Shown: one piece after another, positions 1 to 29,538 of the stretch
Numbering within the stretch: position 1 is the stretch's first letter
Layout of the letters: each line of letters begins with the position of its first letter
IMG/VR virus record: IMGVR_UViG_3300047557_003421
Location: 1 to 29,538 of that record
Source: a virus
Length of the DNA stretch: 29,538 nt
Reading direction: 5' to 3' (one strand)
Made by a program: the position numbers and the translations under genes
The notes under the pieces: model-generated
What the model was told of the DNA's origin: nothing
Databases searched by the model: none
What the model saw: the letters and a program-made list of their open reading frames with translations, nothing else

Positions 1-13
1 GCTTCAATCAACG

Positions 14-316
14 ATGGAGATGAACGATGAAACAAAACCTTCCAAACTTAAACATTCAAGACGAATACTTCAGAAGCAAAATCACATAAAGAAACAACTT
101 AAGATAGCGAAGCAAAGAGGAGTCATCAAGTTATACGAGAGAGAAGCCCACCGCCTTGCTAAACACAATGCTATGGATTGTGGACAGCCAGGATGTATGC
201 TTTGTGGTAACCCAAGAAAAATATTTGAGCAGAAAACAGTACAAGAATTGAAATTTGAGCAAACTGAGAAATGGATTGAAGATGAAAGTGAAGTTAATAA
301 GTTATTCGGAACCTAA
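14..316 (+). CDS. Conserved small phage protein with a Cys cluster
   Basis: This is a basic 100-residue protein, not assigned to a named family. The N-terminal 55 residues are rich in Lys and Arg and probably helical. They are followed by C56, C61 and C64 and a GNPRK stretch, which looks like a small metal-binding knuckle. Proteins of this kind (basic helix, then Cys cluster, then NPRKIF) are common in T4-like marine phages, from memory. A second in-frame ATG lies at 20, and the GGAG at 16-19 is too close to serve it, so the start at 14 is uncertain because the upstream sequence is missing. The end overlaps thyX by 35 nt, so the two are probably co-transcribed. Confidence 0.7.
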   Translation: MEMNDETKPSKLKHSRRILQKQNHIKKQLKIAKQRGVIKLYEREAHRLAKHNAMDCGQPGCMLCGNPRKIFEQKTVQELKFEQTEKWIEDESEVNKLFGT

Positions 317-947
317 TGGAACATTACCAGCAAATATAGATGGTGTACAGGATCTAATAGGGTATTGTGCAAGAGTTTCAAATCCATCCAATCAGTCTAA
401 TACAGATACAACTGAGAGGTTGATACAATATTTAATAAAGCATAAACATTGGTCTCCATTCGAAATGGTATCAGCATGTCTCGAGATAGAAACAACAAGA
501 GACATTGCAAGACAAATACTCAGACATAGAAGTTTTAGTTTCCAGGAGTTTAGTCAGCGCTACGCAGACCCTACTCAGGAGCTAGATTTCACTTTTAGAG
601 AAGCAAGATTACAAGATACAACAAATAGACAGAATAGTATAGAAGTCGATAATGATTATTTGAAAGAGCGTTGGGAAGAAGAACAAGCCAGCGTTCTTTT
701 AAGAGTTAAACAAGCGTACCAGTGGGCGATTGACAATGGTATCGCTAAAGAGCAAGCAAGAGCAGTGCTTCCAGAAGGGTTAACTGTATCTAGGCTCTAT
801 ATGCAAGGTACAATTAGATCCTGGATTCACTACATTGAATTACGTACTGGTAACGGTACACAAAAGGAGCATGCTGAGGTAGCCAAAGCATGCGCAGTTG
901 AACTTACTAAAATATTTCCTATGATTGCAGAATATGTCCAACAATAA
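282..947 (+). CDS. thyX: Flavin-dependent thymidylate synthase ThyX
   Basis: ThyX methylates dUMP to dTMP using methylene-tetrahydrofolate and FAD/NADPH, supplying thymidylate for phage DNA. The signature RHRX7S is complete at residues 81-91 (RHR, seven residues, S), followed by QRY. The C-terminal part has the usual LPEGLTVSRLYMQGTIRSW-type helix. At 221 residues it has normal family length. I chose ATG 282, where the protein begins MKVKLISY; the longer reading from TTG 255 adds nine residues of unlikely sequence. It overlaps the preceding gene and sits just ahead of nrdA, the usual nucleotide-synthesis grouping in T4-like phages. Confidence 0.95.
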   Translation: MKVKLISYSEPNGTLPANIDGVQDLIGYCARVSNPSNQSNTDTTERLIQYLIKHKHWSPFEMVSACLEIETTRDIARQILRHRSFSFQEFSQRYADPTQELDFTFREARLQDTTNRQNSIEVDNDYLKERWEEEQASVLLRVKQAYQWAIDNGIAKEQARAVLPEGLTVSRLYMQGTIRSWIHYIELRTGNGTQKEHAEVAKACAVELTKIFPMIAEYVQQ

Positions 948-963
948 CAATAATGAGGTAGAG

Positions 964-2787
964 ATGCATCTTTCAGTTGTTCCTAAACAAAGACAATTAC
1001 CAGAATACAAAATTGAAATAAATCTAGAAAGAGATAAATTATTTGATGAGCATGGAATGAAACGATTGAAAGAATCGTATATGCTCGACACAGAGCTTTC
1101 TCCACAAGATAGGTTTGCATACGTATCAAAGGCATTTGCATCTAACCAAGAGCATGCGCAGAGATTATATGATTATTCTTCGAAGCACTGGTTATCATAC
1201 TCAACACCAATTCTTTCTTTTGGAAGAACACAAAAGGGATTACCCATCTCGTGCTTCTTGAACTTCATGCATGATAGCTCTGCTGGTCTTGTAGATAACC
1301 TATCAGAAACAAACTGGTTGTCTATGCTAGGTGGTGGCGTGGGCATTGGATTTGGTATTCGTTCAGCTGATGAAAAGTCTACTGGTGTTATGCCACACCT
1401 TAGAATCTATGATGCATCGTCGTTAGCGTACAGACAAGGAAGAACTCGTCGTGGTTCTTATGCAGCTTACTTGGACATCGATCATCCTGATATTGCTTTG
1501 TTCTTAGATATGAGAAAGCCAACAGGGGATCCTAATATGAGAGCTTTGAACCTACATCACGGAATCAACATAACAGATGATTTCATGCTGTTGATTGAGA
1601 AGTGTATGTTGGATCCAAATGCTGACGATAGTTGGGAACTAAAAGACCCGCATGATAGACAGGTACGTGAAGTAGTATCAGCAAAGGCACTGTGGCAACA
1701 GATTCTAGAACTTAGAATGCATACAGGTGAGCCTTATCTACACTTCATTGATACAAGTAACAAAGCATTACCACATTGGTTGAAGGATAGAGGATTGAAG
1801 GTTAGACAATCAAACCTCTGTTCTGAGATTGTTCTACCTACAGATAAGGATAGAACAGCTGTATGCTGCTTGTCTTCGGTTAACTTGGAGTATTATGATG
1901 AATGGAAAAATGATCCTCTCTTCCTCAGAGACACGGCTGAGATGCTTGATAATGTGTTACAGTATTTTATTGATAACGCTCCTGATCCAGTCTCCCGTGC
2001 AAAGTATTCTGCATCCCGTGAGCGTAGTATTGGGGTTGGTGCTCTCGGCTTCCACGCTTATCTACAACGCAACAATATTCCTTTCGAGTCATCCATGGCT
2101 GTTGGAAGAAACAAACAAATCTTCAAGCACATAAGGACAAAACTAGATGAAGCCAATCGAGAACTTGGTAATGAGCGTGGCGAAGCGCCGGACGCTGCAG
2201 GCACTGGTCTTCGCTTCAGCCATCTCATGGCTGTTGCACCCAATGCTAGCTCTTCTATCATCATGGGCAACACTAGCCCTAGCATTGAGCCTTATCGAGC
2301 AAATGCATATAGACAAGACACGCTCTCTGGAGCACACCTCAACAAGAATAAGTGGCTAGATGGAATCATACGTAGATCGTGTGACCTTAACAAAGATCTA
2401 GACTATGATGAAGTATGGTCTTCAATCATTGCTAATGATGGGTCTGTCCAACACCTAGAGTGGATGGATGATTGGACTAAAGATGTATTTAAAACATCAA
2501 TGGAGATTGATCAGCGTTGGATTGTACAACACGCTTCTGATCGTCAAGAGTTCATTGACCAAGCACAATCAGTCAATTTATTCTTTAGACCCGATGTGAA
2601 CATTAAATATCTTCACGCTGTGCATTTCCAAGCGTGGAAGCAAGGACTGAAGAGTCTATATTATTGCAGAAGCGAGAAGCTAGCAAAAGCAGATAAAGTC
2701 TCGAAGCGTATTGAACGTCAGGTGATTGAAGAGATTGATATGAAAGCTCTTGCAGAAGGAAACGAGTGCCTTGCATGTGAAGGATAG
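964..2787 (+). CDS. nrdA: Class I ribonucleoside-diphosphate reductase, alpha subunit
   Basis: The large subunit reduces ribonucleotides to deoxyribonucleotides with the NrdB radical. Visible in the 607-residue product: the first redox cysteine in LPISC (residue 97), the active-site NLCSE (N284, C286, E288), the partner cysteine in VCCLSS (301/302), the tandem Tyr of the radical path (YY at 566-567) and the C-terminal CLAC pair that is re-reduced by glutaredoxin or thioredoxin. It is shorter than the 761-residue E. coli NrdA and lacks an N-terminal ATP-cone, so overall activity control by dATP is probably absent. I chose ATG 964 because GAGG at 955-958 is well placed. ATG 934 and TTG 925 are longer alternatives that give an Asn-rich leader and overlap thyX. 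The partner nrdB lies 4.2 kb downstream. Confidence 0.96.
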   Translation: MHLSVVPKQRQLPEYKIEINLERDKLFDEHGMKRLKESYMLDTELSPQDRFAYVSKAFASNQEHAQRLYDYSSKHWLSYSTPILSFGRTQKGLPISCFLNFMHDSSAGLVDNLSETNWLSMLGGGVGIGFGIRSADEKSTGVMPHLRIYDASSLAYRQGRTRRGSYAAYLDIDHPDIALFLDMRKPTGDPNMRALNLHHGINITDDFMLLIEKCMLDPNADDSWELKDPHDRQVREVVSAKALWQQILELRMHTGEPYLHFIDTSNKALPHWLKDRGLKVRQSNLCSEIVLPTDKDRTAVCCLSSVNLEYYDEWKNDPLFLRDTAEMLDNVLQYFIDNAPDPVSRAKYSASRERSIGVGALGFHAYLQRNNIPFESSMAVGRNKQIFKHIRTKLDEANRELGNERGEAPDAAGTGLRFSHLMAVAPNASSSIIMGNTSPSIEPYRANAYRQDTLSGAHLNKNKWLDGIIRRSCDLNKDLDYDEVWSSIIANDGSVQHLEWMDDWTKDVFKTSMEIDQRWIVQHASDRQEFIDQAQSVNLFFRPDVNIKYLHAVHFQAWKQGLKSLYYCRSEKLAKADKVSKRIERQVIEEIDMKALAEGNECLACEG

Positions 2788-2793
2788 TTTAAG

Positions 2794-3858
2794 ATGAAAC
2801 CATCACATTTTTACTTTGATGATTCTATTCTTGAAAGAGAGCACATATTATTTCGTCATGCTAATTATGTTGGTCATAAACATCTTGTACCAGAGATAGG
2901 CAATTACTCTGTTGTTCCTCAGAGCGATGATGGATTGTTTCTACTTAATACGTCTAATGGTATTGAATGTGTATCTAATGTTTGCAGACACAGACAAGCT
3001 ACCATTCTCAAAGGATCTGGCTCAACATCAAGTATAGTATGTCCTCTACATGGATGGACTTACGATACATCTGGTAAGCTGGTTGGTGCTCCTCACTTTG
3101 ATCCTTGTCCCAATGCATCACTAAGAAAGTTTCAGACACAGGAGTGGAACGGATTAGTGTTTGAAAAGAATGCTTTTGATATAGTTAGCGATCTCAAACA
3201 AATGAGACTCGCTAACCATTTCAATTTTGATGGATATGTTTTTCATTCCAGAAAAGAACATGAGTGTAATTATAACTGGAAAACATTCATCGAAGTCTAT
3301 TTGGATGACTATCATGTTGATCCATTCCATCCTGGACTAGGTAACTTTGTTGACTGCAGTAAACTTGACTGGCAGTTCGGAGATAGATACTCTGTTCAGT
3401 CTGTAGGAGTCAACAATGAATTGAAGTTAGCAGGTACCCCTGTATACAAACAATGGCACAAAGTACTACTTGATTATAGGAAAGGTGTTGTTCCTGAGTT
3501 TGGGGCTATATGGCTCACAATCTATCCTAATGTGATGGTTGAATGGTATCCAGAAGTACTTGTTATTTCTTCTGTATGGCCTGTTACTCCACAGAAGACA
3601 AGAAACATAGTAGACTTTTACTATCCAGAAGACATTGCTCACTTTGAGCAGGAGTTTGTTGAAGCTCATCAAGCAGCTTATATGGAAACTTGCTTTGAGG
3701 ATGATGAGATTGCAGAAAGAATGGATAGAGGTAGAAATCATTTGAACAATCTGAGATTTGACGATTACGGTCCTGTTCACGATCCTATGGAAATAGGTTT
3801 AAAATATTTCTATGAGTATTATGATAGGTTTATATTCTCAGATTGGACAAAAAGATAA
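2794..3858 (+). CDS. Rieske-type non-heme iron oxygenase, alpha subunit
   Basis: This is a likely O2-dependent mono- or dioxygenase of the ring-hydroxylating/choline-carnitine oxygenase type. The Rieske [2Fe-2S] site is complete: C64-x-H66 and C83-x-x-H86 (CRH ... CPLH). The catalytic domain carries DDYHVDPFHPG, with H174 and H179 as two mononuclear-iron ligands and D172 near the electron bridge. The third acidic ligand was not assigned. The 354 residues match the family's usual length. Substrate cannot be read from sequence, and no reductase partner is encoded here, so host ferredoxin/reductase would be needed. The desaturase gene starts in its stop codon (TAATG), and an Fe-S carrier lies two genes on. 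AAGGA precedes ATG 2794. Confidence 0.9.
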   Translation: MKPSHFYFDDSILEREHILFRHANYVGHKHLVPEIGNYSVVPQSDDGLFLLNTSNGIECVSNVCRHRQATILKGSGSTSSIVCPLHGWTYDTSGKLVGAPHFDPCPNASLRKFQTQEWNGLVFEKNAFDIVSDLKQMRLANHFNFDGYVFHSRKEHECNYNWKTFIEVYLDDYHVDPFHPGLGNFVDCSKLDWQFGDRYSVQSVGVNNELKLAGTPVYKQWHKVLLDYRKGVVPEFGAIWLTIYPNVMVEWYPEVLVISSVWPVTPQKTRNIVDFYYPEDIAHFEQEFVEAHQAAYMETCFEDDEIAERMDRGRNHLNNLRFDDYGPVHDPMEIGLKYFYEYYDRFIFSDWTKR

Positions 3859-4562
3859 TGGCTGAGTTAATTTACTTACTTGTTTGTACTCATATTACTA
3901 TTATATGTGTGACATTGTTCCTACATAGAGGTCAGGCTCACAAATCATTGGTGTTTAATCCAATCCTATCTCACTTCATGAGATTCTGGTTGTGGATGAC
4001 AACAGGAATGGTAACTAAAGAATGGGTTGCAGTTCATAGATTACATCATAGATACTGTGATGAAAAGAAAGATCCTCACTCACCAGTCCATTACGGACTG
4101 TTAACTGTGTTGTTCAAAGGAGCTTTTTTGTATAACAAGGCAGCCAAAGACACAGTTATGGTTGATACGTATGGTAAAGGAACTCCAGAGGATTGGTTAG
4201 AAAAAAATGTCTACAGTAAGTATTCTTTTGTTGGTGTACTTGTTTTGCTTTGTATTAATATTGTTTTGTTTGGCTTTGTTGGGATTGGAATTTGGCTGGC
4301 TCAAGTCGCTTGGATACCGTTTTGGGCAGCTGGTGTGGTCAACGGCGTGGGACATAGCTGGGGATATAGAAACGGCAATACGAGAGAAGAATCTCGAAAT
4401 GTTGTTCCGATTGATGTTCTGGTCGGTGGTGAGCTACTTCATAATAATCATCATCTTGATCCTAGTAATCCAAAGCTTAGTTTGAAATGGTTTGAGTTTG
4501 ATATAGGATGGATGTACATTAATATTTTCAAATGGTTCAGATTAGTCGAGGTAAGCAAATGA
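3858..4562 (+). CDS. Membrane fatty-acid (acyl) desaturase
   Basis: This is a diiron desaturase that inserts a double bond into acyl chains at the inner membrane, using O2 and electrons from ferredoxin or cytochrome. Three histidine boxes are present in 234 residues: HRGQAH (23-28), HRLHH (60-64) and HNNHH (195-199), plus H166 in GHSWGYRN. Hydrophobic spans lie near residues 2-22, 38-52 and 122-165. It is short for the stearoyl-type desaturases and lacks extra terminal extensions. The start at 3858 shares its A with the Rieske stop codon. The stop overlaps the next start as ATGA. Membrane lipid remodelling is inference; the enzyme class is well supported. Confidence 0.92.
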   Translation: MAELIYLLVCTHITIICVTLFLHRGQAHKSLVFNPILSHFMRFWLWMTTGMVTKEWVAVHRLHHRYCDEKKDPHSPVHYGLLTVLFKGAFLYNKAAKDTVMVDTYGKGTPEDWLEKNVYSKYSFVGVLVLLCINIVLFGFVGIGIWLAQVAWIPFWAAGVVNGVGHSWGYRNGNTREESRNVVPIDVLVGGELLHNNHHLDPSNPKLSLKWFEFDIGWMYINIFKWFRLVEVSK

Positions 4563-4735
4563 AGAAAAGTTTACTCTTATTGTTTTTACTAACTGGATGT
4601 AGCTCTCAATACGATCTTTGTATTGAAAGAGAAAAAGAGAACTACAGACAAAGAAATCCAAAAGCATCTTATGGTCAAATTATGTCTAAGCAACAGGAAT
4701 TCGAATCGATGTGTAGTAGCTTCAAAGGAAAATAA
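4559..4735 (+). CDS. Small phage lipoprotein
   Basis: The product is a 58-residue predicted lipoprotein. [14 protein letters not shown] is a short signal peptide ending in a lipobox (L-T-G-C), so the mature protein would be anchored through the Cys and carry a short polar domain with two further Cys. The start at 4559 has GAGG just upstream and forms an ATGA overlap with the desaturase stop; the stop overlaps the next start (TAATG). No family recognised. Small lipoproteins in phages sometimes act in superinfection exclusion, which is only a possibility here. Confidence 0.75.
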
Positions 4736-5058
4736 TGATCAACATAACAACTGCAGCTGCAAGTAAGATCAGATCAATAATTGAAGAAGAAGACCCTTCC
4801 CTCAAACTTAGAATATTCGTTCAGGGTGGAGGCTGTTCTGGTTTTCAGTATGGATTCACTATGGAAGACAATCCTCCAGCAGAGGATGACTTCACATTTG
4901 AGAAGGATGGTATTCAGATTGTAGTAGACTCAATGAGTATGCAATATCTTAATGAAGCTGAGATTGATTATGAAACTTCTTTAATGGGTGCTGAGTTCAA
5001 GATTAAGAATCCTAACGTGAAGGCAACCTGTGGGTGTGGGTCATCGTTTACAGTCTAA
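4735..5058 (+). CDS. A-type iron-sulfur carrier protein (IscA/ErpA family)
   Basis: A-type carriers receive Fe-S clusters from the scaffold and pass them to target proteins. The three ligand cysteines are conserved: C34 in [10 protein letters not shown] and C99/C101 in CGCGSSF near the C-terminus. At 107 residues it is full length. It resembles ErpA more than IscA in its acidic N-terminal third, but the subtype is not certain. Such genes occur in some cyanophages and pelagiphages (from memory). Here it is translationally coupled to the lipoprotein and lies two genes after a Rieske oxygenase that needs a [2Fe-2S] cluster, so a dedicated client relationship is a reasonable guess. Confidence 0.94.
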
Positions 5059-5697
5059 ATGAAAACGATTGCTATTTTTGTTCACCAACCAAGGTGTTCG
5101 GTGCAGTCAGGTAATGGAATAATCAAAGCACTGACTCCTCATTACAGATTTAAGGTGTTTACTAAACATGAACTTGAAGATGATTTTTTTGATGATGTTG
5201 ACATGGTTGCTTTTCCTGGTGGCACTGGCGATTCCGATAGTTGGAATCGTTTACTTAAATCTCATGTTGACCGCATCCGTAGCTTCGTTGCTGGTGGTGG
5301 GCACTACTTGGGTGTATGCATGGGAGCGTATTGGGCGGGACCTGACTACTTCAACATACTCGATGGTGTTCAAGTAAGTCAATATATAACACGTCCTGGT
5401 ACAGATACCAGAAGACCTCATGCAAAGCACATGAGCGTTACATGGAATGGTAAACCAGAGCATCTTTTCTTTTATGATGGCTGTGCAGTGGTAGGTGATG
5501 AGACTAAGTACAACGTGGTATCTCGATATCCAAACGGAGATGCTATGGCAATCATACAGAATAGAATAGGATTGATCGGATGTCATCCCGAAGCAGAGCA
5601 GCACTGGTACAACAGCTACTCGTGGATGAAGAACAGTTGGACTGGAAATAACCACCATTTATTACTTGACTTCGTGAACAAAATAATGGAGAATTGA
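5059..5697 (+). CDS. Class I glutamine amidotransferase-fold protein (BPL_N-like)
   Basis: The 212-residue protein has the GATase/DJ-1-like fold. It contains AFPGGTGDSDSW near residues 51-62, a nucleophile elbow GVCMGAYWAG with C87, and the GCHPEAEQHW motif with H176 and E178 that would complete a Cys-His-Glu triad. This arrangement matches the biotin-protein-ligase N-terminal domain family, proteins of unclear reaction, rather than a glutaminase attached to a synthetase; no synthetase domain is fused. It begins directly after the Fe-S carrier stop. The substrate is not predictable. Confidence 0.82.
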   Translation: MKTIAIFVHQPRCSVQSGNGIIKALTPHYRFKVFTKHELEDDFFDDVDMVAFPGGTGDSDSWNRLLKSHVDRIRSFVAGGGHYLGVCMGAYWAGPDYFNILDGVQVSQYITRPGTDTRRPHAKHMSVTWNGKPEHLFFYDGCAVVGDETKYNVVSRYPNGDAMAIIQNRIGLIGCHPEAEQHWYNSYSWMKNSWTGNNHHLLLDFVNKIMEN

Positions 5698-5698
5698 T

Positions 5699-5884
5699 AT
5701 GGCAGGTGAGATACCGTATATGATAGTGTGGGGGTTCTTCTCAGCAATGGGTTGGATGGGTGCTAACTGGGCAATGGACAAGGCTTTTCCTGACAAGGAA
5801 AAAGAAAAGCCTGCTATTGAAAAGCAAGTCGAGGATAAAAATGGCAGAGATACTAAAGTTCCCAAAGAAAAAAAGCAAGAATAG
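5699..5884 (+). CDS. Small membrane protein, unknown function
   Basis: This is a 61-residue protein with one hydrophobic segment (about residues 5-26, rich in Trp, Gly and Ala), then a highly charged Lys/Glu tail. GGAG at 5688-5691 supports the start. Its last 44 nt overlap the next gene in another frame. No family recognised. Confidence 0.65.
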   Translation: MAGEIPYMIVWGFFSAMGWMGANWAMDKAFPDKEKEKPAIEKQVEDKNGRDTKVPKEKKQE

Positions 5885-6029
5885 CGTAGCTAAACTTCAT
5901 GATGACGCTCTCATTGAAGAGCATAGAATCAAGCTACTCACACTGTATGCTCAGATGGAACACGTGGTGAAAGAAATCAATTACCACAAAGAAGTACTCG
6001 CACTGCTAGAAAAAGGTAGAAAAAAATAA
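5841..6029 (+). CDS. Small basic phage protein (MAEILKFP start)
   Basis: The 62-residue product starts MAEILKFPKKK and ends in a predicted helix. GAGGA at 5831-5835 sets the start at 5841 inside the previous gene. Short proteins with a similar opening occur in T4-like marine phages from memory, but I know of no assigned role. Confidence 0.65.
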   Translation: MAEILKFPKKKSKNSVAKLHDDALIEEHRIKLLTLYAQMEHVVKEINYHKEVLALLEKGRKK

Positions 6030-6041
6030 TCAAAATAAATA

Positions 6042-6290
6042 ATGAAAGATCTACTTAAGTTTTTACCTCAGGTACTACAAGCGTTACCTGAGGTTGTCAA
6101 ATATATCAAATACATTCCCATCCTGATGGTTCTTGGTGGTATTGGCTACGGAGTGTATATGTTCTTTATGAACTACAAAGACCCCTACAAATGTTACAAC
6201 AACCAGCTTTTTGAACAGAAAAGCATTCTCTCTGATGTTTATATTTTCAATGGTGAGATTTGTATAGAGAACACACCACAGAAGGAATAA
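6042..6290 (+). CDS. Small membrane protein, unknown function
   Basis: The 82-residue product has an amphipathic N-terminus, one clear membrane span at about residues 26-43 (IPILMVLGGIGYGVYMFF) and a polar C-terminal part with two Cys that could form a disulfide if exported. No Shine-Dalgarno is obvious before ATG 6042. The upstream AT-rich run contains ATAAATA, which lies too close to the start to act as this gene's promoter. Confidence 0.65.
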   Translation: MKDLLKFLPQVLQALPEVVKYIKYIPILMVLGGIGYGVYMFFMNYKDPYKCYNNQLFEQKSILSDVYIFNGEICIENTPQKE

Positions 6291-6497
6291 ATGTCCGACG
6301 ATATTAAAAACGACCTTAAAAAATATAAGCCAAAGAAAAAGAAACTTACAGTCCCTGAAGAGTTTTTAGATAACGCTAAAAGCTATGAAGATAAGTTAAT
6401 GCTAGTCCAGCATCTGACAGAAAGAGAAAAGGGAAGAGTTATGTTAATTATCAAATCAATGTTGAAGGATGCTGTAAGCAAAAAGAACAAAGTATGA
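6291..6497 (+). CDS. Small charged protein, unknown function
   Basis: The product is 68 residues: a lysine-rich N-terminal third (KKYKPKKKK) followed by a helical segment (EKLMLVQHLTEREKGRVMLI-like composition). AAGGA lies just before the start. The stop overlaps the next start as ATGA. Its role is unknown; a nucleic-acid-binding accessory is possible from the charge alone. Confidence 0.65.
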   Translation: MSDDIKNDLKKYKPKKKKLTVPEEFLDNAKSYEDKLMLVQHLTEREKGRVMLIIKSMLKDAVSKKNKV

Positions 6498-7009
6498 GAC
6501 CACTATATTATATCTCTCGTGAAAAAGAAAAAGAACTAATTGACAAGCTGATAACAATAGTCAATAATGAATACTTTGACCCAGACACTACAGCTATCAT
6601 TCAAGCATCGGTGGACTTTGCAGGTACAGCTGCAATGCACTTTGCACATGCATGGTCTGTCAAGGGAGAGATCATTCCTATCATCCCAATTGAAGTAACA
6701 TATCCAGGAGAACCGTACGAGTATGTTGTGGAGAAATTTCACTATGATATGCATTGGCATCTCAACCATAAAAATTATAAACAGTTTGTAGTAGTTGAGG
6801 CAGGAATAATTCGTGGTGGTAATTGGAAATGGATCCTAGAAGAGTTTAGAGAGCTAGGGTTTGGAAGAGATAAAATAACTTTGGTAACACTGTGTGAGAA
6901 TGTTCACAGTATTGTGAAATCAGATTATGTTGGTGAGTATTACGACGACGAAAAGGAAGACTTAACTTTCTATTTCGAAAGGTATAACAAACATTGGCCG
7001 GTAAAATAA
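6494..7009 (+). CDS. Possible phosphoribosyltransferase-like protein
   Basis: This 171-residue soluble protein has no transmembrane segment. A central hydrophobic strand, KQFVVVEAGIIRGGNW (about residues 96-111), resembles the strand-plus-loop that binds PRPP in type I phosphoribosyltransferases, but the canonical acidic pair is reduced to VEAG, so catalytic activity is doubtful. Placement directly before nrdB fits a nucleotide-metabolism role. It is coupled to its upstream neighbour by ATGA, and its stop directly precedes ATG 7010. The family call is tentative. Confidence 0.6.
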   Translation: MRPLYYISREKEKELIDKLITIVNNEYFDPDTTAIIQASVDFAGTAAMHFAHAWSVKGEIIPIIPIEVTYPGEPYEYVVEKFHYDMHWHLNHKNYKQFVVVEAGIIRGGNWKWILEEFRELGFGRDKITLVTLCENVHSIVKSDYVGEYYDDEKEDLTFYFERYNKHWPVK

Positions 7010-7996
7010 ATGAAAACAAAACTAAAACTAACAGACGAAAGAAACAACTTCAAGCCATTTCATTATCCATGGGCATATGATTCATGGTTGAAGCACGAGC
7101 AGAGTCATTGGATGCACACTGAAGTTCCAATGCTTGAGGATGTCAAGGATTGGAAAAACAAACTAACTGATCAAGAGAAGCAGTTCTTGACTCACATCTT
7201 TAGATTCTTCACGCAAGGAGATGTTGATGTTGCAGGTGGATATGTAAAGAACTATCTTCCTTACTTTCCACAACCAGAAGTAAGAATGATGTTAGCTGGG
7301 TTTGCTGCTAGAGAAGCATTACATATCGCTGCATACTCACATTTGATTGAGACTCTTGGTATGCCAGAGTCAACTTATAATGAATTCCTTCAGTACCAGG
7401 AGATGAAAGATAAGCATGATTACGTTCTTAATCTTAGCTCACAGAGTGGTGATGCTGCTACTACTGCTACTCATATTGCAGTATTCTCTGCTTTCACCGA
7501 AGGGATGCAACTATTCAGTTCCTTTATCATGCTTCTTAACTTCCCCCGTCATGGCAAGATGAAGGGTATGGGTCAGATTGTTACATGGTCGATTGTTGAT
7601 GAGACGATGCATGCTGAGTCAATGATCAAGTTATTCAGAACCTACGTAGAAGAGAATAGAGATATCTGGAACGATGATTTGAAAGGCAGAATATATACGA
7701 TTGCAGAAAAGATGGTCGAACTCGAAGACAAGTTTATTGATCTTGCCTTCTCATTAGGACCAATGGAGGATCTCAATGCAGAAGATGTTAAGCGTTATAT
7801 TCGCTATATTGCTGACCGCAGGCTTATTTCTCTTGGTCTTAAAGGGATTTTCAAGGTGAAGAAGAATCCATTGCTATGGGTTGAGGAGATGATCAACGCA
7901 CCTACTCATACAAACTTCTTTGAGAACAGAGCAACAGACTATGCGAAAGGAGCACTCTCGGGTAACTGGGAAGATGTTTGGGCGAAAGCCGCTTAA
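7010..7996 (+). CDS. nrdB: Class I ribonucleoside-diphosphate reductase, beta subunit
   Basis: The small subunit houses the diiron-tyrosyl radical that drives NrdA. All six metal ligands can be placed with E. coli-like spacing: D71, E102, H105, E164, E198 and H201. Y109 sits four residues after H105, the position of the radical tyrosine (EALHIAAY), so this is a tyrosyl-radical type rather than a Tyr-less variant. The 328 residues are a little shorter than E. coli NrdB. It is the last gene of the first transcription block; a late-promoter-like sequence and a terminator follow. Confidence 0.96.
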   Translation: MKTKLKLTDERNNFKPFHYPWAYDSWLKHEQSHWMHTEVPMLEDVKDWKNKLTDQEKQFLTHIFRFFTQGDVDVAGGYVKNYLPYFPQPEVRMMLAGFAAREALHIAAYSHLIETLGMPESTYNEFLQYQEMKDKHDYVLNLSSQSGDAATTATHIAVFSAFTEGMQLFSSFIMLLNFPRHGKMKGMGQIVTWSIVDETMHAESMIKLFRTYVEENRDIWNDDLKGRIYTIAEKMVELEDKFIDLAFSLGPMEDLNAEDVKRYIRYIADRRLISLGLKGIFKVKKNPLLWVEEMINAPTHTNFFENRATDYAKGALSGNWEDVWAKAA

Positions 7997-7997
7997 A

Positions 7998-8005
7998 CAT
8001 AAATA
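7998..8005 (+). promoter_or_regulatory. Putative late promoter CATAAATA
   Basis: An exact match to the NATAAATA late-promoter consensus of T4-like phages starts one base after the nrdB stop. The predicted start near 8012 is only about 20 nt before the terminator hairpin at 8032, so it would either give a short RNA or need readthrough to reach pstS. Confidence 0.45.
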
Positions 8006-8031
8006 AAGAAGACCACTAGGGTCAAAAGATC

Positions 8032-8069
8032 AGAGCCTGCTGTAGCCTCGTGCTACGGCGGGCTCTTTT
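8032..8069 (+). terminator. Rho-independent terminator after nrdB
   Basis: A 15-bp stem runs from AGAGCCTGCTGTAGC (8032-8046) to GCTACGGCGGGCTCT (8052-8066), with two G-T pairs, a CTCGT loop and a short T tract. It separates the nucleotide-metabolism block from the phosphate-uptake pair. Confidence 0.85.
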
Positions 8070-8131
8070 GTTATGAGGATCAAATATTACCAATCTATGA
8101 AATTATATATTATCAACAATCAGGAGAAAGC

Positions 8132-9154
8132 ATGAAAAAGCTATTACTATCCTTACTATTATTATCTGGTGTTGTAAATGCTGCTGAATTTACTGGGGCA
8201 GGAGCAACATTCCCATTTCCAATCTATGCTAAGTGGGCAGAGGCATACAAAGCACAGACTGGTATTGGATTGAATTATCAATCTATCGGTTCAGGTGGTG
8301 GTATTCGTCAGATCAAAGCCAAGACAGTTGACTTTGGTGCAAGCGATATGCCACTAAAGAAAGAGGAGCTTGATAAAGAAGGACTAGTACAATTTCCAGC
8401 CATCATAGGTGGAGTTGTACCAGTGTTTAATCTAGACGGCATTGATGCTGGTAAGTTAAAATTAACCCCAGATATCATTGCAAACATTCATCTTGGTAAA
8501 ATTACAAAATGGAATGATAAAGCAATTGCAGAAATCAATCCAGGAGTAAATTTACCTGCCATGAACATCACAGTTGTGCATCGTGCTGATGGTTCAGGTA
8601 CTACATTTATTTGGACAAACTTCTTGGGTAAAGCTAACGCAGAGTTTGCTAAGTCTGTAGGCGAAGGCACGGCAGTCAAATGGCCAGTAGGGGTAGGCGG
8701 TAAAGGTAACGAAGGTGTTGCAGCACAAGTACAGAGACTGAAAGGTGCATTTGGTTATGTTGAGTATGCATACGCAAAGCGTAATAAGATTCCTTATGCG
8801 GCCGTAAAGAATCGTGACGGCAACTTTGTATTGCCAGATGATACTACATTCAAAGCAGCTGCCGCTAATGCTGATTGGAATAATGCTCCAGGAATGTACT
8901 TGCTACTAACATGGCAAACAGGCAAGGAAGCTTGGCCAGCAACTGGCGCAAGTTTCATTCTAATGCACAAACAACAAGCAGATGCATTAACAGGTCGTGC
9001 AGTTCTTAAATTCTTTGATTGGAGTTACAAGAACGGTGGTCAAATGTCAACAGAGTTGGAATATGTTCACATGCCACAAGATGTAATTAAACTCGTACAG
9101 GAAAACTGGAAGAAAGACTTCCGTGGTCCAGACGGCAATCCAATTTGGAAATAA
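8132..9154 (+). CDS. pstS: Periplasmic phosphate-binding protein PstS
   Basis: PstS binds orthophosphate in the periplasm and hands it to the host PstCAB importer. A Sec signal peptide (about 17 residues, cleaved near VNA) precedes a mature protein that is recognisably colinear with E. coli PstS. Phosphate contacts are conserved: TGAGATF (21-27), GSGGG, the Asp of FGASDMPL and RADGSGTT. Length 340 residues is full. No pstC, pstA or pstB is present, so the product would feed the host transporter. GGAG precedes the start. Phage pstS genes are known from cyanophages and pelagiphages; this copy is close to beta/gammaproteobacterial versions. I saw no clear PhoB box upstream. It is followed after 9 nt by the porin gene. 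Confidence 0.96.
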   Translation: MKKLLLSLLLLSGVVNAAEFTGAGATFPFPIYAKWAEAYKAQTGIGLNYQSIGSGGGIRQIKAKTVDFGASDMPLKKEELDKEGLVQFPAIIGGVVPVFNLDGIDAGKLKLTPDIIANIHLGKITKWNDKAIAEINPGVNLPAMNITVVHRADGSGTTFIWTNFLGKANAEFAKSVGEGTAVKWPVGVGGKGNEGVAAQVQRLKGAFGYVEYAYAKRNKIPYAAVKNRDGNFVLPDDTTFKAAAANADWNNAPGMYLLLTWQTGKEAWPATGASFILMHKQQADALTGRAVLKFFDWSYKNGGQMSTELEYVHMPQDVIKLVQENWKKDFRGPDGNPIWK

Positions 9155-9163
9155 GGAACACTA

Positions 9164-10570
9164 ATGAAAACATTTACAAAACTAGCACTATCAGTGGCAT
9201 TGGTATTCTCTGTACCTGCTTATGCAGACGACTATGTAAATACACTTCGAATCCTTAAAGACAAGGGTGTATTGACACAAAAGGAATATGATGTCAAAAT
9301 CCAAGAACACGAAGAAAAAGCTGAAAACCGTAAGTTCTCGGAATTCAGAATCGACAAAGATGTTAGCGAAAACAACAAGTGGAGACAGGCCAGAGCAAAT
9401 GATGGTTCAGTCACAGAAAACGGAATCGGACTTAAAAGTAAAGATGGAAACAATACCATCCAACTTACAGGTCGATTACATATGGACTATCGTCAGTACA
9501 CCCCGTCCTTCGGTACAGGTCAAACCACGGATACGTATCAGAACGTAGCCGAAGTTCGCCGTGCAAGGTTTGGAGTACGCGGTCAATTCCAAAAAGACTT
9601 TAAATATGAAATTGTAGGTAATCTAGGTAATGATGTTGGAGCTGCCAGCTCGTCAACAACAATGGATGTTGCTTGGGTCAACTATGCAGCTAGTCCAGAA
9701 GCTCAGTTTCAGTTTGGTCTTTTTAAAATGCCATTCAGTCTCGAGCAGCTAACTAGCTCTAATAACCTCGATTTCATGGAACGAAGTCTGATTGGTCAGG
9801 TTGAGGGTGAGTTTATTCCTGCTAAAGAAACAGGTTTCATGCTACATGGTATTCCTAAACCAGGTCTTACTTACGCAATGGCTGTAAGTCGCGGTAGAGG
9901 TAACAAAGATGCTGTAACAGATAGTCTTGATTATATTGGTCGTGTTACTACTAACATTGCCGAACTAATTGGTAGCAAGGCTTACACAGCACATCTAGGA
10001 GCTGCCTATAGTGTAGGTGATATTAAAGGTGGAGTTACTCCTGCTAGTGGTAGAACAGAATCAAGAGGACAAAGTGCTTGGTTTACTGGTCCAGCTTTGG
10101 TTGGAGAAACAACAAGAACTCGTCAAGGTCTAGAAGCTGCAATTGCCTACCAAGGATTGAAAGTTCAAGGAGAGCAGTTTGAATTCAACTATGATCCAAC
10201 TACTGGAAATGATCAAAAAATAATTGGTCATTATATTCTTGCAACGTACAACCTAACTGGAGAGAGCCATAACTATAAGGACGGTGTGTTTAGTTCAATC
10301 AAACCATCCAACCCAGTTGACAAAGGTGGTAAAGGTGCATGGCAAGTCGGAGTTCGTCTAAGCGAGTTTGATGCATCTCCCATAACTGTTGTTGCTGGTA
10401 AATCCAACAGAGCGGTCTCTACTACCTACGGTATAACATGGTTTGCTACAGATAACCTGAGATTTATGGTTAATTATGTAGACACTAAGTTTGATCATTT
10501 AGTAGGGTCTTCTGGTGGTAGAGTGAATGGAGATAGGGCAGTAATGTTCCGAAGTCAGTTCAACTTCTAA
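9164..10570 (+). CDS. Phosphate-selective porin (OprO/OprP family)
   Basis: This is an outer-membrane beta-barrel porin. The signal peptide ends in VPAYA (residue 21). A short helical/coiled-coil region follows (LTQKEYDVKIQEHEEKAE), typical of Porin_O_P proteins. The barrel then starts with QLTGRLHMDYRQY and AEVRRARFGVRGQF. The chain ends in FNF, the terminal aromatic signal for BAM-assisted insertion. At 468 residues it is full length. It lies 9 nt after pstS, ends at a terminator, and probably shares the transcript with pstS. The family is known for phosphate/polyphosphate channels, so selective phosphate entry is a family-based inference. A phage-encoded porin is unusual. Confidence 0.9.
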   Translation: MKTFTKLALSVALVFSVPAYADDYVNTLRILKDKGVLTQKEYDVKIQEHEEKAENRKFSEFRIDKDVSENNKWRQARANDGSVTENGIGLKSKDGNNTIQLTGRLHMDYRQYTPSFGTGQTTDTYQNVAEVRRARFGVRGQFQKDFKYEIVGNLGNDVGAASSSTTMDVAWVNYAASPEAQFQFGLFKMPFSLEQLTSSNNLDFMERSLIGQVEGEFIPAKETGFMLHGIPKPGLTYAMAVSRGRGNKDAVTDSLDYIGRVTTNIAELIGSKAYTAHLGAAYSVGDIKGGVTPASGRTESRGQSAWFTGPALVGETTRTRQGLEAAIAYQGLKVQGEQFEFNYDPTTGNDQKIIGHYILATYNLTGESHNYKDGVFSSIKPSNPVDKGGKGAWQVGVRLSEFDASPITVVAGKSNRAVSTTYGITWFATDNLRFMVNYVDTKFDHLVGSSGGRVNGDRAVMFRSQFNF

Positions 10571-10573
10571 ATT

Positions 10574-10597
10574 AAAGGCGCTTAGGCGCCTTTTTTT
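10574..10597 (+). terminator. Rho-independent terminator after the porin
   Basis: The stem AAAGGCGC/GCGCCTTT has a TTAG loop and runs into seven T residues. It ends the pstS-porin unit. Confidence 0.92.
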
Positions 10598-10602
10598 ATA
10601 AT

Positions 10603-10610
10603 GATAAATA
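10603..10610 (+). promoter_or_regulatory. Late promoter GATAAATA
   Basis: An exact NATAAATA match lies between the porin terminator and the secreted-protein gene, 25 nt before ATG 10636. The position right after a terminator and before an otherwise promoterless gene makes it the most convincing plus-strand late promoter in the window. Confidence 0.75.
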
Positions 10611-10635
10611 TTCACTCCACACCAAGGAGTGTAAA

Positions 10636-11118
10636 ATGAAAATCATACTGGCGTTCTTTCTCGTTCTGATGCTCTTCATAGCATCTTTGACATCTTCCGC
10701 TCAGGATTTCGAATATAGTCTAAGTTTCATCAGAAACAAAGATGGACAAACTATGATTATTGATAATGAAAGAGATTGGAAACTCATGGGATCTGCAGCA
10801 ACATTTGATCTGTACATTGACAAATATATGTTTGATCAACAGAAAACAGAATACAATCTTCACGGACTTACTATCTACAAGGACGGTGATGAGCAGAAAT
10901 TTGATGGTTTACCCTTTCAAGTCAAAAAGATATATACATTTGGTCATTTAATTTGTAAAGAAAGACTCCTTTACGTTCTTAATCAGTGGTACACAACTAG
11001 TGAAGGAGTTGTTGTGTATTCACAAAACTACAACTACGGCGAGTTCGTTTCTGATATGAATGATCCTAATACAACAAGAAACTTGGTTTACATTGCTCTT
11101 TGTGGAGATAAGGTATGA
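10636..11118 (+). CDS. Secreted protein resembling surface-adhesin protein E
   Basis: The 160-residue product has a clear signal peptide (about residues 1-22, ending SSA). The mature part has the pattern DWKLMG ... YIDK ... a central strand block ... LICKERLL ... YSQNY ... YIALCG. The order (W near the start, YID, a mid Cys, a C-terminal VYIALC) is like the surface-adhesin protein E family of beta/gammaproteobacteria. The two mature Cys (in LICKE and ALCG) could form a disulfide. The family call is from pattern memory. It has a good ribosome site (AAGGAG) and its own late promoter. The stop overlaps the next start (ATGA). Confidence 0.65.
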   Translation: MKIILAFFLVLMLFIASLTSSAQDFEYSLSFIRNKDGQTMIIDNERDWKLMGSAATFDLYIDKYMFDQQKTEYNLHGLTIYKDGDEQKFDGLPFQVKKIYTFGHLICKERLLYVLNQWYTTSEGVVVYSQNYNYGEFVSDMNDPNTTRNLVYIALCGDKV

Positions 11119-11279
11119 TTGGTGACGAAAAAGAAATTAAAATTTGTAGAACTTGTGATTCAGAATTTGTGGTTGAAGGTTATAATATTGATGAAGATAT
11201 TTCATTCTGTCCATATTGCGGTCACGTATTCGACTCAGATCTAGATGAGGAGTACTACGATGACGACAACATCGACTGA
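11115..11279 (+). CDS. Small zinc-ribbon protein
   Basis: The 54-residue product has two CxxC knuckles (CRTC at 11-14 and CPYC at 32-35), the latter followed by GHVF, and a very acidic tail (DEEYYDDDNID). It has the layout of a zinc ribbon. ATG 11115 overlaps the upstream stop by 4 nt, and its last 20 nt overlap the next gene. Function unknown; protein- or nucleic-acid-binding adaptor is possible. Confidence 0.75.
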   Translation: MIGDEKEIKICRTCDSEFVVEGYNIDEDISFCPYCGHVFDSDLDEEYYDDDNID

Positions 11280-11682
11280 TTGGAAACTTCAAGGCCGATC
11301 TATTATTGAAATCCCAGAAGGTAAGTACGGATTTGTTTACAAGATAGTAAATTTAGTTAGTGGAAGAGAGTACATAGGAAAAAAGTTCTTTTACTCTCAG
11401 AAAACTAGACAAGTTAAAGGAAAGAAGAAAAAGTACAAAGTAGAATCAGACTGGAAAGATTACTATGGTTCTAATGAAGAACTACTGAAAGATGTCGATT
11501 CTTTGGGTAAAGATAATTTTGAGAGATATATACTCTACCTATGCAAATCAAAAGGTGAGTGCACTTACTTTGAGTCCAGGTGTCAATTTGAATTAGATGT
11601 TCTCTTATATCCTGAAAAGTATTATAATACTTGGATAATGTGTAAGGTACACAGAAAGCATATACAATCAATCGCGGGGTAG
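11260..11682 (+). CDS. GIY-YIG-like nuclease domain protein
   Basis: The 140-residue product has GFVYKI (24-29) and YIGKK (38-42), matching the two strands of the GIY-YIG nuclease core. E105 in YFESRCQFE and N123 in KYYN fit the later Glu and Asn positions of the fold. A basic KGKKKKYK insert separates the halves. There is no attached DNA-binding module as in homing enzymes, so it may be a free-standing nuclease or a domesticated one. GAGGAG at 11247-11252 selects ATG 11260 over ATG 11245. Its 3' end runs into the tRNA acceptor stem. Confidence 0.7.
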   Translation: MTTTSTDWKLQGRSIIEIPEGKYGFVYKIVNLVSGREYIGKKFFYSQKTRQVKGKKKKYKVESDWKDYYGSNEELLKDVDSLGKDNFERYILYLCKSKGECTYFESRCQFELDVLLYPEKYYNTWIMCKVHRKHIQSIAG

Positions 11683-11747
11683 CGCAGCGGTAGAGCGGTG
11701 GACTCATAATCCACAGGTCGGAGGTTCGATTCCTTCCCCCGCAACCA
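11673..11747 (+). tRNA. tRNA-Met (CAT), initiator-like
   Basis: A complete cloverleaf with encoded CCA. With T8 at 11680 and A14 at 11686, position 1 is C11673 and position 72 is A11743, an unpaired C1-A72 that is a hallmark of bacterial initiator tRNA. The anticodon loop is CTCATAA (CAT at 11705-11707). The T arm is GGAGG/CCTTC with loop TTCGATT, and the variable loop is AGGTC. The anticodon stem is GTGGA/TCCAC, so only two of the three initiator G-C pairs next to the loop are kept. A CAT anticodon could also mean elongator Met or lysidine-modified Ile, but C1-A72 argues for initiator. It overlaps the upstream gene by 10 nt. Confidence 0.93.
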
Positions 11748-11759
11748 ACATGAGATATT

Positions 11760-12632
11760 ATGAGAGAAGATGTAAAGTTTGCTATAGCTCAAGCACATGC
11801 AAGGTACGGAAGATTCTTTTTCTTTCCTAATGATGATCCTATCGGAGCTTGTCTTCACTTTTATGGTGAATGGGCTCAACAAGAATTTTCCTTATTCGAT
11901 AAATTCCTAACTAAAAACTCATGTGTACTAGACATAGGTGCCAATATAGGCACCCATGCTGTATATTTTAGCAAGAAATGTCATGAGGGGCTTGTAGTTG
12001 CTGTTGAACCTCAGTTGTATATTCATCAACTACTATCAACTAATCTTCTCTTCAATGCATGTCTCAACACAATCCCTGTTATGGCAGGAGCTTCTAGTGA
12101 AAGAAAATCAATCAAGGTAATTAATATAGATCCTCTTTCTCCTTCTCCTAAATTAAATTATGGTGAATTTAAACTTAAAGAGGAAGATAGAGGTCTCTAT
12201 ATTGAATGCTATCCAATTGATTACCTATCAAGACAATTCGAAAGACTTGATCTTATTAAGATTGATGTAGAAGGACTTGAAGTAGATGTGTTGAATGGTG
12301 CTAAGCAGACATTAAGCAAGTTTAAGTCGCATTTATATCTGGAATTCAATGCCAAGCAAGGAGCTCCTGAGCTTTACGAAAAGATTATTCAACTTGATTA
12401 TGTTCCATATTGGCATGTATATACAAAGTTTAATCCTGATAACTTTAATCGTCAAACGCAGAATATTTGGGAGCTAGATAACTTTGTCATTGATGAGTCT
12501 ACACTTGACAAACGATATGAAGCTAACATCATTTGTATTCATAAAGACAATGAACAGCCTACAGGATTGAAAAGAGTTGAGGAAGGTGAAAATATTACTA
12601 CGTATCTTAAGGCTGAGGGTCTTCTCTCCTAG
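11760..12632 (+). CDS. FkbM-family methyltransferase
   Basis: This is an S-adenosylmethionine-dependent methyltransferase, 290 residues. Motif I is VLDIGANIGTHA (56-67), followed by VAVEP at about 80-84 for the SAM ribose and LIKIDVEGLEVDVLNGA, the FkbM signature block, in the second half. Family members O-methylate sugars or small molecules. The remaining C-terminal third (WHVYTKFNPDNF region) is typical. The ribosome site is weak. It converges on the minus-strand operon and overlaps its last gene by 26 nt, with no terminator visible. The substrate is unknown; the nearby glycosyltransferase suggests a glycan. Confidence 0.88.
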   Translation: MREDVKFAIAQAHARYGRFFFFPNDDPIGACLHFYGEWAQQEFSLFDKFLTKNSCVLDIGANIGTHAVYFSKKCHEGLVVAVEPQLYIHQLLSTNLLFNACLNTIPVMAGASSERKSIKVINIDPLSPSPKLNYGEFKLKEEDRGLYIECYPIDYLSRQFERLDLIKIDVEGLEVDVLNGAKQTLSKFKSHLYLEFNAKQGAPELYEKIIQLDYVPYWHVYTKFNPDNFNRQTQNIWELDNFVIDESTLDKRYEANIICIHKDNEQPTGLKRVEEGENITTYLKAEGLLS

Positions 12633-13398
12633 GTACTTCACAATCAACCCATTTAAGGTTATTGTATTTGTTGTAAAGCCAGTTACCTTTTGGAATCAAA
12701 CATCGTCCTAGTTCTGGATGCACTTCTATTCTAATTTGTACCACTGCCCATACCAACCAAGCAAGATACATTGAAACTACAAACGCTATTCCATACTTCC
12801 AAGCGTTACATTTAATGATTTCTAGTCTACGACGTCTTTTTTCTGCTGCTATCTTATCAGCTTTTCTTTTTTTCACCCAAGCAGCTGCTTGCTGCTTTTT
12901 CATTCTTTCCATCATTTTCTCTACACGAGTGTAAAGATCCCCCAATTCCGGAGGACAGTTGTATACCATCAACTCACGTAACTCCGCTTGCATAGCTATG
13001 AGACGACTTTGCATTAAAACTCTCTGCAATGCTCTTTTACCAAGACTTACTTCACCAGTATATACTTCATTATCATGCTTCTCTTCTTCCTCAAATATTG
13101 CAGAGCACTTAGCGTAATTTTCAAAATATACACCTAGCTCTTCACCAATCTGAGTATAGATATCATTTGGCTGCTGCTTGCTTAATTCTAAAACACGATT
13201 CTTTTCTTGAATGTATTGGTTGCGCTCAGCAGTAGTAGGAGGATTATCTCTATGACGAAAGTTAAACTGCTCTTCAAGATCTTTTAACACTCCCTTCACA
13301 TCACCCGCTGCTCCGGCTATTTCTTTATATAACTCACAACCTTTCTTTACTGCTTGAACGGCACCATTCGCTAATGCGAAAAGTGTCAGTGGATCCAT
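12607..13398 (-). CDS. Conserved phage membrane-associated protein
   Basis: The 263-residue protein opens MDPLTLFALANGAVQAVKKG and continues with EIAGAAGDVKGVLKDLEEQF, a start I recall from conserved hypothetical proteins of T4-like marine phages. A long helical, charged middle (Lys/Arg-rich near residues 165-190) is followed by one membrane span (about 200-222, with WLVWAVVQI) and a short C-terminal part containing two Cys. It is the last gene of the minus-strand late operon and starts directly after the nuclease stop. A structural or membrane-related late role is inferred only from expression class and topology. Confidence 0.72.
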   Translation of the reverse strand: MDPLTLFALANGAVQAVKKGCELYKEIAGAAGDVKGVLKDLEEQFNFRHRDNPPTTAERNQYIQEKNRVLELSKQQPNDIYTQIGEELGVYFENYAKCSAIFEEEEKHDNEVYTGEVSLGKRALQRVLMQSRLIAMQAELRELMVYNCPPELGDLYTRVEKMMERMKKQQAAAWVKKRKADKIAAEKRRRRLEIIKCNAWKYGIAFVVSMYLAWLVWAVVQIRIEVHPELGRCLIPKGNWLYNKYNNLKWVDCEVPRREDPQP

Positions 13399-13824
13399 TT
13401 ACGGTTTAAGTTCTCCTCTTGCAATCAGTGCTTGCTTGTTTTTCTGATGCATTTCTTGAACCAATTGTTTGTTTTCTCCTTGATATGCTACAGCGTAATT
13501 ATTTTCACATAGCCAATCATTCAAACTCTTTCCATCTTCCATGACGAACACACCAAGTATTCTTCCAAACTTATCATCTACATCTTCTGCCTTCAATGTT
13601 CTGATTGTTTGCCAAGAACCCAAAGGGAGTTTCTCGGCTAACTTTTTCTTTGATAGAAGACCTCTTGGCTTCTCTTCTTCATTTGACGTTCTAGATTCTG
13701 GTGTGTCTATTCCTGCCATTCGTACTCTCTGATTGGCAAGTATGATATTGAAGCCCAAATCAAGATCAATATCAACCGTATCACCATCTAATACTTTATT
13801 AATTCTACATCTATATTGAAACAT
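13399..13824 (-). CDS. Staphylococcal-nuclease-like (thermonuclease) protein
   Basis: The 141-residue nuclease has an SNase fold. Metal-binding acid residues are in DGDT (D13, D15). Catalytic residues R35, D40 and E43 lie in RMAGIDTPE, and R88 in KFGRIL fits the second catalytic Arg. No signal peptide is seen, so it would act in the cytoplasm or be packaged. A ribosome site AAAGGA precedes ATG 13824. It lies in the minus-strand late operon, which argues against an early host-DNA-degradation role. Ca2+-dependent cleavage is family knowledge. Confidence 0.9.
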   Translation of the reverse strand: MFQYRCRINKVLDGDTVDIDLDLGFNIILANQRVRMAGIDTPESRTSNEEEKPRGLLSKKKLAEKLPLGSWQTIRTLKAEDVDDKFGRILGVFVMEDGKSLNDWLCENNYAVAYQGENKQLVQEMHQKNKQALIARGELKP

Positions 13825-13835
13825 TTTTGAATCCT

Positions 13836-14066
13836 TTAGGTTATTTTATGTCTTATTACTTTCTTTAATGAGTCTGCAAAGAGGTCTACATTTTTGTCAG
13901 TAACATCCAACCACGGTCTCCAAAAATCATAGGTAAGATTATTAATAGCTTTAGTGAAATGGTGATACCCATTTCTTTTCAAATCAACAAACTCACAATA
14001 AAAAGTTGCATTTTTATCCACTACTGTCTCTATATTGAAAGTTGGGATTTGATAACCGTATAACAT
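13836..14066 (-). CDS. Small protein, unknown function
   Basis: This is a 76-residue protein with no clear motif. It contains an aromatic-rich stretch (YHHFTKAINNL ... YDFWRPW) and a helical C-terminus. AGAGGA precedes ATG 14066. It starts directly after the stop of the upstream gene in the minus-strand late operon. No family recognised. Confidence 0.65.
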   Translation of the reverse strand: MLYGYQIPTFNIETVVDKNATFYCEFVDLKRNGYHHFTKAINNLTYDFWRPWLDVTDKNVDLFADSLKKVIRHKIT

Positions 14067-14267
14067 TTATTCCTCTTTTGGGATTTCTTCTCCAGGACCA
14101 ATAGAAGGATCTGCAGATTTAAGAAGTTGTAGTTCTTCGAGCTGAGGATCAATCTGATCTTGGATATAGTTAATGAAATTAGCCACATCTTGGAAAGGCA
14201 TTCTCAAAAATGGCTTCATCATAAAGTTGATTTCTTCTGGTGTCAATTCAAGTTTAATTTTGTTCAT
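14067..14267 (-). CDS. Small acidic protein, first gene of the minus-strand operon
   Basis: The 66-residue product has a helical domain (LTPEEINFMMKPFLRMPFQD) and an acidic, Pro/Gly-containing tail. GGAG at 14273-14276 (minus sense) sets ATG 14267. A longer reading to 14531 would cross the divergent promoter region and the HAD gene and is rejected. It is 48 nt downstream of the late promoter CATAAATA. Confidence 0.75.
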   Translation of the reverse strand: MNKIKLELTPEEINFMMKPFLRMPFQDVANFINYIQDQIDPQLEELQLLKSADPSIGPGEEIPKEE

Positions 14268-14314
14268 GAAAACTCCATATGTTAAAAAAATAATAAAAAC
14301 TGCACTACTAGTGG

Positions 14315-14322
14315 TATTTATG
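14315..14322 (-). promoter_or_regulatory. Late promoter CATAAATA, minus strand
   Basis: On the minus strand this is an exact NATAAATA match. The expected start is near 14308, leaving about a 40-nt leader before ATG 14267. It would drive the four minus-strand genes. Its edge is one base from the -35 of the divergent early promoter. Confidence 0.75.
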
Positions 14323-14323
14323 G

Positions 14324-14352
14324 TTGACTTATTTAAACCTTTACGGTAAGAT
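14324..14352 (+). promoter_or_regulatory. Early sigma70-type promoter for the HAD gene
   Basis: TTGACT (14324-14329), a 17-bp spacer and TAAGAT (14347-14352) lie 27 nt before ATG 14379. The G before TTGAC and the TTATTT after it match the other early promoters of the window. Confidence 0.75.
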
Positions 14353-14378
14353 CCCAAAATCTGTAATCGGAGAACGTA

Positions 14379-15119
14379 ATGAAACAAGTGTATATTTTTG
14401 ACGTAGATGGTACTGTAACACCCAGTAGAGATGCAATCGACCCTGTTTTTAAGAAGTGGCTCAAGAACTGGATGCGAAACAAGCAGGTATATTTTGCTAC
14501 AGGAAGCGACTACGCTAAAACTCAAGATCAACTTGGTAATGATATTCTAGACCTTGCTCAAGCTGTGTTTTGCTGCGCAGGGAATGCTATTTATCATAAA
14601 GGCAAGTTGATGTACCAAAGTAAATGGACACTCAAGGAGCCAGTTGTTCAGTGGTTAAATGAACAATTGTTCAAGAGTCTTTTCACAGGTAAAGTTGGGC
14701 GTCATATTGAAAACCGCATTGGTCTTGTAAATTTCAGTGTAGTTGGTAGAGCTGCAGATAAAGAGCAGCGTGCTAAGTATGTGGAGTATGATAAAAAGAC
14801 TGGCGAACGCAAGAAAATAGCTAAGCTGTTTAACGATAAGTTTGGTGGCCAAGCTATAGCCCAGGTTGCTGGAGAGACAGGTATTGATATTATGGAACCA
14901 GGAAAAGACAAGGGTCAGATTGCTCAGTACTTTATTGAACCATTTATCCATGTTTACTTTTTTGGTGATCAGATGGATGAAGGTGGTAATGATTACCCTC
15001 TTGCTGCTTCTTTGAAAGAAGCATATATACAGATGGGGCAAAGTAAGGCCACCACCGTGAAAGTGAAGTCGTGGAAAGACACATTTGATTATTTACAGAA
15101 GATGGAGAAAAAGCAATGA
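14379..15119 (+). CDS. HAD-superfamily hydrolase, eukaryotic-phosphomannomutase-like
   Basis: The 246-residue protein has HAD motif I FDVDGT (nucleophile D8, acid D10) and a C-terminal FFGDQMDEGGNDYPLA that carries the metal-binding acid residues. The middle has GRAADKEQRAKYVEYD and later AGETGIDIMEPGKDKGQ, the layout of eukaryotic-type phosphomannomutases (PMM family) rather than a generic HAD-IIB phosphatase. It could therefore interconvert mannose-6-P and mannose-1-P, or be a sugar phosphatase. It has its own early promoter and a CGGAG ribosome site. A glycosyltransferase follows one gene later, consistent with sugar-nucleotide supply. Confidence 0.8.
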   Translation: MKQVYIFDVDGTVTPSRDAIDPVFKKWLKNWMRNKQVYFATGSDYAKTQDQLGNDILDLAQAVFCCAGNAIYHKGKLMYQSKWTLKEPVVQWLNEQLFKSLFTGKVGRHIENRIGLVNFSVVGRAADKEQRAKYVEYDKKTGERKKIAKLFNDKFGGQAIAQVAGETGIDIMEPGKDKGQIAQYFIEPFIHVYFFGDQMDEGGNDYPLAASLKEAYIQMGQSKATTVKVKSWKDTFDYLQKMEKKQ

Positions 15120-15292
15120 AAGCTTCAAGTAACTTTAAGATTAATAAAGAAACAAAACGCGTACTTGCTACCTTCATTGATCGACATGAACGTGGGGAGT
15201 ACCTTCGAACAATGGTTGGTGCTCAGCTTGCATATGAAAAAGCTAAGCGTGAAGCCTTTAAAATGAAACGAGTTGACTCTGGTGAAGAATAA
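15116..15292 (+). CDS. Small basic helical protein, unknown function
   Basis: The 58-residue product (start MKASSNFKINKETKRV) is rich in Lys, Arg and Glu and mostly helical. It is coupled on both sides: ATGA with the HAD gene and TAATG with the glycosyltransferase. No family recognised; conserved spacing and a clean reading frame are the support. Confidence 0.72.
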   Translation: MKASSNFKINKETKRVLATFIDRHERGEYLRTMVGAQLAYEKAKREAFKMKRVDSGEE

Positions 15293-16242
15293 TGGAAGTT
15301 AATGAACTATCAAAGAATGCTAAGGGTGGCACTGAGCTAATGCTCGAGGCACTTCATCGTAATGTACCTGAAGACCTTTTACAGCATTTTCAAATCATCC
15401 CATCAAGGGTAAGAGAGTTAGACAGCAATAAAATTAAAATTTATTGGCTTCATGATCTTCCTGGCGATCCCGAATCTGAACATCTAAAAAACGGTGGTTG
15501 GAATAAGTTTGACAAACTCGTGTTCGTCTCTCATTGGCAGATGCAAGCATATCAGCGTCACTATGGTATGCCATGGCACAAATGTATTGTTCTACACAAT
15601 GCTATCGAACCAATTCCACAAGTAGAGAAACCTAAAGACAAGATCAAGTTAATCTATCACACAACACCTCATCGAGGTTTGGAGATTCTTGTTCCTGTGT
15701 TTGAGAAGTTAGCAGAAGAGTTTGATAACATTGAACTAGATGTTTACTCGAGCTTCAAGATCTATGGATGGGAACAAAGAGATGAACCATACAAACCTCT
15801 CTTCGATGTTTGTAAATCACATCCTAAGATCAACTATCATGGTTCTGTTCCTAATGAACAAATCAGAGAAGCACTTCAACAAGCTCATATCTATGCTTAT
15901 CCAAACATTTGGATGGAGACATCCTGTATCAGTTTGATCGAAGCTATGTCTGCAGGGGTGTTCTGTATCCATCCTAACTATGCTGCATTGTATGAGACTG
16001 CTTCTAACTGGACGTGGATGTATCAGTGGCATGAGAATCAACGTGATCATGCTAAAGTATTTTATGAGTTGACTCGTGAAGCGATTCGGATGTACAATAG
16101 CACTGATGTTGCTACAACTCTAGGTGCTCAAAAGGCCTACATTGATGCTTTCTATGGTTGGCATAACAGAAAGCATCAATGGACTAATCTGTTGTCATCC
16201 ATGCTTAAAGATCTTAAACGGATAGACTATATTCCAAAATGA
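15292..16242 (+). CDS. Glycosyltransferase, GT4-like
   Basis: The 316-residue transferase has two Rossmann-like halves. The acceptor half shows IYWLHDLPGDPE and FVSHWQMQAYQ. The donor half shows the HRGLE turn near 127-131, YHGSVPNEQIREAL and the EX7E motif E209-E217 (ETSCISLIEAMSAGV), the retaining GT4 signature that contacts the nucleotide sugar. It lacks a membrane anchor and would act in the cytoplasm on DNA, protein or glycan precursors. The start overlaps the upstream stop. With the PMM-like HAD, the carbamoyltransferase and the FkbM enzyme it suggests a modification theme. Confidence 0.88.
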   Translation: MEVNELSKNAKGGTELMLEALHRNVPEDLLQHFQIIPSRVRELDSNKIKIYWLHDLPGDPESEHLKNGGWNKFDKLVFVSHWQMQAYQRHYGMPWHKCIVLHNAIEPIPQVEKPKDKIKLIYHTTPHRGLEILVPVFEKLAEEFDNIELDVYSSFKIYGWEQRDEPYKPLFDVCKSHPKINYHGSVPNEQIREALQQAHIYAYPNIWMETSCISLIEAMSAGVFCIHPNYAALYETASNWTWMYQWHENQRDHAKVFYELTREAIRMYNSTDVATTLGAQKAYIDAFYGWHNRKHQWTNLLSSMLKDLKRIDYIPK

Positions 16243-17084
16243 TTATCATCGACTTCAACCAAGTCTGCATCTCTAACTTGATGATGCAGATTGGTAACCA
16301 TACTAACCTTGCTGTTGAGGAGGGTCTTGTTCGCCACATGATCCTCAACTCACTTCGTCTATACAATCAGAAATTTGGCAAGATATATGGTCAAATGGTT
16401 ATTGCTTGTGATGATAAGAACTACTGGCGTAAAGAAATATTTCCTTACTATAAAGCAGGTAGAAAGAAAGCTAGAGAGGAAAGTGATATTGATTGGCCTT
16501 CTCTCTTTGAGACTCTTAACAAGATTAGAGATGAAGTTAAACAACATCTACCATACACTGTCATTCAAATAGATAACTGTGAGGCTGATGACATTATTGC
16601 AGCTCTCTGTATGAACAGTGAAGAGGATGTATTGATCCTCTCTGCTGACAAAGACTTCATTCAACTTCACAACGAACGAGTGATTCAGTTTGATCCTATT
16701 CGCAAACGAAATGTACAGGTCGAAGATCCTAAACGCTACTTGAAAGAGTTAGTGATCAAAGGTGATAGTGGTGATGGTATTCCTAATGCTCTGTCTAGTG
16801 ATAATTGTTTTGTGGATGGCATACGACAAAGGCCAGTCAATAAACAAAAGCTCAATATGTGGCTCGACATGCCATGGACAGAGGTTATGAATGTACCAGA
16901 ACTTAAAGTTGGTATTGAAAGAAATCTAAAACTAATTAGTCTTGCTCACATACCTGAAATGATAGTCAAAAAGATTCTTGACGAATACAAAGCTCAGCTT
17001 GCGACACCTAAAAAGGTAAATATTATTGGTTACCTTCAGGAACATAAGTTGAAAATATTAATGGAACACGCTGGAGATTTTTAA
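16239..17084 (+). CDS. rnh: RNase H / 5'-3' exonuclease of the T4 Rnh (flap nuclease) family
   Basis: This is a FEN-type nuclease that removes RNA primers from lagging-strand fragments. The 281 residues carry the acidic metal cluster: D5 (IDFNQ), D58/D59 (ACDD) followed by the basic helix WRKEIFPYYKAGRKK, E115, D117 and D118 (CEADD), D137 and D139 (SADKD), and D176/D179 in KGDSGDGIPN, the start of the helix-hairpin-helix region. This pattern and length fit T4 RNase H (305 residues). It is coupled by ATGA to the glycosyltransferase and by 1 nt to the next gene. Confidence 0.92.
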   Translation: MIIIDFNQVCISNLMMQIGNHTNLAVEEGLVRHMILNSLRLYNQKFGKIYGQMVIACDDKNYWRKEIFPYYKAGRKKAREESDIDWPSLFETLNKIRDEVKQHLPYTVIQIDNCEADDIIAALCMNSEEDVLILSADKDFIQLHNERVIQFDPIRKRNVQVEDPKRYLKELVIKGDSGDGIPNALSSDNCFVDGIRQRPVNKQKLNMWLDMPWTEVMNVPELKVGIERNLKLISLAHIPEMIVKKILDEYKAQLATPKKVNIIGYLQEHKLKILMEHAGDF

Positions 17085-17500
17085 TGAAACTTAGTTTATC
17101 TGAAATACTCAGAAATGCATCTGAGCTAGAAACCAAGCAGGAGAGAGTTGATTATCTTCGAAGAAACGACTCTCCAGCATTGAGAGCATTGCTGAAGTAT
17201 GCTTATGATGAAAAGGTTAAGTTCCTTCTTCCAGAAGGAGATCCTCCTTACAAGCCCAATACACTTCCTGATCAAGAAGGTATATTGTACAGTGAGCTTA
17301 GACGTCTTTACTTGTTTATTGAGGGAGGCAACCCTAATCTCAAACCAGTCAGACGTGAATACTTGTTTGTTCAATTGTTAGAGACTGTTGATCAGCATGA
17401 TGCTAGATTGTTGATTGGTGTCAAAGATAAAAAGCTACCGTATAAAAACATAACTAAAAAATTCGTTCAAGAGGTTTATCCAGGATTACTAGAGAACTAA
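17084..17500 (+). CDS. Conserved T4-like phage protein (DUF6433-like)
   Basis: The 138-residue protein contains LRALLKYAYDEKVKFLLPEG followed by PPYKPN, a block I recall from a conserved T4-like phage family usually found next to RNase H. It is largely helical and has no catalytic motif. It is tightly linked to rnh by a 1-nt overlap. No function is assigned; a replication-linked role is context only. Confidence 0.78.
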   Translation: MKLSLSEILRNASELETKQERVDYLRRNDSPALRALLKYAYDEKVKFLLPEGDPPYKPNTLPDQEGILYSELRRLYLFIEGGNPNLKPVRREYLFVQLLETVDQHDARLLIGVKDKKLPYKNITKKFVQEVYPGLLEN

Positions 17501-17501
17501 G

Positions 17502-17690
17502 ATGGGAAAGACAAATAAACAGTTTCGCGCAATTGATGAGAAACAGCACCATGTTTCTAAAGCCATCAAGAAGGAAGCGAGTGACAAATCTGTTAAATAC
17601 ATAGATAGAGCACTGAGAAACAAGCGTTATGAAGTTTTTTACGACGAACTAGATTTTGCTAGAGAAGAGGAGCACTGGGATGAACGATAA
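17502..17690 (+). CDS. Small charged protein, unknown function
   Basis: This is a 62-residue, highly charged helical protein (start MGKTNKQFRAIDEKQ). It begins right after the upstream stop and overlaps the next gene by 11 nt. No family recognised. Confidence 0.68.
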   Translation: MGKTNKQFRAIDEKQHHVSKAIKKEASDKSVKYIDRALRNKRYEVFYDELDFAREEEHWDER

Positions 17691-17904
17691 AGATTGGTTT
17701 TGGCACAACAAAGTAATGGACTGGGTTGAAAGTGGACTCATATCGCTTTCCAACTGGGTCTGGAAGAAAAGACATCCACCAACCCCTAAACCGCGCATAG
17801 CGCCTACACTAGATGAAATTCCGAAAGAGAACACGCCTAAAAAAAGAACTCCTAGAAAAAATACTAAGACTCAGAAAAAGGATGAGTGGTCAGTGAAAGA
17901 ATAA
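17680..17904 (+). CDS. Small protein with a Trp-rich helix and a basic Pro-rich tail
   Basis: The 74-residue product has an aromatic amphipathic N-terminal half (DWFWHNKVMDW ... SNWVWKK) and a disordered Lys/Pro/Thr tail. GAGGAG at 17667-17672 selects ATG 17680. No family recognised; membrane-surface binding is possible. Confidence 0.65.
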   Translation: MNDKDWFWHNKVMDWVESGLISLSNWVWKKRHPPTPKPRIAPTLDEIPKENTPKKRTPRKNTKTQKKDEWSVKE

Positions 17905-17905
17905 T

Positions 17906-19438
17906 ATGAAATTATTGGGATTGAGAATCAATGCACATGATAGTAACTTTACTTTATATGATGGTGAAAAGTTAAGGTATCATAAAACTGAGAGAAGTAA
18001 ACAAGAAAAGCATCACGCTTCAATGGGTCTTTTTGATTGGAGGGGTGATGTTAAACGAGCGTTCGGAGTATCTGTTGATGAGATAGATAAAATATGTATC
18101 TCTATGGAAGAGACTACAATCAACGAATTCATCTCTGACGCTCAAAGAGCTTCCTCTGATCTAGTCAAAAAATGTATAGGATTTCCTGTTTCATGTGATG
18201 TCTATCAGATAGACCATCACTATGCTCACGCCTTAAGTTATGTTCCATACATGGAACCAGACGTCTCAATCATTATTGATGGTATTGGTGACAACGAAGT
18301 TCCTTGGTCAGTATTCAAAAAAGACACTCTTGTTGAAGCAGGTGATGTGTGGGCACATGGATCGATCGGTTTGTTAATGAATGAGTTTGGAAAGTTTGCT
18401 GGTATTAGCTACGGACATGAAGTAGATATTGCTGGTAAAGTCATGGGACTTCAGTCTTACGGTAAGTTTGATAAAAAATATTTTGACACACTAGGTTTTG
18501 CCAACATCTACAACGCCAAGACATTGTTTAACTTTAATAGATGGAATGACTATATTGGTGATCCTCTGCTGGGTAAACAACATATGCTTGACTGGATCAA
18601 CACCGTACACTTGAAGACTGGTGAAGTTCTTCTTTCATTCTTCCAAAAACATTGTAAACCTGATGATGTCATTTTTTATTCTGGTGGTGTTGCTCAGAAT
18701 GTAATCTGGAATACAGTTCTTAAGAAACATTTTAAGAACTTAGTGATTCTACCACACTCAGCAGATGATGGTATCAGTATAGGTGCTGTGGAGTGGTTGA
18801 GGAGAAAGTATCAGTTACCTAGAGTTGAGTTCACAAACTTTCCATACAGTCAAACAGACGAAGCTCCTAGCAGTGAACCCACTTATGAAGTTATCGACTT
18901 CGTAGCTGAAGCTCTATCACAGGGTAAAACTGTAGCTTGGTATCAAGGTAACGGAGAGATTGGTCCTAGAGCTCTTGGAAATAGATCAATTTTAATGGAC
19001 CCCAGGACACAAAATGGAAGGGAAATCATTAACAAGATCAAAAAGAGAGAGCAATATAGACCATTTGGTGCTTCTATTCTTTCTGAACATCGAGAAGAAT
19101 ATTTTGATCTAGAATTTGATAATCCTTACATGTTGTATGTTGGTAAAGCTAAGACAGATAAACTAGATGCAATTACTCATGTAGATGGTACGTGCAGAGT
19201 ACAAACTGTAGAACCTAATAGTGGTCATTTTAGAAAGCTGCTTGAAAAGTTCTATCAACTAACAGGATGTCCAGTTCTCCTCAATACGAGTTTGAATCTT
19301 GGTGGTAAACCAATAGCAGGCTACACATTCAATGCTGAACAATTATATTACGATTCACATCTAGATTACCTTGTTATAGGCGATAAAATTTATACTGAAC
19401 AATATGGCAAAGTACACCTTCCTAAATACACTTTCTAA
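17906..19438 (+). CDS. Carbamoyltransferase (NodU/CmcH/TobZ family)
   Basis: This enzyme transfers a carbamoyl group from carbamoyl phosphate, via carbamoyl-adenylate, to a hydroxyl on a sugar or small molecule. The N-terminal Kae1-like domain shows NAHDSN (9-14), HHYAHA (104-109, metal site) and GGVAQN (260-265). The C-terminal YrdC-like carbamoyltransferase domain shows GEIGPRALGNRSI (350-362), then REQYRPFGASIL. At 510 residues it is slightly shorter than NodU (about 560). Similar genes occur in T4-like cyanophages from memory. The target is unknown. Confidence 0.93.
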   Translation: MKLLGLRINAHDSNFTLYDGEKLRYHKTERSKQEKHHASMGLFDWRGDVKRAFGVSVDEIDKICISMEETTINEFISDAQRASSDLVKKCIGFPVSCDVYQIDHHYAHALSYVPYMEPDVSIIIDGIGDNEVPWSVFKKDTLVEAGDVWAHGSIGLLMNEFGKFAGISYGHEVDIAGKVMGLQSYGKFDKKYFDTLGFANIYNAKTLFNFNRWNDYIGDPLLGKQHMLDWINTVHLKTGEVLLSFFQKHCKPDDVIFYSGGVAQNVIWNTVLKKHFKNLVILPHSADDGISIGAVEWLRRKYQLPRVEFTNFPYSQTDEAPSSEPTYEVIDFVAEALSQGKTVAWYQGNGEIGPRALGNRSILMDPRTQNGREIINKIKKREQYRPFGASILSEHREEYFDLEFDNPYMLYVGKAKTDKLDAITHVDGTCRVQTVEPNSGHFRKLLEKFYQLTGCPVLLNTSLNLGGKPIAGYTFNAEQLYYDSHLDYLVIGDKIYTEQYGKVHLPKYTF

Positions 19439-19703
19439 TGATATAGAGGAACACATAGTCCGTATCTCTGACTATGATTCATTCATCAAAGACAATCCTC
19501 ATCTCCAAAGATATTTTGATCCCTCTGATACTCTTAATATAATTGGTGGTGTGGGTGGTATCAAAACCGATTCTGGTTTCAAAGAAGTTCTTTCTAAAGT
19601 TGCAGAAGCACATCCCAGTAGTCAATTGGCAAATAGAACTGTTACAAGGACAGCTGCTCAAGTGAAAACTGATCAAGTTAAAAAGAAACATGGGTTAGGT
19701 TAG
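19404..19703 (+). CDS. Conserved T4-like phage protein
   Basis: The 99-residue protein begins MAKYTFLNTLSNDIEEHIV and carries FIKDNPHLQ and KTDSGFKEVLSKV, a pattern I recall from small T4-like phage proteins related to FmdB-type regulators but without their zinc ribbon. It overlaps the carbamoyltransferase by 35 nt, and its TAG stop shares a base with the next GTG start. Confidence 0.72.
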   Translation: MAKYTFLNTLSNDIEEHIVRISDYDSFIKDNPHLQRYFDPSDTLNIIGGVGGIKTDSGFKEVLSKVAEAHPSSQLANRTVTRTAAQVKTDQVKKKHGLG

Positions 19704-20359
19704 TGAGAACAAAATACTTCGAGCATAAATTACTTCCTAGACTTGAAATACCAAGAGTAGAGGTTGATGGTAAACGATACTATGTAACTCCGGATGGTGA
19801 CAGATATCGTTCTGTCACTACTATACTTTCAAAATTGTCTGCAGAAGGTATAGCAAAATGGAGAAGTAAAGTTGGTGAACAGGAAGCTAACCGAATCGCC
19901 AACAAAGCATCAAACAGAGGAACTAAGTTACATACAATGATGGAAGACTACATTGGTAACTCAGAAGACTTTGCGTTGAACAAAATGCCAACAACAACCT
20001 CTTTGTTCTTAGATCTTCAACCTTTTGTTGACAAATATGTTGATGAGGTGTATGGTATCGAATATCCACTCTACTCTGATAGATTACGTGCAGCAGGTAC
20101 TTCTGATCTTATCTGTAAGTACAATGGTAAAGTTACAGTTCTAGATTACAAGACTGCAAACAAACCTAAAAGAGAAGAATGGATCCAGAACTATTTCATA
20201 CAATCTACTGCCTATGCTTTGATGGTGAAAGAGAGATATGATTTAGATGTTGAACAGATTGTTATTATGATCGCCGTGGACAACGATAGTCCTCAGGTGT
20301 ATGTGAAAGATCCAAGTGAATACATTGAGAGCTGCATTAACATTTTTAACAATAACTAG
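19703..20359 (+). CDS. PD-(D/E)XK nuclease, Cas4/RecB-like
   Basis: The 218-residue nuclease has the RecB/Cas4-type order of motifs: RGTKLHTMMED with H77, an acid at E120, D135 in GTSDLI, the core D148-x-K150 (VLDYKTA) and a QSTAYA motif. No Fe-S cysteine cluster is seen, so it is not a Cas4 with a cluster. It could process DNA ends during recombination or packaging. The start is GTG (TAGTG overlap with the upstream stop). The last 44 nt are shared with the following lipoprotein gene. Confidence 0.86.
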   Translation: MRTKYFEHKLLPRLEIPRVEVDGKRYYVTPDGDRYRSVTTILSKLSAEGIAKWRSKVGEQEANRIANKASNRGTKLHTMMEDYIGNSEDFALNKMPTTTSLFLDLQPFVDKYVDEVYGIEYPLYSDRLRAAGTSDLICKYNGKVTVLDYKTANKPKREEWIQNYFIQSTAYALMVKERYDLDVEQIVIMIAVDNDSPQVYVKDPSEYIESCINIFNNN

Positions 20360-20702
20360 CGTTGTTGGTTGTGCATCCACTAAACAAGAACAAGGTTCTG
20401 TTTATATGGAAGATGTTATTGTTGAACACAAAATAGTTAGATCTACATCCAACACTCCTAGACCTCGAGGTGGTCCAATCGTCAGTGGTGATAACATTAC
20501 GATTGGTACAATGATCGTCAATTCTCCTGGCGCTAAAGTCGATAACTCTGTTCACATGAGTCAGTTCGTGCAAGATGGTGTTCCTCGTTTCGGTGCAGTA
20601 CGTTCCAATGATAATTATGATGCAGATCGTGATTTCTTCAAAAAAACATCAGAAAACTTTGGCAAAGTTGTTCCAGGACTGATGATGATGTTCATCAAAT
20701 AG
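20316..20702 (+). CDS. Phage lipoprotein
   Basis: The 128-residue product starts at GTG 20316. Its hydrophobic leader LRAALTFLTITSVVGC ends in a lipobox with Cys near residue 19, followed by a polar, Gly/Pro/Asn-rich mature chain (RPRGGPIVSGDNITIGT). The C-terminus is hydrophobic (VVPGLMMMFI). It overlaps the nuclease gene, a layout often seen for spanin-like or other nested lipoprotein genes, but no matching inner-membrane partner is visible. A TTG at 20325 is a possible alternative start. Confidence 0.65.
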   Translation: MNTLRAALTFLTITSVVGCASTKQEQGSVYMEDVIVEHKIVRSTSNTPRPRGGPIVSGDNITIGTMIVNSPGAKVDNSVHMSQFVQDGVPRFGAVRSNDNYDADRDFFKKTSENFGKVVPGLMMMFIK

Positions 20703-20719
20703 CGCATGAAACCAGGGTG

Positions 20720-20748
20720 TTGACTTATTTTTCCAAATAACTTACTAT
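20720..20748 (+). promoter_or_regulatory. Early sigma70-type promoter for the HTH-like gene
   Basis: TTGACT (20720-20725), a 17-bp spacer and TACTAT (20743-20748). The start near 20755 leaves a leader of about 36 nt before ATG 20792. Confidence 0.75.
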
Positions 20749-20791
20749 GTTAACTGTTGCACCTAGTTAATATTTTATTATGGAGAATTAT

Positions 20792-21304
20792 ATGTCTGCT
20801 GTGATCAATAGTAAACAAGTACTCAAACAATATGGTATCAAGACTGATTCAGTTGTCAAAGCAATTCAACAAGTTGGCGAGGATATCGGACTATCCTCAG
20901 ATCCGTTATCTTATGCTAACTCTATCATCTCTGATCTTGGTGGTTCCGATCAGTATGATCTTGCTTCTGCACGTATTATCGCAAAAGCTCTTGTTGAGCA
21001 AGCGATAATTCAACCTGAATATGATCGTCCCGAAGCTATTGCAGTCGCTGATTCTAAGCTAGAGAAGATCAAGAAGACTATGCCTTATGTGTTCAATCCT
21101 GATGAGGTAGCTACGTCTACGTCAAGGACTAAAGTGAAAGCTATCAAGTCTGGTAAGTCCAACGATAAGAAGGATCGGGCTAAGGCTATCTTTGATGCTA
21201 ACAAGGACAAGACTAATGGTGAGATCGCTCAGATGATTGCTGCTGATCTTAACATTACATATGCAAATGCATACTACTATGTTTCACGAGTCTTCAAGCG
21301 CTAA
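20792..21304 (+). CDS. Putative DNA-binding protein with a C-terminal HTH-like domain
   Basis: The 170-residue protein has a helical N-terminal domain (VLKQYGIKTDSVVKAIQQVG ...), a Lys/Ser linker at about 118-130, and a C-terminal segment with NGEIAQMIAADLNITYANAY, which has the spacing of a helix-turn-helix (alanine-rich helix, turn, second helix). It is a stand-alone unit: its own early promoter at 20720 and its own terminator at 21321. GGAG at 20782-20785 selects ATG 20792 rather than 20780. It is a candidate early regulator of transcription. Confidence 0.72.
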   Translation: MSAVINSKQVLKQYGIKTDSVVKAIQQVGEDIGLSSDPLSYANSIISDLGGSDQYDLASARIIAKALVEQAIIQPEYDRPEAIAVADSKLEKIKKTMPYVFNPDEVATSTSRTKVKAIKSGKSNDKKDRAKAIFDANKDKTNGEIAQMIAADLNITYANAYYYVSRVFKR

Positions 21305-21320
21305 CATATAGCAGCTTGCT

Positions 21321-21353
21321 ACCCTACCACTAAATACGTGGTAGGGTTTTTTT
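21321..21353 (+). terminator. Rho-independent terminator after the HTH-like gene
   Basis: A perfect 9-bp stem CCCTACCAC/GTGGTAGGG, extended by A-T, has a TAAATAC loop and seven T residues. It also stands 11 nt before the next start. Confidence 0.93.
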
Positions 21354-21364
21354 ATTGGATAATT

Positions 21365-22024
21365 ATGAGAGAACATGAAGTAAATAAATTAGATTCGTTT
21401 GTTATGGGCTGGTACTCTGACAGGCTTGATATTGTTAATGACATCTTATCTTTTTTCAATTCTAATAGACATCTTCAAGCTCCAGGAGTATCTGGTCCTC
21501 TAGGTACTCATCAAAAGGGGTTCAAAGATAGTTCCGATTTGGTTCTCTTTGATAGATATATTCTCGAAATCTATTTTCAAGATATTGTACACAAATGCAT
21601 GGAACTTTATTTGGAAAAGTATCCATGGTGTTTGGATGCAGTGTGTGGTTTCAGAACGATGGAAGATGTAAACATCCAGCATTATGCTCCTGGATTTGGA
21701 TATCCTTCATGGCACACTGAACGTGCAGCAATGATCCTTCCCAACCTTGGAAGACATATGTTCTTCATCACATACTTAAATGATGTAACTGATGAAGGAG
21801 AGACAGAGTTTTTCCATCAAAATATTAAAATTAAACCTGAAAAAGGTTTGACAATCATTGCTCCTGCAGATTGGACATTTACACATAGAGGTAATGTTTC
21901 TCCAACTCAAGACAAGTTTATTGCTACTGGCTGGTTTCATTTGTTCACTGATGATCCTTCTCAGGTTGATATCATTAAAAAAGCTGCAATGGATTCAATG
22001 GCGACAATGAAGAATGAGACATAG
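21365..22024 (+). CDS. 2-oxoglutarate/Fe(II)-dependent oxygenase, first copy
   Basis: The 219-residue double-stranded beta-helix oxygenase has Fe ligands H117, E119 (WHTE, an HxE form instead of the usual HxD) and H174 (FTHRG), and K184 as the probable 2OG carboxylate contact. The strand FFITYLNDV and the turn EGETEFF are typical of prolyl-4-hydroxylase-like members. I chose ATG 21365; the longer GTG start at 21338 lies inside the terminator. No Shine-Dalgarno is obvious and the gene sits right after a terminator, so its promoter is unclear. The substrate is unknown. Confidence 0.85.
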   Translation: MREHEVNKLDSFVMGWYSDRLDIVNDILSFFNSNRHLQAPGVSGPLGTHQKGFKDSSDLVLFDRYILEIYFQDIVHKCMELYLEKYPWCLDAVCGFRTMEDVNIQHYAPGFGYPSWHTERAAMILPNLGRHMFFITYLNDVTDEGETEFFHQNIKIKPEKGLTIIAPADWTFTHRGNVSPTQDKFIATGWFHLFTDDPSQVDIIKKAAMDSMATMKNET

Positions 22025-22027
22025 TAT

Positions 22028-22588
22028 ATGTACACTTCAACCTATAACGAAATGAAAATATTTTACAATGTATTGGATGAGTCACAATGTAAAGCTCTTG
22101 TTCATTATAGTTCTAGCAAGCTATCTCTATCTAAGAATAGAAACATAGATGCTTTTCCCTGGCACGAAAATGATACAGTTAGTTACAGAGATGCCGATTT
22201 CTTCATCAAAGATCTTTTGGATAGAGCAAGGCACGCTATAGGTCAGAGAGTTTGTTTGTATGCAAGTGAGCCAGTTTATCCACATTACACTGATCTGGTA
22301 ATGTGGGTCAAAGGAAGAAAGATGGATCTTCATGTTGATAATGGAACAGGAGCTGATGATCCTAGAGATGGTTATCTAAAGAATAGACATTATAGTTGTA
22401 TTTTGTATCTAAATGATGACTTTACTGGAGGAGAGACGTTCTTTGAATCAGGGTATAAAACAAAACCTACTACTGGTTCTCTTGTAGTGTTTCCTGCAGG
22501 GATGAAGCATGGTGTAAAAGAAGTTACAAGCGGTACTAGATTCACTCTTGCAATGTGGTTCACCAGATACTTTAACCAAATGGAGTAA
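22028..22588 (+). CDS. 2-oxoglutarate/Fe(II)-dependent oxygenase, second copy
   Basis: The 186-residue oxygenase of the P4Hc type has Fe ligands H102 and D104 (LHVDNG) and H161 (KHGVKEV), with R171 for 2OG. CILYLNDDFTGGETFFE is the characteristic strand and turn. It lies 3 nt after the first 2OG gene but keeps the standard HxD triad, so the two are diverged rather than recent duplicates. T4-like cyanophages carry 2OG oxygenases of this kind (family knowledge). Targets could be peptides, DNA bases or lipids. Confidence 0.9.
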   Translation: MYTSTYNEMKIFYNVLDESQCKALVHYSSSKLSLSKNRNIDAFPWHENDTVSYRDADFFIKDLLDRARHAIGQRVCLYASEPVYPHYTDLVMWVKGRKMDLHVDNGTGADDPRDGYLKNRHYSCILYLNDDFTGGETFFESGYKTKPTTGSLVVFPAGMKHGVKEVTSGTRFTLAMWFTRYFNQME

Positions 22589-22590
22589 TT

Positions 22591-22818
22591 ATGAACAGGC
22601 AAGACGTCGATAAAGTTATATCTAGAATAAAGAATCTCAAAGAATGGGAGGTTGTTGTGAAAGTCCCAGATGGATTTTCATTTCAAGGAGAAGTACCATA
22701 CGATATGTACATCAACAATGGTGTAGCATATGTCAAAGTACTTGCTGTTACTTTAGAAGAAGCAGTACAAAAAGCTAAGAAGTATTTCAATGGGCCGCCC
22801 GAAGAAGATTATTTCTAG
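22591..22818 (+). CDS. Small protein, unknown function
   Basis: A 75-residue alpha/beta protein (VVVKVPDGFSF, AYVKVLAVTLEEAVQKAKKYF). The pattern of strands followed by an EEAVQKAK helix suggests a small compact domain. It follows the second oxygenase and overlaps the next gene by 29 nt. No family recognised. Confidence 0.65.
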   Translation: MNRQDVDKVISRIKNLKEWEVVVKVPDGFSFQGEVPYDMYINNGVAYVKVLAVTLEEAVQKAKKYFNGPPEEDYF

Positions 22819-23140
22819 CAAGCAGTGTCCTCGCTGCAATGCACAGCATACAAAACCAGGATTGTTTTGTAGCAGGAGCTGTGCAAATGTCAGAGAGCAC
22901 TCTGATCTCGACAAGATAAACAAATCAATCTCTGTTGCTGCGTACTACAAGACCGAAGCAGCAGAGACTCACAAGTGGAAACTATCCCACATCGCTAATG
23001 CCGCTAGGCTAATTAAGAACGACTCTACAATCGAAATGCCCACAGAGGAAGATATGGGTGAACCAATCGCTCCAGATTACTATGAGGAAGACCTTAGATC
23101 TAAGAGATCTGGTAGAGATATTTGGTTCGATTGTGACTAA
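22790..23140 (+). CDS. Small zinc-finger protein
   Basis: The 116-residue product has C13-x-x-C16 and C27-x3-C31 (CPRC ... FCSRSC), the last followed by ANVRE. This Cys layout with FCSRSCAN is known from zinc fingers linked to phage endonucleases of the HNH/NUMOD type, but no nuclease domain is attached; the rest is helical and then acidic. It may be a remnant or a free-standing adaptor. It is the last gene before the early promoter at 23169. Confidence 0.68.
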   Translation: MGRPKKIISSKQCPRCNAQHTKPGLFCSRSCANVREHSDLDKINKSISVAAYYKTEAAETHKWKLSHIANAARLIKNDSTIEMPTEEDMGEPIAPDYYEEDLRSKRSGRDIWFDCD

Positions 23141-23168
23141 CTCCTTGATTTTACAGAAGAACTTTTTG

Positions 23169-23197
23169 TTGACCTAATTTCGACGCTCCAATATAAT
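23169..23197 (+). promoter_or_regulatory. Early sigma70-type promoter, extended -35
   Basis: TTGACC (23169-23174), a 17-bp spacer and TATAAT (23192-23197). The sequence GTTGACCTAATTTCG is shared with the promoter at 24831. Confidence 0.85.
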
Positions 23198-23220
23198 CTC
23201 ATTATTGTTTGGGAGGAATC

Positions 23221-23385
23221 ATGGACGTTAATACTTTGTTAAGAGACCTAGCTCAGCTTGCTATTGACGAGCAAGTTGAGATCGTGTACAATGACTATGT
23301 TGATGCATTGTGCGCAAGCGAAGAGATGATGCGTTATGCAGCTTACTCTTACGATATGGATGCTACTTACTATGGGATGCAATAA
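23221..23385 (+). CDS. Small acidic protein, unknown function
   Basis: The 54-residue helical product (start MDVNTLLRDLAQLAIDEQVE) is acidic and Tyr/Met-rich at its C-terminus. It has the strongest ribosome site of the region (GGGAGG at 23211-23216) and is the first gene behind the promoter at 23169, so it should be highly expressed early. No family recognised. Confidence 0.78.
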   Translation: MDVNTLLRDLAQLAIDEQVEIVYNDYVDALCASEEMMRYAAYSYDMDATYYGMQ

Positions 23386-23386
23386 T

Positions 23387-24265
23387 ATGGAAATCAAGAA
23401 CTTAGGTGGTGTGTTCGTTGCTTACAACTCTGCTGGTGTTGAGGTTGCACGTTCTAAGTCTAAGTATTACCTGAAGCAGAAGATCGATGGCTATGTTGAT
23501 GAGCAAGCTGTCGATAACAAGGCTGTTGAGTTTCCTATCAATCAGCGATTTGACTTTGTTGGCAAGATCGTTGATATGATTGCTAAGCGTATTACTCCAT
23601 CGGTTGTGATTACTGGTGAAGGTGGTCTAGGTAAGACTCATACTGTTATTGAGTCTTTGGAGCGTGCTGGTCTTCGTAATGTGACGGATCTCATTGCGGA
23701 TGTAGATATCGGTTCTGTTGAGACTGACGAGACTATGTTCGTTGTGATCAAGGGCTACTCTACACCTAAGGGTTTGTTCAAGTTGTTGTATGAGCACAGG
23801 AATGCTACTGTTGTGTTTGACGACTGTGATTCTATTCTGAAGGATCCAGATGCGTTGAACCTTCTGAAGGGTGCTCTCGACTCGTACGACAAGCGTTACA
23901 TTACTTGGAACACTAGCTTCTCGGACGACAACATTCCGTCTATGTTCCAGTTTACTGGTGGTGTGATCTTTGTATCTAACTTGACTCAGGATAAGATCAA
24001 TCAGGCTATTCGTAGTCGTTCGATGTGTGTGGACCTATCGATGACTGTTGATCAGAAGATCGATCGTATGGAGTTTATTGTGAATCGTGATAACTTCTTG
24101 CCTAGTGTCCCTTCTGTGATGAAGTTCGAGGCGTTTGAGTTTCTTAAGACTAATCGTAACGAAGCACGTGAGATCAACCTGCGTACTCTTATCAATGTAG
24201 CTAAGATTCGTCAGGCTGGTGATAGGGACTGGGAGCAACTTGCAAAGTATATGTTGGTGAACTAA
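23387..24265 (+). CDS. AAA+ ATPase
   Basis: The 292-residue ATPase has Walker A GEGGLGKT (77-84), Walker B VVFDDCD (142-148), sensor-1 at N198 (GGVIFVSN) and R209/R211 as likely arginine-finger residues. A short N-terminal extension precedes the core. No helicase or protease domain is attached. It may remodel protein-DNA complexes in replication or transcription. Arg codons here are mainly CGT, unlike the AGA-rich upstream genes. I chose ATG 23387, 1 nt after the preceding stop. Its stop overlaps the next start (TAATG). Confidence 0.88.
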   Translation: MEIKNLGGVFVAYNSAGVEVARSKSKYYLKQKIDGYVDEQAVDNKAVEFPINQRFDFVGKIVDMIAKRITPSVVITGEGGLGKTHTVIESLERAGLRNVTDLIADVDIGSVETDETMFVVIKGYSTPKGLFKLLYEHRNATVVFDDCDSILKDPDALNLLKGALDSYDKRYITWNTSFSDDNIPSMFQFTGGVIFVSNLTQDKINQAIRSRSMCVDLSMTVDQKIDRMEFIVNRDNFLPSVPSVMKFEAFEFLKTNRNEAREINLRTLINVAKIRQAGDRDWEQLAKYMLVN

Positions 24266-24441
24266 TGGAAACTTATACACCCTACAAGTTTTGTATTTAC
24301 TTTACTCGTTTATTGTATGGCGGTAAAGTAAAATACGAAGACTATCTCAGAACTTTGGATAAAAAGACAACAGAACAGACTGTTGCCTACTATTTAACTT
24401 GTAAAGATATAACTAACATAAAGGTAAAATACTATGGCTAG
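24265..24441 (+). CDS. Small protein, unknown function
   Basis: The 58-residue product (start METYTPYKFCIYFTRLLYGG) is Tyr/Lys/Thr-rich. The start is nested in the AAA+ stop codon, and its 3' end overlaps the next gene by 8 nt, which supports it as a real gene. No family recognised. Confidence 0.68.
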   Translation: METYTPYKFCIYFTRLLYGGKVKYEDYLRTLDKKTTEQTVAYYLTCKDITNIKVKYYG

Positions 24442-24826
24442 TCCACAACTTGTTTGTAACAGGATCATCACTCCAGATGGTACTGTTCTTCAATCTTATC
24501 ATAGACATGACTATAAAGTATACACTGATAAGAATGGTAGACAGTACATGGTTGATGGTGGTCTCGATTATACAAGACGTATAATTCACGATGATGCTCC
24601 CTACACGGAGTTCTCGCTCACTGTAGAGGATCCGTTCGAGGATATACGGCAAGGATTTGCGTGGGGTACCCGAGGCAAGGATGGTAAGCAGCCACTTACG
24701 TGGGTTCCGCTCTGCGAACTCACGACCGATCATATATTTGCTATTTTAGAAACACAAGATCTTAGTGATTGGTTAACAGAATTATTTGAAAAAGAACTGG
24801 AATACCGCGTAGAATGCGATGCTTAG
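24434..24826 (+). CDS. Conserved phage protein, unknown function
   Basis: The 130-residue protein has TPDGTVLQSYHRHDYKVYTD, MVDGGLDYTRR and FAWGTRGKDGKQPLTWVPL. This sequence of blocks is one I recall from conserved hypothetical proteins of many large phages. There is no catalytic motif. It precedes the second extended early promoter. Confidence 0.78.
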   Translation: MASPQLVCNRIITPDGTVLQSYHRHDYKVYTDKNGRQYMVDGGLDYTRRIIHDDAPYTEFSLTVEDPFEDIRQGFAWGTRGKDGKQPLTWVPLCELTTDHIFAILETQDLSDWLTELFEKELEYRVECDA

Positions 24827-24830
24827 CGTG

Positions 24831-24859
24831 TTGACCTAATTTCGAAATACCCTCATACT
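24831..24859 (+). promoter_or_regulatory. Early sigma70-type promoter, extended -35
   Basis: TTGACC (24831-24836), a 17-bp spacer and CATACT (24854-24859). The first 15 bases, from the preceding G, are identical to the promoter at 23169. The predicted start is near 24866. Confidence 0.75.
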
Positions 24860-24887
24860 TGCCTTACTGAATTGATGAGGAGTTGAT

Positions 24888-25241
24888 ATGTACACATTCG
24901 ATGAGAACGTCATTAGTGATTTGCACAAGGACGCGTATGGGTTTCGTCCGGACAGTGGTTTCTGGGCTACATTTGCAGCATTCAATCCCGAGCAGAAGCA
25001 AGCGTTGTGGGATAGCATGCTAGTTGATCTTAATCGTGCTATTATTGATGAAGAAGAAGGTTTCAAGATGGCTGCAGAAGAATTTGAAGCTCGTATTGAC
25101 AGTCTGATGCATGATTGTTCAAATCGTAAGGCTATTGTAGGTTGGTTCTTGCGAGCAGAAAATTTTGAGAATGAGGTCGAGAGTTTTGAGTTCGTTAATG
25201 GTCTTCCGTTTGGTTATCTAGAGAAGATGGGGTACGTATGA
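24888..25241 (+). CDS. Conserved phage protein, unknown function
   Basis: The 117-residue protein has an N-terminal DLHKDAYGFRPDSGFW block recalled from conserved phage hypothetical proteins, followed by an acidic helical region. GAGGAG at 24877-24882 supports the start. The stop overlaps the next start (ATGA). It is the first gene of the third early cassette. Confidence 0.78.
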   Translation: MYTFDENVISDLHKDAYGFRPDSGFWATFAAFNPEQKQALWDSMLVDLNRAIIDEEEGFKMAAEEFEARIDSLMHDCSNRKAIVGWFLRAENFENEVESFEFVNGLPFGYLEKMGYV

Positions 25242-25423
25242 AGCCGATTAGTTCTTATGTGAATGCAGAAGGTATTACTGTTAATGTCTATCCAGAGAAG
25301 AAGGTGAAGCGTAATCCTTATCAAGCGTTTGGTGGATCGTATGCGTTGCTTGGTGCGATTGCTAAGCGTGGAATTCCAGAGGATAGTATGTTCGCAATGC
25401 CATCGCGTAGGAGGATCAAATAA
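25238..25423 (+). CDS. Small protein, unknown function
   Basis: This is a 61-residue basic protein (start MKPISSYVNAEGITVNVYP) with a C-terminal RRRIK. It is coupled by ATGA to its upstream neighbour and by TAATG to the next gene. No family recognised. Confidence 0.65.
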   Translation: MKPISSYVNAEGITVNVYPEKKVKRNPYQAFGGSYALLGAIAKRGIPEDSMFAMPSRRRIK

Positions 25424-25641
25424 TGTATGTTGCTCAAGATTTCGGTAACGTGAGGATTGTTCATGATGGGAGTCCTTTTGACAAGCAGTATGATATCGTT
25501 GTTGAGACGAAGAATGAAGTTGGTGAGTGGGTATTTTTTGATGGGTTTAATTCGCTGTCGAATGATTATGCTCATGCTAGTGCAAACGAATCTGCTAGTC
25601 GTGCTGTCAAGATGCTAGCAGGAAAGTTAGGTGAGTTTTGA
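25423..25641 (+). CDS. Small protein, unknown function
   Basis: This is a 72-residue protein with strand-like segments (VRIVHDG, YDIVVETKN, WVFFDGF) and a C-terminal helix (ESASRAVKMLAG). The layout resembles a small dsRBD-like alpha/beta unit but is not diagnostic. Its TGA overlaps an ATG at 25641, so coupling could also favour another frame downstream. Confidence 0.65.
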   Translation: MYVAQDFGNVRIVHDGSPFDKQYDIVVETKNEVGEWVFFDGFNSLSNDYAHASANESASRAVKMLAGKLGEF

Positions 25642-25855
25642 TGTCTATGTGGAGGAAGAGGCAGATATGTATCTTGCACCAACGCTCGGATATGATTGTA
25701 GAACAAGGAAGTATTCAATTTATGAGATCAATGTACTCGAAAGTGGTGAGAGTTTTATCGGGGATGTTGTCTTAGAATTAGACCTTGAGTATGGTAAGGC
25801 ATTGCGTAAATTTTACAAATATACAGGAGTCAGATATGGAAACGAAGATCGTTAA
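25631..25855 (+). CDS. Small acidic protein, start uncertain
   Basis: A 74-residue product from GTG 25631, or 62 residues from ATG 25667, which has AGAGG at suitable spacing. The chain contains DVYVEEEADMYLAP, RKYSIYEINVLESGESF and an acidic helix. The out-of-frame ATG at 25641 opens only a 44-residue frame and is less likely. No family recognised. Confidence 0.55.
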   Translation: MSFDVYVEEEADMYLAPTLGYDCRTRKYSIYEINVLESGESFIGDVVLELDLEYGKALRKFYKYTGVRYGNEDR

Positions 25856-25946
25856 TCATCCGCCAGTCAAGTTCTTTCCGTTCTTGAGTAAGTTCTGTTT
25901 GTATGTTGGGTTCTTTGTATTTTGTTTGGTTGCGATTGCACGATGA
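25836..25946 (+). CDS. Very small membrane protein
   Basis: The 36-residue product (start METKIVNHPPVKFFPF) has one hydrophobic stretch (about 19-34, LYVGFFVFCLVAI). GGAG at 25826-25829 and an ATGA overlap with the next gene support it. Function unknown. Confidence 0.6.
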   Translation: METKIVNHPPVKFFPFLSKFCLYVGFFVFCLVAIAR

Positions 25947-26203
25947 ACAAGCAGATATTATCTTTGGTGGAGGAAGCTGGGTTCAATTTGTGGATGGATG
26001 AGCCTTGGGGTCCTCCAGAGGGTGGTGTTGATTGGTCGTGTAATTATGACAGAGAGCTTCAGCAGTTTGCAATGTTAGTTGTGGCCAAGTGTGTACAGAT
26101 CTGTAATGATGGGAATGTGACGCAGACGACTAGTGCTGGGGCTGCTAGAATGATAGAGGGGTATTTTCTTCATGGAAAAGATTTCAGAAAGGATATCGAT
26201 TGA
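25943..26203 (+). CDS. Small phage protein related to its downstream neighbour
   Basis: The 86-residue protein has an FAMLVVAKCVQICND helix and GYFLHGKDF at the end. The helix resembles the FLYLVCIECASFC helix of the next gene, and both recall a family of small phage proteins with an FAELIVRECA-type motif. It overlaps the next gene by 32 nt. Confidence 0.68.
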   Translation: MNKQILSLVEEAGFNLWMDEPWGPPEGGVDWSCNYDRELQQFAMLVVAKCVQICNDGNVTQTTSAGAARMIEGYFLHGKDFRKDID

Positions 26204-26411
26204 GGCAAGGAGGTTAGTGCCGCATGGTATATCGACTGACAAGTGGATTGATGTATACAATGAGAAGTTCTTATATCTTGTTTGCATAGAGTGTGCGTCT
26301 TTTTGTAGGTCGAAGCATGACAAGGCAGCAATCTTTAGGCATTTCAACATTAGCGTGCCTCCGGATGTATTAAATCCGAGTGAAGGAGAGAGTTGTGATC
26401 GAAAAGTATAG
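26172..26411 (+). CDS. Small phage protein of the LIVRECA-HFGV type
   Basis: The 79-residue protein has the motif order WIDVYNEKFLYLVCIECASF then IFRHFNI, close to the FAELIVRECA ... IKEHFGV pattern of small conserved phage proteins known from memory. Its N-terminus overlaps the upstream gene and its C-terminus the next one. Function unknown. Confidence 0.68.
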   Translation: MEKISERISIEARRLVPHGISTDKWIDVYNEKFLYLVCIECASFCRSKHDKAAIFRHFNISVPPDVLNPSEGESCDRKV

Positions 26412-26616
26412 TAGGTTGGCTAAGCATCAGCCGATCAAGCCATATTGTTTTTTCTCTGGTGAAGATTGTTTCATGGAAGTGACGGAATGGTCTAACACCG
26501 AGGGGTTTGATTGTATCATTGAGAAGAATGGTACTAGACAGTCGTTCTCTATGACGTGGGGTGACTTTGAGTGTTTTTCTACGCTCGTCAATTACAAGGA
26601 TGAAACAAATGGATAA
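26395..26616 (+). CDS. Small protein, GTG start
   Basis: The 73-residue product (start MIEKYSRLAKHQ) contains YCFFSGEDCFMEVTEW and an FSMTWGDFECF strand. AGGAGAG lies 6 nt before GTG 26395; the in-frame GTG at 26380 is less well placed. No family recognised. Confidence 0.6.
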   Translation: MIEKYSRLAKHQPIKPYCFFSGEDCFMEVTEWSNTEGFDCIIEKNGTRQSFSMTWGDFECFSTLVNYKDETNG

Positions 26617-26899
26617 AGCTGATGAAGCAATGCTAAAAACGTTTACAAGATTTACCAATCTATCTACTGAGTTGCTAGAGGAGACTAAAGATCCCCTTAC
26701 TGTGGCAGCAAGTGCTATTCAGCTTGGAATGATGATCTACAAGACTGTCTTGCCAGATGAAGAGTATATCAAAATCACTGATCATATTCACAAGTTGAGA
26801 GACTCAATTCCTATCTTTCAAGCCACGAATGACTTACAGCTGCATTTATACGATATAATATATCCCGAAACCAGCAGTACACGATATAATATTTCGTAG
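26609..26899 (+). CDS. Small helical protein, unknown function
   Basis: The 96-residue helical protein (start MDKADEAMLKTFTRF) is soluble. AAGGA precedes ATG 26609, which overlaps the upstream gene by 8 nt. The last 50 nt contain two copies of ACGATATAATAT that add the residues YDIIY and RYNIS, so the C-terminus may be shaped by a regulatory repeat. Confidence 0.65.
   Translation: MDKADEAMLKTFTRFTNLSTELLEETKDPLTVAASAIQLGMMIYKTVLPDEEYIKITDHIHKLRDSIPIFQATNDLQLHLYDIIYPETSSTRYNIS
26850..26892 (+). repeat. Two direct copies of ACGATATAATAT
   Basis: Copies lie at 26850-26861 and 26881-26892, 31 nt apart, before ATG 26930. Each contains TATAAT, but no convincing -35 lies 16-18 bp upstream of either. 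Confidence 0.6.
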
Positions 26900-26929
26900 A
26901 ATCGCACCTATTAGATACAGCGGGAAATT

Positions 26930-27286
26930 ATGAATCTTTATAGAGAGACAACTGATTGGACTACTCCGAACCATGTGTATCTGCTGGATGAATCGAAGCA
27001 GTACATGCATGGATACTCCATACTCGGAGAAGAGCCGCTGCATATGTTCAAGCAGCCTATACGCTTCTCTACACGCGGCAGAACATTCCAGTTTGTCTCG
27101 CACTATGCAGGGGAGACGAAGGAGAACACAAAGCATATAGTCTCCGTGCAGGTAGAGGGTAGCAGGGGAGCTGAGTATACTGTTATCCTGCAGGACGACT
27201 CTGCTACATGTACCTGCCAGGGGTTTCAATTCCGCAGCGACTGCCGGCACCTCGAGTTAGCGAGAAACCAGTTAATATACTTGTAA
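26930..27286 (+). CDS. SWIM-type zinc-finger protein
   Basis: The 118-residue protein has an N-terminal WTTPNHVYLLDESKQYMHGY block and a C-terminal zinc finger with C94-x-C96-x8-C105-x-H107 (CTCQGF ... DCRH), the SWIM pattern. SWIM fingers bind DNA or protein. Similar small phage proteins exist from memory. GC content rises sharply from here to the right. CGGGAA may be its ribosome site. Confidence 0.8.
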   Translation: MNLYRETTDWTTPNHVYLLDESKQYMHGYSILGEEPLHMFKQPIRFSTRGRTFQFVSHYAGETKENTKHIVSVQVEGSRGAEYTVILQDDSATCTCQGFQFRSDCRHLELARNQLIYL

Positions 27287-27333
27287 CAGAAAATAAAGTC
27301 AAATCTCCACTGTTTCTGCGGTTGAACAACATG

Positions 27334-27362
27334 TTGACTTAATTCCGTTTGAAGCCCATAAT
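27334..27362 (+). promoter_or_regulatory. Early sigma70-type promoter with extended -35
   Basis: TTGACT (27334-27339), a 17-bp spacer and CATAAT (27357-27362). GTTGACTTAATTCCG differs from the 23169 element at two positions. Confidence 0.82.
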
Positions 27363-27368
27363 GGGCTT
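27352..27368. promoter_or_regulatory. Perfect palindrome across the -10, candidate operator
   Basis: AAGCCCAT, a single A, then ATGGGCTT form an 8-bp inverted repeat centred on the -10 box. A protein bound here would block the promoter. Only the 5-bp ATAAT/ATTAT pair at 23193-23205 is loosely comparable in the other promoters. Confidence 0.6.
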
Positions 27369-27393
27369 ACTGAAACGATGAATGGAGATAGAG

Positions 27394-27693
27394 ATGACTG
27401 AATTCGAGACCCGCTGCTACGGAATGACTGAGGACGAGATCCGCGAGGACTACATGAACGGTATCACTGCTCGCTGCAGTGGCCTGGAGATGGTTGTGAT
27501 GGGTTTGTTGTCTGATGCTCAGGAACTGCAGACTTTTGGTCATGCTCAGGCTTTGGACCAGTCTCGTAAGAACATGAATATCGCCAAGTTCATCCTCAGC
27601 GAGATGATGGATCAGAACGATATTCGCAAGCAGTATGCTAAGCGTAGGAAGGAAATTGCGAAGGACAAGCGGTTCGGTGGTTTCACGGTATAA
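27394..27693 (+). CDS. Small early protein, unknown function
   Basis: The 99-residue helical protein (start MTEFETRCYGMTEDEIRED) has a basic C-terminus (KQYAKRRKEIAKDKR). GGAG at 27384-27387 selects ATG 27394 over the ATG at 27382. It is the first gene of the fourth early cassette. No family recognised. Confidence 0.72.
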   Translation: MTEFETRCYGMTEDEIREDYMNGITARCSGLEMVVMGLLSDAQELQTFGHAQALDQSRKNMNIAKFILSEMMDQNDIRKQYAKRRKEIAKDKRFGGFTV

Positions 27694-27705
27694 GGAGGCA
27701 GGATA

Positions 27706-27894
27706 ATGAACAAGTTCAACAACCTGATGTCTGAAGTTGAGTATCTCCGCAAGGCCCGTCCAGAGTACGGGATCCTGGAAGCGCTGATGTTTATCAACGA
27801 GTACGAGGAAGAGTATCCATCTGAGATTCGTCGTGAGCTGCGTGAGTTTATGCGTGATGGTCGTCGTATGTTTGCAACTAAGGAGGCTGTATGA
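27706..27894 (+). CDS. Small early protein, unknown function
   Basis: This is a 62-residue helical protein (MNKFNNLMSEVEYLRKARPE) with mixed charge and an Arg-rich second half (REFMRDGRRMF). A strong AAGGAGG ribosome site precedes the start. The stop overlaps the next start as ATGA. Confidence 0.72.
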   Translation: MNKFNNLMSEVEYLRKARPEYGILEALMFINEYEEEYPSEIRRELREFMRDGRRMFATKEAV

Positions 27895-28091
27895 CTAACT
27901 ACGGAATGAATTCCGATTACGGTAATGGAGTAATCGATGGTCTCGTAATCGCTGCGGGACAACTTGGCTGGACGTTTGATCAGGTGTTTGACTACCTGGA
28001 CGACATCTCGACCGTACGGGGTCTGCACGAGGCTGGTACGCGGGAGGTTCGTCAGAATGTCTACAATGCAATCTTCGTGGAGGCTGTATGA
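27891..28091 (+). CDS. Small early protein, unknown function
   Basis: A 66-residue protein (start MTNYGMNSDYGNGVIDGLV). The second half is helical and acidic (FDQVFDYLDDI). ATGA overlaps at both ends place it in the cassette. No family recognised. Confidence 0.7.
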   Translation: MTNYGMNSDYGNGVIDGLVIAAGQLGWTFDQVFDYLDDISTVRGLHEAGTREVRQNVYNAIFVEAV

Positions 28092-28300
28092 GCTGGGTCA
28101 AGGACGGATCTGCCGTCAAGGCAAACTACCTGGGGACCGTCGTGTCCGGAGTAGTTCTCGATTCACGCGTCAAGTACGGTGGCAAAGTGCAGTACACGGT
28201 AGAGCTGGATCAGCCGGTTCAGTTTCGCTGGAGAACGGATACGACCAGCCGGATCCTGGTGGATGAAAACAATCTGATTGAAGAACTGGAGGCAGCATAA
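28088..28300 (+). CDS. Small beta-rich early protein, unknown function
   Basis: A 70-residue protein (MSWVKDGSAVKANYLGTVVSG) dominated by short strands, with VKYGGKVQYTVELDQPVQF suggesting a small beta-barrel (SH3/KOW-like) fold. ATGA start and TAATG stop overlaps. No family recognised with certainty. Confidence 0.7.
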   Translation: MSWVKDGSAVKANYLGTVVSGVVLDSRVKYGGKVQYTVELDQPVQFRWRTDTTSRILVDENNLIEELEAA

Positions 28301-28461
28301 TGGAAGATCCACGCAGCTACGTATACGATCTGATGATCGAAGGCATCTATACCCCTACCGATATCGCCATCATGTGCTTGAAGTATATGTCTGAGGCTGA
28401 TGTGATCGATATGATGGAAGCAAACGAGATTAGTCCCGAGTTTATTGGATGTGAAGTATGA
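28300..28461 (+). CDS. Small acidic protein, unknown function
   Basis: The 53-residue product (MEDPRSYVYDLMIEGIYTPT) is acidic and helical. Its start shares a base with the upstream stop and its stop overlaps the next start (ATGA). Confidence 0.66.
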   Translation: MEDPRSYVYDLMIEGIYTPTDIAIMCLKYMSEADVIDMMEANEISPEFIGCEV

Positions 28462-28583
28462 ACGCATGGAACTGGACCGTATTCAACCTGATGACCGACA
28501 CGGTTGTCCTGGAGAAGGACCGTGCCCTGGCTGACGAAGTCTGGGCCGCACTAGAGGCACTAGAGGCTGGAGGTGAAGTATGA
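28458..28583 (+). CDS. Very small early protein, WTV-LMTDT type
   Basis: The 41-residue product (start MNAWNWTVFNLMTDTVVLEK) is coupled by ATGA on both sides. Its N-terminal half matches the gene at 29027 (WTVxxLMTDTxVL), indicating a duplicated mini-gene. Confidence 0.66.
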   Translation: MNAWNWTVFNLMTDTVVLEKDRALADEVWAALEALEAGGEV

Positions 28584-28765
28584 TACCTACATCTAATCTA
28601 TTCTACACCCCCGAGTCGCTAGACGAGCTGATGGAATACTGTGAGCGATTCACTGGCCAGGAGCGAGTGATTGCAATGACTATTGCTCAGATAACGATGA
28701 ACCTCTGCGCTAAGCTGGCTAACGAAGAATACGTCCTGGTGAATTCTGACGGAGAGGAAATATGA
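28580..28765 (+). CDS. Small early protein, unknown function
   Basis: A 61-residue protein (MIPTSNLFYTPESLDELMEY) with a helical core and acidic C-terminus. ATGA overlaps at both ends. No family recognised. Confidence 0.66.
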   Translation: MIPTSNLFYTPESLDELMEYCERFTGQERVIAMTIAQITMNLCAKLANEEYVLVNSDGEEI

Positions 28766-29034
28766 AATCGAAGAAGAAACTATTCGAAGCGCTCACAATG
28801 TTCTTTCAGAACGGGGAGTATATAGATAAGGGGCTGGCAGCTGCTGGCATTCGCAATGAGACGTACGGCCGTAAGTCATGCATCTACATCGACACCAAGG
28901 ATCAGTCAGAGCGTAAGAACCTGGAAGGCTGCCTGGGGATGAAGGGATTCAAGGTGAATCGTGACTACTGGCCTGGCTCTGCAGTACTCGAGGTACAAGT
29001 GTCATATTTCAAAGGGGATAAGTGGAATGAATAA
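28762..29034 (+). CDS. Small early protein, unknown function
   Basis: A 90-residue alpha/beta protein (start MKSKKKLFEALTMFFQNGEY) with strand and turn segments (CIYIDTKD, VNRDYWPGSAVLEVQV). No catalytic motif seen. It overlaps the next gene by 8 nt. Confidence 0.68.
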   Translation: MKSKKKLFEALTMFFQNGEYIDKGLAAAGIRNETYGRKSCIYIDTKDQSERKNLEGCLGMKGFKVNRDYWPGSAVLEVQVSYFKGDKWNE

Positions 29035-29146
29035 GGTAATCGAATGGACAGTACTGCAGCTGATGACTGACACAGCTGTGCTAGCTGAGCAACGCGACCT
29101 GGAGGAGCTGATGCTATTCGCTACTGCTAAGCTCTGCAACGACTGA
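29027..29146 (+). CDS. Very small early protein, WTV-LMTDT type (paralog of 28458)
   Basis: The 39-residue product (start MNKVIEWTVLQLMTDTAVLA) shares WTVxxLMTDTxVL with the gene at 28458. The overlap with the upstream gene and the TGATG link to the next support it as real. Confidence 0.65.
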   Translation: MNKVIEWTVLQLMTDTAVLAEQRDLEELMLFATAKLCND

Positions 29147-29223
29147 TGGACGTCGATGACTACGTAGTGTGGGCATGCATGTTCGCTGCTGGCTTCGTCT
29201 TCGCTTCATTGCTTTTTACCTAA
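29146..29223 (+). CDS. Tiny single-span membrane protein
   Basis: The 25-residue product (start MDVDDYVVWACMFAAGFVFA) is one acidic turn plus a hydrophobic helix. ATG 29146 overlaps the upstream stop by one base. Its small size keeps the confidence moderate. Confidence 0.5.
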   Translation: MDVDDYVVWACMFAAGFVFASLLFT

Positions 29224-29440
29224 AGAAGGCTGCAGCGCACCGCAGCTGGCGTAGCGCAGCTGCCGGCAGGGGAACCGCTGCCGCGGAACCCTGCGCGGCG
29301 GGGGCAGATTCCGCCGCGGTAGTGCTCTAGTCAACTACGGGCCGGTATTCGACTCCCCTCTGGTAACCATCTGGCGGGGGCAAAAATAGACTGGGGTTCC
29401 AAAAACGTACTGGTATGAAAATTTTTTCACGCCAAAAAAC
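29224..29440. other. Gene-free, GC-rich, hairpin-forming stretch
   Basis: No reading frame is convincing here. The first 160 nt are very GC-rich in an AT-rich genome and hold consecutive inverted repeats: GCAGCTG/CAGCTGC (29242-29263, 8-nt loop); GCAGGG-CCGC/GCGG-CCCTGC (29266-29294, TGCC loop with a GAA/AA internal loop); CGCGGCGG/CCGCCGCG (29294-29318, 9-nt loop); and GTAGT/ACTAC (29319-29338). The rest is AT-rich, with a run of six T at 29422-29427 that no hairpin directly precedes. It could be a structured RNA, a long transcript end, or a replication element. Confidence 0.65.
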
Positions 29441-29448
29441 CATAAATA
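29441..29448 (+). promoter_or_regulatory. Putative late promoter CATAAATA
   Basis: An exact NATAAATA match about 85 nt before the gene that starts at 29533. Together with the sigma70-type promoter downstream it would give dual timing. Confidence 0.55.
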
Positions 29449-29473
29449 TGGGCAGTTACTATTTTATTAACCG

Positions 29474-29502
29474 TTGTGTTCTTACTACAATTCTGGTATA
29501 AT
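29474..29502 (+). promoter_or_regulatory. Sigma70-type promoter with extended -10
   Basis: TTGTGT (29474-29479), a 17-bp spacer and TGGTATAAT, giving TATAAT at 29497-29502 with the TGN extension. It lacks the GTTGACYTAATT element of the other early promoters. Confidence 0.7.
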
Positions 29503-29532
29503 CGCTTTGCTGTATTTGAGATAGGGGTTCTA

Positions 29533-29538
29533 ATGAGA
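29533..29538 (+). CDS. Start of a gene cut off by the window end
   Basis: ATG AGA with AGGGG at 29523-29527 just upstream, and a promoter 30 nt before it. Only two codons are in the window, so no product can be named. Confidence 0.4.

Follow-up and report, generated by a model that had tools for sequence, protein, structure and literature searches.

A T4-type late promoter consists of an 8-bp box (NATAAATA) lying roughly one helical turn ahead of the transcription start, and a −35 element is not required. In T4, this box occupies positions −13 to −6 (PMC1524935), and the activated late complex together with its clamp reaches 13 bp further upstream (PMC2988020). The timing of T4 late transcription is set by the availability of gp55, gp33 and gp45 (PMC6024815, PMC2988020).

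The layout reported here, a late promoter adjoining an opposite-reading early promoter, is already known in T4. Between rnh and gene 34, the late box TATAAATA of gene 34 (150767-150774, plus strand) lies 4 bp from an opposite-reading TTTACT-17-TATAAT promoter for rnh. The latter, Pe148.6, is a confirmed early promoter that is active 1 min post infection and whose published region starts at 150,727 (PMC6024815); the early start predicted for rnh coincides with this position. At segD/24, TATAAATA (107288, plus strand) lies 6 bp from an opposite-reading TTTACA-17-TATTAT, the segD promoter being a predicted one. In RB49 and S-PM2, early sigma70-type and NATAAATA late promoters overlap at one gene, which is thought to result in middle expression (PMC2984593). 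The textbook early/late switch is the A2b/A2c-A3 region of phi29, which works through p4 and p6 (PMC3100819). Further, when one direction of a bidirectional E. coli promoter is strongly activated, the opposite direction is repressed, often by polymerase competition alone, a competition that is absent at basal levels (PMC12825309).

In this work, a further case was analyzed in the window, by which we mean the whole stretch of viral DNA under study (29,538 nt). Compared to rnh/34, it involves different genes, the two elements are separated by 1 bp instead of 4 bp, and the T4-style TTTACT −35 is replaced by another hexamer. In contrast with the pair of RB49 and S-PM2, which serves a single gene, the window pair is divergent and faces different genes. 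It resembles phi29 in that early and late promoters, here putative, share one control region and serve genes on opposite strands, early ones on one and late ones on the other; however, phi29 employs one host holoenzyme plus the repressor/activator p4 and p6, whereas the late box of the window would need a different sigma factor. With the E. coli promoters it shares overlapping divergent initiation, here a predicted one, in which competition is expected when activation in one direction becomes strong. Those promoters, however, are pseudo-symmetric and use host polymerase both ways. A literature search on occlusion between divergent early and late promoters in phages retrieved nothing specific.

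Results

The intergenic gap under study (14268-14378, 111 nt) is located between a minus-strand ORF of 66 aa (ATG at 14267) and a plus-strand ORF of 246 aa (ATG at 14379). The box CATAAATA, of the NATAAATA class, lies on the minus strand at 14315-14322, ahead of the minus-strand gene and upstream of its ATG, as a T4-type late promoter would; since the T4 rule puts the box at −13 to −6, the predicted late start is at approximately 14309. A single base, the G at 14323, separates it from the −35 element (TTGACT, 14324-14329, plus strand) of a divergent sigma70-type promoter, whose −10 element (TAAGAT, 14347-14352, plus strand) follows after a 17-bp spacer and carries no TG extension; the predicted early start is at approximately 14359. 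The first-pass annotation had reported a minus-strand late box one base from a divergent −35, and re-reading of the sequence confirmed this arrangement, with letters and coordinates of both elements exact.

The first gene behind the late box, m4 (14067-14267, minus strand), encodes the 66-aa protein, for which Pfam and PHROG searches gave no match. It is followed on the same strand by m3 (13836-14066), encoding a 76-aa conserved protein, m2 (13399-13824), encoding a staphylococcal-nuclease-like protein (SNase; PF00565, E=2.9e-10), and m1 (12607-13398), the last gene of the cluster, encoding a 263-aa protein without assigned function. Homologues of m4 were otherwise found only in L001/G003 (89% identity in L001), and only in the window and L001/G003 does m4 separate the late box from m3. 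On the plus strand, the first gene behind the early promoter (14379-15119) encodes a HAD/phosphomannomutase-like hydrolase (PF03332, E=3.8e-24; PF08282, E=6e-12).

Elsewhere, the window encodes a phosphate-binding protein resembling PstS together with an OprO/OprP-type phosphate-selective porin (8132-10570; late-type box upstream at 7998-8005), as well as homologues of the alpha subunit of a Rieske-type ring-hydroxylating oxygenase (2794-3858; PF00848, PF00355) and of a carbamoyltransferase (17906-19438; PF16861, PF02543). Similarity of the window DNA to named phages was limited to short glycosyltransferase matches.

Regarding chance expectation, the late 7-mer arose in 1.7% of dinucleotide shuffles of the gap, and the chance of the box on the rarer strand was about 0.2–0.4% per given 100 nt. 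A sigma70 word scoring at least 9/12 arose in 16% of the shuffles, and an adjacent box/sigma70 pair in 0 of 5000. Over the window, words within one mismatch of TATAAATA were not over-represented (36 vs. 47 expected), nor were 9/12 sigma70 words in 5 kb (18 vs. 15.3 expected). As such counts of box words are uninformative, the late box was judged comparatively, and it is the comparative evidence that raises the putative pairing of box and sigma70 promoter above chance.

Among the relatives are near-complete IMG/VR records of 155–163 kb, which encode gp55, gp45, gp43, regA and other T4-type genes. Both gp55, the late sigma factor, and gp45, the clamp, are present in G001, G002, G005, G006 and G008. 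They are absent from the window, which is a 29.5-kb fragment, so that for its phage both are inferred from these relatives. ATAAATA was found 26–37 bp from the start of gp22 (5/5 records) and of gp23 (5/5 records where this gene was found), and NATAAATA also precedes several gp18 and gp19 genes of the gp55-encoding relatives. Among 7-mers of its composition, ATAAATA ranked first within 100 nt upstream of gene starts (68/129; runner-up, 57/208), and box orientation strongly matched gene direction (37 vs. 5 and 39 vs. 5).

At the homologous junctions, all relatives examined carry the box upstream of the minus-strand cluster (m3, m1 and sometimes SNase), even though m3 identity is no more than about 45–65% in most of them and the surrounding DNA has diverged. 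In L053 the box coincides with the first HAD codons; in L011, the box does not have m3 as its neighbour. Taken together, these comparisons make it almost certain that the late box is real.

The early promoter of the window is, on its own, modest and near chance: TTGACT-17-TAAGAT scores 9/12 against TTGACA/TATAAT, with a spacer within the 16–18 bp range and without an extended −10. In this phage group, sigma70 matches are enriched upstream of genes: of 276 matches of at least 10/12, 77 were found within 120 nt of a gene start, compared to 18–39 for shuffled −35 controls, and those of at least 11/12 numbered 17 vs. 0–4 upstream of genes. L001, the sole close relative with the same gene arrangement, encodes a HAD protein 95% identical to that of the window; there, both hexamers are identical while the spacer and the neighbouring and downstream bases have changed, and no base separates the box from TTGACT.

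At nearly all homologous junctions, the plus-strand gene has a sigma70 match whose position is not fixed: its distance from the box is 0, 1, 10, 12 or 24 bp (10 and 24 bp in L052 and L078), or it falls inside the divergent gene. Two genomic places harbour the minus-strand cluster (12607-14066 in the window) and its late box, which adjoin either the HAD gene or, in G005, G006, G008 and G009, a gene of about 103 aa followed by the DNA polymerase gene gp43. At the gp43-side junction, 13 distinct sequences share the order box, 12 bp, TTGATT, 17 bp and a TAnnAT-like −10 with a TG one base ahead of it; the −35 is invariant, and the hexamers are 89% identical vs. 67% outside them.

In most HAD-side relatives, the late box is retained but the back-to-back early promoter is missing, as the box is close to the HAD start and leaves no room for an intergenic sigma70 promoter. 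Instead, TTGATT-18-TATAGT, or a sequence near it, is located inside m3, beyond the box and facing it. This match beat most synonymous recodings (p = 0.025–0.067 each in seven related sequences and 0.035 in L053, values that are not independent, the sequences being related); neither the window nor L001 nor the gp43-side sequences have it. Overall, both promoters of the window are probably real, and the promoter type, and that only, suggests that the HAD gene is early.

An alternative that we consider unlikely is that the late promoter alone is functional, TTGACT/TAAGAT having arisen by chance and HAD transcription originating elsewhere or by read-through. While this would agree with a score equalled in 16% of shuffled gaps and a density of 9/12 words not above that of shuffles, it sits poorly with the two hexamers unchanged amid altered bases in L001 and with the sigma70 promoters of homologous junctions. 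Further, a read-through source for HAD is not obvious, since the genes upstream of it are read from the opposite strand.

Across ten records, 11 of 247 late boxes (4.5%) had a sigma70 match in divergent orientation no more than 30 bp away, which is within the 4.1–6.9% obtained with control 7-mers. Six of these 11 cases correspond to this junction or its homologues; the pairing belongs to this strand boundary and not to the promoters of the phage generally. A search of the sequence collection for this back-to-back motif, specified exactly and with a gap of two bases, gave no match. A helical-step series in the spacing (0–1, 10–12 and 24 bp) was also considered and dropped, as independent cases were too few.

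Two other arrangements were observed in the relatives. In G002 (IMGVR_UViG_3300008267_000003, 1934-1962), a minus-strand late box (1947-1953) is nested in the spacer (17 bp) of a divergent TTGACC-17-TATAAT, so that the two overlap more tightly than in the window; the survey of divergent junctions employed a crude gene caller, was noisy and served only to spot this nested case. In G001 (IMGVR_UViG_3300008266_000014, 78235-78263), a late box is located in the spacer of a same-direction 12/12 sigma70 promoter, a candidate dual early/late promoter.

Discussion

The reading that we favour, with a probability of roughly 0.7, is that the site constitutes a compact late/early gene boundary, in which a gp55-type late promoter stands back to back with a sigma70 promoter, their overlap making initiation exclusive and the supply of sigma factors setting the timing. 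With predicted starts at approximately 14309 and 14359, the upstream edge of the late complex is early-promoter DNA, and the overlapping footprints together with the 13-bp extension by the clamp mean that the two complexes should exclude each other. The proposal of the first-pass annotation that each polymerase would cover the other's element, the late box or the early −35, is therefore supported by geometry, as a prediction, and mutually exclusive initiation at the two promoters appears plausible.

According to this compact-boundary reading, the site would divide a minus-strand late island (m4-m3-SNase-m1) from plus-strand genes starting with the HAD hydrolase. Early in infection, it would be usable by host holoenzyme only, leading to transcription of the HAD gene. 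Once gp55, gp33 and gp45 are made, the late polymerase (gp55-RNA polymerase with the gp45 clamp) would open the box and the minus-strand island would be transcribed. As the initiation complexes overlap, one initiation would take place at a time, and the strong activated late complex, comprising polymerase and clamp, should reduce residual initiation at the early promoter. This reduction is probably secondary to packing, with timing set by the supply of sigma factors.

The site had also been read as a possible one-way timing switch. Such a dedicated switch would mean that the one-base spacing was selected so that late polymerase shuts off the HAD promoter, early polymerase delays the late island, or both. 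The geometric overlap of the footprints is consistent with this, as is the recurrence of a back-to-back pair in two genomic settings, on the HAD side and on the gp43 side, and at T4 rnh/34 and segD/24. However, the exclusion is symmetric, and a one-way action is therefore unsupported. The variable spacing, the sigma70 match inside m3 in most HAD-side relatives with the same genes and the lack of a genome-wide excess of pairs all argue against selection for a switch, as does T4, where late promoters are silent until gp55, gp33 and gp45, which govern late timing, exist. Nor did we find the conserved geometry coupling the promoters that a phi29-like switch would display, the sigma70 match lying 0–24 bp from the box or across it. 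A dedicated switch is thus quite unlikely; it is unproven and not favoured over what appears to be an ordinary compact gene boundary.

It is likewise improbable, in our estimation, that this T4-like group retains the two promoters under a single polymerase footprint in both genomic settings because the DNA on which the gp45 clamp must dock is filled by the early promoter, with competition between clamp-loaded late polymerase and host polymerase sharpening the early-to-late change for this gene pair. Finally, a chance juxtaposition of two non-functional words, frequent as such words are in AT-rich DNA, is extremely improbable and is already contradicted by the retention of the box in all relatives with diverged surroundings; nor did an adjacent pair arise in the shuffles.

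Unless the predicted exclusion matters in vivo, the compact boundary described here is chiefly a record of the packing of early and late promoters, and of their movement, at strand boundaries in uncultured T4-like phages. If it does matter, this site and T4 Pe148.6/gene 34 would offer a simple way of testing whether late transcription, when activated by the clamp, represses early promoters nearby and, as T4 is tractable, the idea could be tested there without culturing the phage of the window.
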